DNA of 64,000 bases, from the IMG/VR virus record IMGVR_UViG_3300032291_003441, positions 1-64,000 of that record; one strand, given 5' to 3'. The position numbers and the translations under genes are program-made. Positions 1-64,000 of this stretch are shown piece by piece (position 1 is the first letter of the stretch; every line of letters begins with the position of its first letter). The DNA is from a virus. Under the pieces are notes generated by a model. It saw only the letters and a list, made by a program, of their open reading frames with translations. It did not search any database and had not been told where the DNA came from.

Positions 1-27
1 CCTTTCCAAAATGGTTTAATTTGTTGT

Positions 28-282
28 TTATTGTTTGTCATCGTCATCGTCTTCTTTATTGTTTAACGCATATATTATTTCATCTATTTCTTCTATTATC
101 CAATTGTATTGCCAAGGATTACTGTCTAATTGCTCTTTTAATCGCAATAGTTTCACTGCCGTTTGTTGTGTTTTATTTGTCATCATAAGTAGTGTTGTTT
201 TCAAATGTATTTCACTGTCCATTTGTTTTTGGCAAAGTTCAATGATAGAATCCACTGCCGTCTGTTGTTTATTGTTTGTCAT
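28..282 (-). CDS. Small hypothetical protein with internal duplication
   Basis: An 84-residue protein of unknown function. It begins MTNNKQQTAV, and near residue 34 an almost identical MTNKTQQTAV recurs in frame, so the gene looks like a head-to-tail duplication of a small ORF. The C-terminus is strongly acidic (EDDDDD). A TTCGTATATTAACG-type promoter motif lies about 30 bases upstream (311-325), and the leader is A-rich with no Shine-Dalgarno. It is the last complete gene on the left of the window. I do not recognise a function. Confidence 0.7.
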   Translation of the reverse strand: MTNNKQQTAVDSIIELCQKQMDSEIHLKTTLLMMTNKTQQTAVKLLRLKEQLDSNPWQYNWIIEEIDEIIYALNNKEDDDDDKQ

Positions 283-310
283 AACTTTTATTTTTATCTT
301 TTTTCTATGT

Positions 311-325
311 CGTTAATATACGAAC
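311..325 (-). promoter_or_regulatory. Probable early/middle promoter motif
   Basis: On the minus strand this reads GTTCGTATATTAACG, followed by CATAGAAAAAAG and then the start codon at 282. Nearly the same block precedes genes at 6489 and 16993. Confidence 0.45.
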
Positions 326-345
326 CTTATTTTAAAAAGCCAAAT

Positions 346-984
346 TTATTCTAACTTTTTTTGAGATTTTTTGCTATTATTTTTTCTTGTAGTCCATGCT
401 AGATTTTCTGGTTTTGTAGCTTCATAAGGAGATAAACCTTCTTTAAAACATTGGGACCTTGGTTTGATATGATCTAATGTAGGATAGTCACCATGGCTAT
501 AATGTAGATTTAAATTATCTTTAATATAATCTCCACTAATATAATCATAACCATTCCAATTTTCTAACATTTGTTTTCTAATTTTTCTAGTCAACCAATC
601 ACATCTTTTCCAATATTGTTTCCATCCTGCTTTATCCCAATCAATAATATTTCCATTCTTTTTTCTAGTTTCAATTGCTTTATCAATACAATTTAAGGTC
701 CAATTTTTTCTCATTTTATTAGCTCTTTCAGCTAATTGGAGGTTTTGGGTATTTGTTTTCATCCATTCTCCTTGACATTTATTAGAACAAAAAATAGTTT
801 TATTATGTTTATGGGCACTATTAGGAAAATATCTAACATTTTTAAAACAATGAGAACAGGGAGTAAATTGTCTATCTCTAGCTCTTGCTATTTGTCTACA
901 ATTAGCAGAACAATATTTACTCCCACTCCCATTAGATTTATAATGTATTTTACATTCATTACATATTTGTTTATATCTACTCAT
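346..984 (-). CDS. HNH homing endonuclease with N-terminal zinc fingers
   Basis: A 212-residue free-standing endonuclease. The N-terminal 75 residues hold two Cys-x2-Cys type zinc-finger pairs (CNEC...CSANC, then CSHC...CSNKC). The C-terminal third carries an HNH core: YPTLDHIKPRS with a downstream PENLAWTTRKNNSKK helix. Such enzymes cut DNA and spread their own gene (family knowledge). It sits downstream of queE at the left edge of the 7-deazaguanine cluster. An ATATATTTATTAATATATG block directly precedes the start, a variant of the late motif. There is no sign of decay; the reading frame is intact. Confidence 0.85.
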   Translation of the reverse strand: MSRYKQICNECKIHYKSNGSGSKYCSANCRQIARARDRQFTPCSHCFKNVRYFPNSAHKHNKTIFCSNKCQGEWMKTNTQNLQLAERANKMRKNWTLNCIDKAIETRKKNGNIIDWDKAGWKQYWKRCDWLTRKIRKQMLENWNGYDYISGDYIKDNLNLHYSHGDYPTLDHIKPRSQCFKEGLSPYEATKPENLAWTTRKNNSKKSQKKLE

Positions 985-1029
985 ATATTAATAAATATAT
1001 GAGAATAAACTCCTTTTTATGTATTGTAA

Positions 1030-1818
1030 TCAGACGGCACGTCTTTGATCATAGCTTATGATATGATCTCTACCTGTCCAATTATAACCCATTTCAAATG
1101 CTTTTTCTAATGAAATTGGATATTGTTTAATTAATTCTTCTCTATTATCTCCAGCAGGCATCAACCAAGTTTTGTTTTTAGGAATATTCATTTCAACTCT
1201 AAACGCCTCAATTTCATCCATTGTAGCTTGAGTTCCATCATAAACTGGTTTGTAATGATAGTCAGTATGATAATCTAAAGTTTTACGAATTGCCTCTTTA
1301 TTTAACCTAAGCTTATTATGTTGGTCAATCATTTTCTGATCAACGAGTTTACCCATTGGAGTGGTAACGTCAAGACGAGGAACAGAATTACTAAACTTTG
1401 GAGATAAAGATACCAACCCAAATGGATAATCGGTTTCAATAAAGTGGCTACCTTCTGTTTCAATGGTTATACATATACCACGCTCATGAGCAAAATGAGT
1501 TAATTCATTACAAAGATCAGGAACCATTGTTGGTGAACCTCCTGTTAACATCATTTCAGTTATTTCAGGATTTTCATCATATATTTTAATGATGTCATTA
1601 AATGTAAAAATACCTTTTTCTGGATGGATACTTGTGTAAAATGAGTCACACCAACCTCCAGCACCGAACCAGCATCTATGTGTGCAACCTGTTGTTCTAA
1701 TAGCAACAGTAGGTCTACCTTGTCTACTTCCTTCTGATTGGATACAGGTGTAAACTTCTAATACGGGAAGTACTTTATTATAATCTTTTAGTCTTCCGGG
1801 TTTTTTATTTTCTTTCAT
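1030..1818 (-). CDS. queE: QueE-like 7-carboxy-7-deazaguanine synthase (radical SAM)
   Basis: A 262-residue radical SAM enzyme predicted to convert 6-carboxytetrahydropterin to 7-carboxy-7-deazaguanine. It has the QueE-type opening (YTCIQSEGSRQGRPTVAIR), a cysteine cluster loop and an LTGGSPTM motif near residue 91. The cluster cysteines are C45, C49 and C57, giving CX3CX7C rather than the usual CX3CX2C, with GCTHRCWFGAGGWCDS around them. It overlaps the end of the upstream HNH gene by 14 bases. With QueD, QueC and DpdA nearby, it should supply precursor for a modified DNA base. Confidence 0.88.
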   Translation of the reverse strand: MKENKKPGRLKDYNKVLPVLEVYTCIQSEGSRQGRPTVAIRTTGCTHRCWFGAGGWCDSFYTSIHPEKGIFTFNDIIKIYDENPEITEMMLTGGSPTMVPDLCNELTHFAHERGICITIETEGSHFIETDYPFGLVSLSPKFSNSVPRLDVTTPMGKLVDQKMIDQHNKLRLNKEAIRKTLDYHTDYHYKPVYDGTQATMDEIEAFRVEMNIPKNKTWLMPAGDNREELIKQYPISLEKAFEMGYNWTGRDHIISYDQRRAV

Positions 1819-2164
1819 ATTTTAAATATTGTTCAAATGTACTAATTTCTTTTTGTCTCTCCAAGTGATGATATTCAGTATGACAATTTCTACAAAGAGG
1901 TACACATTTTCTAATTTCTTTTTTTATACGTTCTATACTATAAGCATTGTACTGTAAATTTGTTACACCTATTTCTTTTGTTTTAGGATCTAAATGATGA
2001 AATTCTATTAAATACCATATTTTTAATTCACATTTTAAACAATGTAATCTTTTACGTACACGAGTTATAAATTCTTTATTTCTTTTTTCGTATGCTTTTT
2101 TGTGTTTTTTTGCTTTAGCACTATTTTCAGCATAGTACTTAGCGTGATATTCTTGTGTTCCCAT
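1805..2164 (-). CDS. HNH endonuclease inserted between queE and queD
   Basis: A 119-residue protein starting MGTQEYHAKYY. The HNH-type zinc core is visible as HCLKCE, FHHLDPKTKEIG and VPLCRNCHTEYHH. I chose the ATG at 2164 and not the longer reading from 2191, because the recurrent AATATTTATAA motif lies at 2167-2177, three bases upstream; a start at 2191 would place the promoter inside the gene. Its 3' end overlaps queE by 14 bases. It is probably a homing endonuclease that inserted into the queuosine-precursor operon without breaking either neighbour. Confidence 0.85.
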   Translation of the reverse strand: MGTQEYHAKYYAENSAKAKKHKKAYEKRNKEFITRVRKRLHCLKCELKIWYLIEFHHLDPKTKEIGVTNLQYNAYSIERIKKEIRKCVPLCRNCHTEYHHLERQKEISTFEQYLKYERK

Positions 2165-2166
2165 GA

Positions 2167-2177
2167 TTATAAATATT
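2167..2177 (-). promoter_or_regulatory. Late-type promoter motif for the 2164 HNH gene
   Basis: Reads AATATTTATAA, then TC and the ATG. It abuts the terminator hairpin of queD, giving a terminator-promoter joint. Confidence 0.6.
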
Positions 2178-2209
2178 AAGGGGGTTTCCAAAATGCTGGT
2201 CCCCCTTAA
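2176..2209 (-). terminator. Hairpin terminator after queD
   Basis: A 9-bp perfect stem (TTAAGGGGG with CCCCCTTAA) and 16-base loop lies just after the queD stop codon and runs straight into the late motif. Confidence 0.55.
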
Positions 2210-2211
2210 AA

Positions 2212-2685
2212 TTATTCTTGGTAAATACTAGAGTTTTTATCTGCTTCCCAACACTCTACTTTAGTTACTTTAACTCGACCGCCTCCTGATTTGGAAAATA
2301 CGTCATTGAATTTGTCATAAACCATTTTAGCTGCTGATTCGGCTCCAATTTTATCCATTACTCTTAAATGGCATACTGTTGGATTCATTGATTCAAATAA
2401 ATCTAAATATGGATCATCTTTTTCAATTAATAAAGTATGGTCCCACATATAATCCATCCAGTCTTTTAAACCATTTCCTACAGGAACAGATTTAAACCCA
2501 CCGTAATCTTGAATCCAGTTCATTTCATCTAACTGGTTTTCCTCTAGTGGTTCTACGGATTCAAACCATACTTTAAATTTTAAAGCATAACCGTGTAATA
2601 ACTGACAGTGTGAGTGTTGTGCTTTCCACTGTCTAATAGCAACTGAATAGTTGTCGAATAGTTTTGTTGATTGATATTTACCCAT
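2212..2685 (-). CDS. queD: QueD-like 6-carboxytetrahydropterin synthase
   Basis: A 157-residue member of the 6-pyruvoyl-tetrahydropterin synthase family. The zinc and catalytic region reads AQHSHCQLLHGYAL, with the catalytic Cys between zinc-binding His residues. The later LDEMNWIQDYGG and WDHTLLIEKDDP match the usual conserved segments of QueD proteins, as does the C-terminal VECWEADKNS with its substrate-anchoring Glu. It should turn dihydroneopterin triphosphate into 6-carboxytetrahydropterin for QueE. The start overlaps the end of the thioredoxin gene by 8 bases. No GTP cyclohydrolase gene (folE) is in the window, so that step is host-supplied or encoded elsewhere. Confidence 0.9.
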   Translation of the reverse strand: MGKYQSTKLFDNYSVAIRQWKAQHSHCQLLHGYALKFKVWFESVEPLEENQLDEMNWIQDYGGFKSVPVGNGLKDWMDYMWDHTLLIEKDDPYLDLFESMNPTVCHLRVMDKIGAESAAKMVYDKFNDVFSKSGGGRVKVTKVECWEADKNSSIYQE

Positions 2686-2923
2686 TTATAAATTGCATTA
2701 CTTGTTCATATGATCTTGCACCTGTGAATCTACGAACCTCTTGTCCATTTTCCACGAGTATTACAGTAGGAACACTTCCTACATTTGCACCACGGGCTCT
2801 ATCCATTTCATAATCAATATTAACCTTTTCAACACGTACCTGTTTGCTTATTTTATCCATAATAGGACCTAATACTTGGCAAGGTTCACACCAAGGAGCT
2901 GTAAAATAAAATATTTGTTTCAT
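2678..2923 (-). CDS. Thioredoxin-like protein
   Basis: A short 81-residue thioredoxin fold with the redox motif CEPC after FYFTAPW, and the cis-proline loop GSVPTVILVENG. This is shorter than the usual 105 residues, missing the first strand and helix, as in many phage thioredoxins. It overlaps queD at one end and the small membrane protein at the other (4 bases). Likely jobs are reducing the C-terminal cysteines of the phage ribonucleotide reductase at 8005-9861 or supporting the deazaguanine enzymes; both are inference. Confidence 0.85.
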   Translation of the reverse strand: MKQIFYFTAPWCEPCQVLGPIMDKISKQVRVEKVNIDYEMDRARGANVGSVPTVILVENGQEVRRFTGARSYEQVMQFING

Positions 2924-3141
2924 ACTAATTCTTCTATAATTCCTATAAGTTCACTGATAACTAAAATAGTTACTCCAAGGCCAATACCAAAAGGTAAAGC
3001 AAGGTAACCTGTAATTCTAACAGCTGATTTTAAAAAGCTGACTAATTGATGATTTTTAGGATCAGGGATATTTTTAAAATCAATTTCTTTATGTGGTTCT
3101 TGCCACACATTTTTTTTAGGTTGTACTTTCTTAGTTTCCAT
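2920..3141 (-). CDS. Small single-span membrane protein
   Basis: A 73-residue protein of unknown function. The first 35 residues are polar and basic, followed by a hydrophobic span from about residue 44 to 68 (ITGYLALPFGIGLGVTILV...) and a short acidic end. There is no signal-peptide cleavage pattern. It is translationally coupled to the thioredoxin gene by a 4-base overlap and overlaps the upstream gene by 11 bases. It could be a membrane-targeted early protein, but nothing identifies its role. Confidence 0.7.
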   Translation of the reverse strand: METKKVQPKKNVWQEPHKEIDFKNIPDPKNHQLVSFLKSAVRITGYLALPFGIGLGVTILVISELIGIIEELV

Positions 3142-3343
3142 AAATTTCTTCTTCGTTAATTAATTCTGCTCCCCTATTTTCCTCTAGGAGTATAGAGGTG
3201 TTTTCAACATAGAGGGGTTTAGCTTGTTGCCAATTATAGGACCACTGAGTGTATCCTCTAATTAGTCCCGTGTATACTTCCCCCTCCCTGTTGATAACAA
3301 CATACATTGGTTTTTTAGATATTAGTCGTTTTGGCGTCCTCAT
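3131..3343 (-). CDS. Hypothetical protein in the deazaguanine operon
   Basis: A 70-residue basic-to-acidic protein with no recognised motif. The central part (YVVINREGEVYTGLIRGY) suggests a small beta-rich fold. It overlaps the 3' end of queC by 29 bases and the next gene by 11 bases, so it is co-translated with them. Function unknown. Confidence 0.65.
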   Translation of the reverse strand: MRTPKRLISKKPMYVVINREGEVYTGLIRGYTQWSYNWQQAKPLYVENTSILLEENRGAELINEEEIYGN

Positions 3344-4196
3344 AATTTTCTAACACGGAAGATACGAACTCTTTTACGTATTCCCAAGTTACTGGTCCAA
3401 ACTCGTCAGCATATTGTACAGGATCTTTACGACCTAGTTTCATAAATGCCTCTACTCGTTCAACAGATGAGGCTGATTTATAATCACTAAACCATTCTTC
3501 TGATTCAACTGTATCTTCACCTTCATTGTAGTAAACTTTTAATTTGATTGGTTTGTAAGATGTATTTGTTTTAGCATACACTTTATCAAAATTTAAGTGA
3601 AGGTAAGTACAGCATTTTTCACCATCCTTTAAAATATCAAATTTATCACCTAACAGATAAGGAGTATAAAGATATACTTTTTCAGAACCCCAATTACCTA
3701 ATTTAAAGGCCTCAAAATCAGCATCTCTAAATTCTTGTCTACAATCCATATAAATTTGATGATCACCGGCATGTATCCCCATAGCGATAGCACAATTTTT
3801 ACCTGTTTGTTCTGCAATGGATAGAGCAGCCGCTTGAATAATTGAACTAAAGATTTTATTACGATTAGGAACAACTGTTGCTTTCATATTGTCTTCAGCA
3901 TAGTGTCCTTCAGGAACATCATTACCACCCTTTACAAGTGCTGAGTTAAGTAATTTATCCAGTCCTTTTAAAGTAATGGTTTGGTGTTTTACTTTAGCAT
4001 AGTATTGTTCATCCTCATAACGAGAATGAGCATTCAAATACTTTACTAATTCTTTAGCACGTTGTAATTCTACATTGTGTTTTTGTCCGTAATCAAAAGA
4101 CAAACATGTTACTTCATAGCCCTCGGCAAGTAGATGAAGCAGTAGGGTGGAACTATCCATTCCACCACTTAACGATAATACTGCTTTTTTTGTCAT
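3315..4196 (-). CDS. queC: QueC-like 7-cyano-7-deazaguanine synthase lacking zinc cysteines
   Basis: A 293-residue PP-loop ATP pyrophosphatase of the QueC family. The SGGMDSS loop is at residues 10-16, with FDYGQKHNVELQRA, VVPNRNKIF (usually PGRN) and DCRQEF all in place. QueC makes preQ0 from 7-carboxy-7-deazaguanine and ammonia. The usual four-cysteine zinc site is missing: the TCY position reads TSY (residues 212-214), and the CxxCxxC stretch is replaced by WFSDYKSASSVER (235-247). It overlaps its upstream neighbour by one base. Either the fold is stabilised another way or activity has changed. Confidence 0.88.
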   Translation of the reverse strand: MTKKAVLSLSGGMDSSTLLLHLLAEGYEVTCLSFDYGQKHNVELQRAKELVKYLNAHSRYEDEQYYAKVKHQTITLKGLDKLLNSALVKGGNDVPEGHYAEDNMKATVVPNRNKIFSSIIQAAALSIAEQTGKNCAIAMGIHAGDHQIYMDCRQEFRDADFEAFKLGNWGSEKVYLYTPYLLGDKFDILKDGEKCCTYLHLNFDKVYAKTNTSYKPIKLKVYYNEGEDTVESEEWFSDYKSASSVERVEAFMKLGRKDPVQYADEFGPVTWEYVKEFVSSVLENYEDAKTTNI

Positions 4197-4546
4197 TAGA
4201 ATGATACTGAATAAATGGTTCTAATAGACAAATCAGACATTTCATACTCAGCTAAATCTTTATCTCTAGCTACTTGAAAGTCTACTGACTGTCCGTTTTT
4301 AGTTTCTACCCAAAGTTCTTTAATGAACTCGGTTTTTGTGATTTTGTCATCTTCGTCTCTTGTGACTTTGAAAACTGCTACTTTGTTTTGCATAATTTGT
4401 TTTGATGTTGATTGTGTAAAATTGATTGGGTTTGAAAGTGATAATGTGCTTGTTGATACTGAAGTTCCAGAACTAAATAGTCTAAGATCAGTACCTGATG
4501 TTGGGATGTAAGGTGTTGATGTTCCTGTTGATGTAAATGTTTCCAT
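4196..4546 (-). CDS. Hypothetical Ser/Thr-rich protein
   Basis: A 116-residue protein of unknown function. The first 50 residues are very rich in Ser, Thr and Gly (TSTGTSTPYIPTSGTD...), and the rest is a mixed, charged domain. It lies between queC and a 45-residue gene, one base of overlap with the former and one base from the latter. The N-terminus looks disordered. Nothing links it directly to deazaguanine chemistry except position. Confidence 0.65.
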   Translation of the reverse strand: METFTSTGTSTPYIPTSGTDLRLFSSGTSVSTSTLSLSNPINFTQSTSKQIMQNKVAVFKVTRDEDDKITKTEFIKELWVETKNGQSVDFQVARDKDLAEYEMSDLSIRTIYSVSF

Positions 4547-4547
4547 A

Positions 4548-4685
4548 TTATAATTTTGTTTTATTTGCTAATCTACGTAACTGTTCTAAATTAGACAAGC
4601 TTAGGCGAAAACGATTTTCCCAAATAGCATCTAATAACTTTTTAATTTCAGCCTCGTAAGCTGGATTGATATCTACTGGACTCAT
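4548..4685 (-). CDS. Small helical protein, 45 residues
   Basis: A 45-residue ORF (MSPVDINPAYEAEIKKLLDA to NKTKL). It starts in an ATGA overlap with the stop codon of the upstream gene at 4682 and ends one base before the next start codon at 4546. This exact fit, with coding-like composition, argues for a real, translationally coupled gene. The protein is predicted to be mainly helical. Function unknown. Confidence 0.6.
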   Translation of the reverse strand: MSPVDINPAYEAEIKKLLDAIWENRFRLSLSNLEQLRRLANKTKL

Positions 4686-4924
4686 AGGAAAAGACCCATT
4701 ATTAAATCCATTTCTTTTTCCCCAAAATTACTTTGACCAGTACTAAAATAACCAATCAACCAATTTTCAGGATACATCATAATCTTTCCTTTGTAAGCTT
4801 GGGTAGTTACTTCTTTAGTTTTAACGGGGATTTTAGATGCACTAGCTGCTCTAAATACTTGATTTCCTAAATCACTACCTGCAGGTTTGCCTAGGTAGTC
4901 ATACAATGACATAAATTTTTCCAT
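4682..4924 (-). CDS. Hypothetical protein
   Basis: An 80-residue protein with no recognised domain. It contains SLYDYLGKPAGSDLGNQVFRAA and later MMYPENWLIGYF. A second in-frame ATG (MSLYDYLG) four codons in could be the true start. It lies 12 bases after the dpdA stop and couples by ATGA overlap to the 45-residue gene, so it belongs to the same operon. Confidence 0.65.
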   Translation of the reverse strand: MEKFMSLYDYLGKPAGSDLGNQVFRAASASKIPVKTKEVTTQAYKGKIMMYPENWLIGYFSTGQSNFGEKEMDLIMGLFL

Positions 4925-4936
4925 AGTTTTATATTT

Positions 4937-5713
4937 TTATTTTAATAATTTTCTAAACATTCGTAGATTCCAATCCAACAAATTATAATCTATTTCTGTT
5001 GTATAAAAGTGATCATTCATATTAGCTTTTGGTTTTTCTGTTAAACCATTATGTCCATACTGAATACCATCTAAAGTAGCCATAATAGGATTTGAGGTAT
5101 CAATTGTTTCTATAAAAGGCATATCCTTATATAAACTGAATTCTTGAGGTACTTGACATCCTAGTAAATGTACTCTATCTTTATCAGCAATTAATCCTAT
5201 ATGATACATTCTACCTATTACCTCAATCCTACCTAATGCTTTAGCTATATTTTCATTAGGATGATTAGAATGATCTAAATAGTACTCGGCTCCATAAGAA
5301 AATGCAATCTTTTTATAACCTAAGTCTTTGTATGTTTGATAACACAAAACAGCATCTAAAAAGTTTTGAGCTTGAACAACTGCTACTTTAGTAACACCTT
5401 TAGGTAATTTAATTTGAGCCCATTTTCTAGCATTAACAATAGAGGCATTTGTATCTTGCCAAACATCAGGAACAATAAATTCATTTGGTTTTAATTCGTT
5501 AACCCAATATAATAAGCCTGAATCGTGGTATGCTTCTCCAAGTTCATGGAGGGAATTATCTAAAATAATATAACGACCTTGTTGTTTAGCTTTCATAAAG
5601 AAATCAACATAATCTTTATCTTTATCTAATAAATGAACTAAACAATAGTCATAATCATTAAAATCTAGACTATCTTCTAACAAACATAAAGGAACTTCGT
5701 GAGATAATTTCAT
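4937..5713 (-). CDS. dpdA: DpdA-like DNA transglycosylase (7-deazaguanine insertion)
   Basis: A 258-residue TIM-barrel-type protein of the tRNA-guanine transglycosylase superfamily, matching the phage DpdA pattern. LDNSLHELGEA (51-61), VPDVWQD (81-87), AVVQAQ, KIAFSYG, HLLGC and TIDTSNP (203-209) are visible, with candidate catalytic Asp52 and Asp205. DpdA exchanges guanine in DNA for a deazaguanine base. I use the ATG at 5713; a longer reading needs a TTG at 5749 and would put the recurrent upstream motif inside the gene. QueC, QueD and QueE follow in the same operon. Confidence 0.85.
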   Translation of the reverse strand: MKLSHEVPLCLLEDSLDFNDYDYCLVHLLDKDKDYVDFFMKAKQQGRYIILDNSLHELGEAYHDSGLLYWVNELKPNEFIVPDVWQDTNASIVNARKWAQIKLPKGVTKVAVVQAQNFLDAVLCYQTYKDLGYKKIAFSYGAEYYLDHSNHPNENIAKALGRIEVIGRMYHIGLIADKDRVHLLGCQVPQEFSLYKDMPFIETIDTSNPIMATLDGIQYGHNGLTEKPKANMNDHFYTTEIDYNLLDWNLRMFRKLLK

Positions 5714-5717
5714 AACC

Positions 5718-5737
5718 GGAATATAATAATAAATATT
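5718..5737 (-). promoter_or_regulatory. Hybrid promoter motif before dpdA
   Basis: Reads AATATTTATTATTATATTCC on the minus strand, four bases from the ATG. It combines the late-type AATATTTAT with the TTATTATATTCC seen before the RNase H-like gene. It supports the start at 5713. Confidence 0.45.
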
Positions 5738-5749
5738 TGATTTCCCCAA

Positions 5750-6262
5750 TTAAAATTCGGGAACAGGTCTAATTTTTGGTAAATTTCTTGATTCTCTATA
5801 TGCCTCTAAAAACTCAGTTATGGTTCCCTCGAACGATTCAAACATGTCTTTGATTTGTTCTTCAGTCCCACCAAAATTTATTTTAACATCTTTGACAAAC
5901 GTGGTCCAACGATTCAGTTCATCACGTTCTGCATCATTCAGTAAACGTTTGCGACGCTCCCAATATAATTTTGTGATTTGACGTTCTTGCCAGTCAATAT
6001 TTTCATGAGAACCGGTGTAATTGGCTTTGTATTTGGCAATTTCCTGTTCTTCGAACCAAAACTCATATTCTCGTTGTTTGTAATAAGGAGTAACATCATA
6101 ATCGCCATTTTTAACTTTATTCCAAATAGAGGCCATCTTAGACAATGTTTTATGCTCTTGATAACGCCTCCACCAAAAAAACTTGTTGTAGGTTTTGTTT
6201 GGTTTTGGAGGTGTGGGGTCATGAGTAGCTTTCCACTTTAAACAATCTTGAACCATGCTCAT
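5750..6262 (-). CDS. Hypothetical protein
   Basis: A 170-residue, Trp-, Lys- and Glu-rich protein of unknown function. The N-terminal half has KFFWWRRYQEHK and FWFEEQEIAKYK; the C-terminal half is helical and acidic. It overlaps its upstream neighbour by an ATGA junction. No transmembrane span or catalytic motif was seen. It is probably an early or middle protein, as it shares the operon running into dpdA. Confidence 0.65.
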   Translation of the reverse strand: MSMVQDCLKWKATHDPTPPKPNKTYNKFFWWRRYQEHKTLSKMASIWNKVKNGDYDVTPYYKQREYEFWFEEQEIAKYKANYTGSHENIDWQERQITKLYWERRKRLLNDAERDELNRWTTFVKDVKINFGGTEEQIKDMFESFEGTITEFLEAYRESRNLPKIRPVPEF

Positions 6263-6489
6263 ATACCTTGCTCCCTTCTTAAATCAGATTCTTCTTTATC
6301 GGCCTCAGAATATACATTGATATTCAAATAACGACCATTACCAAGATTATTCAAATACTGAAATGCTTCTTCTGCATCCCATTCTTTACAAAAATCATAC
6401 TCCTCTTGATTAAGGATTTCAGTAAACGACATAATCGCGTTGTAACGAACTAACTCTTGTTCTGCTTGATAAATTTCTTCGATGTTCAT
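6259..6489 (-). CDS. Hypothetical acidic protein
   Basis: A 76-residue acidic, mostly helical protein (MNIEEIYQAEQELVRYNAIM...). No recognised domain. It is the first gene of a left-running operon: a TTCGTATATTCACG-type promoter motif lies 18-32 bases upstream. It couples to the next gene by a 4-base overlap. Function unknown. Confidence 0.65.
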   Translation of the reverse strand: MNIEEIYQAEQELVRYNAIMSFTEILNQEEYDFCKEWDAEEAFQYLNNLGNGRYLNINVYSEADKEESDLRREQGI

Positions 6490-6506
6490 AACCTTTATTT
6501 CTATAC

Positions 6507-6521
6507 CGTGAATATACGAAC
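6507..6521 (-). promoter_or_regulatory. Probable early/middle promoter motif
   Basis: Minus strand GTTCGTATATTCACG followed by GTATAGAAATAAAGG and the ATG at 6489. It is very close to the blocks at 311-325 and 17008-17023 and probably drives the operon that ends in queE. Confidence 0.5.
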
Positions 6522-6555
6522 AATCCTTCAGGGAGCCAAATCCCTCGCAAAGTTT

Positions 6556-7779
6556 TTAAAAAATTGTTATTGTATCGTCTTGTTTATGCTGGAATTGTTT
6601 TGCTAGTAAATCTTTTAATTTATTTACTTCTTCTAAGGCTTCCATTTTTTTACCATGTTCGGCACCTGTAAAACTATTAGTTACACTTTTTAATCGTTCT
6701 AATGATTCATTAAATTGATTTAATTTTAAAGCATTTTCATAGTCTAAATTTGCTGCTTTTGATTCTTCTTCATCTATTATACCATCATCATTAGTATCAG
6801 CATTATCAAACACTTGTTGTAATTCTTCTGCCTCTACAATACCATCACCATCTAAATCTAAATTATTTTTTTGATAATATTCTTTATCTTGTTCCTTATA
6901 GATCTCGTATTGTTTGTCTTCATCATCTTCCCATCTATCTAAATCAGCTTCTAACCATTCTCCATCTTCTTCAGTTAATTCGTCTATAGGCGTTTTACGT
7001 AATTGGGCAAAAGCAAAGTTAGCGGCTATGACAAGAGCAATAGCTAATGGATCAAATACAAATATAATAACTAATATATACCAGTTAATTATTCTGTCCA
7101 TAGCAACACCTGTAAGAGCACTTAAATATTTTAAGGGACCTAATTCACTTTCACCAATAGCGGTAGTTTTAACCTCTAATATTTTAGATTCAATTGAAAA
7201 AATAGAATCGTTTACTATATCTAATTTAGATGATAATTTTTCATCTGATTTAGAGGCATTTTCAATTTGTTTAATGGAGGCATTATTAGATCTCACTACT
7301 AGATTACCTTTACGATCTGTAAATTGGGTAGTAGAACCTTTAGATAAAGTACCTTTTAATTCTGATAAGGATTGTTTTTCTTGAAGAATGCCTGCCCTAG
7401 TATTTTCGTAAAGTTTCTTTTTAGTTTCTAAAGATGATACTTTAGAATCAATAATAGAGGTTTGGTCTGCTGTTTTTTGGTAAGCAGAAGATAAATAACC
7501 ATAAATACCTGCTGATGTTATTAAAATTAATATTAAAGCAGCTATAGTTAAATATACTCTTAAAATTTTATTTAATTTATCCCAATATTGATATAACAAA
7601 GAGGCAATTACTAATTTTGCTACTTCTAAAGAGGCGGCCATAATCATTACAGCGGTACTAGCCCCAGCAAATAACATGCTGAGACCAGTAACACTATAAA
7701 CGGCTGCAGATGCACTTACAGATAAAGCCGAAAGTGCAATAATTAAGGGAAATACCCTTGCTTTAATTTTTTCAAACAT
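6556..7779 (-). CDS. Membrane protein with coiled coil and EF-hand pair
   Basis: A 407-residue protein. Hydrophobic spans lie at about residues 10-30, 33-62, 73-97 and 230-258. A long predicted coiled coil (about 100-205) sits between spans three and four. After the last span, a cytosolic-type acidic region holds two canonical EF-hand loops, D308-E319 (DLDGDGIVEAEE) and D328-E339 (DTNDDGIIDEEE). Calcium-binding EF-hands are uncommon in phage proteins. It stands between the replication and deazaguanine operons. Its role is unknown; an envelope-located host-interaction or superinfection protein is one guess. Confidence 0.75.
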   Translation of the reverse strand: MFEKIKARVFPLIIALSALSVSASAAVYSVTGLSMLFAGASTAVMIMAASLEVAKLVIASLLYQYWDKLNKILRVYLTIAALILILITSAGIYGYLSSAYQKTADQTSIIDSKVSSLETKKKLYENTRAGILQEKQSLSELKGTLSKGSTTQFTDRKGNLVVRSNNASIKQIENASKSDEKLSSKLDIVNDSIFSIESKILEVKTTAIGESELGPLKYLSALTGVAMDRIINWYILVIIFVFDPLAIALVIAANFAFAQLRKTPIDELTEEDGEWLEADLDRWEDDEDKQYEIYKEQDKEYYQKNNLDLDGDGIVEAEELQQVFDNADTNDDGIIDEEESKAANLDYENALKLNQFNESLERLKSVTNSFTGAEHGKKMEALEEVNKLKDLLAKQFQHKQDDTITIF

Positions 7780-7797
7780 AGTTTTAAAAATTAAGCT

Positions 7798-7821
7798 GGT
7801 GAGAGCTTATTTGCTCTCACC
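7798..7821 (-). terminator. Hairpin at the 3' end of the 7992 gene
   Basis: Nine-bp perfect stem (GGTGAGAGC with GCTCTCACC) whose loop contains the TAA stop codon of the 7807-7992 gene. The following T-tract is weak, so termination may be partial. Confidence 0.5.
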
Positions 7822-7992
7822 TGTGCTTTTTTTCTTTTTGTAATACTTGCGTTTTGGTTTTGTTTTAGGAGCCGGAGCTTCTTGAGTAGCTACCATTTCC
7901 TGGATTGTAGGTTTTACTTCTACAGGAGAAGGAGCTTTAACTACTTTGCTTTTACCGAAAATCAAGTTTCTTAGTTTTTGTATAAGATTCAT
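7807..7992 (-). CDS. Small basic protein
   Basis: A 61-residue protein: an amphipathic N-terminus (MNLIQKLRNLIFGKSK), a Pro/Ala/Glu linker and a very basic tail (KPKRKYYKKKK). It may bind nucleic acid or membrane. It has its own AATATTTATAA motif immediately upstream (7995-8005), overlapping the stop codon of the reductase gene, so it seems separately transcribed. Function unknown. Confidence 0.65.
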   Translation of the reverse strand: MNLIQKLRNLIFGKSKVVKAPSPVEVKPTIQEMVATQEAPAPKTKPKRKYYKKKKSTGESK

Positions 7993-7994
7993 AA

Positions 7995-8005
7995 TTATAA
8001 ATATT
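7995..8005 (-). promoter_or_regulatory. Late-type promoter motif before the 7992 gene
   Basis: AATATTTATAA, followed by TT and ATG. The spacing to the start codon matches the sites at 2167, 58045 and 63407. Confidence 0.55.
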
Positions 8006-9861
8006 TACACTATTTCGCAAGCTCCACCTGCACAAGCTTGTTGGTCCATTAGAGCTGTATTATCACTCATTTCAATTACTTTTGATAAATCTACTTGGTT
8101 TAATGATTTTACTGCCTCGTTAAACTGTTCTTCAGTAATTGTCTCAAAAGGAGCTTGCTTATAAGTACCTAAGTCTTCCGGTAGGAATGATAATGCTGTA
8201 AAGTATTCTTTATTTTCATAAAGCCATTCTCCAACTGCAGGCCATTCATCTTGCTTAATAGTTACTGTAGCTGATACGTTATGCATATTAGCACCTTTTC
8301 TATGTCCTGGTTTAATCCAGTTTTTGTTAATTGTTTTAATACGCTCTAACATATCCATAGCTGATTCACTACGAGTAATAGAACCTTCTGGAGCACGTTG
8401 AGGAACAGAAACAATTGATTGTAATGTTGGTTTAAAGAAATCATCTTCCAACATTTCAGGATGATACATGCTTAAGTAAGAATATAAAGCTTCATTTTTA
8501 CCTAAACGAATTCTACGTAAATAGAAATCATCATGCCAAGCATGGATACCTGAACTAGTACCTAATACCAAAGATGTGGTGCCTGAAGGTTTAACTGTAG
8601 TAACACGAGCTGCTTTATTAATACCTAATACTTTAGCAACACGTTCGTTTTCTTCACAAGCTACTTTAGCTGCTTCTTTCATGTTCAACTTAAATACAGC
8701 ACCTGAGGCAATACCTGTCATTCCAATACCTAATAATGCTTCTTTTTCAGTTGTTTTTCTCCAAACATCTCTCAAGTAATGGAAGTCCGTATAAGAAGCT
8801 TGTAGTGTACCAATAAATGCTGCTGCTTTAGCTCTATTATTATATTCCTCTTGAGTTTCAATATCGCTAGCGTTAATTTCACACAAATTACAGAATTGAT
8901 TAGCTTTTAAATTAATTTCAGCGCAAGGGTTAGTACCAGCATCTTTATCGTTTGTAAACAAAAATCCAGGTTCACCACTGTTAGATGCCTCAATTTTAGC
9001 CCACAATCCCATAAATGTTTCTTTATCAATCAAATTACGAAGCAATACTGCTGAGTTGTTAGCACGGCCACGTTGTGGGTTATTTTCCCACCAATTACCA
9101 AACTTACAAGTTAACATGTCCTCATCATGAAGATTAAACAAAGCAATAAGAGCGGCTCTACGAATACCACCTGATAATACAGCATCAGCTAAGTGACAGA
9201 TAATATCGTGACATTCAACTGTTGTTAATTTTTCACCATCTTGTTTACGGTCCAAAATCGCTTGCATATGAATTAAAGCAATTTTCAATGGTTCAGGACC
9301 TGGTGCTTTACCACCAACTGTAATCAATGAAGCACCTTTAGCTCTAATGTCTCTAAAATCAAATAGAGGAGCAGTTGATGTTTGTCCAAAATATGCTTTA
9401 GTCAACATACGAACGGCATCAGCCCATCCTTCAATAGAATCACCTACTAAATAACGCTTTGATTTCAAAGGTTTTCTAATTTCGGGTAGTTGTTCAACGT
9501 GGTGTGATTGAACAGAATATCCTACTCCACAACCTGATAACAACAAGAACATAATTTCAGAAAATGCTCTAAAGTCATCAATTGGTAAGTAAGAACAGTT
9601 AAAAATACGAGCATTGTTTATCTCAATAGGCTTACCTGCAAACTGCATTGAACGCATTGATGGTAATACCTTTTTGTCATAAACATACTGGTAAGCGGCT
9701 TCAATTTCTTCAGCCAATTGAGGAAACTTCTTTAAGTGCATTTCCTTGTTTCGAGTTACTAGCTCGTCCCATGTTTCTCTCCTGTTTTTTTCAGGTACGA
9801 ACTTCGCGTATTTGAGGTGGGTAGTAATTTCAGACAAAATTTGTGATTCTGTGGTTAACAT
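8005..9861 (-). CDS. nrdJ: Class II (adenosylcobalamin-dependent) ribonucleotide reductase
   Basis: A 618-residue monomeric B12-type reductase that makes deoxynucleotides. The catalytic set of the Lactobacillus RTPR type is visible with identical spacing: NPCAEI at 311-316 (Asn311, thiyl Cys313, Glu315), active-site disulfide Cys89 (FNCSYLP) and Cys324, and the C-terminal shuttle pair Cys610/Cys615 (ACAGGACEIV). PSGTTSLVLGTSSGIH lies near residue 440. At 618 residues it is shorter than the 739-residue type enzyme. The phage thioredoxin at 2678-2923 is a plausible reductant. It lies at the end of the replication operon. Confidence 0.9.
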   Translation of the reverse strand: MLTTESQILSEITTHLKYAKFVPEKNRRETWDELVTRNKEMHLKKFPQLAEEIEAAYQYVYDKKVLPSMRSMQFAGKPIEINNARIFNCSYLPIDDFRAFSEIMFLLLSGCGVGYSVQSHHVEQLPEIRKPLKSKRYLVGDSIEGWADAVRMLTKAYFGQTSTAPLFDFRDIRAKGASLITVGGKAPGPEPLKIALIHMQAILDRKQDGEKLTTVECHDIICHLADAVLSGGIRRAALIALFNLHDEDMLTCKFGNWWENNPQRGRANNSAVLLRNLIDKETFMGLWAKIEASNSGEPGFLFTNDKDAGTNPCAEINLKANQFCNLCEINASDIETQEEYNNRAKAAAFIGTLQASYTDFHYLRDVWRKTTEKEALLGIGMTGIASGAVFKLNMKEAAKVACEENERVAKVLGINKAARVTTVKPSGTTSLVLGTSSGIHAWHDDFYLRRIRLGKNEALYSYLSMYHPEMLEDDFFKPTLQSIVSVPQRAPEGSITRSESAMDMLERIKTINKNWIKPGHRKGANMHNVSATVTIKQDEWPAVGEWLYENKEYFTALSFLPEDLGTYKQAPFETITEEQFNEAVKSLNQVDLSKVIEMSDNTALMDQQACAGGACEIV

Positions 9862-9876
9862 TTGTTTTTTAATAAT

Positions 9877-11241
9877 TTAGTTGGTTAGTTCGAAAAATTT
9901 TTGTTTAATAAGGGCTTTGTCTACAGAATCGATATTTCCAAATCTGGTGCTTTGTTGTTGTGATACTACGTTATCATCGTCTTCTTCAATATGGGTTGAT
10001 ACATCAAAATGTCCTGTTGACGTATCTACTTTGACAGAATAGGTCATGCCGTCCATTCCGTATCGATTTTTCATAATGTGAAATCTTCCTGTCCCATTTA
10101 CTTTGTCTTGACGTTTCCTTGATAAGGATATAGCAACATCGGTAACCATCATTTTATCATAGGAACCGGCAGCTTTATCACCTTCAATAATATCATCTTT
10201 TGCACCAGCTCGGTTTACTTGAGATACTGACCAAATAGGTAGTTTTAATTCTCTAGCAAGACCCTTAGTACTAATATAAATATCATCTATTTCGTCCTTA
10301 CGCTCACCATTCTTTCTCTTTGAACGAAGAAGATCCACATAGTCAATAATAACTAGGTCTGGTTTAAAATCTAAGTCAATACATTTTTTAACATGCGATT
10401 CAATTGTAGAAATCGTTGCTTTTCCTGTAGGAAATTCTTTAATGATAAGTTGACCTTCTAACTGAGTAACAACTTCTTCAACCTGATTTTTATGTTTAGT
10501 AATATCTCCTACTGGAATATTAGTAAAATAAGCATCATAACGTCTGCCTACATAATCAGCTCCTAACTCAAGTGTATAGTGTAAAACATTATAACCTAAT
10601 TTAACAGCATAACCACCTAAGGCAACTAATGACCAAGATTTACCACCACCAGGACTACCAAAAATCAATCCAAAGTCACCATCACCTAATCCACCTTGTA
10701 ATAATTCATTGAATGGCTCAAAAGGTGTAGGAACTACTACTCTGTGATTTTCTCTGTAACGTGATTCAGTATCTTTGTTGTACTCGTGGCCAATATTTTT
10801 GTCTTGACCCGCTTTTAACGCGTTATCAACAATTGTCCTGATTGAATCATAGTCCCCCGCGTTTAGAAAATCTACGCTCGTTAACAACGCTTTTTTAAGC
10901 TGTTGATTCTTACAGAAATTAGAAAATTCTTCCTCTACGTACTTAAGATCCTCGTCTGATGATTTGTAGGCCTCACGTAATTGTTCTTTAATTGATACTT
11001 GTAATACCTCATTGTCAATCTTTTTAAGTTCTACTTTAAGAACATCCATTGTAGGACAAGTGTGGTATTTTTGATAATACTTTAGAATTTCTTTGATAAT
11101 CCATTTTTGGGATTGAGAGTCAAAATATTCCTCACTTAACACATCCTGAATGTTAAGAAGAAATTCTTTATGGGTAAGTAATGATGATATTACTTTAATT
11201 TGGAATCCCACACCATATTGGGAAAGTGAATTTAATGTCAT
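9877..11241 (-). CDS. Replicative DNA helicase (DnaB/gp41-like)
   Basis: A 454-residue hexameric-helicase-type protein. The N-terminal 140 residues are a helical DnaB-N-like region. The RecA-like motor has Walker A GSPGGGKS (195-202), LVIIDYVDLL as Walker B, the PIWSVSQVNRAG sensor and a late MKNRYGMDG arginine-finger-type segment. It should unwind DNA ahead of the phage polymerase with a primase not seen in this window. It sits four bases after the nuclease gene, matching the function of T4 gp41. Confidence 0.9.
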   Translation of the reverse strand: MTLNSLSQYGVGFQIKVISSLLTHKEFLLNIQDVLSEEYFDSQSQKWIIKEILKYYQKYHTCPTMDVLKVELKKIDNEVLQVSIKEQLREAYKSSDEDLKYVEEEFSNFCKNQQLKKALLTSVDFLNAGDYDSIRTIVDNALKAGQDKNIGHEYNKDTESRYRENHRVVVPTPFEPFNELLQGGLGDGDFGLIFGSPGGGKSWSLVALGGYAVKLGYNVLHYTLELGADYVGRRYDAYFTNIPVGDITKHKNQVEEVVTQLEGQLIIKEFPTGKATISTIESHVKKCIDLDFKPDLVIIDYVDLLRSKRKNGERKDEIDDIYISTKGLARELKLPIWSVSQVNRAGAKDDIIEGDKAAGSYDKMMVTDVAISLSRKRQDKVNGTGRFHIMKNRYGMDGMTYSVKVDTSTGHFDVSTHIEEDDDNVVSQQQSTRFGNIDSVDKALIKQKFFELTN

Positions 11242-11245
11242 AACT

Positions 11246-12283
11246 TTATTTTGTAAAACTGTTTAGTACTTTGTATGTGTCGTTAATTGTAAACTCTGGA
11301 TTTTTAATCATGTGACCTATTCCATCCTCATTGTAAAGTAATAAAAAAGCTTGTGTATTCAAAGCTGGAGTAGGTTCTTCTACAACATCCTCTAACCATT
11401 CTTTTTCAGCATCATCCATTAACGGATTACCCAAATCCATAATACGGAAATTATTTTCTAATCGTTCCATCTCAAATACTACTCTTGAGTATACAACGTG
11501 GTCTTTATGTTTTTGAGCACTTATTTCAATAATGTCTTGAAATGTTAATACACGTTCTGCTAGCTCAGGAAACTTTTTAAGTAACCCTTTTTCACCTAAT
11601 CCCTTTACACCAGCTACTTTATCTGATTGGTCACCTAATAGTGTTTTATACAGAATAAAATTTTCGGCCAATACACCAAATTTTTCTTTTACTAAATTTT
11701 TAGTGTAATATTCTTTATCTCCAGGACGGAAAAGTATAACTTTCTCGTCTACTAATTGAACAAAATCCTTATCATTAGATACTATGAAAACCTGAGAATT
11801 GTGTTTATTAGGCAATATATTACTTAAATATGCGATTATATCATCGGCCTCCACCTTATCTAAACTTAAGGTTTTAACTGGTAGACACTTTAGGTAATGG
11901 ATTAATCTTACAATTTGATCGATTTTGGAATCATGTTCATCCTCTAAGGAATCAAAGGAATCCCAGTTTGTAATACGAACCAAGTTACGGCCTGATTTGT
12001 ATTCGGGTAGTAAGTTTTTTCTGTTTACTGATGAACCTGTTCCATCAAATACTACATAAATAGAGGTTGGTTTAATTTGATTAATTAATGAATTTAAAGA
12101 ACGAATAAAACCCCCTAAACCACCAATGTGAACACCTTGTTCATTTACAAAGTTCATCATTGCGAAGTTCCTGAAAAACAAATTTAACCCATCAATCAAC
12201 AGTACTCGATCATGGGGATTAGCAAAACCTTCTTCTTGCTTATCCATTTGGTTTAGGAGGTTTAATAGTTCGTTCTTGTTCAT
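11246..12283 (-). CDS. 5'-3' exonuclease / RNase H-like (FEN family)
   Basis: A 345-residue FEN-type nuclease resembling T4 RNase H, which removes RNA primers from Okazaki fragments. Metal-binding acidic motifs are visible: LLIDGLNLFFR near residue 30, YVVFDGTGSSVNRK, VEADDIIAYL and VSNDKDFVQL, then the helix-hairpin segment LGDQSDKVAGVKGLGEKG. It lies between the UvsX and helicase genes. The leader has a TTATTATATTCC motif ten bases upstream and no Shine-Dalgarno. Confidence 0.88.
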   Translation of the reverse strand: MNKNELLNLLNQMDKQEEGFANPHDRVLLIDGLNLFFRNFAMMNFVNEQGVHIGGLGGFIRSLNSLINQIKPTSIYVVFDGTGSSVNRKNLLPEYKSGRNLVRITNWDSFDSLEDEHDSKIDQIVRLIHYLKCLPVKTLSLDKVEADDIIAYLSNILPNKHNSQVFIVSNDKDFVQLVDEKVILFRPGDKEYYTKNLVKEKFGVLAENFILYKTLLGDQSDKVAGVKGLGEKGLLKKFPELAERVLTFQDIIEISAQKHKDHVVYSRVVFEMERLENNFRIMDLGNPLMDDAEKEWLEDVVEEPTPALNTQAFLLLYNEDGIGHMIKNPEFTINDTYKVLNSFTK

Positions 12284-12288
12284 ACGAT

Positions 12289-12303
12289 TGGAATATAATA
12301 AAT
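12289..12303 (-). promoter_or_regulatory. Probable middle promoter motif
   Basis: Minus strand AAATTTATTATATTCCA, directly upstream of the ATG at 12283; TTATTATATTCC also precedes dpdA. Confidence 0.35.
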
Positions 12304-12321
12304 TTCTTTGACTAAACCTAA

Positions 12322-13407
12322 TTAATCAGGCTCTTGTTCAAAAATATTCATTGAGCTTTCCAATACATCTTCTTCCTCGTAGATATCGAAATCCATACCA
12401 CCTAAAATCTTACTCCATTCGGCAGCATGATCATCTTTATATGATTTGATTTCTTTATCGGTATCATTAATAAATCCGTGTGGGGTCATAATAATTTTAC
12501 CTCGAGTTGTAATACCATTAATGTGGTTTTTATCAATTTGAATGTTAGTACGCTTAGCGAATTCAACTTGTTTACCATCTTTAATAGCTTTGATTTTACT
12601 GGTACCAGCATTTGAAACATTACCAAAAGTAATTACAAACGTAGCATCGAACCACATAGCAAAACCTCCCTTATTCATAAGTTTTGGTTGTCCCATAGGT
12701 ACTTCAGCTTTTGCTGTCCAAACCTTATTTACACATACTAACGTATTAGTGTAACGTGAGGATTCTTTACGTGACAATGTAATTTTTTGGTTTACGTTAT
12801 TACCAAATTGTGTACTCATAGCACCAGCATTCCATTCGTTGTTGTTTTTGTTTGAACGAACTGATAAATCACAAGGTACTGAACCGATTGAGTCCCAAAG
12901 GAATAATAAATCGTATGGTAAGTTGCCTTTTTTCTGTTCATCCAATAAATCCAAAATAAATGCGGCTACGTCTTCGATTGTGTTTAAAGTTTCCCTATCT
13001 ACATAAAGGAAAAATCCACTGTAATTTCCAACCTCACCTGTTTCTTCATCCACTTCTGTGTTTACTTGTAAACCCATTTGTGTTGCGTGTTCCCAATTCC
13101 ATTTCATCTCAGTAATAATAAATACTGGTAGTACACCTGCTTTTTGGGCAGAAACTGCTGCCTCAATTAAAGCTGTTGTTTTACCTGTATCACTATGTCC
13201 ACGAAGTAGAACAATGTGCCCAGTTGGAATACCAGGCACACTTGTTACTTCTTGAAATGCTGGACTAAGAGGGATCCACTTCTGTTCTTTAAACTTAACG
13301 TTACCATTAAGTAATTTTTTCTCCTTAAATTTGTCTAAATTGAAATTAGACTTGATTTCTGCGGAGACGGCAGCCGTTAGCGATTCGCTTTTCTTAGTTT
13401 TAGCCAT
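12322..13407 (-). CDS. uvsX: UvsX/RecA-like recombinase
   Basis: A 361-residue RecA-fold strand-exchange protein. Walker A is GHSDTGKT near residue 70-77, and LLFLWDSIGSVP is the Walker B region, followed by a loop with NEWNAGAMSTQFGNNVNQ. A CVNKVWTAKAEVPMGQPKLMNKGG segment resembles the UvsX L2 region. The acidic C-terminal tail (EEEDVLE) is usual for the family. It promotes recombination-dependent replication and lies next to the single-strand binding protein, as expected for a T4-type replisome. Confidence 0.9.
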   Translation of the reverse strand: MAKTKKSESLTAAVSAEIKSNFNLDKFKEKKLLNGNVKFKEQKWIPLSPAFQEVTSVPGIPTGHIVLLRGHSDTGKTTALIEAAVSAQKAGVLPVFIITEMKWNWEHATQMGLQVNTEVDEETGEVGNYSGFFLYVDRETLNTIEDVAAFILDLLDEQKKGNLPYDLLFLWDSIGSVPCDLSVRSNKNNNEWNAGAMSTQFGNNVNQKITLSRKESSRYTNTLVCVNKVWTAKAEVPMGQPKLMNKGGFAMWFDATFVITFGNVSNAGTSKIKAIKDGKQVEFAKRTNIQIDKNHINGITTRGKIIMTPHGFINDTDKEIKSYKDDHAAEWSKILGGMDFDIYEEEDVLESSMNIFEQEPD

Positions 13408-13420
13408 AAATTTAATTTAA

Positions 13421-14266
13421 TTAGAAAGGTAGATCGTTGTCGTCCTCGTCATCAAACAAGGCATCAAATTTTTCTGCTTTACTTTCTTTAGTTGTTGCTG
13501 GAGTTTTCAAAGCATAATTTTTAACAGGAGCTGCCTCCAATACTGCCTCTACTTCATCCTCATCATCAATGATAGCACCTTCTTCTGGTTCTTCAGGTGA
13601 CAACCAAGTTTGCAATGTTTCTTTAACTGATTCGTAAGTGTTCTTACGTTGAATTTCTAACAATACAGGTTGTTCTGAAAGGAAAGTTTCAACTTGGGAA
13701 GCATCAGCAGTCAAAGGAGTAGTTTTAGGTTTAATCCTGATAGATGTTTTTAGACCAATACGACCACCAATATCACCTTTGATAGCCTCAACTGTAAAGT
13801 CTCTACCCTCATTAATGTCTGTGTAATCGCCATAATCTTCATCCTCAGCAATACCTAATAACTGCATGTAAATTTCTTTACCAAATTCCCAAAGGCGTAC
13901 ACCTTTTTCTTCCTCACCACGTACAATAACAGGAGCAAAAACTCTCATTTTTGGGTCCAATTTCTTAGCCAATACCCAGTTTTCACGGTCATTGGTAGTA
14001 CGTAATTGTTTAGCAAATTCTACGATTGGGTCTTTTTCACCCCAGTTAGTTAAGGCGTAGATAGGAAATTTCGAAAATCCATAGTGTACAAAAACCTCTT
14101 GGAATGGGTTTTTAGGATCAAGTTTGGAAGGTACAATACGAATTTGGTACTTACCTTCTTGTTTTGGTTTCCAGTAAACTTTTGTGTAATCGATTTTTTC
14201 TTTCTTGCCTGGTGTGTTCGTCGACTGTAGTGTGTTTAGTCGCTGTTTAATAGCTGATATGTCCAT
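13421..14266 (-). CDS. gp32-like single-stranded DNA-binding protein
   Basis: A 281-residue protein with the T4 gp32 layout. A basic N-terminal arm (about 1-25) is followed by an OB-type core (VYWKPKQEGKYQIRIVPS, NPFQEVFVHYGF, RENWVLAKKLDPK) and a long acidic linker. The core contains no cysteine at all, so the zinc site of T4 gp32 is absent. The C-terminus ends DDEDDNDLPF, like the acidic tip of bacterial SSB that recruits partner proteins. It heads the recombination/replication gene run. Confidence 0.88.
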   Translation of the reverse strand: MDISAIKQRLNTLQSTNTPGKKEKIDYTKVYWKPKQEGKYQIRIVPSKLDPKNPFQEVFVHYGFSKFPIYALTNWGEKDPIVEFAKQLRTTNDRENWVLAKKLDPKMRVFAPVIVRGEEEKGVRLWEFGKEIYMQLLGIAEDEDYGDYTDINEGRDFTVEAIKGDIGGRIGLKTSIRIKPKTTPLTADASQVETFLSEQPVLLEIQRKNTYESVKETLQTWLSPEEPEEGAIIDDEDEVEAVLEAAPVKNYALKTPATTKESKAEKFDALFDDEDDNDLPF

Positions 14267-14284
14267 GATTTTTATTAGTTTATG

Positions 14285-14302
14285 AGATTAATATAATAAG
14301 AG
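14285..14302 (-). promoter_or_regulatory. Probable middle promoter motif before the SSB gene
   Basis: Minus strand CCTCTTATTATATTAATC, about 20 bases before the ATG at 14266. It resembles the TTATTATATTAACGC block at 60850-60866. Confidence 0.4.
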
Positions 14303-14319
14303 GAGATTAATAAACCAAG

Positions 14320-14865
14320 TTAAAGTTTATATTTCCAAAAAAATCCTCCTGAAGTTTTAGTTCTATTTTTTAGTACATTATTTATTGCTTTTTCATTTAT
14401 TCCCAATATTATAGCTGCTTCTCGACAGCATGAAAATTCTTGAATTAAATTGTTTTGTTTATCTAATTGAAGGATTGGAATTCTTTTACCTGGTCTAGGG
14501 TTTGAAAAACCTTGTTTATTTACTCTAGGTTTTCTCATTTTTTGTTTAGATTCTTCAGATTTAGGAACTCTCATCTTTTGTCTAGTTTCTTCAGTATGGA
14601 ACTGAGGTCCACCTCCACCATTGTTTTTATTTATTACTTCAAATCCCCAATGTTTAAATTGTTCTATCCAATAGCTTTCAAAAAATTTCCATTCATGTTT
14701 ATAGTTATAAGATATAATATCTATAACATCATATGTAATGTTTTTTCCAAATTTGCTATTATGATAATGTTTGCGGTATTTAGGAATATTTGCTTTTCCT
14801 ATATAAACTTTATTAGGATTGTTATCTATATTAGTGATAAGATAAATATATGTAATATGTATCAC
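14320..14865 (-). CDS. GIY-YIG homing endonuclease
   Basis: A 181-residue endonuclease. The N-terminal GIY-YIG module is visible as YIYLITN...VYIGKA with the downstream ESYWIEQF glutamate. Then come NUMOD3-like repeats (SEESKQKMRKPRV) and a helix-turn-helix (FSCCREAAIILGINEKAINNVL) near the C-terminus ending SGGFFWKY. It starts with GTG at 14865. It interrupts the spacing between the SSB gene and the small gene at 14935, a free-standing mobile gene. A late-type motif lies at 14888-14898. Confidence 0.88.
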   Translation of the reverse strand: MIHITYIYLITNIDNNPNKVYIGKANIPKYRKHYHNSKFGKNITYDVIDIISYNYKHEWKFFESYWIEQFKHWGFEVINKNNGGGGPQFHTEETRQKMRVPKSEESKQKMRKPRVNKQGFSNPRPGKRIPILQLDKQNNLIQEFSCCREAAIILGINEKAINNVLKNRTKTSGGFFWKYKL

Positions 14866-14887
14866 TGTAATTTATAATTTTGGTCGA

Positions 14888-14898
14888 TTATAAATATT
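14888..14898 (-). promoter_or_regulatory. Late-type promoter motif before the GIY-YIG gene
   Basis: AATATTTATAA, 22 bases upstream of the GTG start at 14865. Confidence 0.5.
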
Positions 14899-14907
14899 AC
14901 AGAATTT

Positions 14908-14927
14908 GAGCCCTTTTACAAGGGCTC
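14908..14927. terminator. Hairpin between the 14935 and 14865 genes
   Basis: Eight-bp stem (GAGCCCTT with AAGGGCTC) and 4-base loop. The T-rich run is on the plus-strand side, so as a minus-strand terminator it would have only a weak tract. Confidence 0.4.
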
Positions 14928-14934
14928 TTTATTT

Positions 14935-15213
14935 TTATACTAAATTATTTATTAAGTTCTGCATCTCTTCATCTGCAGGTCCACTATAACTAAAAGTATA
15001 TGTTCCTTTTAAGCTTTTATCATCATAATAATCATTATTAGGTACTAACTTAAAGTCTAAATTCGGGTAATTGTTTTCAATATACTTTATTTTATCTTCT
15101 ATTTCAGGAGTAAGTTTTTGAATTAAAATATTGCCTGAGGTTCTAGTTTCTTCTTTTAATAAATGACCTTCAGTAATAAATTTTCTTAAATCAAAATTGT
15201 CTGCTTTTTTCAT
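14935..15213 (-). CDS. Hypothetical small protein
   Basis: A 92-residue protein starting MKKADNFDLRKFITEGHLLKE. This kind of short amphipathic N-terminus recurs in several small proteins of the window (for example MDLKKLIREVLENK at 63404). The rest is mixed alpha/beta with no catalytic signature. It has its own upstream motif and a hairpin after its stop, so it looks like a single-gene unit. Function unknown. Confidence 0.65.
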   Translation of the reverse strand: MKKADNFDLRKFITEGHLLKEETRTSGNILIQKLTPEIEDKIKYIENNYPNLDFKLVPNNDYYDDKSLKGTYTFSYSGPADEEMQNLINNLV

Positions 15214-15226
15214 GTTATTCTATATG

Positions 15227-15237
15227 TTATAAATATA
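15227..15237 (-). promoter_or_regulatory. Hybrid promoter motif before the 15213 gene
   Basis: Minus strand TTCGTATATTTATAACATA merges the TTCGTATATT element with the ATTTATAA element in one site. Confidence 0.45.
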
Positions 15238-15270
15238 CGAAGGAAATTCTAGATTTCCAAATGACGTTTT

Positions 15271-15735
15271 TTAAAGCTCAACAATCTTATAAACTTTTGT
15301 ATTTAATTGTTTCAACTCATTATGGTTGGTTAACAAAATACAGTTTTTATAGTGTTGCCAATTTACACGGAAAGATGGATCAACCACTCCCCCGTTTAGC
15401 TTTTTAATCAAATCGTTTAATGCATTGATTGTATAAAGAGTATTAGTTTCCTTTTTTCTATGAACTAAAATAGTGTTCATCGGAATACCCTCAACATTGC
15501 CTTGCTCCACGTTGTATGTAACAACGTACTCGTCTGTACTTTTTACATAAAGTACAAACATCTTATTATACATGATTGTATATGCCCTAGTCAGCTCACT
15601 GATTAGTGTTTCTAAATCCTCTAGTGCTGTAAATGTACAAAATAACTTATTGTTCACGTCTTTTATGTTTGTCGAATCGAAATCGTATCCGTCATACATA
15701 TAGTCATTCCTCTGTAAAATCGTATGTTTTTCCAT
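15271..15735 (-). CDS. Hypothetical protein after the polymerase gene
   Basis: A 154-residue protein of unknown function. It overlaps the 3' end of the polymerase-like gene by 32 bases and is therefore probably co-expressed. It is mixed alpha/beta with LEDLETLISELTRAY and LNDLIKKLNGG helices. No nuclease or zinc motif was seen. A replication accessory role is a guess from position only. Confidence 0.65.
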   Translation of the reverse strand: MEKHTILQRNDYMYDGYDFDSTNIKDVNNKLFCTFTALEDLETLISELTRAYTIMYNKMFVLYVKSTDEYVVTYNVEQGNVEGIPMNTILVHRKKETNTLYTINALNDLIKKLNGGVVDPSFRVNWQHYKNCILLTNHNELKQLNTKVYKIVEL

Positions 15736-16993
15736 AACTTGTTTTTGTCTGTAACCTGTATTTATTAAATATTTGTTTTATCTCGTTTTCTATATTTTCA
15801 TCACCCTCACCTAACTCAAACAAAAACGAATCGTACGTATATAATACAATTTTTGTTTCCCGCCCTCGTAATAGCTTATGTATATCCATCAATATACGAA
15901 CATTCATTGCGGACTCCACGTTCTGTAACATATAATTAAACAGCTTCTGTGGATTCATATTCTCCAGTTTATCCTTTTTAAAGCAATAACCCGAAATCGG
16001 CACAATAACTTCACCCAAGTTATTAAACGCCTCCCAATTTATTGTTATGAATTGTTTTACTTTTTGAAAAAATTCCAAATGCTCATACTCTTTAAATACA
16101 CCACCATAGAGTTGTTTGAACGTGAGCTCTTTTGCTTCTTTGTAGCTCGTACCGTATAGGTCCGCGAAGGTTTGGTGGACATCCGTAGTGCCAAAATCAA
16201 AGGCAACCATACGACTAGCGAGGTGAGGATGATATGCACTAATATCGAGCTCCATAAACCCATGACTCGATATGTAACTCCTCCTTGCGCCATTATCTTT
16301 GTTTATTGCTGCGAAATTAACGCCATTAAAAGAGTTACTTGGTCTACGTGTTGTTGTCGCCAAATTGTAGCTGGTATAGATTCTATCATTACCAATTGAA
16401 TAAAATTCATTATTGAGTTCATAGTGTTTATCAAATTCATATTTATTTATTTTTAATCCGTTTTTTTCTATCCCAAAAAATGCTAATACTACCTTATTGT
16501 TATAAAAATCAAAATACGGTGGTAATTCCTTTGGTATTACACTACGAACTTGATTATAAATATGTTCGCATTTTTGGTAGTGTTTGCTTAGAGGTACAAG
16601 CTTATTAACCTTTGGATAATCCGTATGGTAAGAATAAAAGTATGTATGTGCTTGTGTTTCCGATTGTATATACGTAGGGTTTAGAATGGACAGGTCGCAC
16701 AAGCTTTTAATAGGAAAATAATACAATGCGGATTTCTTATCACGCACCCACACCTTATTTATTTTTTGTAGTAACGCGTCTATAGTTGTCTTATTAAGCG
16801 AGGAGGTCTCGCTATGGTCAACGCATAACATATAACCCTTTGTGTCATTAAACGGTCTTATATACACTAAAGACACGTCATTTAAAGCAGGATGTATGTT
16901 ATCGTGTAATGGAACTATCTCTACGAACGCTTCCGCTATCGTTTTGTGAGTAAAATACTCCATTGCCTCTTCTGTCTCTATTATCCAAAACAT
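15704..16993 (-). CDS. Short family A DNA polymerase-like protein
   Basis: A 429-residue protein whose C-terminal half looks like a divergent family A palm/fingers. RRPSNSFNGVNFAAI resembles the template-binding segment, MELDISAYHPHLASRMV is motif A, YKEAKELTFKQLYGG is motif B, and VLYTYDSFLFEL is motif C with its Asp. No 3'-5' exonuclease motifs are visible in the first 170 residues. T4 itself uses a family B enzyme. The ATG at 16993 follows a TTCGTATATTAATG motif; the first 95 bases overlap the upstream structural gene in another frame. An internal ATG ten codons later is a possible alternative start. Confidence 0.75.
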   Translation of the reverse strand: MFWIIETEEAMEYFTHKTIAEAFVEIVPLHDNIHPALNDVSLVYIRPFNDTKGYMLCVDHSETSSLNKTTIDALLQKINKVWVRDKKSALYYFPIKSLCDLSILNPTYIQSETQAHTYFYSYHTDYPKVNKLVPLSKHYQKCEHIYNQVRSVIPKELPPYFDFYNNKVVLAFFGIEKNGLKINKYEFDKHYELNNEFYSIGNDRIYTSYNLATTTRRPSNSFNGVNFAAINKDNGARRSYISSHGFMELDISAYHPHLASRMVAFDFGTTDVHQTFADLYGTSYKEAKELTFKQLYGGVFKEYEHLEFFQKVKQFITINWEAFNNLGEVIVPISGYCFKKDKLENMNPQKLFNYMLQNVESAMNVRILMDIHKLLRGRETKIVLYTYDSFLFELGEGDENIENEIKQIFNKYRLQTKTSYGKTYDFTEE

Positions 16994-17660
16994 AACCTTG
17001 ATTTACTCCATTAATATACGAACCAGATGTTGTAGTTCCAACTTCAGGTTGATAATATTTTAAGAAATCTAATTTTAAGTACTCGTTTAATCCAAAAAAC
17101 TTATTTCTAAATATAACTAATTCGGTTGCATTTTTGTTTACTTGAGCTACTTTTTGTTTATCCCCTGTTAATTGCCAGTCAATAAAAAATGGTTGATATA
17201 ACTGCCATAGTATTTGAGGATCTTTAGCTAATAACTTATCAAATTGTTCTTGATTTATTTCAATATATTGATATTCATTTGTTTTTTTACAAAAATATCT
17301 TCTAAATTCCCCTACCTGGTAATCTTGTTGTGTTGGGGGGGTAGAATTGTAAGTAGGAACTATAATAGAGGTTGGGTTCTGGTGAGTGATATTTAGATAT
17401 TGCTCATTGTTAGATTCAAATACATTAACCGTAGCCACATAATTAGTTTGGATTTGGGTAGAATTGTTTGGTGAGGGTAAATTTGCTTCTATAGGAACCA
17501 ATTCAACGTTTGGTCTATCATCTTGGTTTCGGCCCGTAAAATATTTACCGTTAGATATTTTAAAATAATATCCTGAGTATGCTTCTTGGTTGATAGCACT
17601 TACAAATTCACCACCATTAGTGTATAAATTAGGAGTTATTTGTGATTTAGGATAATACAT
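16899..17660 (-). CDS. Virion protein, probably baseplate-associated
   Basis: A 253-residue protein. The N-terminus (MYYPKSQITPNLYTNGGEFV followed by SGYYFKISNGKYFTGRNQDD) looks like a small beta-rich virion module. It lies one base after the hub gene, suggesting a role in the baseplate or tail tip. The last 32 codons overlap the beginning of the polymerase gene in a different frame; the tail of this protein (RDRRGNGVFYSQNDSG) looks low-complexity. I do not recognise the family. Confidence 0.7.
   Translation of the reverse strand: MYYPKSQITPNLYTNGGEFVSAINQEAYSGYYFKISNGKYFTGRNQDDRPNVELVPIEANLPSPNNSTQIQTNYVATVNVFESNNEQYLNITHQNPTSIIVPTYNSTPPTQQDYQVGEFRRYFCKKTNEYQYIEINQEQFDKLLAKDPQILWQLYQPFFIDWQLTGDKQKVAQVNKNATELVIFRNKFFGLNEYLKLDFLKYYQPEVGTTTSGSYINGVNQGYVLDNRDRRGNGVFYSQNDSGSVRRDSSITR
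17008..17023 (-). promoter_or_regulatory. Probable early/middle promoter inside a structural gene
   Basis: Minus strand GTTCGTATATTAATGG lies within the coding region of the 16899-17660 gene, 15 bases before the polymerase ATG, allowing separate expression of the replication genes. Confidence 0.45.
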
Positions 17661-17661
17661 T

Positions 17662-20541
17662 TTATGCTAAAATATCTTTTACAAGCGTGTTACTATTAAT
17701 TCCTGGTTTGACTTTACTTAGATCAGCTATTACACCATTAATATATTGTTCTGTATTATTTCCATCTGTTGGTGGAGCATAAGTGTAAAAGAATTGAGCA
17801 ATTGTTGGAGGAGTTTTTGATGTATATTTTTTACCTCCTTTATATTGTACAATAATTGTTTGGTTACCTGCTGTTACAGGCATATTTCCATTAGCCCATC
17901 TTTTAATTTTATTTTCTACTAATGCTTTAGCCCCTAATTCAGGAGTACTAAATTTAGCAAATCTACTTTTTCCATAAGGATTACTTTCTAATGTTACACC
18001 TGGATCAATAGATTTTAAACTATTTGAATAGTCTAGATTACCCGGGTTATTATTTCTATATGAGCGAGTTCCAACTGCCCAACCTTCTCTAATACCAATA
18101 GAGTAAGCAAATTGATAAACTGCTGTATCTTCTTTATAACCAGCATTTAATAATACTTGTCTTAAACTAACATTTGTTGTTGGAGTTGTGGGTTGTGTTC
18201 CTCTAGAAGATGATCTAGAAGCCGATTCAACTGTTCCTTCAGTTGCTTCAGCACCATATGGATTTTTAGGTACAGCCATAGAATCTATTGTAGTAGTCCA
18301 CTGGTTGTTTTCAATTCTGTTTGAAATGCCTTTAATAATAAATTCTAAAGATGTAGGATAATTAGAAGGTAAAAAAGCAGTATCAATATTAAACTTTTGA
18401 TAAACTTTCATTCCTGACAAACCATCCATAGTTAATGATAAATCAAAAGGTAAAAATCCTGCATTTGGTGAAGCTGCATTTGGCTCGGTTTCTCTAGCGG
18501 CAATTGTTTGTTTAGCTTGATCGTATTCTAAAAATTGAGCCTGTTGGGATTTAAAAGATTCAATAGCTATTGTATCCCATTTTGGGAATAATTTTGAGTT
18601 TTGAGATGATAACCCATAAGCAAATGTCTGGAATGCGTCTATGGCTTCTTTATAATCTTTTTGTAGTGAAGCTGTGGTTGGAGTTTGTTGAACTTCAGCC
18701 TCATTAAATAAATCCGATTTTAATCTATCTTTTAAACCAGCATTCATTCTACTTAAAGCTGTAGCATCTTCACCAACTACATAACCCCTATTTGTAGATC
18801 CTACTGTTATCATAGTAGCTAGATTTGGAGATACAGTTGTATTAAAACTAAAATCTCTTATAAATCCAGCATGAGATGCCCCTACTCCATAAGAACCTGA
18901 TCTTTCATTATAATAGTAACCATAAATATCAAACTCAGCGGTTTGTGTAGGAAGTTCTTGATCCTTTAAAAATGCATCTTTATTAGGTAAAATTAATTGG
19001 TCTGTTATTTTTATAGTATTGGTTTCTGTATCGATAGTTGGTTCTAATTGATTAACGTAACCAGTTGATTCATTCCATCCTTGACACAAAGCATTTAAAA
19101 GATCATATAATGAGGTTTTGCCTTTACTATCTTTTAAGGCTTCCATTTTTTCTGTAACCCAAACCATATTAAAGTAAGCATTCATTATTTGACCATAACT
19201 GTTTTTACCTTTTTGGATGATAAACTGTTCACAGTAATTAGCAAAATAATAAATGTTTCCGCTAGTAACCTTAAAATATTTTTTAAAGGTAGTTATTCGA
19301 GGATCATTACTTATTTGTCGAGGAGATAAATAAATTATATTAGATGATACATCATTATCTACTTTAAGTAATTTAATTTTAGGATCATTTACACATAAAA
19401 TAATTTTTTCTCGAATTAATTCTAATAAACGACCAAACCTAACATAATACTGAACATCTTTGGTTCCATCATAATGTTGAGCAAAATAATCAACAGGAGT
19501 ACTTTCATTTTTATCTACAATAGCAACACCATTAGCATATACTGTGGCTTTAACTAATGCTTGTTGGGCTTTAAAAAAGTCTTTAGCTATTTCGTTAGTA
19601 TTAGAATATTCTTTTATTACTTTATCAGGTACGGAATCTGGTGGTGTATCTTTAGCGTTAGTGTTTTTATTAGTGGAAGATCCAGGTAAAAGGATATTTG
19701 TCTTTAATGATTCAATTACATCACCTAAACTAATTAGTTTAATACTAATATCATATGCTCCTTCTTTAGTAAAAGTCCAATTAAAGTTAACTACTTTACC
19801 TACAATAGCATCATAATTACCATTAGAATCTTTTCTTTTAGTTTGAATAATATCTAAAATATTGTCATAGTTTACATCTTGGAACTTAGGTTTTCCATCT
19901 TTATCTTTTTCACCTGTTGGATTTTTTAAAGTTAAAAAAGCATCAGCCAAACTATATGGGTTATCTTTTATATAAGTTCCTTTATTGCTAAAATAAGAGC
20001 TATTACCCCATTCTAATAACATAGTAAAACCTAAACGCATGTACAAAGTATCAATAACATCAAACTGATACCTATTATTTGCTCTAATACTTATATTTGC
20101 TGTCTTAATAGAACCTCGTGTTTCGGTTTTAATAATAGCTGAGGTAATACCTGGCATAGGGCGTAAACCAAATTCTGTACCTCCCATACCATAAGCATAA
20201 TAATTATATGGTTGGTTAAGTGGAGTTTTTTGTAAAGAATTTAATCCCTGACCATCCCAAATTCCATATCGTTGATAAGTTTCTAATGCTCCTTTTGTAG
20301 GAGATTCATTAGTTGTTCCATTAAATAAAACAAACTGTTCTGCTAATTGAGTCCCTGTGTATCCTAAATTTCTAGGATCATTTTCTATATTAACGGATGA
20401 TACTAATTTTACCCAACCAGTTCTAGCTTCTAAATAAGATAATTGTTCATTAGTTCTATTTAAAGAACCATATATTCTTTGTCTTTGTGTAACTTGTTCT
20501 CTTACAAATTCAGCAAAACCTTCTCCTACTATATTTCCCAT
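17662..20541 (-). CDS. Baseplate hub-type protein with C-terminal peptidoglycan-hydrolase domain
   Basis: A 959-residue virion protein. The long N-terminal part contains hub-like segments (MPGITSAIIKTETRGSIK, LYMRLGFTMLLEWGNS, KVVNFNWTFTKEGAYDISIK). The last 165 residues are a separate domain: an EGWAVGTRSYRNNNPGNLDY motif followed by YGKSRFAKFSTPELGAKAL, as found in phage muramidase/transglycosylase-type domains. In T4 the hub (gp27) and lysozyme (gp5) are separate, so this may fuse both roles. It is flanked by the LysM baseplate gene and a further virion gene. Function call is by pattern; the catalytic residue is likely the Glu of REGW. Confidence 0.75.
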   Translation of the reverse strand: MGNIVGEGFAEFVREQVTQRQRIYGSLNRTNEQLSYLEARTGWVKLVSSVNIENDPRNLGYTGTQLAEQFVLFNGTTNESPTKGALETYQRYGIWDGQGLNSLQKTPLNQPYNYYAYGMGGTEFGLRPMPGITSAIIKTETRGSIKTANISIRANNRYQFDVIDTLYMRLGFTMLLEWGNSSYFSNKGTYIKDNPYSLADAFLTLKNPTGEKDKDGKPKFQDVNYDNILDIIQTKRKDSNGNYDAIVGKVVNFNWTFTKEGAYDISIKLISLGDVIESLKTNILLPGSSTNKNTNAKDTPPDSVPDKVIKEYSNTNEIAKDFFKAQQALVKATVYANGVAIVDKNESTPVDYFAQHYDGTKDVQYYVRFGRLLELIREKIILCVNDPKIKLLKVDNDVSSNIIYLSPRQISNDPRITTFKKYFKVTSGNIYYFANYCEQFIIQKGKNSYGQIMNAYFNMVWVTEKMEALKDSKGKTSLYDLLNALCQGWNESTGYVNQLEPTIDTETNTIKITDQLILPNKDAFLKDQELPTQTAEFDIYGYYYNERSGSYGVGASHAGFIRDFSFNTTVSPNLATMITVGSTNRGYVVGEDATALSRMNAGLKDRLKSDLFNEAEVQQTPTTASLQKDYKEAIDAFQTFAYGLSSQNSKLFPKWDTIAIESFKSQQAQFLEYDQAKQTIAARETEPNAASPNAGFLPFDLSLTMDGLSGMKVYQKFNIDTAFLPSNYPTSLEFIIKGISNRIENNQWTTTIDSMAVPKNPYGAEATEGTVESASRSSSRGTQPTTPTTNVSLRQVLLNAGYKEDTAVYQFAYSIGIREGWAVGTRSYRNNNPGNLDYSNSLKSIDPGVTLESNPYGKSRFAKFSTPELGAKALVENKIKRWANGNMPVTAGNQTIIVQYKGGKKYTSKTPPTIAQFFYTYAPPTDGNNTEQYINGVIADLSKVKPGINSNTLVKDILA

Positions 20542-20542
20542 A

Positions 20543-20866
20543 TTATGTGTTGATTAAAGTAAAATTTCTTACAACGTTTGAGTAATTTGAAGGAATACGA
20601 ATCTGGATCCCCTCAGGTATTACTAGACTGTTTTGTGGTAAGCTTACTAATGTTCCTGATCCAGCATTACCTGTATTTGCTATAGAAATAACCCACCATA
20701 AAGAACTATCACCATAATATTGTTGTGCTAAAACATCAAAACGATCTCCTTGAGTAGTGTAAACGTAAATATCGTTTGGAGATAAAAGTACCTCAGGATA
20801 ACGAGAAGTTACATATACCTCTTTTCCATCAATTTTTTCTTTTTGTATGTTTTGATATCTATTCAT
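20543..20866 (-). CDS. gp53-like baseplate wedge protein with LysM fold
   Basis: A 107-residue protein with a LysM-like stretch: DRFDVLAQQYYGDSSLWWVISIAN...LVIPEGIQIRIP. Proteins of this size and pattern serve as baseplate wedge components (T4 gp53) or tail protein X. It overlaps the upstream baseplate gene by one base and ends one base before the hub gene, fitting a baseplate operon. Confidence 0.75.
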   Translation of the reverse strand: MNRYQNIQKEKIDGKEVYVTSRYPEVLLSPNDIYVYTTQGDRFDVLAQQYYGDSSLWWVISIANTGNAGSGTLVSLPQNSLVIPEGIQIRIPSNYSNVVRNFTLINT

Positions 20867-22665
20867 TAAGCTGTTGGTTTAGATATACTATTATAATTTG
20901 TTTGAGAAGGATCAGTTCCATTAGCTAAAGCTATAAAACGTTCAGGACCATCTAATATTGACATACCAGTACCTGTTCCTTGAGTATTAACGTCATTAGT
21001 ACTAAAAGTATTATCTTGAAGTCTTGGGATAAAGTTTTGAATAGGAACAAAATTAAATCCAGATACTCTAATAATATGGGGTAATTCTTTAACAGAGCCA
21101 TCTTCGGATCCATTACCTACTCCAATTCCTATCTCCCAAGGCGTATCCTCTTGAATATCATAAGTTAAACTAGTTATAAAACCAGGTTGTTCGTATAAAT
21201 AACCGCCAACTGTTAATTGTACTAAATTACCCCTCATAAACCCATTAGGACTGTAATCAGGTGCTAAGGTTGAAGCTAAGTAATTTAATTTTTTATACAT
21301 TGGAATAAGTTCTTCTTTTGATTGAGCGGCAACCGTCCAAGATAATGAAATTTGTCTAGTAAACCCACTGTAAGTGTAGAAATTTTCACCTCTACCTAAG
21401 TATTGAAAAGAATTCCAGTTAGCATTATATGAATCAGACATAGGACCTAAAAATGCTCTAAAATGCATAAATGTTTTAAAGTTAGGAGCATCGTTATCAA
21501 TGACAGCAATCCTAAATTTACATAAATCATTTACGGCCTTATCTTGAATTACATTTTCACTTCTATATACTGGGATGGATGTGATTTTATCTAAACCTGT
21601 ATTGTATGAACCTAGGTTTGTATTTACTGATCCATAATAAGAGGCATTAGTTCCTAATCTAACAACACCTTTAGTATAATTAGAATAATTTTTATCTCCA
21701 CGTTTTCCAGGATCTCCTAAATTAACTCTATTTTCAATATTGGATACATCGTAATCAGGAGTTTCGGGAGTAGCTCCACTTTCGGTTGATGTTCTTCCAT
21801 CTTGTTTTAAATCTCCTATTTGGATTCTTAAAATTTTTCTAAAATCTTGAACTTTAGGAGAAGCTTTAGTACCTTCAGATACATCTAATGAATTTGGTTG
21901 TGGTCCTGTTTGTACTAAAGGAGGTAAAATTACTGGTGGGCTAAAAGGAGCATTAATTAAGGTTGAATTATAAACCCAAGTATTATTTGAGAATGAATCA
22001 TTTTTACCTGTTTTAGTTAAAAATGTTTGTGATGTTTGAGAATATCTTATACCTGTATTTCCTACTCCTAATCTAGAACCAGGACCACCAGTATAAGTCA
22101 TTACGTTTATTCCATTATTAAGAACTACTCTATTACCATCAAAGTTAATAGGTCTTCCTTGGTATGAGCCTCTTAATAATTCTGTTAATCTATTTTCTTC
22201 TACTGGTTGTGATGGTTTTACTCTAACACCATATAAGTTTATATTATTAGCGTAAGCTCCTGTGTCTGCAAACGGGTTAATGCCTTGTTTGTTTAAGTGA
22301 CCACCAAACGCTATTAGACCGGCTTCTGCCAATGTATTTAATGGTGAATATATACCTTCATTTAAGATACCACTTGTTTGTGTACGAACAGCTGTACGAG
22401 ACAACAACTGTTGTTTTGCTATAAAAAGTAATCCGTTTGGTGATCTAGTATCAGCAAACATTTTACCTAAACGTTTAATATCCTCTAAAGAATCAGTTAC
22501 AGCATTAATTCCACCTCTTAATAAAAAATCAGTTGTACCTATGTACGGACCTATCCTATCAGGGATGTCTGTGGTAATATATGGTTGTCCACTATTTCCA
22601 CCTCCAATCCTGTCGTTCCCATATCTAAGGGACTTAAGGTCAGTTTTTAGGTTTATTAAGCCCAT
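20866..22665 (-). CDS. Baseplate / tail-tube initiation protein
   Basis: A 599-residue virion protein. The C-terminal third has a recognisable tail-protein style (FMHFRAFLGPMSDSYNANWN, YLGRGENFYTYSGFTRQISL, GFITSLTYDIQEDTPWEIGIG) resembling gp48/gp54-type or LysM-adjacent baseplate proteins. The N-terminal region is glycine- and asparagine-rich. It follows the tape measure and the small repeat protein, the position of gp48/gp54 in T4. Exact family not certain. Confidence 0.7.
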   Translation of the reverse strand: MGLINLKTDLKSLRYGNDRIGGGNSGQPYITTDIPDRIGPYIGTTDFLLRGGINAVTDSLEDIKRLGKMFADTRSPNGLLFIAKQQLLSRTAVRTQTSGILNEGIYSPLNTLAEAGLIAFGGHLNKQGINPFADTGAYANNINLYGVRVKPSQPVEENRLTELLRGSYQGRPINFDGNRVVLNNGINVMTYTGGPGSRLGVGNTGIRYSQTSQTFLTKTGKNDSFSNNTWVYNSTLINAPFSPPVILPPLVQTGPQPNSLDVSEGTKASPKVQDFRKILRIQIGDLKQDGRTSTESGATPETPDYDVSNIENRVNLGDPGKRGDKNYSNYTKGVVRLGTNASYYGSVNTNLGSYNTGLDKITSIPVYRSENVIQDKAVNDLCKFRIAVIDNDAPNFKTFMHFRAFLGPMSDSYNANWNSFQYLGRGENFYTYSGFTRQISLSWTVAAQSKEELIPMYKKLNYLASTLAPDYSPNGFMRGNLVQLTVGGYLYEQPGFITSLTYDIQEDTPWEIGIGVGNGSEDGSVKELPHIIRVSGFNFVPIQNFIPRLQDNTFSTNDVNTQGTGTGMSILDGPERFIALANGTDPSQTNYNSISKPTA

Positions 22666-22925
22666 TATTTAGGGAAGTTATCTAAATAAGGTAATTTTCC
22701 GTTTACTTTAGGAGCTAATCCATTTAAATCTAATTGAGAAACAGCTAGATCAGTAGCATAATTAGATTTTTTATCGTAAACTAAAGGTTGTTTACCATCT
22801 AAATCTAATTGTGATTTTGCTAAATCTGCTTGATAGTTTGATTTTTGATCGTATTTAGGAGGTTGGATACCATCATAAGCTGAAAGGTTTGAGCCACCTG
22901 TTTTTAATTTATCTAAAAGTCCCAT
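22665..22925 (-). CDS. Small tail protein with 25-residue tandem repeat
   Basis: An 86-residue protein built from two near-copies of a 25-residue unit (P-x-YD-x-KSNY-x2-DLA-x-SQLDL-x-G) plus a short third remnant. It lies between the tape measure and a baseplate gene and overlaps the latter by one base. Repeats of this kind suggest binding to a symmetric partner in the tail. Its own late-type motif is at 22938-22948. Function unknown. Confidence 0.65.
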   Translation of the reverse strand: MGLLDKLKTGGSNLSAYDGIQPPKYDQKSNYQADLAKSQLDLDGKQPLVYDKKSNYATDLAVSQLDLNGLAPKVNGKLPYLDNFPK

Positions 22926-22937
22926 AGTTGTATTTTA

Positions 22938-22948
22938 TTATAAATATT
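22938..22948 (-). promoter_or_regulatory. Late-type promoter motif before the 22925 gene
   Basis: AATATTTATAA followed by TAAAATACAACT and the ATG; starts the baseplate operon. Confidence 0.55.
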
Positions 22949-22952
22949 TAAA

Positions 22953-25115
22953 TTATTGAGTTTTATGAGAGACAACAGTCATTGCTGTACCTACTTTATT
23001 ACCATCTAAGTATACATTACCACCAGCTTTAACTACTGATATTAGTTCATCTAATTTTTTATTAACATCATCAGATTGTTGACTTAATGGTTTTGTACTT
23101 TCATTTATTTTAGTTGAAGGAGGAGGAGTTTTAATATTACCTTCATATTTTAAACCAAAAAGTCTAGAAAAAGGATTATTTTCAAATTGTTCTTTTAATC
23201 GTTTTTGGCGTTCATTTGATATTATTTGTTTTTGCTCTTCAATTTTAGCTTCTAATTCCCCTTTTTGGTCTTTTGGGGCTGTTTTAAGTTGTTCTTGAAA
23301 TGATTTTTTTCTTGAAACAGCTATTTCTGAGGTTGAAGCAGGACCAAACGCAATAGTACTTAATAAACTTTTTCCTGATTCTAAGCTACCAACAAACTTA
23401 TCCATATATTTTAGTAGTTTGTCAAGAGTTCCTCCAGTAACTAAATCAGAAAATACTTCTTTAATTCGTTCTACGGCTACATTAAATTTTTCTTGAGCAG
23501 AGGCAGATCTTTGAGCTTCTTTTAAGTTTTTACCTTCTAAAACTCCTTGTTCAACCAATGCTGCTTCTTTTTCTAATTTAATTGCGGTCTCGTAATCTTT
23601 TCTTTTCCTTGCTTGTTCGGCTTGTTCTTTTAATTGTTTAGTATAATTACCTGCTGTTTTTTGGATTACTTGTTGTTTATACAAACTATCAGCTAACTCA
23701 TTAGCACTCATCCCCAACGTTTTGGCTATTGCCTCTTGTTGGATGCGATTCATTCTTGAAAATTTTTCAGCAGTAATTCCTTGTTTTGCTATTTCTTGAG
23801 TTAAACCAGCAATATCATTATTTAAAGCAAACTCACGTGCTTTTTCTAAATTAATATCTTTACCTGTTAGTAATTCGGCCTCTAATTCATTAGCAATAGA
23901 TTGTTCAAAATTTAACAATGAATCACCTATTTTAGAAACTTGATCTAAAGTTAATCCTAATTTTTTAGCTTCTAAAACAGATTTAGATAATTCACCAATA
24001 TTGCCTTTAAAATTAAGCTGAATTAGTTTACTTGTTTTGTTTACTTCTTGAAGTATTTTTCGACCATCTGCTATTATTTTATTTTGATTAGCAAATGCAG
24101 CTATTTGATTATAAACAATATCAACTCCTTTTCCAGCTTCAATATTACTTACAGCAAATGTTTCTTGTAATCCTAAAGCCTCTTCTTTAGATTGACCTAA
24201 TTGTTTAGTTAAAATAATTTGAGATTCAATTTGATCTTGGGTTGCTATTGTAGAAAAACCGGTAAGTTGAGATATATCATTAAAAGCTTCAGACATATTA
24301 GCTGTAGTTCTATACATAGTATCCAGGGATGATTTACTTCCAATAATATTTTTGTATACCCCCTCAGCTGCTTCTTTACTTACACTTAAATTTTTAGCTA
24401 TATTAGTAACTCTTTCATCAGCGCTAAACATAGCGTCAATAAAGAACTTAGCTACTTTGGTTAAAATAGAAAAACCAGCTACTGGATCTAGTAAATTATC
24501 TTTTATAGATGATCCAACACCTTTAACTCCTTCTTTAAATACATCAAATTTTGTTGATCCTTCTTCGGCTGTTTTCTTTTGTATTCTAGCTAATACTTCC
24601 TCTGATTTAATTAAACCTCCTAAAATAGGAATTTTATTAAGACCTTTTATTACATTACCTGTAGTTCCTAATTTTTTATTAAACTGGTCTGCTAATTTAG
24701 CTTGTTCTTCTAAATCCGCAATAAACTCATTTTCATAAGATATTGCTTGATTTAACTGTTTATTTGCTTCTTTACCTGTAATTAAACCTGCTTTTTTAGC
24801 AATATTAATTTGTTGAGTAATAGCATTTATTTTATCAGTACGATCTTGAATTTGTTTTTCAACTTGAGCACGAGTTAAAGCTCCTGTTCTTAATTTTTCC
24901 TGATTGGAAAGTAAGGTTGTAGATGATTTGGCTAAATTATTTATTCCTTTAGTAATATCGCCAGTAAGGGATTTACTAAAAGTAGAAGTAGTATCAAGAG
25001 CTTCTTTAAATATATTACCAACCTGAGAGGATATGTTACGCAGAGCATCTTCAACTATCTCGGCTGTTTCTAGTGCTCTTTTTTTTACTTCTTCTGGTTT
25101 AAGATCTTTAGCCAT
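22953..25115 (-). CDS. Tail tape measure protein
   Basis: A 720-residue, mostly helical protein with a very long coiled-coil character. An internal hydrophobic patch lies near residues 165-175 and 215-235 (DPVAGFSILTKVAKFFIDAMF). The Lys/Glu-rich helices and position just after the two overlapping chaperone genes are classic for tape measures, which set tail length. In T4 this is gp29 (about 590 residues), so a somewhat longer tail is possible. A terminator-promoter joint directly precedes it. Confidence 0.85.
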   Translation of the reverse strand: MAKDLKPEEVKKRALETAEIVEDALRNISSQVGNIFKEALDTTSTFSKSLTGDITKGINNLAKSSTTLLSNQEKLRTGALTRAQVEKQIQDRTDKINAITQQINIAKKAGLITGKEANKQLNQAISYENEFIADLEEQAKLADQFNKKLGTTGNVIKGLNKIPILGGLIKSEEVLARIQKKTAEEGSTKFDVFKEGVKGVGSSIKDNLLDPVAGFSILTKVAKFFIDAMFSADERVTNIAKNLSVSKEAAEGVYKNIIGSKSSLDTMYRTTANMSEAFNDISQLTGFSTIATQDQIESQIILTKQLGQSKEEALGLQETFAVSNIEAGKGVDIVYNQIAAFANQNKIIADGRKILQEVNKTSKLIQLNFKGNIGELSKSVLEAKKLGLTLDQVSKIGDSLLNFEQSIANELEAELLTGKDINLEKAREFALNNDIAGLTQEIAKQGITAEKFSRMNRIQQEAIAKTLGMSANELADSLYKQQVIQKTAGNYTKQLKEQAEQARKRKDYETAIKLEKEAALVEQGVLEGKNLKEAQRSASAQEKFNVAVERIKEVFSDLVTGGTLDKLLKYMDKFVGSLESGKSLLSTIAFGPASTSEIAVSRKKSFQEQLKTAPKDQKGELEAKIEEQKQIISNERQKRLKEQFENNPFSRLFGLKYEGNIKTPPPSTKINESTKPLSQQSDDVNKKLDELISVVKAGGNVYLDGNKVGTAMTVVSHKTQ

Positions 25116-25118
25116 ATA

Positions 25119-25129
25119 TTATAAATATT
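25119..25129 (-). promoter_or_regulatory. Late-type promoter motif before the tape measure gene
   Basis: AATATTTATAA then TATATGG start; touches the hairpin at 25131-25156. Confidence 0.6.
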
Positions 25130-25130
25130 A

Positions 25131-25156
25131 AAAGGCATCATTTTTTAGATGCCTTT
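25131..25156 (-). terminator. Terminator after the chaperone genes
   Basis: Nine-bp stem (AAAGGCATC with GATGCCTTT) spanning the stop codon of the 25138-25461 ORF, followed by TTTTAATATTT. Confidence 0.6.
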
Positions 25157-25461
25157 GTAACATATGTTGGTACTTGTACTTTTTTATTTTTAGATGCTTC
25201 CTCTTTTATACTACCTTGAGTCCAGCTGTCTTCATTTGGATTTTTATTAGATTGATTATACCAATCTTTTAATTTATTAAAGGTATAAACACGTAACCAG
25301 ATAGGCATATTATAAATAATATCATAACTATAACCTCCTTGCCCGTGAAATACTATTTCGTGAATTTGATTAAAAATAGATAACCTAAATTCAGAAGCAT
25401 TATTAGAGGTCAGGCCAAAAAAAGTTAAGATTAATTGGGATGTCGATATCCTCCTCAACAC
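25138..25461 (-). CDS. Tail assembly chaperone second part (gp51-like), probable frameshift product
   Basis: A 107-codon ORF that overlaps the 3' end of the gp26-like gene by 59 bases in the +1 frame. The convincing protein begins after the overlap (SNNASEFRLSIFNQIHEIVFHGQGGYSYD...). Its N-terminal part reads through the same bases as the gp26-like tail. A T7 run followed by GGC lies in the overlap, just upstream of the first stop. I infer it is expressed mainly as a fusion by +1 or -2 frameshifting, as in many tail chaperones upstream of tape measures. Independent initiation at 25461 is the alternative. Confidence 0.65.
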   Translation of the reverse strand: MLRRISTSQLILTFFGLTSNNASEFRLSIFNQIHEIVFHGQGGYSYDIIYNMPIWLRVYTFNKLKDWYNQSNKNPNEDSWTQGSIKEEASKNKKVQVPTYVTKASKK

Positions 25462-26134
25462 CGTTAATAACTACTTTAGTAGATAAATCAACATCTGGGG
25501 ATACTGATTTAATATATGATCTTAATGCTCTTGAATCTGAGGCTAGTAAATATTGTTCTACGAATTCTTTAATAGATGTTTTATCATCATTACCATCAAC
25601 AGAAATAATCTGGTGTTTTAGTCTTGTTGTAATTTCTGAAGATAACTCTTTATTGAATTTTTTAAGTCCTTCAATTTCTTGTTTAATTTTTTCTTCATCA
25701 TTTTCATTTAAAAGCTTAAATTCAATTACAGTTCCTGAATTAGGGAGAGTAAAATTAAATGTGCCTTTAGAAGATACTAAGGATGTATTAAAGACTTTAT
25801 TTTCAATAATACTTAAATCAACATTATATTCTTTACCATCATAAGTAAATGAATAATCTTTACCATAACCTAAAACACGAGATGCTACTAAAATAGCATT
25901 TTTGTCTCCAGTTATTAGGTCTTTAATATTGATTTTACCTAATGTTAATGATTCTAACAACTTATCTAACACAATACCTTTTGAAATAAAGTTTTGGTTT
26001 GATAAAATGTCTTCTTCTTTTGCGGTCATGTATTTCATTTCAACCTTGCCGCTTCTTAAAATGTGATCTGGTGGATAGACTAAACCTTTTGAAGGTAATT
26101 CTACAACCTCTGTTGGAAACTTAAATTCGCTCAT
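25403..26134 (-). CDS. Tail assembly / baseplate hub chaperone (gp26-like)
   Basis: A 243-residue protein with the T4 gp26-type opening: FKFPTEVVELPSKGLVYPPD, then GKVEMKYMTAKEEDILSN and LDKLLESL. This pattern is typical of the phage chaperones that load the tape measure and hub. It ends PINLNFFWPDL, and the second chaperone ORF continues in another frame. It is preceded by a late-type motif and followed downstream by the tape measure gene. Confidence 0.8.
   Translation of the reverse strand: MSEFKFPTEVVELPSKGLVYPPDHILRSGKVEMKYMTAKEEDILSNQNFISKGIVLDKLLESLTLGKINIKDLITGDKNAILVASRVLGYGKDYSFTYDGKEYNVDLSIIENKVFNTSLVSSKGTFNFTLPNSGTVIEFKLLNENDEEKIKQEIEGLKKFNKELSSEITTRLKHQIISVDGNDDKTSIKEFVEQYLLASDSRALRSYIKSVSPDVDLSTKVVINGVEEDIDIPINLNFFWPDL
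25413..25424 (-). other. Candidate programmed frameshift site
   Basis: On the coding strand C-TTTTTTT-GGCC. The gp26-like frame reads TTT TTT TGG; the downstream ORF reads TTT TTT GGC. A P-site tRNA-Phe slipping +1 (or -2) on the T run would join the frames three codons before the gp26-like stop. Confidence 0.5.
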
Positions 26135-26146
26135 AAACTTATTTTG

Positions 26147-26157
26147 TTATAAATATT
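26147..26157 (-). promoter_or_regulatory. Late-type promoter motif before the chaperone gene
   Basis: AATATTTATAACAAAAT, 12 bases before the ATG at 26134; lies just after the tail-tube terminator. Confidence 0.55.
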
Positions 26158-26167
26158 AATAGAATAA

Positions 26168-26193
26168 AGAAGCTCGCAAAAAATGCGAGCTTT
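26168..26193 (-). terminator. Terminator after the tail tube gene
   Basis: Nine-bp stem (AAGCTCGCA with TGCGAGCTT), 5-base loop, followed by TCTTTATTC on the minus strand. Confidence 0.6.
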
Positions 26194-26216
26194 CTTTGAT
26201 TTATTTTTACTTTTAA

Positions 26217-26705
26217 TTAGAAATTCAAGATACAGTAATCAGGTTGAACTGTCATTGTAAGATTAATTGCTGTATCAACGGTATCCCAGTTATAATCACC
26301 AAAATTAGCTTCAGTAATTAACGCACCTTTGATAATCCATTCTGATACGATATCACCTACAGGTCCTAATACATCAAATGTTAAGTCTTTCTTATAGAAA
26401 TCACTATAACCATCACGTCCAGTTACTGATTCGTGGTGTAAACGTACCCATTCCATTACCGCCTGTGCACCTGAAGGAGTGATAGGATCAAATAATGTAA
26501 ATGTGATAGGTCCCCAAGTAGTTTTACCTTTCACAAAACGTTGTACGTTAATATGGTTTAAAGGTACGGTACCTTGAGTTAACGTGACTGCACCAACACC
26601 TTTAATCTCATACGCAGGTATACCGTCAATATACATAATGAATCGGTTGGCCTGTTTTGGTTCAAAGGCTGTGAAAAATATTTCGTTTGGATCTAATACT
26701 GCCAT
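26217..26705 (-). CDS. Tail tube protein (gp19-like)
   Basis: A 162-residue protein with the expected size and pattern of a T4-type tail tube subunit (MAVLDPNEIFFTAFEPKQAN, FIMYIDGIPAYEIKGVG, WGPITFTLFDPI, ITEANFGDYNWD). It forms stacked hexamers inside the sheath. It directly follows the sheath gene, has its own late-type motif, and is closed by a strong terminator, giving a separately tuned, highly expressed unit. Confidence 0.9.
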   Translation of the reverse strand: MAVLDPNEIFFTAFEPKQANRFIMYIDGIPAYEIKGVGAVTLTQGTVPLNHINVQRFVKGKTTWGPITFTLFDPITPSGAQAVMEWVRLHHESVTGRDGYSDFYKKDLTFDVLGPVGDIVSEWIIKGALITEANFGDYNWDTVDTAINLTMTVQPDYCILNF

Positions 26706-26726
26706 TTTATTTATTTATTTGTTTTG

Positions 26727-26737
26727 TTATAAATATT
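26727..26737 (-). promoter_or_regulatory. Late-type promoter motif before the tail tube gene
   Basis: AATATTTATAACAAAACAAA, 21 bases from the ATG at 26705, with an A-rich leader. Confidence 0.6.
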
Positions 26738-26751
26738 CCGTTTTTAAAAAA

Positions 26752-28506
26752 TTACGCTGGGAAAGATACTCCGGTTGGTAAGATGTTGAAGTTCAAATAA
26801 ACGAATTCAGCAGTCTTAGTTGGTTGTAAGTAAATCTGTCCTACTAATTGATTCCTGTCAATTACATCTGGAGTGTTGTTGCTTGAATCCATTACTACTT
26901 TAAAAGCATACAAACCTTGACGTTGTTGTACTGATTCTAAGTATGGGTTAACTTGGTTCAAGAAACTTGTACGAGTTGCGATTGTGTTTTGTTCGAACAC
27001 TAAGTTATTAGCAACTTGACCGATATAAGATTTAAGAGCAATCAACAGACGACGAACGTTTACACGATCCAAAGCACTTGCTTTAGTTTGTAATGTTTTT
27101 TGTCCGTAAACTACAACTCCTGTTCCAGGGAAAGTAGCAATTGGGTTAACTTTATTTGTGTATAAAGTATCGCGGTTAGCTTGAGATAATTTCTTTTCAG
27201 CTCTTACTACACTACTTAATCCACCTCTGTTAATACCAGCTGGTGCAAACCAAGGCTCAGATACTGAATCGTTGTAAGCATAAACACCACCGATCATAGT
27301 AGAGGCCGGAACCCAAACTAATTGAGATGAATCTGGATCAATTGTTTGAACCCAAGGCCAGTATGAAGCTGCATATGAAGTATTTTTAGCGTTTGAAGCG
27401 TTAGTTACTTCTGTAATGCTTGAACTAAAAGGTACTAAATCAGATACGTAAATATTATCACCACGATTCATTGTGTTGTTGATAATAGAAGTTACTTGAG
27501 AAGAACCTAAAGCAGCAGCATTAGCAAACAAACCAGGAGTCATTAATACGTTAAATCTATAATCATCAGTATTAGCTAACAAATTAATCATATTGTCATA
27601 GCTTGAGCTTAACAAACCTTGAGTGTTTGTAGAACTTACTACGATGTTATTATAATAATTAGCACCTGCTCCAAATAAAGTTCCTGTAGCACCTGCAAAT
27701 GATCCTGAAGCGTTTACAGGAATAGATGCTGTGTATTGAGATTTTGCAATACCTGTGTTATCAAAATACAATGGAGTAGGAGTTTTAACTGCACTCACAT
27801 AAACATATTTTGAAGCATTTGGATAATCACCAGTTACTGTGATTTGATTATCGATAGAATTATATGCTCTAACTTGGTTACCAATTAATCTAGATACATA
27901 GTTAGGAGCCGTTGGGTCCATTGATAAGTTAGTCCAAGTTTCTAAAGTAACTGGATTGTTTGTGTTATCATCACCTTCACGGATCAACAAACTAAAAGTT
28001 CCAGATGCTGTATCGTTATTAACAATTTGCCATCTGATATTATTAGCTGAACCTGAAGCATTTAATGATCCACTTGCATCTAATGAACCAGAACTATTCA
28101 TAATAATACCTTGTGAAAGAGTACTTAATACAATTGATTCTGAGTTATTAAGATTTAAAATACCACTTCCGTTTGGAGTTGGATTTGAAGCAGCAGAAGC
28201 TGAAGTAAATGCAGATGAGAAAGTACCACTAACTACCCTGGCTACTAATAATGATTCTCCACCATTGTTAAAATAGTTAAAAGCAGCAATTGATGTAAAA
28301 TAAGTATAAACTTGGCTTCCACTAATAAAAGTTGAACCAAATTTATTCTTATAATCGCTGTATGAGGTAACAACTGTAGGTGTTTCTACAGGACCTAAAG
28401 GTGTAGGACCAATAATAGCGGCTCCTACAGTTATAGGTTGTTGCGTAATAAACGACTGATCGTTCTCAATTGAAAGTACGCCAGGTGATGTTAGTGTTGA
28501 TGCCAT
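26752..28506 (-). CDS. Contractile tail sheath protein (gp18-like)
   Basis: A 584-residue sheath protein. The N-terminus (LTSPGVLSIENDQSFITQQPITVGAAIIGPTPLGPVETPTVVTSY) and the C-terminal half (RRLLIALKSYIGQVANNLVFEQN, VIDRNQLVGQIYLQPTKTAEFVYLNFNIL) are classic for myovirus sheaths. It proves a contractile tail. The middle insertion (about 120-300) is Ser/Thr-rich and probably surface-exposed. It lies between the fibre island and the tube gene, whereas in T4 the sheath and tube sit between terminase and portal. Confidence 0.95.
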   Translation of the reverse strand: MASTLTSPGVLSIENDQSFITQQPITVGAAIIGPTPLGPVETPTVVTSYSDYKNKFGSTFISGSQVYTYFTSIAAFNYFNNGGESLLVARVVSGTFSSAFTSASAASNPTPNGSGILNLNNSESIVLSTLSQGIIMNSSGSLDASGSLNASGSANNIRWQIVNNDTASGTFSLLIREGDDNTNNPVTLETWTNLSMDPTAPNYVSRLIGNQVRAYNSIDNQITVTGDYPNASKYVYVSAVKTPTPLYFDNTGIAKSQYTASIPVNASGSFAGATGTLFGAGANYYNNIVVSSTNTQGLLSSSYDNMINLLANTDDYRFNVLMTPGLFANAAALGSSQVTSIINNTMNRGDNIYVSDLVPFSSSITEVTNASNAKNTSYAASYWPWVQTIDPDSSQLVWVPASTMIGGVYAYNDSVSEPWFAPAGINRGGLSSVVRAEKKLSQANRDTLYTNKVNPIATFPGTGVVVYGQKTLQTKASALDRVNVRRLLIALKSYIGQVANNLVFEQNTIATRTSFLNQVNPYLESVQQRQGLYAFKVVMDSSNNTPDVIDRNQLVGQIYLQPTKTAEFVYLNFNILPTGVSFPA

Positions 28507-28535
28507 GTTTCTAAAAGTTTGTTGGTTTTATTCTA

Positions 28536-28546
28536 TGATAAATATC
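28536..28546 (-). promoter_or_regulatory. Palindromic late-type motif before the sheath gene
   Basis: Minus strand GATATTTATCA within the inverted repeat CTATGATATTTATCATAG (28533-28550). It is a variant of the usual motif, 30 bases upstream of the ATG. Confidence 0.45.
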
Positions 28547-28563
28547 ATAGAGGGGGTTAAAAA

Positions 28564-28815
28564 TTAATCAACAATAGTAATTTCTCCTTTATCTAAGTTA
28601 ATAGTACCGTTACCATACTTAGCTTGGAGTTCATTACTTAAAGTTGCTTCAGAATTTCTAACTTCAACCAAAAGGTTAATTAGATTTTCTTTTTGCAATT
28701 CTAATTCTTGAATTCTCATTTCGATAAAACCGAAATCAGCCATTAACTGTTCTCTTTTTGTTTGTAAATCCTTAATTGATTGGATTTCTTCTTGTTCTAA
28801 AACTTGTGTTGCCAT
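28564..28815 (-). CDS. Coiled-coil protein, paralogue of the 33769 gene
   Basis: An 83-residue helical protein ending in LSNELQAKYGNGTINLDKGEI. The 92-residue protein at 33769-34047 ends in LGKTLSEKYGVGSIDIESGEF, so the two are paralogues. They bracket the glycosyltransferase and fibre genes. The heptad-rich middle suggests a coiled coil, possibly a chaperone or small virion component. Function unknown. Confidence 0.7.
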   Translation of the reverse strand: MATQVLEQEEIQSIKDLQTKREQLMADFGFIEMRIQELELQKENLINLLVEVRNSEATLSNELQAKYGNGTINLDKGEITIVD

Positions 28816-28843
28816 ATGTTATTGTTTTTATTTTATTGTTTTT

Positions 28844-29626
28844 TTAAATATAAGTAGCTACAAAGGTAAAATCGGTACTTGCTATGTTACTTTCAAAAGT
28901 AATACTTGTAGGACTGTTTAAAGTTGCACTTACAGTAGCGCTTGATTGTGAAGGGGCTATACCTAAAAATAAGTTTTGATTTAGTGTCTTACCTGTTAAA
29001 TCAAGTGGTAATGTAGATAATACACTAGTGAATGGAGGAGTTGCTCCAGTCTTACCTGCTCCAGCAAACATTTTTAATATACCTACAACTGCTACTGCTG
29101 AACCACTTGGGATGTAATATCCAGATACTTGATTAGATGTAGTAGCAACATCTGCAATACTTGAAGTAATAGCTACAGATGCTGAGGTAGCAAAAGATGC
29201 AGTTCCGTTTACGCTACCTGATAATGAACCTGTAATAGAGATAAATTTACCAATAGATCCAGAAACTGTTATTCCACCAGTTCCTCCTAATATATTTGTT
29301 GATGGATTATAATATGGACCGTTTGTTCCGTCTGCTGCTAAGGGATGAAATCCATCTAATCCAAAAGTATCATTTTTAAATATTAAAGTATAATTTGCAT
29401 CTGTTGAACTATTAGATGCAATATACACAGAAGAACCAGATAAAGCGTTTACTGCGTTTTGGAAAAATCCACTACCTGTAGTTGCTCCTGAAAATGCAAA
29501 TGATCCAGATAATGAAATAGCGTATCCTTCAATACCAGTGAATGCGTCAACACTTTGTGATACGTCTGCGGCTTGAACAATATTGCCGTTTAGGATATTA
29601 GATTTAGATAAGGTTTTTAAGGCCAT
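28844..29626 (-). CDS. Virion protein, probable tail fibre or decoration
   Basis: A 260-residue Ser/Gly/Ala/Thr-rich beta-type protein. Repetitive short strands (ITVSGSIGKFISITGSLSGSVNGTASFATSASVAITSS) are typical of fibre shafts. No enzymatic motif was seen. Its late-type motif and position beside the sheath gene support a structural role, and its Ser/Thr content makes it a second possible target for the adjacent glycosyltransferases (inference). Confidence 0.65.
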   Translation of the reverse strand: MALKTLSKSNILNGNIVQAADVSQSVDAFTGIEGYAISLSGSFAFSGATTGSGFFQNAVNALSGSSVYIASNSSTDANYTLIFKNDTFGLDGFHPLAADGTNGPYYNPSTNILGGTGGITVSGSIGKFISITGSLSGSVNGTASFATSASVAITSSIADVATTSNQVSGYYIPSGSAVAVVGILKMFAGAGKTGATPPFTSVLSTLPLDLTGKTLNQNLFLGIAPSQSSATVSATLNSPTSITFESNIASTDFTFVATYI

Positions 29627-29628
29627 GT

Positions 29629-30834
29629 TTATTGATAAATATTCAACATTTTATCAATTGCGCCAATTACTTGAACAGGTTTTATAGTTTTTGTACATTC
29701 AAAATGTCTTGGAGTATCTTTATGATCAGGACACCATTCCCAATCACCAGGATTTAACCAATGGCGATTAAAACATCCAGTACATGCTTTAGAATCTAAA
29801 GTAAATATACGTTCACAATCTTTAAATTCAGTATAAGGATAACTAAAGCCTGAAATTAAAATAGTTGGAGTACCTATCGACCAGCTTAACCAGCTTAATC
29901 CACTGCCTACTCCTATAAATAATTCAGCATCTCTAATATCAATCATCCTGTCAGATAAATCAATATTATAACCTGTTTTATTTATTACACCGGTTAACGT
30001 ACCTCCTAGTTTTGAATCATGCCATTCATCACCTAAAGGTTCACCTGTTATCATAACTACTTTATAACCTTTTTCATTTAAGTAATCAATAATGGTTTGC
30101 CATCCTTTAGGATGCATCCAATATTTGGCGTGAGAGGAGGCATGAGGAGCTATTACAACATACTTACCTTTTATATTTGTTTTTTTACGAGATATAGTAA
30201 GTTTTGGTTTTACTTCTTTATATTCTAGTCCTAAAATTTCTGGTGGTGTTTGTTGTAGGGGATGTTTTTTAAAATCAAATGGTATTTTATCCTTTACAAT
30301 TTCTTCTCCATCATAAAACCATCCTACATTAAACATAGCATATAAATTGTTTACCTCAGTTCCTGGTTTTACAAACTCAATTTGTGGATATTCTTTTTTA
30401 AACCATTCGTTATGGAATGTAGAACAAATTACCTCACAATCCCATTTTTGTCTAAATTCTTCAGCATAAGGAAACCAAGCTAAAGTATCACCAACTGCTC
30501 CTGAATCTAAATGGATGTAAACTCTTTTGTTTTTAGGGTTAAAGATATGTTCATATACTTTTTCTCCTGTTTTGTTATTAAATACTTCTATTTTCCAGTC
30601 AACACAATACTTTATACTAGTACGAGTCCACATATTATTATTAATAACACTATTATGAACTATTTCATTTGTTTTTGTATTTGTAAAAGTAACTTTATAC
30701 TTTTCTTCTAAAGGTCCTACTACTTCTAAAAAAGCACCATCAACAAAATTAACATTAAAAGTATTTAAAGGTTGCTTACTTTTTAGATTTAAGATTTTAG
30801 TGTTTTTATATTCTTTAATTAGTAAGTCTTTCAT
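29629..30834 (-). CDS. TibC/BAHT-like O-heptosyltransferase
   Basis: A 401-residue glycosyltransferase strongly resembling the autotransporter heptosyltransferases. The N-terminal beta domain (1-100) is followed by YIHLDSGAVGDTLAWFPY (107-123), a GT9-like core (KYWMHPKGWQTIIDYL, LFIGVGSGLSWLSWSIGTP) and a four-cysteine C-terminus: C351, C354, C368 and C380 in ACTGCF, WEWCPDH and FECTK. In TibC the equivalent cysteines hold iron and the enzyme adds heptose to Ser of beta-helical repeats (family knowledge). It overlaps the next glycosyltransferase by 20 bases. The likely acceptor is a phage fibre (inference). Confidence 0.85.
   Translation of the reverse strand: MKDLLIKEYKNTKILNLKSKQPLNTFNVNFVDGAFLEVVGPLEEKYKVTFTNTKTNEIVHNSVINNNMWTRTSIKYCVDWKIEVFNNKTGEKVYEHIFNPKNKRVYIHLDSGAVGDTLAWFPYAEEFRQKWDCEVICSTFHNEWFKKEYPQIEFVKPGTEVNNLYAMFNVGWFYDGEEIVKDKIPFDFKKHPLQQTPPEILGLEYKEVKPKLTISRKKTNIKGKYVVIAPHASSHAKYWMHPKGWQTIIDYLNEKGYKVVMITGEPLGDEWHDSKLGGTLTGVINKTGYNIDLSDRMIDIRDAELFIGVGSGLSWLSWSIGTPTILISGFSYPYTEFKDCERIFTLDSKACTGCFNRHWLNPGDWEWCPDHKDTPRHFECTKTIKPVQVIGAIDKMLNIYQ
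29633..29643 (-). promoter_or_regulatory. Late-type motif before the 29626 gene
   Basis: Minus strand AATATTTATCA, six bases from the ATG; it lies inside the 3' end of the heptosyltransferase gene. Confidence 0.45.
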
Positions 30835-31762
30835 ATAACTGTATTAATTCTTTAGAACGGTTTAACCAAGATAATTCTTGGGCTGTATTTAAAGCATTTT
30901 GTCGGTATTGGTTGTACTCATCAATGATAACATCTAATCCTTGAATTAACAAGTTTAAGTCACGAGGTGCTCTCCATAAACCATGAAATATTGTTTCTTC
31001 CTCAATACATCCTAAAATAGGTAAACCACAGGCTGCTGCCTCCAATAATGTAAGATTAGGATGGCCTGCCTCTAAATCACTAGGATGTAAAAATATAGTA
31101 TGTGAGTTATAAAGCTGTCTTAATTGTTCATTAGATGGTTCATTTAAAACACTTAATTTAGGATAACCAAATATCCACGGATTATCATTAAACCAATTTT
31201 CATTATTTTTAGGTCCAGCTATTGTAATAGGTAAATTACGAGACATAGCTACTTTAACCCCTAACTCAAATCCTTTCCTATCATATGAACCATAACCACC
31301 TAAACCATTATTTGCTAACATTAGTAAGCTATGATAAATAGGGGTTGTATCGTTTGGTTTAAACGTATCTATATTTACTCCATGAGAAAAATAATACACA
31401 TTAGGCAAATCAAAATAATCAACTAAATAACGAGCCGGCACTAAAGAAAAAATAGATTTTTCCATTGCCTCTCGATTTTGTTGGTATATAGTGGAGTCTT
31501 TTCCGTAATGATAAGCATGGTGATCATGGTGTTGAAATACATACGATACGTTATTAGACGCCAATTCTAACGCTAAATTAGCCACATGTACCATCACTAA
31601 ATCATATTCACCTGGTTGGATTTCATTGGCCCATTTTATGTCAACTTCATGGCCTAATTCTTTTAAATTACATGTAAATTCCCAAACAATTTTTTCAATA
31701 GCACCCCATGTAGGTGGGGGAATTGGTATTCCACATCCTGGATTTACTTGACAGATTTTCAT
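30815..31762 (-). CDS. Glycosyltransferase (GT4-type)
   Basis: A 315-residue GT-B fold transferase. The start MKICQVNPGCGIPIPPPTWGAIEKIVWEF is the acceptor-side domain. The C-terminal nucleotide-sugar site reads IFLHPSDLEAGHPNLTLLEAAACGLPILG, the E-x7-E element of family GT4. It overlaps both neighbouring transferase genes (20 and 4 bases), so the three are one translational unit. The sugar donor cannot be told from sequence by eye. Confidence 0.85.
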   Translation of the reverse strand: MKICQVNPGCGIPIPPPTWGAIEKIVWEFTCNLKELGHEVDIKWANEIQPGEYDLVMVHVANLALELASNNVSYVFQHHDHHAYHYGKDSTIYQQNREAMEKSIFSLVPARYLVDYFDLPNVYYFSHGVNIDTFKPNDTTPIYHSLLMLANNGLGGYGSYDRKGFELGVKVAMSRNLPITIAGPKNNENWFNDNPWIFGYPKLSVLNEPSNEQLRQLYNSHTIFLHPSDLEAGHPNLTLLEAAACGLPILGCIEEETIFHGLWRAPRDLNLLIQGLDVIIDEYNQYRQNALNTAQELSWLNRSKELIQLYERLTN

Positions 31763-33750
31763 GATAATGTTAAGACTCCATTTTTAGGTAATTGGTTTTC
31801 AAAGTATTGTTTATCAACTATTATTTTTTTCTCTTCAACTAATGCTTGATTATATCTATCAAAAGCCATGTAATATATTTTATATATTTTTTTAGGATCA
31901 AATGTTACTTGTCTAAACCAAGATAATTTGTGAGTTACTTTTACTGTTTCATCAAACAACATTTTATCATCCTCATAAACAGCTATTTCAATATCTCTAT
32001 TGTCTGTGGAATTAGCTATACTTAAAAACACAGCAAATTGTTCAGGATGATCTTTAACAGGTAGTACAGAAAAATATTCTACTCTTGAATAATCTTTATG
32101 TTCAAAATTTTCATCTATTAATTTGGTAAAATTTAGTTTATCTTCCCAATATATTTTATCTTTATCTTGATTAAATGTATGGTAAGTTAAATTTTCTAAA
32201 CCATTAGATTCACTACCCCATTTTATCATTAAATCATCATATTCTTTAGCTGTTTTAATTAACGGAAAATGATCTAAATAAAATTTAGGTTCTGATGCTA
32301 AGAAATAAGTAATAATTGTATTACCTTCTTGTTCTTTTCTTAAACCAACATATGCTTTTTTATTGTTTAATATTAAAGATATATTATCAATATAAGATGC
32401 ATTTTTTAGATGGTAATCGTAATTTAAAAAATATAATTTTTTAATGCCTAAATCTTTAGCTAACGAGGCAGCATTGTAATAGTTTGTATAAACAGCAGGT
32501 CCATGATAAACATCATTGTTTTCACCTGTTAACATTAAATCTACTCTCCAGCTATCATAGTCAAACCATGTATATTGATAAAATGTATGTTTAGTTAAAA
32601 GATTATTATTATCGTAAATACAATAATCAACCATTTCTTGCAATTCTTTAGGAATTGGTAAATGTGAAGTTAATATAATCTTTCTACCTGTTTGTTTTAA
32701 AGCCTCAATACATTCTTTAGTTGTTTTAACTATAGAGTTTAATAGTGGATATGTTGAAACTACAATTGCTTCTTCCTCTACATTTATATAATTGCTAGAG
32801 TTTAAACTTGATTCAATTAAACTTAGATTATAAGAAAAATCAGTAGTGTCTAAATAATTAACATTATAATCATCCCAATAATTTAAGTATACAGGTAGAT
32901 TATGGATTAAAATTGGTATTTGATATGAAACAGCCTCCCTAATTACTAAAGGCATTGTTTCTTTATCATTGTTTGTACCCCTAGATGTAAATAAGAATAG
33001 ATCCATTGCCTGGTAGAAAGCATCTACATCTGTTCTTTCATTCCACCATGTTAAATTATTAGGCTTATCATTCATTAATGGTTCCCAATAATGTTTAAAA
33101 TTGTCTGCTTGATTACCTACACAATGGAATTCATATTGTGGTAATGCTTTAGCATAGGCAAAAAACTCAGCTTGATTTTTACGAGGAGTAAATAAACCAA
33201 TATGTAAAATATGTTTTTTATTAGGATCTAACCCTAATTTTTGTAGTGCCTCTGTTCTGTCTGGTCTTTCAATATATTCTATAGGATATTCAACTAATAC
33301 TTTAGGAATGTCTATATTTTTATATTGATTTATTTGCCATTGAGACACAAACATAAACTTGTCAGGAAAGAATTTCTTTTGAGTTATATCGTAAGATGAA
33401 TCATGAGATGTTTCTACAATTTTATATGCTCTATCCTGAGTGTAGATTTGGTTTGCAATATTAAAATCCATAAAAAACTCAGGTATTTCCTCTAAATGGA
33501 TAATATCTGGTTTTACTTGATTTATAATATCAATAAGTTCTTGTTTATTTTCTCCTAGAGTAAAAAACTTGTCTTTATCAACAAGCTTTACAATTTTATT
33601 TCTAGTAACTACTAATACACCTCCAGTACAATCTGACCATTCAACTAAATAAATTTCAAAACTATCTTTTAATAGTTCTATTTTTTTAGTTAAATATTGA
33701 GGCAGCCCCCCTGTTGACAAGTGGGGGGCTACATACAGTAGTTTTTCCAT
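31759..33750 (-). CDS. Multidomain glycosyltransferase
   Basis: A 663-residue protein. Residues 1 to about 330 form a GT4-like GT-B transferase (LLYVAPHLSTGGLPQYL, HILHIGLFTPRKNQAEFF, TMPLVIREAVSYQIPILI). A second region from about 350 to 530 has a different alpha/beta fold (RKIILTSHLPIPKELQ, YFLNYDYHLKNASYIDN) that may be a second transferase. The last 110 residues are a beta domain resembling the N-terminal domain of the TibC-like gene (DIEIAVYEDD...KLSWFRQ). It is first in the three-gene glycosylation unit. A strong GC-rich hairpin lies within its first codons. Confidence 0.8.
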   Translation of the reverse strand: MEKLLYVAPHLSTGGLPQYLTKKIELLKDSFEIYLVEWSDCTGGVLVVTRNKIVKLVDKDKFFTLGENKQELIDIINQVKPDIIHLEEIPEFFMDFNIANQIYTQDRAYKIVETSHDSSYDITQKKFFPDKFMFVSQWQINQYKNIDIPKVLVEYPIEYIERPDRTEALQKLGLDPNKKHILHIGLFTPRKNQAEFFAYAKALPQYEFHCVGNQADNFKHYWEPLMNDKPNNLTWWNERTDVDAFYQAMDLFLFTSRGTNNDKETMPLVIREAVSYQIPILIHNLPVYLNYWDDYNVNYLDTTDFSYNLSLIESSLNSSNYINVEEEAIVVSTYPLLNSIVKTTKECIEALKQTGRKIILTSHLPIPKELQEMVDYCIYDNNNLLTKHTFYQYTWFDYDSWRVDLMLTGENNDVYHGPAVYTNYYNAASLAKDLGIKKLYFLNYDYHLKNASYIDNISLILNNKKAYVGLRKEQEGNTIITYFLASEPKFYLDHFPLIKTAKEYDDLMIKWGSESNGLENLTYHTFNQDKDKIYWEDKLNFTKLIDENFEHKDYSRVEYFSVLPVKDHPEQFAVFLSIANSTDNRDIEIAVYEDDKMLFDETVKVTHKLSWFRQVTFDPKKIYKIYYMAFDRYNQALVEEKKIIVDKQYFENQLPKNGVLTLS

Positions 33751-33768
33751 ATAACCTTTAAAATAAGA

Positions 33769-34047
33769 TTAGAAGGAAGCGATTTCAGTATTTTCTATTT
33801 CAGAAGGAATAAATTCTCCACTCTCAATATCAATTGAACCTACACCGTACTTTTCAGACAGTGTTTTTCCTAACTCAGCTTCTTCTTCTTTTAACTCATT
33901 GTAGAATTTAATAATGTCTACTTTTCTTGCTTCAATTTGCAATTTAGCGATTTCTAAACCACCGAATTCATTAACAACAGCAGTGTTTTTTTGTTGAATT
34001 AATTTAAGAGCTTCAATCTCTTTTTTAGTTAATTTTTTAGTACCCAT
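33769..34047 (-). CDS. Coiled-coil protein, paralogue of the 28564 gene
   Basis: A 92-residue helical protein beginning MGTKKLTKKEIEALKLIQQK and ending in a short beta-like segment (EKYGVGSIDIESGEFIPSE). The C-terminal pattern is shared with the 28564-28815 protein. It sits just ahead of the glycosyltransferase unit. Possible roles include scaffolding of the transferases or fibre attachment, both guesses. Confidence 0.7.
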   Translation of the reverse strand: MGTKKLTKKEIEALKLIQQKNTAVVNEFGGLEIAKLQIEARKVDIIKFYNELKEEEAELGKTLSEKYGVGSIDIESGEFIPSEIENTEIASF

Positions 34048-34134
34048 AGATTTTGTTTATTTATAACAGTTTATATGTAATAAATATAATAAAAATAAGT
34101 TAAACACCCAAGTTTTATTATAAAATAATTAAAA

Positions 34135-34818
34135 TTAATTTACAGTAACTGTAAAATACAAACCTGTGTAACCACTGTAAGCGGCTACATCCGCTGTTCC
34201 CCATGTAGTTGATGTAAATGTTGTTCCACCTGAGCCTGCTGCTACTGTTTGTCCTGTAAAAAAGCTAGTACCATTTATAGATAAATCTGCTGTTCCTCCG
34301 GCAAATGAAGGAAAAGCTCCAGAAACTATTACTTTCCAATAACCCCTAAATATAATAGGATCTCCAGTAGGTTGACTTACTGCTGTTGGTCCATAAGTAC
34401 CAGGTGCCATAGCCATACCACCACCACTTAAATATTGATATGCAAAACCTGAATCCCATAATTCAACATTCACATTAACAGCATTATCTACTGGAGGAGG
34501 AGGAAATGGTGGGGGATTTGTTTTATTATTTGTTACATTTAAAGTTACCTGGAATGTAGAATTATCATAGTAGTACGTTAAACCATCAAAATCACCTACA
34601 CCAATATTTGAAGTTTTAGCAGATGTTCCATATATTCTATTAGCTCCTGATCCTTCACCTTGGCCCCAATTATTAGTTGTTTGTGAATTTGAACCATTAG
34701 GACCAGCAAAATATGAAAAAAAACTCATAGTTAACATACTAATAATACCTGAGGAATAAGTGCTATTGGCTTCTTCCCATATGTTTTTAAAACTAACGTT
34801 TGAAGTTGGAACCGTCAT
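34135..34818 (-). CDS. Probable tail fibre-associated protein
   Basis: A 227-residue Gly/Ser/Thr/Asn-rich protein. The first 35 residues (TVPTSNVSFKNIWEEANSTYSSGIISM) look like a virion attachment module. A run of prolines (PPPFPPPP near residue 105) separates it from a C-terminal beta domain. It overlaps the end of the giant Gly-X-Y fibre gene by four bases, so the two are probably made together and may assemble together. Confidence 0.7.
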   Translation of the reverse strand: MTVPTSNVSFKNIWEEANSTYSSGIISMLTMSFFSYFAGPNGSNSQTTNNWGQGEGSGANRIYGTSAKTSNIGVGDFDGLTYYYDNSTFQVTLNVTNNKTNPPPFPPPPVDNAVNVNVELWDSGFAYQYLSGGGMAMAPGTYGPTAVSQPTGDPIIFRGYWKVIVSGAFPSFAGGTADLSINGTSFFTGQTVAAGSGGTTFTSTTWGTADVAAYSGYTGLYFTVTVN

Positions 34819-37800
34819 TTTAATTTATTTTCTAATTCTTCTACTCTTTTACTTAGTTCTTTAATAGCTTCAATTAATAAAGCATTTAAGTTTCCATAAG
34901 CTACAGATTTCATTCCTGTTTTAGAATCTGTATGAACTACTTCAGGTAATACCTTTTCAACTTCTTGAGCTATAACACCAGCATATCTATTTATATTGTC
35001 TGGATTGTCTAGTCGTATAAAGGTAATTCCATTTATTTGGTTAATTTTATTAATAGCATTTTCAATTACTTTAATTTCACCTTTAATTCTAGAATCTGAA
35101 AATGCTTGAATATCATTTGAAGCATAAATTGAGATACCACTTACGTTAGCATTAACATGAACAGGATAGCTTGGACTTGTTGTACTAACTCCTAGTCTAC
35201 CATTTGTAACATCAGTGTATAAAAAAGATACACTTTGTATAGTAGTAGTACCTGTAGTTCTTACTAAATAATCAGGTTGATTAGTAAATGTACCTCCACT
35301 TATTCCTGAAGTACCATTAAAGGAGAGTCCTGATGTTCCCGCTGAACCGCTTGTACCTGAAGTACCAGCAACAGCAGAAAAACCAGCAGCGCCTGCTATA
35401 CCTGAAGTACCTGAAGTACCTGCTGTTCCTGAAGTATTTGAGGAGCCTGATGCCCCTGCAGCCCCTGTTGTTCCATTTGATCCTGCTGAGCCTGCAGAAC
35501 CAGAAGTATTTGAAGCTCCTGAAGTACCTGCGGCTCCTGTTGTTCCGTTAGAACCTCCAGATCCTGAAGTACCACTTGTATTTGATATACCACTTGCTCC
35601 TGCTAAACCTGAAGTACCTGTTGTACCAGAAGATCCAGCAGAACCACTTGTACCACTTGTATTACTTGCTCCTGAAGACCCAGCAGCACCTGAAGTGCCA
35701 TTTGAACCTGCTGAACCTGAAGAACCTGAAGTATTAGAAGCACCTGAAGAACCTGCAGCACCTGTTGTTCCATTAGAACCAGCTGAACCTGAAGTACCTG
35801 AGGTAGCTGAAACCCCTGAACCTCCATCTACACCTGAGGTTCCTGTAGAACCAGATGAGCCTGAAGAACCTGAAGTGTTAGAGGCACCTGAAGAACCTGC
35901 AGCACCTGTTGTTCCGTTTGATCCTCCTGAACCGCTTGTACCTGATGTATTACTTGAACCAGAAGAACCCGCAGCACCTGTTGTTCCGTTTGAACCCCCA
36001 GATCCTGAAGTACCTGATGTATTACTTGATCCTGATGTACCAGCTGCTCCGCCTGTCCCATTAGAACCTGCTGAACCAGAAGTACCAGAAGTTGCACTAG
36101 CTGCTGAGAAACCTGCAGCACCTGCTATACCTGAAGTGCCTGAAGAACCAGATGAACCTGATGTATTTGAAGATCCTGAAGTACCAGCGTTTCCTGTTGT
36201 TCCATTAGAACCTCCTGAACCAGCTGAACCACTTGTATTAGAGGCACCTGAAGTGCCTGCTGCTCCTGTAGTACCTTGTGATCCACCTGAACCACTAGTA
36301 CCTGAAGTATTTGAATTGCCTGATGTGCCTGCGTTTCCTGTTGTACCTTGAGAACCAGAACTACCTGATGAGCCACTTGTTTGTGATAAACCAGAAGTAC
36401 CTGCTGCTCCTGTACTACCTTGAGAACCACTAGACCCACTTGAACCACTTGTTTGGCTTGCTCCTGAAGTACCGGCTGCACCTCCTGTACCATTAGAACC
36501 ACCGGATCCACTAGTACCTGAAGTATTTGAAATACCACTAGCACCAGCTAGACCTGAAGTACCTGTAGTACCTGAAGAACCTGCTGAACCGCTTGTACCT
36601 GAAGTATTACTTGCTCCTGAAGAACCTGCAGCACCTGAAGTACCGTTTGATCCTGCTGAACCTGAAGAGCCTGAAGTATTAGCTAAGCCTGATGTACCTG
36701 CTGCTCCTGTAGTACCAAATGATCCACTTGAACCACTAGAACCACTTGTTTGTGATAAACCTGAAGTACCTGCTGCTCCTGTGCTACCATTTGAACCACT
36801 TGATCCAGATGTACCTGAAGTTGCTGAAACACCTGAACCACCGTCTACACCTGAGGTACCAGTTGAACCTGAAGATCCACTAGAACCTGAAGTACCAGCA
36901 GTACCTGCATTACCTGATGTACCTGAAGAACCTGAAGCTCCTGAGGTACCGCTTGTTTGACTTAAACCACTTGTACCTGTTGAACCACTTGATCCACTTG
37001 TACCTGAAGTACTAGATTGACCTGAGTTTCCCGCGTTACCTGTGGTACCATTTGAACCACCTGAACCGCTTGTACCTGAGGTATTTGAATTGCCTGATGT
37101 ACCTGCGTCTCCTGTTGTACCAAACGATCCTGACGAACCAGAAGAACCTGAAGTATTAGATAAGCCACTTGTACCAGCTGCGCCTGTACTACCTTGTGAA
37201 CCGCTAGATCCACTAGAACCACTTGTTTGACTTAATCCTGAAGTACCTGCTGCACCTGTACTACCTTGTGAGCCTGAACTACCTGAGGAACCACTTGTTT
37301 GACTTTCTCCAGAAGTACCTGCTGCGCCTGTAGTTCCATTAGAACCTGAAGAACCGCTTGTACCTGAAGTTGCACTGGCTGCTGAGAAACCTGCAGCACC
37401 TGCTATACCTGATGTACCTGAACTACCACTAGTTCCTGAAGTGTTTGAAGTACCACTTGTACCATCAACACCTGAAGTACCATTTGAACCTGTTGAGCCT
37501 GATGTACCTGAACTACCTGAAGTACCTGTAGAGCCACTTAAACCTGAAGAGCCACTTGTACCACCAGTTTGTGATAAACCACTTGTACCTGTAGAGCCTG
37601 AGCTACCTGAAGTTCCTGAAGTAGAACTTTGCCCACTATTGCCAGCGTTTCCAGTAGTACCATTAGAACCACCTGAACCGCTTGTTCCTGAAGTATTTGA
37701 GCTACCTGCAGTACCAGCATCACCTGAAGTACCATATGAACCTGTAGATCCACTTGAACCGCTTGATCCGCTAGAACCTGAAGTACCATCCGCACCACTA

Positions 37801-39260
37801 GATCCTGAAGAGCCTGTGGATCCACTTGAACCGCTTGAGCCGCTTGAACCACTTGAGCCGCTTGTTCCATTAGTACCTGAAGTACCTGATGATTGAGCTA
37901 AGCCTGAAGTACCTGTTGAACCAGAGCTTCCTGAAGTACCTGAAGTACTTGCTTGGCCTGAATTTCCTGCGTTACCTGATGAACCATTTGAGCCACCTGA
38001 TCCTGATGTGCCGGATGAGCCTGATGTACCTGAAGAACCATCTGCTCCTGAACTGCCATTTGAACCCGCAGAACCTGAGGAACCACTAGTTCCACTAGAA
38101 CCTGAAGAGCCATCTGCCCCGCTTGAGCCTGAAGTACCTGTAGAACCATTTGAACCTGAGGTTCCTGATGATCCTGAAGAACCAGAAGATTGAGATAAAC
38201 CACTTGTACCTGTACTACCACTTGAGCCAGATGTACCTGAGGTACTTGATTGGCCTGAGTTCCCGGCATTACCTGATGAACCGTTTGATCCTGATGAACC
38301 ACTAGTTCCTGAAGAGCCAGAAGTACCACTTGAGCCATCAGCTCCACTAGATCCAAAAGTTCCAGAACTTCCACTTGACCCACTAGATCCTGAAGAACCA
38401 CTTGAACCATCAGCTCCACTAGATCCAAAAGTTCCTGATGAACCTGAGCTACCAGAAGAACCACTTGAAGCACTTAAACCTGAAGTACCAGTACTACCGC
38501 TTGAACCTGAAGTTCCTGCAGTACTAGATTGACCTGAGTTACCAGCATTACCATTTGAACCTGAACTACCACTAGAACCTGAAGTTCCACTTGTATCTGC
38601 TGTTCCTGAAGAACCAGCTGAACCTGAGGTACCAACTGTACCACTTGATTGACTTAATCCTGAGGTACCTGCTGTACCTGATGAGCCTGAAGTACCTGAA
38701 GTGCTTGATTGGCCTGAGTTACCACCATTACCTGATGAACCATTAGAACCACTTGAACCTGATGAACCAGCTGTTCCTGAAGAACCAACTGAACCACTTG
38801 AACCAGAAGTACCACTTGTACCTCCACTAGTACCTGAAGTACCTTCTATACCACTTGTACCAAATGAACCTGTTGAACCTGAACTACCACTTGTTCCTGA
38901 AGAGCCTGCTGTATTTGAAGTACCACTTGTACCGGCTGTTGTACCTGATGTGCCCGAAGAACCATTTATACCTGAAGTACCATTAGAACCAGATAAACCA
39001 CTAGAACCAGATAAACCTGAAGAGCCTGATGTGCCTGAAGAGCCTGATGTGCCTGATGTACCTGTTGTACCACTTCCTCCACCGCCTCCTAAAACTAAAG
39101 ATACAACTCCATCATCATTAATGGTTAAAACATAACCTTCCCATCCTTCAGTTACAATAGGTAAATTAAATTTATTAAAAGCTAATGATCTATCAAAAAA
39201 ACCTCTACCTTGGTTTGGGTTGTCTAAACGATTATTACCTCTGTATCTGTTTTCAGCCAT
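34815..39260 (-). CDS. Giant collagen-like Gly-X-Y fibre with S74 chaperone
   Basis: A 1481-residue fibre. Residues 1-55 form a virion-anchor-like head. About 1265 residues then follow a Gly-X-Y rhythm dominated by Gly-Ser-Ser, Gly-Thr-Ser and Gly-Ser-Asn triplets with no proline. At intervals one Gly is replaced by Asn, Gln, Ser or Ala; in the C-terminal half this gives a 24-residue super-repeat. The end is a Peptidase_S74 intramolecular chaperone: SDSRIK (Ser1388, Lys1393), GVIAQEVEKVLPE and VAYGNLNALLIEAIKEL, which trimerises and self-cleaves in other phage fibres. The neighbouring glycosyltransferases make its Ser/Thr-rich shaft a probable glycosylation substrate. Confidence 0.9.
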   Translation of the reverse strand: MAENRYRGNNRLDNPNQGRGFFDRSLAFNKFNLPIVTEGWEGYVLTINDDGVVSLVLGGGGGSGTTGTSGTSGSSGTSGSSGLSGSSGLSGSNGTSGINGSSGTSGTTAGTSGTSNTAGSSGTSGSSGSTGSFGTSGIEGTSGTSGGTSGTSGSSGSVGSSGTAGSSGSSGSNGSSGNGGNSGQSSTSGTSGSSGTAGTSGLSQSSGTVGTSGSAGSSGTADTSGTSGSSGSSGSNGNAGNSGQSSTAGTSGSSGSTGTSGLSASSGSSGSSGSSGTFGSSGADGSSGSSGSSGSSGSSGTFGSSGADGSSGTSGSSGTSGSSGSNGSSGNAGNSGQSSTSGTSGSSGSTGTSGLSQSSGSSGSSGTSGSNGSTGTSGSSGADGSSGSSGTSGSSGSAGSNGSSGADGSSGTSGSSGTSGSGGSNGSSGNAGNSGQASTSGTSGSSGSTGTSGLAQSSGTSGTNGTSGSSGSSGSSGSSGSTGSSGSSGADGTSGSSGSSGSSGSTGSYGTSGDAGTAGSSNTSGTSGSGGSNGTTGNAGNSGQSSTSGTSGSSGSTGTSGLSQTGGTSGSSGLSGSTGTSGSSGTSGSTGSNGTSGVDGTSGTSNTSGTSGSSGTSGIAGAAGFSAASATSGTSGSSGSNGTTGAAGTSGESQTSGSSGSSGSQGSTGAAGTSGLSQTSGSSGSSGSQGSTGAAGTSGLSNTSGSSGSSGSFGTTGDAGTSGNSNTSGTSGSGGSNGTTGNAGNSGQSSTSGTSGSSGSTGTSGLSQTSGTSGASGSSGTSGNAGTAGTSGSSGSSGSTGTSGVDGGSGVSATSGTSGSSGSNGSTGAAGTSGLSQTSGSSGSSGSFGTTGAAGTSGLANTSGSSGSAGSNGTSGAAGSSGASNTSGTSGSAGSSGTTGTSGLAGASGISNTSGTSGSGGSNGTGGAAGTSGASQTSGSSGSSGSQGSTGAAGTSGLSQTSGSSGSSGSQGTTGNAGTSGNSNTSGTSGSGGSQGTTGAAGTSGASNTSGSAGSGGSNGTTGNAGTSGSSNTSGSSGSSGTSGIAGAAGFSAASATSGTSGSAGSNGTGGAAGTSGSSNTSGTSGSGGSNGTTGAAGSSGSSNTSGTSGSGGSNGTTGAAGSSGASNTSGSSGSSGSTGTSGVDGGSGVSATSGTSGSAGSNGTTGAAGSSGASNTSGSSGSAGSNGTSGAAGSSGASNTSGTSGSAGSSGTTGTSGLAGASGISNTSGTSGSGGSNGTTGAAGTSGASNTSGSAGSAGSNGTTGAAGASGSSNTSGTAGTSGTSGIAGAAGFSAVAGTSGTSGSAGTSGLSFNGTSGISGGTFTNQPDYLVRTTGTTTIQSVSFLYTDVTNGRLGVSTTSPSYPVHVNANVSGISIYASNDIQAFSDSRIKGEIKVIENAINKINQINGITFIRLDNPDNINRYAGVIAQEVEKVLPEVVHTDSKTGMKSVAYGNLNALLIEAIKELSKRVEELENKLK
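35293..39089 (-). repeat. Gly-X-Y coding repeat, about 3.8 kb
   Basis: Nine-base and 72-base periodicities from repeated Gly-Thr-Ser and Gly-Ser-Ser codons. The block is purely coding repeat DNA and would be prone to unequal recombination, altering fibre length. Confidence 0.9.
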
Positions 39261-39271
39261 TCCGGTGTTTA

Positions 39272-39282
39272 ATATAAATATT
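39272..39282 (-). promoter_or_regulatory. Late-type promoter motif before the giant fibre gene
   Basis: Minus strand AATATTTATAT, 11 bases before the ATG at 39260. Confidence 0.5.
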
Positions 39283-39335
39283 AAAAACTTTTAATTTAAT
39301 TTTACTTTTTATCAATATTTAATAAAAAATATTAA

Positions 39336-40298
39336 TTAGGGATTAATTGGATCTTGGCTTAGTAAAGGATCGTTAAATGATGTTTTATTATGATTAATTG
39401 GTTCCTCATAAATTGCCCTATCTATAAAAGCTTTATTTTCATAGTAATCAGGGTTTGATGATGTTTCTATATCAAATACAACTTTAGTTTTATTAGAAAA
39501 TTTCTGCAATGCTGTTATATCTTTTTGTAATACATCAGGTATGATGTATCCATTTAATTTAATATCAAAAGTACTTCTAACGATACGCTCATCGTTATTA
39601 ACTAACTCGGTTTGGAAACCAAACGAATCAATCATAGATTTAAATTGATAGCGTTGAGGATCTCCCCAGTAAGCATCAGAGGCATATTCCATAGCCTCTA
39701 CTATCTTGTTTAGTTGTTCTACGTAATAAGTAAACACAATACAAGTATAACTTACGGTAACATAATCAGGCATAATAACAGCATAGTATTCTTGTTGTGG
39801 AATCCTGTTGTTTAATACCTTAAAATTATCGTAAGCATTTCTTGGAGTATATTTTTTAGTAAATACTTGAAGTAGGTTGGGTTGATTGGCATCTAGTTTG
39901 TTAGCTATCTGTCTATTTTTGTCTATACTGTTACGCTTAAACATAATCAACGGGGCCTGTATTTTTCCGAGCTGGTCCCTATAATACCCGTCTTTTTGAA
40001 ATGATTTCCATTTTTCTTGAGAACCATAAACAATAGGAACAGGTAATCTTTGTCCGTTTTGTATAACAGAAGGTTGAATTACGTTTTGAAAATAATAAAA
40101 AACAGCCTCATCTATGTCCTGAAGTCCTACACTAAAAGGTTTAGTAGTATCTCCTTTAAAAGAAGTATTTAATGCTCTATTGTTAGTAGGATTTGGATTA
40201 AAACTATTAGGATCACCTGCTGGATTATAGGTAGGAACATGCTGTTCATTGGACAGCTGTTTTTGGGTTTTTGGTATAGGTTTTCTAACTTGAGCCAT
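39336..40298 (-). CDS. gp15-like tail completion / sheath stabiliser protein
   Basis: A 320-residue protein with the gp15-type segment RLPVPIVYGSQEKWKSFQKDGYYRDQLGKIQAPLIMFKR near residues 83-122, which caps the tail end and connects to the neck. The first 55 residues are proline/asparagine-rich and look disordered. It follows the gp13- and gp14-like genes with one-base overlap, the same order as T4 genes 13-14-15. Confidence 0.75.
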   Translation of the reverse strand: MAQVRKPIPKTQKQLSNEQHVPTYNPAGDPNSFNPNPTNNRALNTSFKGDTTKPFSVGLQDIDEAVFYYFQNVIQPSVIQNGQRLPVPIVYGSQEKWKSFQKDGYYRDQLGKIQAPLIMFKRNSIDKNRQIANKLDANQPNLLQVFTKKYTPRNAYDNFKVLNNRIPQQEYYAVIMPDYVTVSYTCIVFTYYVEQLNKIVEAMEYASDAYWGDPQRYQFKSMIDSFGFQTELVNNDERIVRSTFDIKLNGYIIPDVLQKDITALQKFSNKTKVVFDIETSSNPDYYENKAFIDRAIYEEPINHNKTSFNDPLLSQDPINP

Positions 40299-40882
40299 TA
40301 CATTCTTGATTTAATTATATTCAAACGATCTGAAGGCACGTAATGACAATCACATCTTACTTCCACATTATAACCAAACTGATCTAATCCTGTGTTTAAA
40401 GGATTATTTCCATCAGCATCTGTATAAGGATATTGAGGGTCTTTACCTGTAAAGAATTGGGTTGCATTAGTATTATCTACTTCCCAATAACCGTTTTGAT
40501 ACTGTATTACATCGCCTACCTCTGGGTGGATGTTGGCTCCGTATTGAATAAAGGGTTGTTGGTATGTACCAAATCCTCCTTGGTTTGCTTCATTTAACTT
40601 ACTTAACAAATCGTCTCGTAAAAATCTAAAAGTCATAGTCCAAGTAAAATCAACCCCTAAATCACTTGTTGGGGCTTCTTGAGGACCAACCTCTATCAAA
40701 GAAAATAATATAACAGGATCAGCATAGTTTCTTCCTTCATATGCCTCACCATACATGTTTGTTTTAGTTTGAGTTATTTTATATTTGTAATAAATGACTT
40801 CTTGAGATATAATACTCCCCATCAACTCTCTGTTGACTCTTCTGAACATTGAAACATCGCGAGCACCACCATAAAGAGCCAT
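40298..40882 (-). CDS. gp14-like neck protein
   Basis: A 194-residue virion protein. Its segment SMFRRVNRELMGSIISQEVIYYKYKITQT... followed by YEGRNYADPVILFSLIEV resembles T4-type neck proteins. It lies between the gp13-like and gp15-like genes, and this order supports the call more than the sequence itself does. It shares one base with the downstream gene. Confidence 0.65.
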   Translation of the reverse strand: MALYGGARDVSMFRRVNRELMGSIISQEVIYYKYKITQTKTNMYGEAYEGRNYADPVILFSLIEVGPQEAPTSDLGVDFTWTMTFRFLRDDLLSKLNEANQGGFGTYQQPFIQYGANIHPEVGDVIQYQNGYWEVDNTNATQFFTGKDPQYPYTDADGNNPLNTGLDQFGYNVEVRCDCHYVPSDRLNIIKSRM

Positions 40883-40884
40883 AA

Positions 40885-42105
40885 TTATCCTATAAAAATT
40901 GTCATTGGTACATTATTAATTTCAGCAACACGAGCTACAGATTCTGCTTGTCTTCTTTCAAGTAAAGCTTGACGTGATGTTTGGTCAAAATATTCTCTTA
41001 ATCTTACAATTAATGCTTCTTTTTCGGTAGCAGCCGATGAAACTAAATTATCTCCATTTAATGTTACTTCTGAACCTGGAATTGGTATTGTTGAGTATTT
41101 GTTTCTTACTAGTCCTAAAGCATCTTTAGCTCTAGCTAAAGTATATTCAAAAATCCAAGCCCTACCAATTGAATTGATTTTAGAGTATATTGGGTTTTGA
41201 TAAGGAACGTTAGAGGTATTTACAATTTTGTTAGTACCGTTTGCTACAACAGAATCTAATCTGTCTTGTATTTTAATAAAATCAAATACTAAATAAATAC
41301 CATAATCTAATCCACCTTCAAATCCATCCTCACCAAAAGCTCCAGTACCTGGTACTGGAAATACTGAAATAATATTGTTTATAATATTAAAGGAATAATT
41401 AGATAAAGTTACTTGATTCATCATTTCAATAGCCTGCATGTTTTGCATAGTAAAACTTGTAGGCATCATTAAATAAGTAGCAGTACCATATCCAAATCCA
41501 TATAAACCAGCGGCAGGAACACCTCCTAAACCACCTTGTCCGGCTAATAAAGCAGGAGAATATAATTGACTGATTGCTGGAGGGGATTGATAATAAACGT
41601 TTTTAATCTCAATACCACCTACAATTCCTTCATCCTCAGCCCACTTAGCTAAATCATAACGTTGTTGTCCAGGAGTTAAAGGTAATCTACCTTTTAACCA
41701 GTTTACATTACCTCCGGCCCCTGCTTCCTCACCATATTGTTGAGATAATCTAACAATAGTGGCCATTGTAGGAGTAAACACAGAGTTATTAACATTTAGA
41801 CTTGTAGAAGCTCCCTCTAAAGACAAATAATTGTCTCTGGTTTGGAAAGCATATAATTCGTTTCCGTAAATAGTAGTTGCCTCTTCAAATCCAGCCCAAA
41901 AGTTAATATCTTGTAATTCTACGTTTTCAATAGGATAACCTAAACGTAAAGCACAAAAGTTAGCTACTTTATTAGCATCTGTTTGGAATTGAGAATCGTT
42001 ATCATAAAATCCAAATGGGGTTGGCGGTGGCCAAACACCATTAGCATACGATGCTGAAACTTGAGCAAAGGAAGATGAACCAGGCCAAATTGGAATATTA
42101 GACAT
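40885..42105 (-). CDS. gp13-like neck protein
   Basis: A 406-residue virion protein. The C-terminal part (GRAWIFEYTLARAKDALGLVRNKYSTIPIPGSEVTLNGDNLV) is a good match in style to T4 gp13, which closes the filled head. The middle is glycine-rich (AGQGGLGGVPAAGLYGFGYG). It is the first of three neck and tail-completion genes in T4 order. Confidence 0.75.
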   Translation of the reverse strand: MSNIPIWPGSSSFAQVSASYANGVWPPPTPFGFYDNDSQFQTDANKVANFCALRLGYPIENVELQDINFWAGFEEATTIYGNELYAFQTRDNYLSLEGASTSLNVNNSVFTPTMATIVRLSQQYGEEAGAGGNVNWLKGRLPLTPGQQRYDLAKWAEDEGIVGGIEIKNVYYQSPPAISQLYSPALLAGQGGLGGVPAAGLYGFGYGTATYLMMPTSFTMQNMQAIEMMNQVTLSNYSFNIINNIISVFPVPGTGAFGEDGFEGGLDYGIYLVFDFIKIQDRLDSVVANGTNKIVNTSNVPYQNPIYSKINSIGRAWIFEYTLARAKDALGLVRNKYSTIPIPGSEVTLNGDNLVSSAATEKEALIVRLREYFDQTSRQALLERRQAESVARVAEINNVPMTIFIG

Positions 42106-42114
42106 ATTATTTTA

Positions 42115-42537
42115 TTAAGTGGTTACAATGTAATACTCTATACTTGCGTTTGAACCAGAAGGTTCTGCTTTCACGGATTGAATATCTTTAAAAGCAAATC
42201 CTGATTCGCTACCAGTCATTTTACTAGTAGATAACATATAAGAGCTACCAGTAGCAATCAAATAACTCATTGCCTCGGCTGATGAAGATATAATTAATTT
42301 AACAGGAGCAACAGATGAGTTGTTAGTTACTCTAACATATTGAATACTGCTTGTTACAAAAGTACCTGCACCAGGAGTTCCATCCATTCTAAAAAGGGTA
42401 GTAACTGAGCCTGTAGGGATACTTAAGATTCTATTATCAACGTAATTAACATTATTAATAGTTTGACTAACAGAAGATCCTACATCATCTCCGTTAAGTG
42501 TTAAAATTTCGAATATTTGGGAAGTAAAAGTGGCCAT
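42115..42537 (-). CDS. Small virion protein
   Basis: A 140-residue Ser/Thr/Val-rich beta-type protein without a recognised family. It carries a late-type motif ten bases upstream and precedes the neck genes by nine bases. It is likely a decoration or fibre-related subunit; confidence in the exact role is low. Confidence 0.65.
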   Translation of the reverse strand: MATFTSQIFEILTLNGDDVGSSVSQTINNVNYVDNRILSIPTGSVTTLFRMDGTPGAGTFVTSSIQYVRVTNNSSVAPVKLIISSSAEAMSYLIATGSSYMLSTSKMTGSESGFAFKDIQSVKAEPSGSNASIEYYIVTT

Positions 42538-42546
42538 ACCTTTTTC

Positions 42547-42557
42547 GTATAAATATT
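42547..42557 (-). promoter_or_regulatory. Late-type promoter motif before the 42537 gene
   Basis: Minus strand AATATTTATAC then GAAAAAGGT and the ATG; begins the neck operon. Confidence 0.55.
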
Positions 42558-42576
42558 GAAAAAGTATGGCTCTAAC

Positions 42577-43314
42577 TTACTTTTTAGAATTTCCGTTTGA
42601 ACCAGTAGTATTTAGACTTAAACCCTGTTCATATGCATCATTGTATAGATTAATTAAATCCTCTACGATTGGATCTCTGTGGTTTTGTTTCAAAGATATT
42701 GCCTCTAAGTTTTTAATCTTTTTAGCGGCTGAATATAAGAACTTAAATCCAGAATCGCGTTTTTGTTTTAAATCCACCTGGCCATCATCACCACAAATAA
42801 TCATTTTTGATCCTTTACCAATACGGGTAACAATCATTTCCATTTGTTCGTGTGTTACGTTTTGAGCCTCATCTACGATTACTACAGAGTTTACAAACGT
42901 TCTACCTCTCATAAATGATACAGGTACAATCTCTATTTTACCTTCTTTAATAAGTTCTTCTACTTTTATTTTATCGTAAAGTAAGAACATGTTTTGATAA
43001 ATAGGTTGAACCCAAGGATCCATTTTTTCTCTTAAATCACCTGGTAAGAATCCTATTTCCTCTTTAGATACTGTTGGTCGGGTAATAATTACCTTTTCAA
43101 CATCTCTCATAAATAGTTTTTCTAAACCAATCTGACAGGCAAGTAATGTTTTACCTGAACCAGCGGCTCCGGCTAATAATGTAATAGTACTTTCTAATAT
43201 TTTAGCTTTAGCGGCTTTTTGTTCCTCGTTTAATTGGATTTTAAACTTAATAGGATTTTTTGGTTTACGCTTTTCTTGGAAGATAGAATCTTCATGGGTT
43301 GGTTTTGTATTCAT
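42577..43314 (-). CDS. phoH: PhoH-like ATPase
   Basis: A 245-residue P-loop ATPase. Walker A is AGAAGSGKT near residue 48-56, followed by IITRPTVSKEEIGFLPGDL and Walker B SVVIVDEAQN; SLKQNHRDPIVEDLINLY ends the core. PhoH genes are common in myoviruses; the biochemical role (RNA-related ATPase/helicase) is still uncertain. It overlaps the decarboxylase-like gene by 23 bases. The gene lacks a late-type motif. Confidence 0.9.
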   Translation of the reverse strand: MNTKPTHEDSIFQEKRKPKNPIKFKIQLNEEQKAAKAKILESTITLLAGAAGSGKTLLACQIGLEKLFMRDVEKVIITRPTVSKEEIGFLPGDLREKMDPWVQPIYQNMFLLYDKIKVEELIKEGKIEIVPVSFMRGRTFVNSVVIVDEAQNVTHEQMEMIVTRIGKGSKMIICGDDGQVDLKQKRDSGFKFLYSAAKKIKNLEAISLKQNHRDPIVEDLINLYNDAYEQGLSLNTTGSNGNSKK

Positions 43315-44029
43315 TGAAATTGATTTTAACTAGTTGGTCCAAGCCAGCATTAACATGCATAGCATTATCTAAACATAACTCGAAATCATATCTGTCATCC
43401 AATGGTAACACTAAATCAACTTGTGAACCCCATCTAATTAAAGAAAATCTTTCGTTTTGAGCAAAAACATCGTTTTGAGCCATAGTAAAGGGAGCAATAA
43501 CGTTTACATCCTCGTCTGCAATCTGAATTAAGTAATAAGTATAATCTAAAGATGGTGAATAAATTTTATTCCACATCCGCTCGTTATACTTTAAGTACTC
43601 CATGTTTGCGGGGTTAATTTTTTTATTTAATATATCTTTTTCAACCGCCAACATTGGTTTATTAGTCGATTGAATCGCGTCTAGTGGTTTATATGACAGC
43701 AGACCTCCGTATGGTATACGATTTATATGAACATCATAAAATGACATAAATATACCAATAACTAGTGAAGGTTTATTATATTCATCATCACCCATAACAT
43801 CTTGAAGAGTATAATTCATACCCTTAATTTCAACTACAGGTTCCTTAGGATCCTTAATGAATTTTTGGTATAGAATAGTTCCATCAGCCGGAGAGTAAAA
43901 ATGCTCATGGTCAATATAATTAGGACGAATTGGGTCTCTAAAGAAAAATGTATTAGATAATTCCCCTACTGGCATCTTCTGAAGTTGTTTAACCTCAGTA
44001 CTTATCCACTCTTGTAATGTTTGAGCCAT
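43292..44029 (-). CDS. psd: Phosphatidylserine decarboxylase-like protein
   Basis: A 245-residue protein with the PSD family landmarks in order: SPADGTI (46-52), IKGMNYTLQDVMG (68-80), FMSFYDVHINRIPYGG (94-109), NERMWNKI and RFSLIRWGSQVDLVLP (194-209). PSD forms a pyruvoyl group by self-cleavage at the Gly-Ser pair and makes phosphatidylethanolamine. Here the usual GST triad is GSQ, as in short GSRVD-type relatives. No transmembrane segment was seen. It is coupled by one base to the hydrolase gene and overlaps phoH. A lipid-altering role during infection is inference. Confidence 0.8.
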   Translation of the reverse strand: MAQTLQEWISTEVKQLQKMPVGELSNTFFFRDPIRPNYIDHEHFYSPADGTILYQKFIKDPKEPVVEIKGMNYTLQDVMGDDEYNKPSLVIGIFMSFYDVHINRIPYGGLLSYKPLDAIQSTNKPMLAVEKDILNKKINPANMEYLKYNERMWNKIYSPSLDYTYYLIQIADEDVNVIAPFTMAQNDVFAQNERFSLIRWGSQVDLVLPLDDRYDFELCLDNAMHVNAGLDQLVKINFNEYKTNP

Positions 44030-44943
44030 TATAATAAGGTTTTATTATGGTCTACTCGATTTAAGTGCATCATCATACAAGATAACATAGCACCTGACTT
44101 CATGTATTCTGATAAGTTAAAGATAACTGGTTCCATACCTGCATCACCACAAATCTTTTCTAATGTTTTGATTTTATGAACCTCACCCTCATAATATTCA
44201 TGAGATTTTTTCATTTCGGAAATGTTTGAGGCACACATAATCATATTACCTAAACGAACTGAATTAGTTATTCCTCCTAAGGCATCGTCAACATGAATAT
44301 CAATAATTTCAGTGTATTTTTCCATTTCAACTAATTCTTCTTCATCAAACAATTCAGTACAAACTAGTGTTTGTTCTTGATTTAAAGCAAAAATAGAGCA
44401 ATCCAAGTGATACAAATACTCATCAACCATAGCTACTTTAAGGATGTCCATGTTGTATTGTTCTTCCATCCACTCATATGCTTTGATGTTAGAGCGAATA
44501 CCATAACCACCAATATATTTGTTTCCGTAAAGGTATTTCAAATCGGCCTCACCTTCCCATTTAAAAGGAGAAATAGCTGTTTTATAACCCATTTGGTTAA
44601 AATATTTTTCTCCAACTAATTCTTCACCTTTACGGGGATCAGAAGTAAAATTAGATAAAATAATATGGTTTTCGTCTTTAATATGAGGTAAATAAAGACC
44701 TAAATTAGCTACATAAACTTGGTCTTGAAAATTACCTTCCGAAGGTAATAGATTAACTATAGCACCACCAGCAACAAAGTTATACAAATCCATAAACTGT
44801 TTGTATGCTTTAGGTTTATTAATTGCTAATTCATCATCTGTTAATTCCTGCATCCAAATGTTATTTGGATCTGCTGTAGATAATGAGAATGGAAAGTTCA
44901 TAACAAAACTTTGGATTGGTAACTGACTTGGAGTCTCTTTCAT
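44029..44943 (-). CDS. Guanidino-group hydrolase (DDAH/arginine deiminase superfamily)
   Basis: A 304-residue protein of the amidinotransferase/penteine fold. EGEAD (130-134), YHLDCSIF with His179 and Asp181, and the C-terminal SGAMLSCMMMHLN with Cys289 match the Glu/Asp-His-Cys catalytic arrangement of dimethylargininase and arginine deiminases. These enzymes hydrolyse or transfer the guanidine group of arginine derivatives. The substrate cannot be read from sequence. It is first in the tight set hydrolase-PSD-PhoH, which interrupts the structural genes. It is unusual phage cargo. Confidence 0.78.
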   Translation of the reverse strand: MKETPSQLPIQSFVMNFPFSLSTADPNNIWMQELTDDELAINKPKAYKQFMDLYNFVAGGAIVNLLPSEGNFQDQVYVANLGLYLPHIKDENHIILSNFTSDPRKGEELVGEKYFNQMGYKTAISPFKWEGEADLKYLYGNKYIGGYGIRSNIKAYEWMEEQYNMDILKVAMVDEYLYHLDCSIFALNQEQTLVCTELFDEEELVEMEKYTEIIDIHVDDALGGITNSVRLGNMIMCASNISEMKKSHEYYEGEVHKIKTLEKICGDAGMEPVIFNLSEYMKSGAMLSCMMMHLNRVDHNKTLL

Positions 44944-45003
44944 AAGTAACTAATTGTATAACGTTTTGGTATACATATGGTGTAGGCCTATACTAGTACA
45001 TAG

Positions 45004-45035
45004 AAATAAAAAAAGGCCTAGAAAAATCTAGGCCT
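45004..45035 (-). terminator. Terminator after the 45056 gene
   Basis: Nine-bp stem (AGGCCTAGA with TCTAGGCCT), AAAA-side loop of four bases, followed by a seven-T run on the minus strand. It separates the capsid-side operon from the hydrolase-PSD-PhoH set. Confidence 0.75.
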
Positions 45036-45055
45036 CTTTATAAAGATTTTTAAAA

Positions 45056-45730
45056 TTAGTTATATGCTTGAAAATATGCATAATAAGAAGTCATAGTTCT
45101 ATTTGTACTTCCACTTACTATAATTTTAAAATCACCTGGGGTTAAATTTGCAAAACTTCCACTTACTGTTACATTTGATAAAGGAGTTCTTCTCATATCA
45201 CCTGTTTGATCACACCATCCTATTGAGTAACAAGCAGAAGCTGAACCAGCTGTGATATAAAGTTCGCCTAAAATTTCAAATGGTTTATTTGTTGTAAATG
45301 ATAAAGTTTGGGTTCCTAAATTAGAACCGGAAATAATTTGATCTCCTATTTGTAAACGAATTGCTGCGTTTGTATCATTACTTCCACCAGAGGCAAATAG
45401 GCCTATGGCTCTAAAGTGTAAAACTTTAGATACATAGTTTACAGAATCATCAAAAAATGATTGTGGTAAAGCTCTTGAACCCCAAGTAGTACTACTTCCT
45501 AAAAAATCAGTGTTTGTACTTGATCCGGAAGTATAAATTATATCATTATTTCTAGCATAAAGAGTTCTAACAGATGCTCCTCCTAAACTATCAGCATTTA
45601 CACTACCTGAGGATAAAAAATCAGAGTAGGTAATTTGTTTAGTAATTCCATCTTGTACTATAGGAATAATACTATTTGATGTGATTTGGGTTGTTGGTGG
45701 TAGTCCTGATATTGGTAAATTTTCATCCAT
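45056..45730 (-). CDS. Virion fibre or decoration protein
   Basis: A 224-residue Ser/Thr/Gly-rich beta-type protein. The N-terminus (MDENLPISGLPPTTQITSNS followed by IIPIVQDGITKQITYSDF) is the type often found at the base of phage fibre or head-attached proteins. The remainder looks like a beta-sandwich (ETAGSAS-type turns, ISGSN, VTVSGSF). It overlaps the small gene upstream by one base and ends before a strong terminator. Exact location on the virion unknown. Confidence 0.65.
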   Translation of the reverse strand: MDENLPISGLPPTTQITSNSIIPIVQDGITKQITYSDFLSSGSVNADSLGGASVRTLYARNNDIIYTSGSSTNTDFLGSSTTWGSRALPQSFFDDSVNYVSKVLHFRAIGLFASGGSNDTNAAIRLQIGDQIISGSNLGTQTLSFTTNKPFEILGELYITAGSASACYSIGWCDQTGDMRRTPLSNVTVSGSFANLTPGDFKIIVSGSTNRTMTSYYAYFQAYN

Positions 45731-45969
45731 TATATTATTATTTTATTTCCGTTTTCTTGTAATAAAAAGAATCCATTTTCTTGTAATAAGAAATTTTCTA
45801 CTTCTTTAAGTGGTCCTTTATTTTGATATACAATCCAACTTGTTCTAGCTTCTGAAAGTTGATAGAGATATTGGTTATATTGATTAATTTGTTCTTGAAG
45901 AGGTAATTTAGATACATGTGATGATTTCACAAAATGAGGCCAAGTTATTTCTTCAAAAATGTTAAACAT
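45730..45969 (-). CDS. Small hypothetical protein with tandem octapeptide
   Basis: A 79-residue protein starting MFNIFEEITWPHFVKSSHV. Its C-terminus repeats FLLQENG twice, reflecting a recent 24-base tandem duplication at the DNA level. It is preceded by an AATATGTATAAT variant of the promoter motif. It may be a virion or head-assembly accessory gene. Function unknown. Confidence 0.6.
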   Translation of the reverse strand: MFNIFEEITWPHFVKSSHVSKLPLQEQINQYNQYLYQLSEARTSWIVYQNKGPLKEVENFLLQENGFFLLQENGNKIII

Positions 45970-45980
45970 ACAAATTATTT

Positions 45981-45992
45981 ATTATACATATT
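45981..45992 (-). promoter_or_regulatory. Variant late-type promoter motif
   Basis: Minus strand AATATGTATAAT, a T-to-G variant of AATATTTATAAT, 11 bases before the ATG at 45969 and just after the HNH terminator. Confidence 0.5.
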
Positions 45993-46016
45993 AAAAAAAG
46001 CCCCGCTTGCGCGGGA
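45992..46016 (-). terminator. Terminator after the HNH gene
   Basis: GC-rich stem CCCGC/GCGGG with loop, followed by GCTTTTTTTAA on the minus strand. Confidence 0.65.
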
Positions 46017-46023
46017 GAAAATG

Positions 46024-46605
46024 TTAAATTTTATCACTTTTTTCCCTGTTTTGGGTTTTTTCTAGGGGTTGTGTATTAAGGTAATGAAAACATGTATATA
46101 AGTTTTCTTCAATATTTAAGTCAAAAGAGGCTATAGGTTTAATATGATCTATTTCCCAATACTCCCCATAATTATCCCAAGTCATTTCTGGTGAGAAATA
46201 AAATTCAAGGTATTGAGTATATTCCTCCATGTTACACCCTAAATATTCTATAGTACGATCTTTTTTAAGTGTATTATATAGTTTTAAAGCTTCGGATATT
46301 CGAGCTGATGTTACATGTTTTATTCTGAATCCAATATCTGTATGGTATTTGTTTTTATTCCATTCTCTATAAAGTTCCTTTTTAGTATGATAGTGGTTTG
46401 TACAATATTGATTAAAATATTCTTTATTTTCTTTTCGGTATTCTTTATAGTAATCTGATTCTTTACGACCTGAGATATGGTAGTAGGTTTTACCTGATTC
46501 TTTTTGGCATGCAACACAGTACCTATGTTTTCCATCAGGTTCATTTGTTTTATTCCAAAAATCAGTTAGTGGTTTTTCTATATTACATTTTTTACATTGT
46601 TTCAT
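46024..46605 (-). CDS. HNH endonuclease next to the capsid gene
   Basis: A 193-residue homing-type endonuclease starting MKQCKKCNIEKPLTDFW. A zinc pair (CKKC...CVAC) is followed by helices and the HNH core GEYWEIDHIKPIASFDL with NTQPLEKTQNREK. The ATG at 46605 is preferred because the paralogue at 58589-59149 begins identically (MKKCAKCN), and the upstream ATG at 46635 falls within a promoter-like motif. Both paralogues share a 14-base upstream sequence. It has its own promoter and terminators on both sides, forming a mobile cassette. Confidence 0.85.
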   Translation of the reverse strand: MKQCKKCNIEKPLTDFWNKTNEPDGKHRYCVACQKESGKTYYHISGRKESDYYKEYRKENKEYFNQYCTNHYHTKKELYREWNKNKYHTDIGFRIKHVTSARISEALKLYNTLKKDRTIEYLGCNMEEYTQYLEFYFSPEMTWDNYGEYWEIDHIKPIASFDLNIEENLYTCFHYLNTQPLEKTQNREKSDKI

Positions 46606-46623
46606 AAGACAGGAATCTTCGGG

Positions 46624-46637
46624 TCCATTATACATAT
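46624..46637 (-). promoter_or_regulatory. Promoter motif of the HNH cassette
   Basis: Minus strand ATATGTATAATGGA, identical over 14 bases to 59149-59162 upstream of the paralogous HNH gene. Confidence 0.5.
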
Positions 46638-46665
46638 GAAAAAGAGCCGCAAAAATGCGGCTCTT
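46638..46665 (-). terminator. Terminator after the major capsid gene
   Basis: Ten-bp perfect stem (AAGAGCCGCA with TGCGGCTCTT) ending in TTTTTC on the minus strand. Confidence 0.75.
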
Positions 46666-46692
46666 AATCTTTTATTCTATAAAATTTTTATA

Positions 46693-48450
46693 TTAGATAG
46701 TGTTTAATCCACTAATATAAATTTTTCCATAAAATTCTGGACGTAACATCTTCTTAGCGTAACGAGTTAACAAACCTTTACGTGGTGTGAAGGTTTCTGG
46801 ATCGTAAACTAGAGGAGTCATGATTAAAGGAATGTAAGGAGCGAATACAGCACCTGTTTCCAAGAACTGAGAACCTCTGTAACCCATAAGGATCAAGTTT
46901 TCAGTCATGTAAGGGTTCTTGTAAACTTTGTAGCGACCGTTTACTGTACCGATTTTCTGTACACCGAAAGCATATTCCATTTGATCAGCTTCACCGTTTG
47001 AAGTAGAAGCGAATCCTGGGATTGATTCCAAGATAGTTGCTACTGTAGGAGAAGTAACCAAGAAATTAGCGCCTCCACGTAAAGTCAACTGGTGGATCTT
47101 GTTAGACACCTTTTGGATCTTAGTTCCTAAAGTTTGGAACCATTGACCTTGAGTGTTGTAGAATCCAGAAGCAGCAGTAGCGAAGTTACCGTTTGAATAA
47201 ACTGTGTTGTTGATAGCTGACCAGTACTCAGTAGCAGCAGAAGCATCTTCGATCAACATATCCAAGATTTCCAAATCAATTTCCATTGAAATGTACTCAG
47301 ACATGATGTTAGTTAATTCAGCTTCAGCATCGATGTTTTGGTAAGCAGCTAAATCTTGAGCAAATTCAGGAGTCCATACTGCCTTCAATTTCTTGGTTTT
47401 AGCAGTGATAGGCTGTGATTGCATTCTTACGTTGATCTCAGGGATAACGATCTGTTGAGCCGAAGCACTAGAAGGTAATGAGAAAGAACCAGAAGCTTCG
47501 AAATCACCACGACCTGAGAAGTTACCGCTAGTTACGTTGTCACCAGAAGTTACGTTCAAACCATCTTGAGAAGTTGCTTTTTCGTAAGTTACTACGAATA
47601 TAGAACCTGACTGAGGAGTTGAAGCAAAGTTAGCTGAACCAGTAAATACGAAACTAATAGTGTTAGCAGTGTAGTTGTAGTTAGTGAAAGCAGGTACTAA
47701 AGTAATAGCATTGAAGTTAGAACCTGAAGCTGCGATAAAACCACGAACTGCGTCTTGGTCAAAGCTAGGTAAGGTACTGTTAGAAGCAGTGATGGTCATT
47801 TTGTACATTTGACCAGATACTACAGAAGCAGAGTAATCAGAATCAAAATCGCAATCAGCCCATGAAGCAGATACGATAGAACCAGTTCCAGCAGCAGTTC
47901 TAGTCAAAGTGTTAGCTGTTGAAGCTGATATTTGGAAAGAAGCTGAGAAAGTGTTAGTAGCGTAAGTAAAACGACCTGAAGTACCACCATACAAACCACC
48001 AGTTGCATCAACTGTAGAGAATGGGAACTGAGAAGCCGTGTTACGGTTACCATACAAAGAAGTACCAGCAACAAATGGAGTTTTCTCGTTACCATATTGG
48101 AAATCCAAGAAGAACACAAGTCCTGAAGGCATGTTCATTGGTTGAACTGAAACGAATTCTTTAGCTACGATTGTACCGAATACCTTACGAACTAAAGGTA
48201 ATGCAATACCAGCCCAGTTTTCGCCTGTTCCGCCTGAAGTGTAAAATGAGTTAGAAGTGATTTGGTTTGATTCAGTTACCAACTGCTTGGCTTGGTTTTC
48301 CAACAATAATGACATATTGTTTTTATCAACCTCAACCAAACCTTCTAACAATCCGGTCTTAGACCATTTGCCAGCTAATTTAGTGGCATCGCTTTGCAAA
48401 CTCTTCCAAGAGCCTGCAGCGCTTTCTAATAATTGTTGTACGTTTGACAT
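46693..48450 (-). CDS. Major capsid protein (gp23-like)
   Basis: A 585-residue capsid protein of the T4 gp23 type. The N-terminal 60 residues are a helical propeptide-like region (SWKSLQSDATKLAGKWSKTG... LLLENQAKQLV), followed by ENWAGIALPLVRKVFGTIVAKEFVSVQPM and, near the end, GAVFAPYIPLIMTPLVYDPETFTPRKGLLTRYAKKML. The Ser/Thr/Ala-rich middle (about 140-330) would be the surface insertion. gp21 processing of the propeptide is expected. An A-rich CAAAAA-repeat leader precedes the start, as suits the most abundant protein. Confidence 0.93.
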   Translation of the reverse strand: MSNVQQLLESAAGSWKSLQSDATKLAGKWSKTGLLEGLVEVDKNNMSLLLENQAKQLVTESNQITSNSFYTSGGTGENWAGIALPLVRKVFGTIVAKEFVSVQPMNMPSGLVFFLDFQYGNEKTPFVAGTSLYGNRNTASQFPFSTVDATGGLYGGTSGRFTYATNTFSASFQISASTANTLTRTAAGTGSIVSASWADCDFDSDYSASVVSGQMYKMTITASNSTLPSFDQDAVRGFIAASGSNFNAITLVPAFTNYNYTANTISFVFTGSANFASTPQSGSIFVVTYEKATSQDGLNVTSGDNVTSGNFSGRGDFEASGSFSLPSSASAQQIVIPEINVRMQSQPITAKTKKLKAVWTPEFAQDLAAYQNIDAEAELTNIMSEYISMEIDLEILDMLIEDASAATEYWSAINNTVYSNGNFATAASGFYNTQGQWFQTLGTKIQKVSNKIHQLTLRGGANFLVTSPTVATILESIPGFASTSNGEADQMEYAFGVQKIGTVNGRYKVYKNPYMTENLILMGYRGSQFLETGAVFAPYIPLIMTPLVYDPETFTPRKGLLTRYAKKMLRPEFYGKIYISGLNTI

Positions 48451-48492
48451 TTTAGTTTTGTTTTTGTTTTTGTTTTTTGTTTTTGTTTTTAG
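48451..48492 (-). promoter_or_regulatory. A-rich leader of the capsid gene
   Basis: The coding strand between the gp22 stop and capsid ATG is a run of CAAAAA/ACAAAAA repeats. It probably acts as a translation enhancer in a host without Shine-Dalgarno use; no other promoter motif is present here. Confidence 0.5.
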
Positions 48493-49647
48493 TTATTTTT
48501 TAATTCCTGCCAATGTCTGCCAACGGGAGAATTGGTCGTTTACTTCAAGAATTGGCTTTTTAGCAGCAACACCAGAGGGTTTAGAAGCAGATCCTCTTAA
48601 CATTGATTCGTTAACAGTTTTCTTAGTTTCTCTCATACCTTCAGATAAGGTTTCGAATACTAATTTAGCTTCTTTAACACTAGCGGCTTTATCAAAAGCG
48701 GCCAATACTTTTACTTTTTGACTTTCAGTCAAATTTTTAGCTTTGAAGATTTTGTTTGTGTAAAGCAATTTAGCGTTGAACAAATTAACTTCTTGTAATT
48801 CAGTTTTGATAGTAGATAAGGCGTTGTAAGCTTCATCAAGTTCTTCTTTCATTTCTTTAAGCTTCTTCTTGTAGTCTTCAACTCCTTCTTCTTCAGCAGT
48901 GTCTTTTTTATCACCACGCTTTGAAGCAGGAACATCACCTTTGTTACCACCGTACTTTTTACGTTCGTTGATTTCAACTTCTTCTTCACTTTCTTCACTT
49001 TCTTCTTCTTCTTCACCTTCCATACCTTCATGACCACCTTCTAATTCACCGGCGGCTACCATGTCAGCAATTACGCTTTCAATAAATGATTTAAGATCTG
49101 ATTCGTCCATGTTTTCAATATCGATTTCTTCATCTTCTGAATCTTCGATACCGTCTGCATCTTCGTCTGTGTACTCTTCCTCTTCGTCAGCTTCAGCTAC
49201 GTTACCATGAGCTGTAGGACCTTGAGGGTTGTTAATAAGATCTTCTTCTTCATTCATTGCTTCTTTTTCACCAGCTTTCTTTCCCTTTTCGTACTCGTAA
49301 GCTGCTTTACCTTCTTCCATGGCTGAATCTTCTTCTTCCATTTCATCAAGTTCTCTTAAAAGTGCATCTAAGTCCATTTCGTCAATTTCTTCAGCTTCTT
49401 TCATTTTTTCAGTGTCCATAGCTTCTTCTGTTGTGTCGTAATTTTCCTCAATTTCCTTTTCTTTCATCTCGGTCATCTCTTCTTTTGCTTCATCCACTTC
49501 ATCCATTTCGGCTAACTTTGCAGCTAACTTTTCTTTCAAATAGGGGGTAAAAGCTTCTTCAAGAGCGGCCTTTGCATTGGCGATGGCAGTTTCCTTAACT
49601 GCTTTAGCATCGGCAATGGCTTCTTTCAATAAATCTCTGTTTACCAT
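48493..49647 (-). CDS. Prohead scaffolding core protein (gp22-like)
   Basis: A 384-residue, extremely acidic and helical protein starting MVNRDLLKEAIADAK. Acidic runs (EEEEESEESEEE) and a C-terminal helix block (LLYTNKIFKAKNLTESQKVKVLAAFDKA, EAKLVFETL) match T4 gp22-like scaffolds, which the prohead protease later degrades. The longer reading from 49665 needs a TTG start; the ATG at 49647 has the usual A-rich leader. It lies between protease and capsid, exactly as in T4. Confidence 0.85.
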   Translation of the reverse strand: MVNRDLLKEAIADAKAVKETAIANAKAALEEAFTPYLKEKLAAKLAEMDEVDEAKEEMTEMKEKEIEENYDTTEEAMDTEKMKEAEEIDEMDLDALLRELDEMEEEDSAMEEGKAAYEYEKGKKAGEKEAMNEEEDLINNPQGPTAHGNVAEADEEEEYTDEDADGIEDSEDEEIDIENMDESDLKSFIESVIADMVAAGELEGGHEGMEGEEEEESEESEEEVEINERKKYGGNKGDVPASKRGDKKDTAEEEGVEDYKKKLKEMKEELDEAYNALSTIKTELQEVNLFNAKLLYTNKIFKAKNLTESQKVKVLAAFDKAASVKEAKLVFETLSEGMRETKKTVNESMLRGSASKPSGVAAKKPILEVNDQFSRWQTLAGIKK

Positions 49648-49793
49648 TTTGTTTTTTGTCCTCAAATAATTTTTGTTGGAAATACGCTTATTGTTGACTA
49701 ATGTCGAAGCGTAATAAAATATTTTATCTAAATGCGATATAAGAAAACCGCATATTACGAATATACGTATATGGGGATTTTTTAAAAATGCAT

Positions 49794-49824
49794 AAATAAA
49801 AAACCCTCCTTTTTAGGGGAGGGT
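49794..49824 (-). terminator. Terminator after the prohead protease gene
   Basis: Stem ACCCTCC/GGAGGGT with 6-8 base loop, followed by a six-T run on the minus strand. The 205 bases between protease and scaffold genes otherwise hold only AT-rich leader with a CGTATATTCG element (49757-49766). Confidence 0.7.
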
Positions 49825-49852
49825 CGGTCAAAGGATACTATCCTAAGAGGGG

Positions 49853-50458
49853 TTAAAATATAGGGCATGTGCCATTAGCACATAAAATTTCTGTTAATAT
49901 AGAATTAACTTTAGCATATGAGTTAGTAGGAATTTCTTTACCTTCTTTAACTAATTGCATATATGATCCTGGATTAGATGGGGTTGATACAAAGTCCCAA
50001 CACAATAATTCAAAATCATCTTGTACCTCTAATGTGCCTTCGTTCATTTCTTTTAATGAACCCATTCCACGAGATGATACACCTACTTGAACATTATTTT
50101 CAATAAGTGCTTTTAAAATATTACCTGATACTGTTGGTAAAATTTCTATTTTTCCTATTACCTTGTCTCCATCCCACCAAACCTCTCTGATGATATGAGA
50201 TACGTTTTTAAGAGAAATAATTGTTGAATCAGGGTGATCTAACTCACCTGTGGCTCTGTTTTCAGATACAATTTGGTTGTACTTATCGATTTCACGTTCC
50301 CACAAGTCTTTTGGATAATATCTACCATTACCATTTTTTACTTCGGCTGTAGCTAAAATACCTTCAACTAAGGGATTACCGGAAGGTGCTTTTAAACCTT
50401 CGGTAAGTTGCACTGGAGTAACTTTAAATGGTATAGTTTCAATTAAAACCTGTTTCAT
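49853..50458 (-). CDS. Prohead protease (gp21-like)
   Basis: A 201-residue serine protease that matures the prohead. GELDHPDS carries the catalytic His, and VGVSSRGMGSL carries the catalytic Ser; DFVSTPSNPGSYM is the conserved segment after them. EGILATAEVKNGNGRYYPKDLWEREI is typical of the family. It starts one base after the upstream core gene, and a terminator follows it, so scaffold and capsid are transcribed separately. Confidence 0.9.
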   Translation of the reverse strand: MKQVLIETIPFKVTPVQLTEGLKAPSGNPLVEGILATAEVKNGNGRYYPKDLWEREIDKYNQIVSENRATGELDHPDSTIISLKNVSHIIREVWWDGDKVIGKIEILPTVSGNILKALIENNVQVGVSSRGMGSLKEMNEGTLEVQDDFELLCWDFVSTPSNPGSYMQLVKEGKEIPTNSYAKVNSILTEILCANGTCPIF

Positions 50459-50459
50459 A

Positions 50460-51383
50460 TTAGTAAGACATCATATCGTCATCCTCATCAATAACTTCTT
50501 CTTTAGCTTTACCAGTCATCTTTTCATAGATTTTTTGGTTTTTAGCTTTATGTTTTTCAAGTTCTTTAATTTCCTTATTAAGAGTTTTAACCATAGATTG
50601 ATCAATCATTTCAGCTAATTCTTCTGATTCAGCTAATGCTAATTTAGATTTACGTTTTTCGATTGCCTCATCAATAGCGGTTATTTTTGCCTCTAAAGCA
50701 ACAACTTGTGATGTTTTTTCTAACTCTTTAATTTGAGAATTAATATCAGGACGTTTTGCTTCGTTCAAACCTTCTTTAACGGTTTTAGGTATATCACCAT
50801 ATCCTGATGATTTGTATTTACCTTTAGGTGCTACAGGTTCTCCACCTCCAACAAAATCTTTAGTGTATCCAATTCCCTTAACACCAAATGAAGCCTCAGT
50901 AGCATAGTAATTAATATTTTTAACCATGTTTTTCAACACGATTTGTTTTAATTCATATACACTCTTATCTTTATTCTTTTCATCTTGCATTTCGGTATAG
51001 AAACCCATTAAAAATGATTGACCGTAAACGTTGTCAATATTATCAGGATTATTAGTATCGAAATTGCTTTCTAAATCTTTAGCTACTTCAGGAGCTGGTT
51101 TTTCAAACTCGTTTTGATCACCATATTCTTTAGTATTTTTAACACCTACTGCTTCTTTTAAATTAGTGTCAAAAATAGCCTGCCAATCTTTACGACCTAT
51201 AGTTACTATACCACCTGCGGCCTCACTTAAAAGATTTTTACTTGTTAAAATATGAACAGCAGAATTAAAGTCATTACCTGTAGTAACGTACTCAGGGAAC
51301 ATATGTCTAGCTACTTTTAAGAAGTGGTCTTTATTACCTTTACCTTCTTTTATTAATTGATATTCTTGTTGTAAGGTTTTCAT
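50460..51383 (-). CDS. Prohead core-associated protein
   Basis: A 307-residue charged, largely helical protein starting MKTLQQEYQLIKEGKGNKDH. I choose the ATG at 51383 because the AATATTTATAA motif lies four bases upstream (51388-51398); the longer reading from 51431 would contain the promoter. A long coiled coil lies at 215-290. Position between portal and protease suggests an equivalent of the T4 gp67/gp68 core proteins, without clear sequence support. Confidence 0.7.
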   Translation of the reverse strand: MKTLQQEYQLIKEGKGNKDHFLKVARHMFPEYVTTGNDFNSAVHILTSKNLLSEAAGGIVTIGRKDWQAIFDTNLKEAVGVKNTKEYGDQNEFEKPAPEVAKDLESNFDTNNPDNIDNVYGQSFLMGFYTEMQDEKNKDKSVYELKQIVLKNMVKNINYYATEASFGVKGIGYTKDFVGGGEPVAPKGKYKSSGYGDIPKTVKEGLNEAKRPDINSQIKELEKTSQVVALEAKITAIDEAIEKRKSKLALAESEELAEMIDQSMVKTLNKEIKELEKHKAKNQKIYEKMTGKAKEEVIDEDDDMMSY

Positions 51384-51387
51384 TTTG

Positions 51388-51398
51388 TTATAAATATT
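51388..51398 (-). promoter_or_regulatory. Late-type promoter motif before the 51383 gene
   Basis: AATATTTATAA, then CAAA and ATG. It overlaps the stop region of the 51397 gene. Confidence 0.6.
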
Positions 51399-51663
51399 AT
51401 GTAAAGAATAATACATTATTACTAGTAGCATCTAATGAAGCACTAGTAACAAAAAGAGGATAATATCCAGGAACAAAAAATAAAGAAGAGCCTGATAATG
51501 CTAGTTCACCATTTGATGCGTCTTTTAACCCACGAAAATGGGCTACTGTTCCTTGAGGAGTAGTAGATGTATTAGGACATACAACAAAACCAGCAAATGA
51601 GCCAGTAATGGTTTGACCTTGTATTAGTAATCTTGATGTTGGATTTACTGGTAAATTTGCCAT
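51397..51663 (-). CDS. Small virion protein
   Basis: An 88-residue hydrophobic-beta type protein (LLIQGQTITGSFAGFVVCPN, LFFVPGYYPLFVTSASLDAT). No known family recognised. It lies in the capsid assembly run, three bases after the 51667 gene, and may be a head decoration subunit. Confidence 0.6.
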   Translation of the reverse strand: MANLPVNPTSRLLIQGQTITGSFAGFVVCPNTSTTPQGTVAHFRGLKDASNGELALSGSSLFFVPGYYPLFVTSASLDATSNNVLFFT

Positions 51664-51666
51664 GTT

Positions 51667-52524
51667 TTATTTTTTAAATAGTTCTATTAAGTCGTTTAAA
51701 TAATCGTTTGCTAAATCAGTACCATAAACAATACTAAATGATTCTGGATTTTGTCTATAATAATCCATAGTCTCGTGTTTTGCTTGTTGTAATAATGGTA
51801 ATAATTGGTTTAATTTTCTTTCTACTTCATCAAACCCCATTAAACGAGAGGCAATGAATTGTTTGTTATCAGGATTTTGTATATTTAAGTCCTGTAGATA
51901 TTGTTCAACATTAGTATCCTCTTCCCAAAGTGGTTTAACGATGATACCTTTTGCTGCTTTATTTAATGCTTTTTGGTTAACTAACTTATATTTAAAATCT
52001 TTAACATAAGTATTATTTTTAACCCCTGTTTCACTAGCTGCAGGACCAGGACCCATAGTTGCTCCAGGACCCTCAGTTACTTTTTTAAATCCAGCTTGTG
52101 TATAAGCACCGTACGTGGATTTACGAGGGGATGGACCTGTATGGTTTTCTCCCTCACCACCTGATGTAAATCCTGAGGATGAGGATATAGTAGAATCCTC
52201 TTTTACTGAGGATACTTTATTATATTCTTCGGGGTAATTTTTTCTTAAATGAGTGCGGTACTGATTATAAGCATCTCTAACTTCTTTAGCAATGGTTCTT
52301 AATTGAAAATCACCTTTTGCTTCTGGTGATGCAACTAAACTATCTAAAAAATTTTTTGCTTTAACTAAAGTATTATGAGCATTTTCAAAATCAGCTACAT
52401 CTTCAATAGACCAAGTAATAGCTCCAGTTTCAGGATCAACGGCAGTGACAGTAGATTTTCGTCCACTACGTGTTTCGGTATCACCAACCTTGATTTCCTT
52501 TAACTTATATTTAAAATTAGCCAT
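51667..52524 (-). CDS. Head-assembly region protein of unknown function
   Basis: A 285-residue protein. The N-terminal 110 residues are charged and helical, the middle (110-165) is Ser/Gly/Pro-rich and probably disordered, and the C-terminal part is helical again (EVERKLNQLLPLLQQAKHETMDYY). It overlaps the upstream gene by 8 bases. It is likely a prohead core or head-vertex component judging by place only. Confidence 0.65.
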   Translation of the reverse strand: MANFKYKLKEIKVGDTETRSGRKSTVTAVDPETGAITWSIEDVADFENAHNTLVKAKNFLDSLVASPEAKGDFQLRTIAKEVRDAYNQYRTHLRKNYPEEYNKVSSVKEDSTISSSSGFTSGGEGENHTGPSPRKSTYGAYTQAGFKKVTEGPGATMGPGPAASETGVKNNTYVKDFKYKLVNQKALNKAAKGIIVKPLWEEDTNVEQYLQDLNIQNPDNKQFIASRLMGFDEVERKLNQLLPLLQQAKHETMDYYRQNPESFSIVYGTDLANDYLNDLIELFKK

Positions 52525-53374
52525 TTACTTTTTCAATTTCTTCTAATAAAGCAAAATATTGTAATAAATTTACCAAATCATCGTTACCTACGTTAGATAT
52601 TTTACCTAAAGGAGATATCATTTTATTAACTTCATTTAACTTAATTTGAGTTGCCTTATCGGTTACTTTCTTAGCTAATTTAGTTAATTCTTCTTTAATT
52701 TCTACAACTTTAGTATTATAAAAATCTCTTAATTTAGGAGTTGAATCAACTGAATTGATGAATTCTTTTAATACTAATTTTTGGTTATCATTTAATGAAG
52801 CATATTTTCCATTAAATTTTTCCAATAATACTTTATAAGTTAAAATACGTAAATCTTTATCGTATGATTGAAATTCAACCATTAAATCATCCTCAACTTT
52901 TTTCTTATCAAATTGTTTAGTTGTTAAATTTTCTAAGATAGCAATTTTGTTAGAAATGATTTGGTCCGGGTTGGATAATAATTCGCTATTATATATTTCT
53001 ACTAACGTATATAATGCAGCATAAGACTTATAATTAGGTAATTTAGTAGCAAAAAATTCCTCTAAGTTATAATGCTTAGAAATTTCTTGAATTAAATTAT
53101 ACTTTTGTCTTTTTAATGCTCCTCTATTTAAGTTTTTAGAAGATTCAATAACGGAATTAATTACAACCTCTGCTTTACCTTCTGTTAGATTTTTATACTT
53201 AGTTATTGATTCGTATAATTTATACTCTCTACCTAACTCAGTTTTTACAAAATATTTTTTTAATATATGTGTTGCTTTCGAATCTTTTCCCGACAGAGTA
53301 TCTGCAGTAATTTGTCTTACCAACAATTCAAACAGGATTCCTGTATTTTTATACTTCGAATGTTTAATGTTCAT
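52517..53374 (-). CDS. Head-assembly region protein (MNIKHSKYKNTGILFELLVRQ type)
   Basis: A 285-residue, Lys-rich, all-helical protein. The beginning NTGILFELLVRQITADTLSG looks like a conserved motif of T4-like relatives, but I know no function for it. It lies between portal and protease and overlaps the next gene by 8 bases. Possible roles are scaffold or packaging accessory. Confidence 0.65.
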   Translation of the reverse strand: MNIKHSKYKNTGILFELLVRQITADTLSGKDSKATHILKKYFVKTELGREYKLYESITKYKNLTEGKAEVVINSVIESSKNLNRGALKRQKYNLIQEISKHYNLEEFFATKLPNYKSYAALYTLVEIYNSELLSNPDQIISNKIAILENLTTKQFDKKKVEDDLMVEFQSYDKDLRILTYKVLLEKFNGKYASLNDNQKLVLKEFINSVDSTPKLRDFYNTKVVEIKEELTKLAKKVTDKATQIKLNEVNKMISPLGKISNVGNDDLVNLLQYFALLEEIEKVNG

Positions 53375-53389
53375 TCCCCAAAGGTTTTG

Positions 53390-53400
53390 TTATAAATATA
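53390..53400 (-). promoter_or_regulatory. Late-type promoter motif before the 53374 gene
   Basis: Minus strand TATATTTATAACAAAACC, 15 bases from the ATG. Confidence 0.55.
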
Positions 53401-53409
53401 TAAAGATTC

Positions 53410-55311
53410 TTATTCCTTTAACTTACTTTCATCTAACAATGAATCTCCTAACGTTGATTTTTCAGCTGTTACTCTTTTACCTAAACCCTCTATTAAAGTT
53501 CTGTTTTTTAGGTAAATTTGTTTTGCCTCTAAAGCAAATGGAGAACCTCCTTTAGGTTTAGGATTAATACTATCCGATTCGTTATCGTCATTTTTCATTC
53601 CTTTAGCACCTAATCTGTCTTTACCAAAATTATCATCTTGTGTATTACGATTTGTGGGGTTTTCTTCAGGACGTCCTAATTCTAAATCACTGCCATATCC
53701 TACGGGAACATTTTCTGGTTGGTCGTACATTCTTCCTTTACCATATAATGAGGCCAAATCGTGTGGTGTACCATATGATTTACCTGTCATTTTAGGATCG
53801 TTTCCTTCCTCGGCAATCTGGTTATAACGGAAAGCACGTTTTTGGTCTTCTGCTAACAAGTCTCTGTATTCATCGTACTCATCTTGGCTAAAGTGGAATA
53901 CGTTATCATAAATCCAGTCAGTAGGTAATAATTTAGCTTCCATAATCTTTTGAGCTAAATCTACCTTTTGAGTTAATAACGCAATTTTTTCTTGATCGTA
54001 GATAATAGAAGGTGTAGTCAAATCTAACTCAAAGTTAGTTAATTCCTCACCTGTATAACCTTGTGAATATAAATGTACTAATGCAATTTTATATAATTCA
54101 GATAATGTAATGCGCTGAATACGATCAATTGTACGAGCAAATCTAATATCCTCTGCTGCTAATGTTGCTTTACCACTTAAATCTTTATCATAACCCATGA
54201 ATGCTTTAGGTACTTTAAGAGCGGCAAACAATTTATCACGTAAGTATGTAACGTCCTGAATACCATCGTATTGTAAACCAGGAGCGGTTTCAATCTTAGT
54301 AGTAGTGTCATTACCTCTCATTGGAATGTAAAAATCTTCCAATAAGTTTTGCATGTTGTACTTTAAGTTATACTCACCTGTTTGGTTATCCATTAATGGA
54401 GTACGCTTCATAGTAGAAATAGTTTTCTGCATGAAGTTTTCTACCTCATTTGGAGGAATAGAACCAACGTTAATGTAGAATATACGACGATCCGGGCTAC
54501 GTGAAATTCTATGAATTAACATAGCATCTTCCATCAACACATATTGTTTAAAGATACGACGAGCTGGTTCCAAATACGAACGGCCATAAGGTAAATAGTT
54601 AACATCAGTCAACAATCTAAAGTGAGCCATTTCATAATTGTCAAAATAAATACCTGGTTGGTTTTCTTGGAATGAACCTAAAGTAGGAGTACCATAATAA
54701 CCTGAACCACCAGCGTAAATACCTTCTGGTGAATATCTGAATCTTACAGAATTTGGATGTTCATGATCGTAATTTTCTTGTCTTTCAATATGGTATGCTG
54801 TATAAGGGATAACATTATATACACCATATTTTTCAGCAATTTCCATTTTAAGGAAAAAGTCACCATACTTACACATTTGGCGAATCCAAGACCATAAATT
54901 GAATTCAATGTTTAATACATCATAAAACAAGTTGTAAAGAATTTGTTGAACATCCTCGTTACTACTTTTAATATGAAGTACTTCTCCCATATCATTTTTA
55001 AGAGTAGATTCATCGGCAACAATATCAAGAGCAGAAGCAACAATAGCATCATAGTCCATGTTATCATAATCCGAATAAACCATAGTACGTAAGTACTGCC
55101 AGTTTATATTGATTTGAGCTCCTAGTAAAGAGGAGGCTGCTGGAGAGTATAGACGGTTATATCTATCTACTAGCGAATTAGTTGCTACGTCTCCTGAACG
55201 TTGAATTGAGTCAACGTCCATTACTTTTAATTCACTGTTACCCTGATTTCTAATAATAACGTCTGTTGAAAACAGGCGTTGTAATCGGGTAAATAAACTT
55301 TTATCAGCCAT
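53410..55311 (-). CDS. Portal protein (gp20-like)
   Basis: A 633-residue portal. Recognisable segments are YSDYDNMDYDAIVASALDIVADES, WIRQMCKYGDFFLKMEI, MLIHRISRSPDRRIFYINVGSIPPNEVENFM, MRGNDTTTKIETAPG and KVPKAFMGYDKDLSGKATLAAEDIRFARTI. These match T4 gp20-like proteins that form the packaging ring. The C-terminal 110 residues are charged and disordered. It follows the terminase gene, and a late-type motif lies 20 bases upstream. Confidence 0.93.
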   Translation of the reverse strand: MADKSLFTRLQRLFSTDVIIRNQGNSELKVMDVDSIQRSGDVATNSLVDRYNRLYSPAASSLLGAQININWQYLRTMVYSDYDNMDYDAIVASALDIVADESTLKNDMGEVLHIKSSNEDVQQILYNLFYDVLNIEFNLWSWIRQMCKYGDFFLKMEIAEKYGVYNVIPYTAYHIERQENYDHEHPNSVRFRYSPEGIYAGGSGYYGTPTLGSFQENQPGIYFDNYEMAHFRLLTDVNYLPYGRSYLEPARRIFKQYVLMEDAMLIHRISRSPDRRIFYINVGSIPPNEVENFMQKTISTMKRTPLMDNQTGEYNLKYNMQNLLEDFYIPMRGNDTTTKIETAPGLQYDGIQDVTYLRDKLFAALKVPKAFMGYDKDLSGKATLAAEDIRFARTIDRIQRITLSELYKIALVHLYSQGYTGEELTNFELDLTTPSIIYDQEKIALLTQKVDLAQKIMEAKLLPTDWIYDNVFHFSQDEYDEYRDLLAEDQKRAFRYNQIAEEGNDPKMTGKSYGTPHDLASLYGKGRMYDQPENVPVGYGSDLELGRPEENPTNRNTQDDNFGKDRLGAKGMKNDDNESDSINPKPKGGSPFALEAKQIYLKNRTLIEGLGKRVTAEKSTLGDSLLDESKLKE

Positions 55312-55330
55312 TTTTATGTTTTATTATATA

Positions 55331-55341
55331 CTATAAATATT
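55331..55341 (-). promoter_or_regulatory. Late-type promoter motif before the portal gene
   Basis: Minus strand AATATTTATAG followed by TATATAATAAAACAT and the ATG at 55311; overlaps the terminase stop. Confidence 0.55.
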
Positions 55342-56906
55342 TACAAAATCCAACTAATGTCCTCCATCCCCTTATCTGTTTGGAGGGAATATGGATTTTT
55401 TACTTGGTTTGGATTATAAGCGCCAATATACGAAGTCTTACTCATATTGCCTAGTGTAGCGCGAGTCATGTCGTGACCTTGTTGTTGGAATTTTAACGAC
55501 GTGTCTCTTAAGAACATAGCAATACCAAATGGCATAACCAAATCATCATTATAACCTGTTTGTGCCTCAGGTCTACCATTTTTCCATACAAATACTTTCA
55601 TTTCCTCAACCAAACGTCTTGAACGAATAGTTACGGAACGGTCACCAACAAATTCTCGGAATTTATTCACAATTAACGGTCTAGTACGCATTGACATCGT
55701 GAAGCCAGGGGTCATATCGGATGAACCCTCATATGTCTTTAAATACGACTCTGCTGTGAGTTGATCTGATTTAGGTGATTGGTATATATTGCGATAACCT
55801 CTTTCAATTACAGCATCAATAGTAGCCCATCCAATAGAGGCATTTTCAATTACTAATAATGCTTGATTATATTCTGTGGCAACTCCTACTAGAAAATATC
55901 CAAATTCTTTAGTAGGTAATTGTCCTCTATATTCAGCAACTTGCACGTTGGTTGCAATATCAATTACGTGACAAGTTGAAAAATCTTTACCATCACCTCT
56001 AGCTACGTCAGCTACCACCATATAATCTCTTGTATAGTCTGCTGGTTCCCATACCCAAAAGTTCTGGTCAGCGCCTCTTCTTTCAAGAGGATCTTTTATT
56101 GTTGTTTGAGTAATAAATTCTAACCACTCGTTATAAAATACTACATCACCTGATGTACTAAAATCACAATCACACTCTTGTGATGCTAGTCTAGGATCTC
56201 CTAATAATTCATCTTGGCGTTTTCTCCAAGTCTCGTCTCGTTCAGGGTGAACAAACCAAGGTAATTTAATTGGTAAAAAATCGTTTTCAGCATTTTCTGC
56301 CGCAACCCATGTTTTATGGAACCAGTTTCCTGTACCGTAAGGAGTTGATAGTACAATCGCACCACCACCCGTTGCTAATGTTTGTTGAGCTGAGGCCCAA
56401 ATCTCACCAATTTGCTCAATGAAAGCTGCCTCATCCACTATCAACAAAGAAACGGCTTCTGAACGACCTGCATCGCTTGATGCTGAAGTGGCTTTAATTT
56501 GAGAACCGTTATTTAGCCTTAATGTTAATTTGTTATGTTCGTCTGCTGGTATTTTAAGCCATGAAGGTAAGTTATCAAACATAAACTTAACCTTTGTAAC
56601 CATGTTTTTAGCTGTTTCCTGCTTTGTAGCAATACACAACACGTTTTTATCCTTTTGGAATAACATTAACCATAAAGAATAACCAGCCGCTAATGTTGAA
56701 ATACCTAACTGACGAGATTTTAATACAATTGAGTATGGATTATCTCTAAATAAACGTAATGTTTTTTCCTGAAAAGGATATAAATTGAATATTACTCGAC
56801 CCCTTTGTGGGTGTTGAATATTACAATATTTTTTCATAAAGTGAGCCGGATCTTGGGCACACTTTAGATATTCTTCTCTTATTATTTGTTTTAAGTCTTG
56901 ACTCAT
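55341..56906 (-). CDS. Large terminase (gp17-like)
   Basis: A 521-residue packaging motor. The ATPase has SRQLGIST as Walker A near residue 62, LLIVDEAAF as Walker B and STPYGTGNWF as the coupling motif. The nuclease has VVADVARGDGKDFSTCHVID and IENASIGWATIDAVIE, with late NDDLVMPFGIA. It is shorter than T4 gp17 (610). It follows the spanin-like genes by three bases and precedes the portal gene. Confidence 0.95.
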   Translation of the reverse strand: MSQDLKQIIREEYLKCAQDPAHFMKKYCNIQHPQRGRVIFNLYPFQEKTLRLFRDNPYSIVLKSRQLGISTLAAGYSLWLMLFQKDKNVLCIATKQETAKNMVTKVKFMFDNLPSWLKIPADEHNKLTLRLNNGSQIKATSASSDAGRSEAVSLLIVDEAAFIEQIGEIWASAQQTLATGGGAIVLSTPYGTGNWFHKTWVAAENAENDFLPIKLPWFVHPERDETWRKRQDELLGDPRLASQECDCDFSTSGDVVFYNEWLEFITQTTIKDPLERRGADQNFWVWEPADYTRDYMVVADVARGDGKDFSTCHVIDIATNVQVAEYRGQLPTKEFGYFLVGVATEYNQALLVIENASIGWATIDAVIERGYRNIYQSPKSDQLTAESYLKTYEGSSDMTPGFTMSMRTRPLIVNKFREFVGDRSVTIRSRRLVEEMKVFVWKNGRPEAQTGYNDDLVMPFGIAMFLRDTSLKFQQQGHDMTRATLGNMSKTSYIGAYNPNQVKNPYSLQTDKGMEDISWIL

Positions 56907-56909
56907 AAA

Positions 56910-57320
56910 TTATAGTACCAAAGATAAAATCAAACCTATAGTAGCTATTACAACTGCTGCTTTAGCACCTCTAATTTTATCTTCTAGGTCTGTTATTTTT
57001 TTATCTCTTTCGTTAATCATTCCGTCTTTAGAAGTAATAATACCTTTTAAGTCTTTTACTTTATCTTCTAAAATTAATCGAGTAGTATCACAAATAAATA
57101 AAGCTGTATCCTGTCTAAGGATAACTTTTTCCATCAAGGAGATAGAATCACGAGCTACTACTAATTCTTTTTTAAGATTATCTCTATTGGTTTTAACTAA
57201 TAAAGCATTTTTTAATGATTTAATAGGAACTATTACTGTTGAATCACTTAAACGCTGCTGTGAACTCGCTGATGATATCATCATCAGACATACTATTGAT
57301 GCGATTATGTTCTTGCTCAT
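56910..57320 (-). CDS. Exported coiled-coil protein, probable spanin partner
   Basis: A 136-residue protein from MSKNIIASIVCLMMISSASS. The N-terminus is a signal peptide, likely cut before QQRLSD. A coiled-coil middle follows, and a C-terminal hydrophobic span (AAVVIATIGLILSLVL) ends the protein. No clear lipobox is visible. Its first 77 bases overlap the end of the upstream TM/coiled-coil gene in a different frame, an Rz/Rz1-style arrangement. The longer reading from 57353 adds a basic leader and is less likely. I infer a lysis role, joining the membranes with its partner. Confidence 0.6.
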   Translation of the reverse strand: MSKNIIASIVCLMMISSASSQQRLSDSTVIVPIKSLKNALLVKTNRDNLKKELVVARDSISLMEKVILRQDTALFICDTTRLILEDKVKDLKGIITSKDGMINERDKKITDLEDKIRGAKAAVVIATIGLILSLVL

Positions 57321-57585
57321 ATTGTTTTTTATATTTTTTTGCTTTTTCAGCAATATCTGCTAATTTGGCTTTGTCTATGATAATTAAAGAATCTAAAATC
57401 TTTCTAGTAGAATCTAAAGTAGAAATCATAGTATCTTTTTTACCAATTTCTAGCTGGAGGGAATCAATTGTTTTTTGGTATTGTTTATCTTTATCAGATG
57501 AATAACCTTGTTTATAAGTAAATAACCCATAGATTAATACACCTAATAAACACGCTATAACCAATTGCAAAATAAATTTTTTCAT
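57244..57585 (-). CDS. Probable inner-membrane spanin (Rz-like)
   Basis: A 113-residue protein: an N-terminal membrane anchor (MKKFILQLVIACLLGVLIYG) followed by a periplasmic coiled coil (KQYQKTIDSLQLEIGKKD, KAKKYKKQYEQEHNRI) as in i-spanins. The ATG at 57585 is preferred over 57612, which would add a non-hydrophobic leader. The gene overlaps the exported partner by 77 bases. In T4-like phages spanins help disrupt the outer membrane at lysis. Confidence 0.62.
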   Translation of the reverse strand: MKKFILQLVIACLLGVLIYGLFTYKQGYSSDKDKQYQKTIDSLQLEIGKKDTMISTLDSTRKILDSLIIIDKAKLADIAEKAKKYKKQYEQEHNRINSMSDDDIISEFTAAFK

Positions 57586-57586
57586 A

Positions 57587-58042
57587 TTATCCAACCAAAT
57601 CACCAGTATCAATTTTAACGTCTCTTTCTTTAAACGCTTTTACTAATTCTGGTTTTTTAATAAATTGTTTTAGGGCAGCCATCTTCTTATCCTTTTCAAC
57701 TCCTTTTTCCATACCTTTTACTTTAGTAACTAAAGTTTTAAGTTTAGATTTAAAGTCTTCAAATTGGTCGTTAGGAATTTTAAATTTAGAAACGGTTTTA
57801 ACTTTTTCCTTTTCTAATTCTGCTTTGGTAGGTTCTCTATCTTCGTCTTCTTCCTCTAAAGTAACACTCTCACCAGATTTTAAAGTATTAATTGCTGATG
57901 GTTTATCTTTTATTTTGGAATAATTAGGATCTTTTTGCATATCGGCTACAGCTCCAGCTCCTACATAAGTTGCTTCATCTATGTCCGATAGAATTTCTAC
58001 AATGTATTCTTTAATTTCTGCTTTTAACTCAGATTTTTTCAT
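57587..58042 (-). CDS. Hypothetical protein before the lysis/packaging genes
   Basis: A 151-residue, Lys/Glu-rich helical protein starting MKKSELKAEIKEYIVEILSDIDEA. This amphipathic start resembles other small proteins of the window. It could be a small terminase-like or virion protein given its place upstream of the terminase, but no motif proves it. It begins with a late-type motif two bases from the ATG. Confidence 0.65.
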   Translation of the reverse strand: MKKSELKAEIKEYIVEILSDIDEATYVGAGAVADMQKDPNYSKIKDKPSAINTLKSGESVTLEEEDEDREPTKAELEKEKVKTVSKFKIPNDQFEDFKSKLKTLVTKVKGMEKGVEKDKKMAALKQFIKKPELVKAFKERDVKIDTGDLVG

Positions 58043-58044
58043 GA

Positions 58045-58055
58045 TTATAAATATT
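58045..58055 (-). promoter_or_regulatory. Late-type promoter motif before the 58042 gene
   Basis: AATATTTATAATCATG, with the start codon two bases after the motif; overlaps the stop codon of the P-loop gene. Confidence 0.6.
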
Positions 58056-58584
58056 AACCAAAAATTGTCTCTGTCATTTTTGCAATACGTTCCTCAGTTG
58101 TACCTGATAATTCAGTAAAATGTTTAATTTTATGATTACTCCTATATAATATTAATTTAATAATACTATCAATAGTTTCCCTATATTTTAAATCAGTTTC
58201 TCTAACTCCATTATCTTCCATCTCTACACCTTCAGGTGATACATAAAACACATAATCATATTCACCTACTAACTTATAAGCAGCATCACAAAATGCTTCA
58301 GCATCATAATAATCAATTGATTTAGCTGCTTTAGTAAACGCCATTACATCAATAACTGTACGATCTGTAATAATGTTTTCATTCATTAATTCAGCACAAC
58401 GTTCAGCTAAAAATACAAACTGACCTTTTAATGTAGAATCTGTATTCAATGGAATACCTAAATCACGTAAATACTTAGAACGCTCAGTAGCAAAATTATA
58501 ACCTTCAAATTCAGGTAAATTCATTAAAGCATTTACTAATGTAGTTTTACCTACACTCATTGTTCCACATAAACCTATTTTCAT
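58054..58584 (-). CDS. NadR-like P-loop kinase/ATPase
   Basis: A 176-residue nucleotide-binding protein of the AAA_28/NadR type. Walker A is GTMSVGKTT at residues 7-15, with IITDRTVIDVMAFTK as the acidic second motif and DYVFYVSPEGVEMEDNGVRETD after it. Relatives phosphorylate nucleosides or related compounds; the substrate here is unknown. It ends within the promoter region of the next gene. Confidence 0.8.
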   Translation of the reverse strand: MKIGLCGTMSVGKTTLVNALMNLPEFEGYNFATERSKYLRDLGIPLNTDSTLKGQFVFLAERCAELMNENIITDRTVIDVMAFTKAAKSIDYYDAEAFCDAAYKLVGEYDYVFYVSPEGVEMEDNGVRETDLKYRETIDSIIKLILYRSNHKIKHFTELSGTTEERIAKMTETIFG

Positions 58585-58588
58585 ATTA

Positions 58589-59149
58589 TTAATATTTATT
58601 TTTTCTTTGATTTTCTATTTTAGACAACGGTCTTGTATTCGTAAATATAAAACATTTCTTTTGTTCTTCCAAACTATCTAAATTAAAAGAAGCACAAGGA
58701 ATTATATGATCTATATCCCAATAAGAACCATAATTATCCCAACTCATTTCTGGAGTGAATTGGTTTTCTAAGTATTGTTTATATTCGTTTAAAGAACATC
58801 CTAATAATTCCTCAGTTGAAGAATGTTTTAGATTTAATTTTAACGCTTTATTTATTCTTACTCTAGTATTATGTATTACCTTAAAAGATGGATTTGTTTG
58901 TAAATATTTTTTATAATTTTCTTGAAATACATTTTTATTTTTACTATAATAGTTTTTATTATATTCACTAATAGTTTCTCTATTATTTATGTTTTCAATA
59001 TGTCTTTTGTCTTTTCGTTTTAAAGTAGATTTAGTTACTACTTGTCTATTACAAGGAAAACAATAAGACTTATGTCCATCTTTTTTAGAACAATCTTTTG
59101 GAAATTGATTTAAATCATAGTTTATATTACATTTAGCACATTTTTTCAT
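58589..59149 (-). CDS. HNH endonuclease, paralogue of the capsid-adjacent one
   Basis: A 186-residue homing-type endonuclease starting MKKCAKCNINYDLNQFPKD. A zinc pair (CAKC...CFPC) is followed by helices and the HNH core MSWDNYGSYWDIDHIIPCAS with FTNTRPLSKIENQRKNK. It is a clear paralogue of the 46024-46605 gene, including the upstream 14 bases. It inserts between the P-loop gene and the gene at 59202. Confidence 0.85.
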   Translation of the reverse strand: MKKCAKCNINYDLNQFPKDCSKKDGHKSYCFPCNRQVVTKSTLKRKDKRHIENINNRETISEYNKNYYSKNKNVFQENYKKYLQTNPSFKVIHNTRVRINKALKLNLKHSSTEELLGCSLNEYKQYLENQFTPEMSWDNYGSYWDIDHIIPCASFNLDSLEEQKKCFIFTNTRPLSKIENQRKNKY

Positions 59150-59162
59150 CCATTATACATAT
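59149..59162 (-). promoter_or_regulatory. Promoter motif of the second HNH cassette
   Basis: Minus strand ATATGTATAATGGA, the last base being the A of the start codon, so transcripts would be leaderless or nearly so. Confidence 0.5.
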
Positions 59163-59201
59163 TAGGACTTCCTTGAAAAATTAAGGGAAATCCTTTTTCT
59201 T

Positions 59202-59450
59202 TTAATGTCTGTTTTGACCTGCTTGACCTAAATTGGTTTTAAACCAAGGCAAACCCTCACGATTGCGTCTTGCTTCTTTCCAACCATCTTCTGTATATGG
59301 AATACCATGAAGATGATATTCACGTTTACGATTATCACCTTGTGGAATGTATGCTGGACCTTCCCAATTGTGTAGTTTATTTTCCCAAACATAGGCAATA
59401 GTGCCATCCTCTTTGGTTAGTTTTCTACTTGGTTCATATTTAGTTTTCAT
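59202..59450 (-). CDS. Hypothetical protein (HNWEGPAYI type)
   Basis: An 82-residue basic protein. It contains LHNWEGPAYIPQGDNRKREYHLHGIPYTEDGWKEAR, a pattern that looks conserved among small phage proteins and resembles short MORN-like or beta-hairpin units. It has no catalytic motif. Its promoter is of the TATATTAT type (59453-59470). Function unknown. Confidence 0.65.
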   Translation of the reverse strand: MKTKYEPSRKLTKEDGTIAYVWENKLHNWEGPAYIPQGDNRKREYHLHGIPYTEDGWKEARRNREGLPWFKTNLGQAGQNRH

Positions 59451-59452
59451 AA

Positions 59453-59470
59453 TCTATAATATAATATTCT
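59453..59470 (-). promoter_or_regulatory. AT-rich TATATTAT promoter-like block
   Basis: Minus strand AAGAATATTATATTATAG, about ten bases before the ATG at 59450. Weak but similar to the middle-type blocks before replication genes. Confidence 0.3.
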
Positions 59471-59487
59471 TTTTTTAATTTTCCAAA

Positions 59488-60840
59488 TTATCCCCAATAA
59501 GTCATATCCCCATGGATATTGTCCCACTTGTCTGTTGTTATAAATTTTTCAACAGATAAAATACCTTGTGCTCCTGAAACTGTAATACCACGAGCTGATA
59601 AAGCATCTCCTACAAAGTGAACATTTGGATAATCAACTAAAGCTAAATCACTTGGATAAACTAATGGTTCGGGTGACAAATATTTTACCTCAGGAACATA
59701 AACACCCCAATCATCTTGAAGTGTTAGGAATACTTTTTTCATATCCTCAATAAAATCCTCTATGTAATTCCAATACTCACCCATTCCCTGTCTTACAATA
59801 TCTAAACTATCAATTTGGATTGAGCTAACTTTTTCACCTTCTGATGTTGATGATGGTTTACGAGATGGACTATAATACAAACCTGTTCCATCAAATTGTA
59901 ATTCATTTACTACTTTACGAGACCAAGCAAATGGATCTTCAATATCTTTAATTTCCATAATAATACCAAAATTAGTCATTCCGTTTAGGTATTTAGGATC
60001 TTTTTTAGCATGTCCATTGTAAGTAACATCACCATATGTTTCTTCTACAGCTACATAAGCGGCATTATTATTTGTACAAAATGAACGTAATGAAACGCCT
60101 GTATCAAATTTACGGTACAATTTAAAATCGTAACTAATATCAATTAATTTTTGAAAGTGATGTTGTGGTGCTTCAAATCTAACTCCAATTTGTACTGATT
60201 TAGGTTCATCTGGTAGGTTATATTCTTGGGCTAATTCTTGGGCAAAATCAATTCCGGATTTACCTACGGCAAATATGAGTTCATCATATTTTATCATTTT
60301 TAGTTTACCTAATTTAACTGGTAAAGGAGAATAACCTAGTGAATTTTGTTTAAAATTGATATCGGTTACTTTAGTTTCCCACATAAAGATTACACCTTTA
60401 GATACTAAATAATCATACCAATTTTTAGCAATCTCAGATAAATAATCTGTACCTACGTGCCAAACAGGAAATAAACGTAAACCGAAATATGGTTTAATAA
60501 ATTCTGGTTCTTCAACTGGATTTGAACATTGTACTTCCTCTGGTTTGGGGTGAAAACGTTTAAAGTTGTTAATAACTTCATCCATTAATTTCATTGCCTT
60601 TTCCTCACCTGTATATTTAGACAATTGACCTCCGATTGCTGTATGATAAGTTAATTTACCATCAGACCAACCTCCAGCACCTAGAAAACCTGTCATTACT
60701 TCTTCTGGTTTTCTGTTGTAAGGGTCTTTACCCATATCAATAATGGTGATTAAACTACCATCATAACCATTGTCTACTAATTTAGTGGCAGCATTTACAC
60801 CTGCTACTCCTGATCCTACAATTATAATTTTCTTTGCCAT
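59488..60840 (-). CDS. FAD-dependent oxidoreductase
   Basis: A 450-residue flavoprotein. The FAD-binding GSGVAGVNAA follows the first strand, and later segments GVRFEAPQHH, GVSLRSFCTNNNAAYVAVEETYGD and VHFVGDALSARGITVSGAQGI match the FAD-dependent dehydrogenase type that carries a conserved R-x-FC region. The C-terminal half has a second dinucleotide-type site (DELIFAVGKSG). Substrate unknown. It is rare phage cargo and has its own TTATTATATTAACG promoter, away from the structural genes around it. Confidence 0.82.
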   Translation of the reverse strand: MAKKIIIVGSGVAGVNAATKLVDNGYDGSLITIIDMGKDPYNRKPEEVMTGFLGAGGWSDGKLTYHTAIGGQLSKYTGEEKAMKLMDEVINNFKRFHPKPEEVQCSNPVEEPEFIKPYFGLRLFPVWHVGTDYLSEIAKNWYDYLVSKGVIFMWETKVTDINFKQNSLGYSPLPVKLGKLKMIKYDELIFAVGKSGIDFAQELAQEYNLPDEPKSVQIGVRFEAPQHHFQKLIDISYDFKLYRKFDTGVSLRSFCTNNNAAYVAVEETYGDVTYNGHAKKDPKYLNGMTNFGIIMEIKDIEDPFAWSRKVVNELQFDGTGLYYSPSRKPSSTSEGEKVSSIQIDSLDIVRQGMGEYWNYIEDFIEDMKKVFLTLQDDWGVYVPEVKYLSPEPLVYPSDLALVDYPNVHFVGDALSARGITVSGAQGILSVEKFITTDKWDNIHGDMTYWG

Positions 60841-60849
60841 ATGTTTAAT

Positions 60850-60866
60850 GCGTTAATATAATAAAA
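60850..60866 (-). promoter_or_regulatory. Middle-type promoter motif before the FAD gene
   Basis: Minus strand TTTTTTTATTATATTAACG, ten bases before the ATG at 60840, directly after the T-tract of a terminator. Confidence 0.5.
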
Positions 60867-60899
60867 AAAGCTGTAACCCCCAAATTGGAGGCCACAGCT
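60862..60899 (-). terminator. Terminator after the 60953 gene
   Basis: AGCTGT/ACAGCT outer stem with inner GGAGG/CCCCC-type pairing and an eight-T run on the minus strand. Confidence 0.65.
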
Positions 60900-60952
60900 C
60901 TCGTGAAATTTTCATGCGACGGGCTATGAATCCGTCTATAAATTTATTCCTA

Positions 60953-61684
60953 TTAAGTTTTATAAACTAAAGGAACAATATTATTATATGATATGTTGTC
61001 AAAAGGAGTTCCAGCACCCGCAACTACCATTGCTCCTTTTACTTTTGGATTAATTGATGCTTGTAGAGCAATACTTTTTGGAGTATATCCTAAAATTGAG
61101 GCTACAATTTTTGCTTTATCGCCTGGTGTTCCAACTGGATCTAGGTTATATGGAGCTAAATTCCATCCTCCAGCTACAGTTAATGCTACCCAATTAGCTT
61201 GAGTTGTTATTGGATCTGTAGTACTACCGTGGGTTTGAATTCTCCAAGCATTATTATATAAATCATCCTCATCAGCAAAAGCATATTGTACTACATATTG
61301 TTGAGTAGGCCCTACAGCACTTTCTAATGAAGGTGTAATAACATAATATTGACCTGTTGGGGGGATTTGAATTTCTGTAAACAAGTTTGGATTTAATCCT
61401 GCTGTGTTTAAAGCAGCATAATCTAATGTAAAATTGGTACCTGTTAAAAAATATAATTTACCCCTTACAGTTGATGCTGGAAATGGAGTATACATTTGTA
61501 GGGGTTTAGAAGCAGTATTTGCTCCACTTCCTGAATCTAAAGTATAATTAACATTTGGGGTTACTGGTGGAAATGATCCTAAATAACCATAACCATAGTT
61601 ATTAGCTACAGTTTTAGCATCCCAAAACGTATCAAAAGATGATGTTAAGGATTGCCCTACTCCGGTTATAAAAATAGATGCCAT
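60953..61684 (-). CDS. Probable virion protein
   Basis: A 243-residue protein rich in Gly, Thr, Ala and Tyr (VANNYGYGYLGSFPPVTPNVNY...). It looks like a beta-rich structural protein with no enzyme motif. It is closed by a strong terminator, and the gap of 110 bases to the FAD gene holds that terminator plus the FAD promoter. Function not recognised. Confidence 0.6.
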   Translation of the reverse strand: MASIFITGVGQSLTSSFDTFWDAKTVANNYGYGYLGSFPPVTPNVNYTLDSGSGANTASKPLQMYTPFPASTVRGKLYFLTGTNFTLDYAALNTAGLNPNLFTEIQIPPTGQYYVITPSLESAVGPTQQYVVQYAFADEDDLYNNAWRIQTHGSTTDPITTQANWVALTVAGGWNLAPYNLDPVGTPGDKAKIVASILGYTPKSIALQASINPKVKGAMVVAGAGTPFDNISYNNIVPLVYKT

Positions 61685-61724
61685 CAGTTTTTATTTATAT
61701 TATATTCGTAGTTGTTATGGGAAA

Positions 61725-62345
61725 TTATTTAAATAAATCAGAAATAAATGTTTTTACTTCTCCCCCCTTAATAGCACTTAAAGCACCTTCTAAAGTAGCT
61801 AAAGATACGTTTTTAGCTTGAAGAGCTTTTACTGCTGTTGCTCCGGATGCTATTAAGAATGAAGCTACAATTACGTGAAAAATTCCATTTGATACTTGTT
61901 TAGCTTTAGCAGGATCTTTAACAAATTTCTTAACAATAGCTTCTAAAGGAGCCATGTATAAATGGTGTAATTCATCTGCAATATGAGATAATTTATTCAT
62001 CCATTGGTTATAAGCATCTTCATCTGTTGGTTTTTTACCTAATGCTTTGTTAACCATAGTACCTGCTGCTTTACCAAATTTAGCAACTAACCCCATAATA
62101 GCAGGTAATGCAATAGCAATACTAGCTACTGTTAATAAACCTTCATTGGTGGATTGTGTAGCTTTAGCTAATTCAGCATCCATAGTTTTTAATATAGAAG
62201 ACATTTCGTCTTTTACATCATCAACTACTGCTTGTTCCTTATCATCTAAATCGATATCAACTTCTGCTAGTTTTTCTTTATATTGGCTTTCGCTAATGAT
62301 ACCAGCAAGTTTTTGTAATCGTAATGTTTCTTCTGTTATAATCAT
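61725..62345 (-). CDS. Virion-associated protein with hydrophobic segments
   Basis: A 206-residue protein. The N-terminus MIITEETLRLQKLAGIISESQYKEK resembles several T4-like virion proteins. Hydrophobic stretches lie near 70-90 (LLTVASIAIALPAIMGLVAKFG) and 155-175 (GIFHVIVASFLIASGATAV). These could be membrane-active segments used during entry. A late-type motif is eight bases upstream. Confidence 0.6.
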   Translation of the reverse strand: MIITEETLRLQKLAGIISESQYKEKLAEVDIDLDDKEQAVVDDVKDEMSSILKTMDAELAKATQSTNEGLLTVASIAIALPAIMGLVAKFGKAAGTMVNKALGKKPTDEDAYNQWMNKLSHIADELHHLYMAPLEAIVKKFVKDPAKAKQVSNGIFHVIVASFLIASGATAVKALQAKNVSLATLEGALSAIKGGEVKTFISDLFK

Positions 62346-62352
62346 GATTTTG

Positions 62353-62363
62353 TTATAAATATA
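62353..62363 (-). promoter_or_regulatory. Late-type promoter motif before the 62345 gene
   Basis: TATATTTATAACAAAATC then ATG; overlaps the stop region of the upstream gene. Confidence 0.55.
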
Positions 62364-62371
62364 TTATTTAT

Positions 62372-62785
62372 TTAATCAGTTAAAGGACCACCAACAACCC
62401 AAGCATCACAAGTTCTAGCGGCAGCACATTTAAACTTTAAGAACCTACAATAACCTAAATGACCGGCTTCAATAACATCGAAAGGATCTTCAGAACCTTC
62501 ATCGTCACCTATTCCTTTTGCAATACAGTCAAGAGTCTTTTTTGTTATATCAAATGCTGCACAATTACCGCAAAGTGATTTTTTAGCTTCTTCTGCAGAA
62601 TCAAGCTTCCACATATCAACTTTAGCCTGCCAAAACTTTTCGTTAGGTTCATTGGGATTTAATGGACCGTATCCATACTCATTAATTGCCTTCTGTCTGT
62701 TCTGAAGGTTTAATTCAATGTTTTGAGTAGGGGCAGGACATTTTGCTACCTCTGCTTCACTTAATATATCTAATAAATTTATCAT
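62372..62785 (-). CDS. Cysteine-rich virion-type protein
   Basis: A 137-residue protein from MINLLDILSEAEVAKCPAPT. Seven cysteines occur in a CGNCAAF...LDC...GYCRFLKFKC...RTCDAWVVGGP pattern, like iron-sulfur or zinc-binding small proteins found in other T4-like phages. The longer reading from 62869 overlaps the upstream gene; the ATG at 62785 lies one base after its stop. A metal site is probable, the function unknown. Confidence 0.65.
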   Translation of the reverse strand: MINLLDILSEAEVAKCPAPTQNIELNLQNRQKAINEYGYGPLNPNEPNEKFWQAKVDMWKLDSAEEAKKSLCGNCAAFDITKKTLDCIAKGIGDDEGSEDPFDVIEAGHLGYCRFLKFKCAAARTCDAWVVGGPLTD

Positions 62786-62786
62786 G

Positions 62787-63404
62787 TTACCAAGCTTTAC
62801 AAGACCAATAATTTGCTTTCCAACGTGGTCCAGGATTTTTACAATTATGTCTAGCTCTGTAAGCGGCACGTGCTTTAGGGTTTTTGGCTTTAATTACCAT
62901 TCGCTTACCTTTTGCTGATTTACCACCAAATCCAAAATTAACTTTTACAACTTTACCTTTAGCGTTTTTAACATATACTTTAAACTTTTTAATGTCACCT
63001 TGCATTGGTTTACCTAATTGAACTTTACGTCCTTGGTATTCGGCCTCGTTTAGTATATCTTCATCAGGCATAGGCATATCTAAAGGAACTAATTGACCTT
63101 CAAATATTCCATATTCACCTAAATCTGTTTCGGTAATTTTTTCTTTATCAATACCTTCAACGTTTAAAGCACCACGAGAATACAAATATCTTGCTTCAAC
63201 CCATAAGTCTAAATATTCTTTAGAACCATATGGTAATGTTGTTTCATATAGTGGTTTTTTATTGTCTATATGGTATTGCATGTTTTCAGTCATCAAAACA
63301 CGCGACTGAAGATTTTCGTTTAATATAGGTGCTTTAGTAGGTTTTGTTGCTGTGCAACAATCCTTATTTTCCAATACTTCCCTAATTAATTTTTTTAAAT
63401 CCAT
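62787..63404 (-). CDS. Virion-associated protein with basic C-terminal domain
   Basis: A 205-residue protein starting MDLKKLIREVLENKD. The C-terminal 70 residues (KFKVYVKNAKGKVVKVNFGF, ARAAYRARHNCKNPGPRWKANYWSCKAW) form a compact basic, Trp- and Cys-containing module that I recognise as recurrent in T4-like virion proteins, without a known function. It couples to the Cys-rich gene with one base between them. Confidence 0.65.
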   Translation of the reverse strand: MDLKKLIREVLENKDCCTATKPTKAPILNENLQSRVLMTENMQYHIDNKKPLYETTLPYGSKEYLDLWVEARYLYSRGALNVEGIDKEKITETDLGEYGIFEGQLVPLDMPMPDEDILNEAEYQGRKVQLGKPMQGDIKKFKVYVKNAKGKVVKVNFGFGGKSAKGKRMVIKAKNPKARAAYRARHNCKNPGPRWKANYWSCKAW

Positions 63405-63406
63405 GG

Positions 63407-63417
63407 TTATAAATATT
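63407..63417 (-). promoter_or_regulatory. Late-type promoter motif before the 63404 gene
   Basis: AATATTTATAACC then ATG; overlaps the stop codon of the upstream gene. Confidence 0.6.
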
Positions 63418-64000
63418 AAGCTACTGCTTGATCGTATGTTAATTCGGCTTGAGCACCTTTTATATTACCATCTTTATATCCATGACTTTTGTTATACACA
63501 ATAGGTCTTAAACCTTTACTTGCTGTACGAGTAACATCATGTCTTAATACTAAGATAGGTTCGTATTCGGTACCTTCAACATCAGATAAATCTGTAAATA
63601 TAACTCCTGATTTAATAGTTAATGTTGAACCGGAAAATGAAAAATCGTTTGGTGAAAATGTTTGTTTAATAACTACAGTTTTTGGTTTATCTGTACCAAA
63701 AACAATTGATTCATTTTCGTTGTTTGGAAGATCAGTAATTATAATTCCACTTAAATCAGTATCTGTTTTAGGATTATATAAACGATAAATTCCTTCTTTT
63801 TCGGTTTTTCTTAAACCGATTGTAGGAAAAGGATTACTAATTAATTTTTGAGATAATTTATTAACTAAATCTTTATACCTTTTATCAGCACTTTCCCACA
63901 TAACAGCATTTGATTTTTTAAGAGAAATATTAGCTATAACATTTCCTTCCTCACCTAATAATTGAACATCTGCTTTTTTACCTCCAGCAGTATCTGTTCC
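63416..64000 (-). CDS. Partial gene, C-terminal part of a phage protein
   Basis: The reading frame ends at 63416 and stays open to the window edge: 33 further codons upstream of the ATG at 63901 are uninterrupted and coding-like (GTDTAGGKKADVQLLGEEGN, then VIANISLKKSNAVMWESADK). Thus the ATG at 63901 is internal and the true start lies outside the window. At least 194 residues are visible. The ISLKKSNAVMWES segment looks conserved, but I cannot assign a function. Confidence 0.7.
   Translation of the reverse strand, partial: GTDTAGGKKADVQLLGEEGNVIANISLKKSNAVMWESADKRYKDLVNKLSQKLISNPFPTIGLRKTEKEGIYRLYNPKTDTDLSGIIITDLPNNENESIVFGTDKPKTVVIKQTFSPNDFSFSGSTLTIKSGVIFTDLSDVEGTEYEPILVLRHDVTRTASKGLRPIVYNKSHGYKDGNIKGAQAELTYDQAVA

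Follow-up and report, generated by a model that had tools for sequence, protein, structure and literature searches.

Why would a water-borne phage keep a set of glycosyltransferase genes next to the gene for a giant collagen-like tail fibre? The question is raised by a 64,000-nucleotide stretch of viral DNA (hereafter the window) that falls inside a linear IMG/VR entry of 73,086 bases. The original prediction was that the phage glycosylates its own fibre, using three transferases encoded by overlapping genes at 29629-33750. The fibre gene and the three transferase genes are all present, on the minus strand, in the order fibre, 227-residue protein, 92-residue protein, 663-residue glycosyltransferase (GT663), 315-residue glycosyltransferase (GT315) and 401-residue TibC-type enzyme. 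The transferase genes do lie downstream of the fibre, as had been stated, though two small genes intervene. GT663 and GT315 overlap by 4 bp and GT315 and TibC by 20 bp, and the transferase genes are embedded in a run of virion genes. The presence of a sheath gene, together with a T4-like gene order read from translations, identifies the record as a myovirus fragment.

The two intervening genes are less easily placed. The 227-residue protein (34135..34818, minus strand) has no assigned function; its gene overlaps the fibre stop by 4 bp and is missing from some of the related loci, and a Pfam search gave no confident match. The 92-residue protein (33769..34047, minus strand) cross-matches an 83-residue protein that precedes the sheath, and searches of profile families (Pfam, PHROG) returned no family for it. 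Like a 260-residue protein of the same gene run, the 227-residue protein is small, Ser/Thr-rich and virion-like. A promoter test for late expression based on TATAAATA was dropped as evidence of timing; the enriched motif is TATTTATA on the coding strand.

The fibre, the proposed acceptor, has 1,481 residues (34815..39260, minus strand). It matches Pfam Collagen (PF01391, E = 1.4e-115) and PHROG tail fiber families, and consists of an N-terminal part of about 58 residues, a Gly-X-Y shaft of about 1,200 residues and a C-terminal region that includes a Peptidase_S74 intramolecular chaperone (PF13884, residues 1388-1443, E 9.8e-12). Gly occupies 346 of the 389 register positions in the core (residues 147-1313). 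A register shift occurs near residues 108-144, and along much of the shaft N, Q, S or A stands in place of Gly every 18-24 residues or so. By its PF01391 match and its long Gly register the fibre is a collagen-like protein, with a putative triple helix. Moreover, the shaft is indeed Pro-free, as originally claimed: residues 59-1325 contain no Pro at all, and the imino-acid stabilisation of typical collagen-like proteins is thus absent.

What might take the place of proline? In vent-worm cuticle collagen, which is proline-poor, the helix can be stabilised by glycosylated Thr in the Y position, and the original prediction drew on this analogy. It fails. The X position of the fibre holds 156 Ser and 139 Thr, and the Y position 246 Ser, 57 Ala and 31 Thr. 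Across 37 linked shafts the means are 52% Thr and 26% Ser at X, and 67% Ser and 6% Thr at Y. Because Ser dominates Y and Thr sits mostly at X, stabilisation by Thr at Y is the wrong model.

The 401-residue protein (29629..30834, minus strand), a homologue of TibC-type O-heptosyltransferases, is the proposed initiating enzyme. It matches Glyco_transf_9 and TIGR04414 (E = 9e-90), scoring 301.3 bits against the latter (cut-off 200) over profile positions 13-373 of 374, and it matches the TibC structures 4rap and 4rb4 with E of about 1e-55. The catalytic and sugar-binding residues named for TibC are D110, the catalytic base, and T226, K230, R286 and W305 at the donor site (PMC4358343); these align with D116, S233, K237, R296 and W315 of the window enzyme, with Thr to Ser as the one substitution. 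All four iron-finger cysteines (C339, C342, C358 and C370 in TibC) are kept. The D, the K, the W and the four cysteines are invariant in 50 of 50 phage representatives, and the cysteines in 118 of 118 sequences of a larger alignment; the R286 equivalent is present in 36 of the 50. By profile score and conserved residues, then, this is a genuine member of the TibC-type (TIGR04414/BAHT) family, and the original assignment is borne out. PHROGs holds no family for it. One scan with one query found at least 230 viral stretches that encode its relatives.

GT663 and GT315 are the candidates for extending a glycan. GT663 (31759..33750, minus strand) carries Glycos_transf_1 (PF00534, E = 8.4e-12) and has a GT4 (GT-B) N-terminal half, a second domain that is weakly GT-A-like and a C-terminal beta-sandwich. 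In a Foldseek search its AlphaFold2 model (mean pLDDT 70) matched GT4 enzymes best (E 7e-7) and GT-A enzymes more weakly. With a pLDDT of only 70 and so weak a GT-A resemblance, a function for the C-terminal half was not read from the structure. GT315 (30815..31762, minus strand) is GT4-like; its match to PF13524 (GT group 1, E 3.8e-6) is weak yet above the gathering score. Its gene is kept between those for GT663 and TibC in two unlike phage layouts. In one the fibre lies upstream, on the same strand and ahead of the sheath; in the other it lies downstream on the opposite strand, with no sheath nearby. Elsewhere among the phages a single protein of about 770 residues combines GT4 and TibC. 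The isolate Microcystis phage Mel-JY01 has such a GT4-TibC fusion together with a Ser/Thr Gly-X-Y fibre, and in G066 the gene of the fusion overlaps a fibre reading frame of about 5,300 residues, whose continuity is derived from coordinates. FkbM methyltransferase genes accompany the cassettes, and one layout has a carbamoyltransferase gene; both are kinds of enzyme that tailor sugars.

Is TibC tied to such fibres, or is the arrangement a local accident? We clustered phage TibC sequences at 90% identity from the viral stretches of one scan. Among the clusters with enough flank, 25 of 30 have a Ser/Thr-rich, nearly Pro-free Gly-X-Y gene (one, L082, through its second Gly-X-Y gene). Counting any Gly-X-Y gene within the locus gives 28 of 30, a figure that includes the Pro-rich fibres of L206, L218 and L081 and was therefore not used alone. 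Since this count starts from TibC, we also ran two tests that are independent of it. For sample (a), 120 viral loci were drawn irrespective of TibC by a DNA pattern of sixteen in-register Gly codons, and for 100 of them the entire record was scanned with TIGR04414; for sample (b), loci were drawn via the tail sheath and scored for a Ser/Thr Gly-X-Y gene. In sample (a), 5 of 10 Ser/Thr-class records and 1 of 90 others carried TibC (Fisher p = 1.9e-5); in sample (b), a Ser/Thr Gly-X-Y gene was present at 5 of 11 loci with TibC and at 0 of 18 without (p = 0.004). Both samples contain related phages, so these p values serve only as guides. The sole exception outside the Ser/Thr class (G058) has a 622-triplet, Pro-free Ser/Thr fibre gene beside its Pro-rich one. 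The link is thus more than a local coincidence: TibC is strongly tied to the Ser/Thr-rich, Pro-poor class of Gly-X-Y proteins. Inspection of gene starts near three Ser/Thr shafts in TibC-negative records (L265, L297 and L284) recognised no glycosyltransferase.

The pairing extends to bacteria. A scan of genomes yielded 153 relatives, of which 80 were kept. In Methylobacter luteus and Methylobacter sp. BlB1, tibC lies directly downstream of the gene for a small Gly-Thr-Ser repeat protein with a signal-peptide-like start and a Pfam Collagen match (E = 5e-8), in ordinary chromosomal surroundings. Within the Methylococcales, a Gly-Thr-Ser partner on either strand occurs in 6 of 7 genomes whose TibC is at least 57% identical, whereas loci with TibC at 53% identity or less have it in 0 of 6. 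These chromosomal partners are short, with about 13-19 triplets. Contigs of Polaromonas and Arenicellales MAGs also combine TibC with a Ser/Thr Gly-X-Y partner. Two loci binned with Flavobacteriia (L390 and L391) carry phage sheath and tail-like genes, a hint at hosts.

A tree of 118 TibC domains falls into two clades, divided by a branch with an SH-aLRT of 100. The canonical clade (78 rows) includes TibC of ETEC (E. coli) and sequences from Burkholderiales, Lentisphaerota and others; clade II (40 rows) holds the window enzyme, other phage enzymes and chromosomal ones from Methylobacter and others. A Ser/Thr Gly-X-Y neighbour is found for 32 of the 40 clade II rows and for 0 of the 78 canonical rows (flanks covered), in a set whose rows are partly related phages and whose sequences are clustered by kinship. 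Several of the eight clade II rows that lack such a neighbour have short flanks or Pro-rich fibres; members without one include L182, L206, L218, L478 and the huge phage LR756504, which has a clade II TibC and no collagen match at all. AIDA stalk repeats, by contrast, occur in 4 of 6 canonical-clade neighbours checked, and an AIDA-type repeat was found neither in the fibre nor in ten window proteins. On sequence evidence, the enzyme family, its conserved active site and its clade-wide pairing are established.

The clades also differ in residues that bear on the donor and on assembly. One position governs heptose stereoselectivity (Pro300 in TibC, Ser294 in AAH). The window enzyme has Gly there, as do 31 of 40 clade II rows, while 73 of 78 canonical rows have Ser. 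More than half of the clade II rows sampled no longer have R286. The hydrophobic thumb tip that TibC needs to form its dodecamer (F265/V266) reads D/E in the window enzyme and its phage relatives and is a gap in others in a 51-row alignment, though it aligns differently in the 118-row set and the local alignment is uncertain. The window enzyme thus keeps fold and chemistry; given the apparent thumb-tip replacement, the Gly at 300 and the loss of R286 in many clade II rows, donor detail and oligomer may differ.

Because TibC, in phages and bacteria alike, is paired with Ser/Thr-rich Gly-X-Y proteins, glycosylation of the phage's own collagen-like fibre by the cassette is the leading explanation, to which we give a probability of about 0.74. 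Three other readings were weighed. The one that survives best, though we think it improbable, is that the transferases remodel host LPS or capsule glycans, or surface proteins, against superinfection, and that the fibre lies near because this is a host-recognition island. Published work on pelagimyophages reads the glycosyltransferases of their tail-fibre region in this way (PMC7029224), and GT4 enzymes commonly target LPS or capsule. But the TIGR04414 enzymes characterised to date modify proteins (PMC4358343), and TibC follows Ser/Thr Gly-X-Y fibres rather than collagen-like fibres or sheath-bearing phages generally. Moreover, the partners of chromosomal clade II members are secreted Gly-Thr-Ser proteins, and the transferase genes of the window lie within the virion gene run. 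A main role in modifying DNA or LPS was also considered and is not favoured.

Less probable still is that the modified virion protein is not the Gly-X-Y shaft but the 227-, 260- or 92-residue protein or a baseplate protein. Other small, Ser/Thr-rich, virion-like proteins (260 and 227 residues) do share the gene run. Yet many TibC loci lack the 227-, 260- and 92-residue proteins, whereas Gly-X-Y proteins recur in differently arranged loci and in bacteria, and the ten window proteins offer no AIDA-type stalk as an alternative target. Finally, although many of the sampled loci come from related phages and share one sheath neighbourhood, it is very unlikely that TibC and the Ser/Thr fibre are linked solely through descent of one tail module, since the pairing is kept whether the fibre lies upstream or downstream and on the same or the opposite strand, with GT4 and TibC separate or fused, and in the Methylococcales, Polaromonas and Arenicellales contigs.

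How would fibre self-glycosylation work? We infer the substrate, the sugar, the order of action and the benefit as follows. The TibC-type enzyme would place the first sugar on hydroxyl groups of Ser/Thr in the Gly-Thr-Ser/Gly-Ser-Ser shaft, in the host cytoplasm and before the fibre is assembled; Ser at Y or Thr at X would be the likelier acceptors. The donor could be host ADP-heptose, which supplies heptose to known relatives, though that of the window enzyme may differ. An inspection of gene starts across the record recognised no gene for ADP-heptose synthesis. GT663 and GT315 would lengthen the glycan begun by TibC, and in relatives the FkbM methyltransferases and carbamoyltransferase would decorate it with methyl and carbamoyl groups. 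The product would be an extended, glycan-coated, Pro-free stalk. Most likely the shaft would gain solubility, stiffness or protease resistance; effects on receptor binding or stealth are possible.

The idea of self-glycosylation has therefore gained from the comparative pairing of TibC with Gly-X-Y proteins, while its Thr-at-Y detail and its helix-stabilising role have lost ground. Stabilisation of a triple helix is weakened by the shortness of the chromosomal partners and by the Pro-free Ser/Thr shafts near which no glycosyltransferase was recognised. Given bacterial partners of so few triplets, a stalk coated in the manner of a mucin is no less plausible than a stabilised triple helix. What counts against the fibre as a substrate is that the repeats modified by known TibC-type enzymes are beta-helical (PMC4358343), unlike a Gly-X-Y shaft.

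Among the closest known systems is that of TibC and AAH (bacterial autotransporter heptosyltransferases, BAHT; TIGR04414, PDB 4rap). The window enzyme shares with it near full-length homology, the catalytic Asp, the donor-site Lys and Trp, the iron finger and a gene that adjoins one for a repetitive exported or surface protein. It differs in belonging to a separate clade and in having as partner a Gly-X-Y protein, not an AIDA-type beta-helix adhesin. Clade II enzymes further have Gly at the stereoselectivity position and, as far as an uncertain alignment can tell, a replaced thumb tip, and are often found in phages and in multi-enzyme cassettes. In Clostridioides difficile, SgtA, encoded next to BclA3, O-glycosylates Thr in the collagen-like region of this exosporium glycoprotein (PMC7157674); SgtA, however, is a GT-A enzyme that uses UDP-GlcNAc, and the substrate has GPT repeats with proline and belongs to spores, not phages.

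The original statement that no phage system of this kind had been described was too strong. Mycobacteriophages carry glycans on particle proteins, at the C-termini of capsid and tail tube subunits (Freeman 2023, as cited in PMC12619734), although the host group and the target proteins are different. Mimivirus L230, a collagen lysyl hydroxylase/glucosyltransferase, glucosylates viral low-proline collagen peptides in vitro (PMC9614988); it is another enzyme, from a eukaryotic virus, with hydroxylysine as acceptor, and glucosylation of the particle was not confirmed. Gly-X-Y side-tail proteins of E. coli O157 prophages form trimeric triple helices, and the abstract of that paper mentions no glycosylation (PMC3368898). 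The pairing of TibC with collagen-like proteins was not found in the open-access literature searched, where the only match concerned Cronobacter autoaggregation; it may have been described elsewhere.

We consider it probable, with somewhat less assurance than fibre glycosylation itself, that clade II is an unrecognised TibC-type branch specialised on Ser/Thr-rich, Pro-free Gly-X-Y proteins, acting on fibres in phages and on secreted proteins in Methylobacter-like bacteria. With GT4, FkbM and carbamoyltransferase partners, such a branch could furnish fibres with complex glycans over lengths of hundreds to thousands of residues. The proposal assigns a specific function, open to test, to phage glycosyltransferases that form a widespread group and have otherwise been taken for modifiers of the host surface, and offers a possible route toward glycosylated, Pro-free collagen-like materials. 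If it is true, giant phage fibres would be glycoproteins, with a bearing on phage adsorption, stability and recognition, and a family of protein-glycosylating enzymes would reach from beta-helix adhesins to collagen-like stalks.

The 735-kb phage LR756501.1 (comparison loci L508 and L509) carries multiple giant Gly-X-Y genes of ~1600–3500 aa. The majority of these are Ser/Thr-rich and one is Pro-rich; the same phage also encodes a GT4-TibC fusion, in which the two transferases form a single protein. In another comparison record, G066, an open frame of ~5300 aa contains ~1490 Gly-X-Y triplets. This frame, whose continuity is derived from coordinates, runs from position 15198 of locus L371 to position 11097 of locus L372, and overlaps a TibC fusion gene.

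The cultured Microcystis phage Mel-JY01 (PP395634.1) has a Ser/Thr-rich Gly-X-Y fibre of ~1790 aa that is not annotated. Its frame occupies both ends of the linear record (locus L231, 2–3049, and locus L507, 4688–7000) and spans the junction between them; an antisense CDS is annotated on top of it.

Within the window, positions 1030–4196 encode putative 7-deazaguanine pathway products, similar in sequence to QueE, QueD and QueC.

The minus strand of the window also carries a recurrent motif, TATTTATA (coding-strand reading). In 14 of its 21 occurrences it precedes a start codon by no more than 30 nt, for example the starts at 39260 (the collagen-like fibre gene), 26134, 25115 and 22925, although positions of this kind make up ~3.5% of the strand. 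In this phage TATTTATA is likely to serve as a promoter or as a translation signal.
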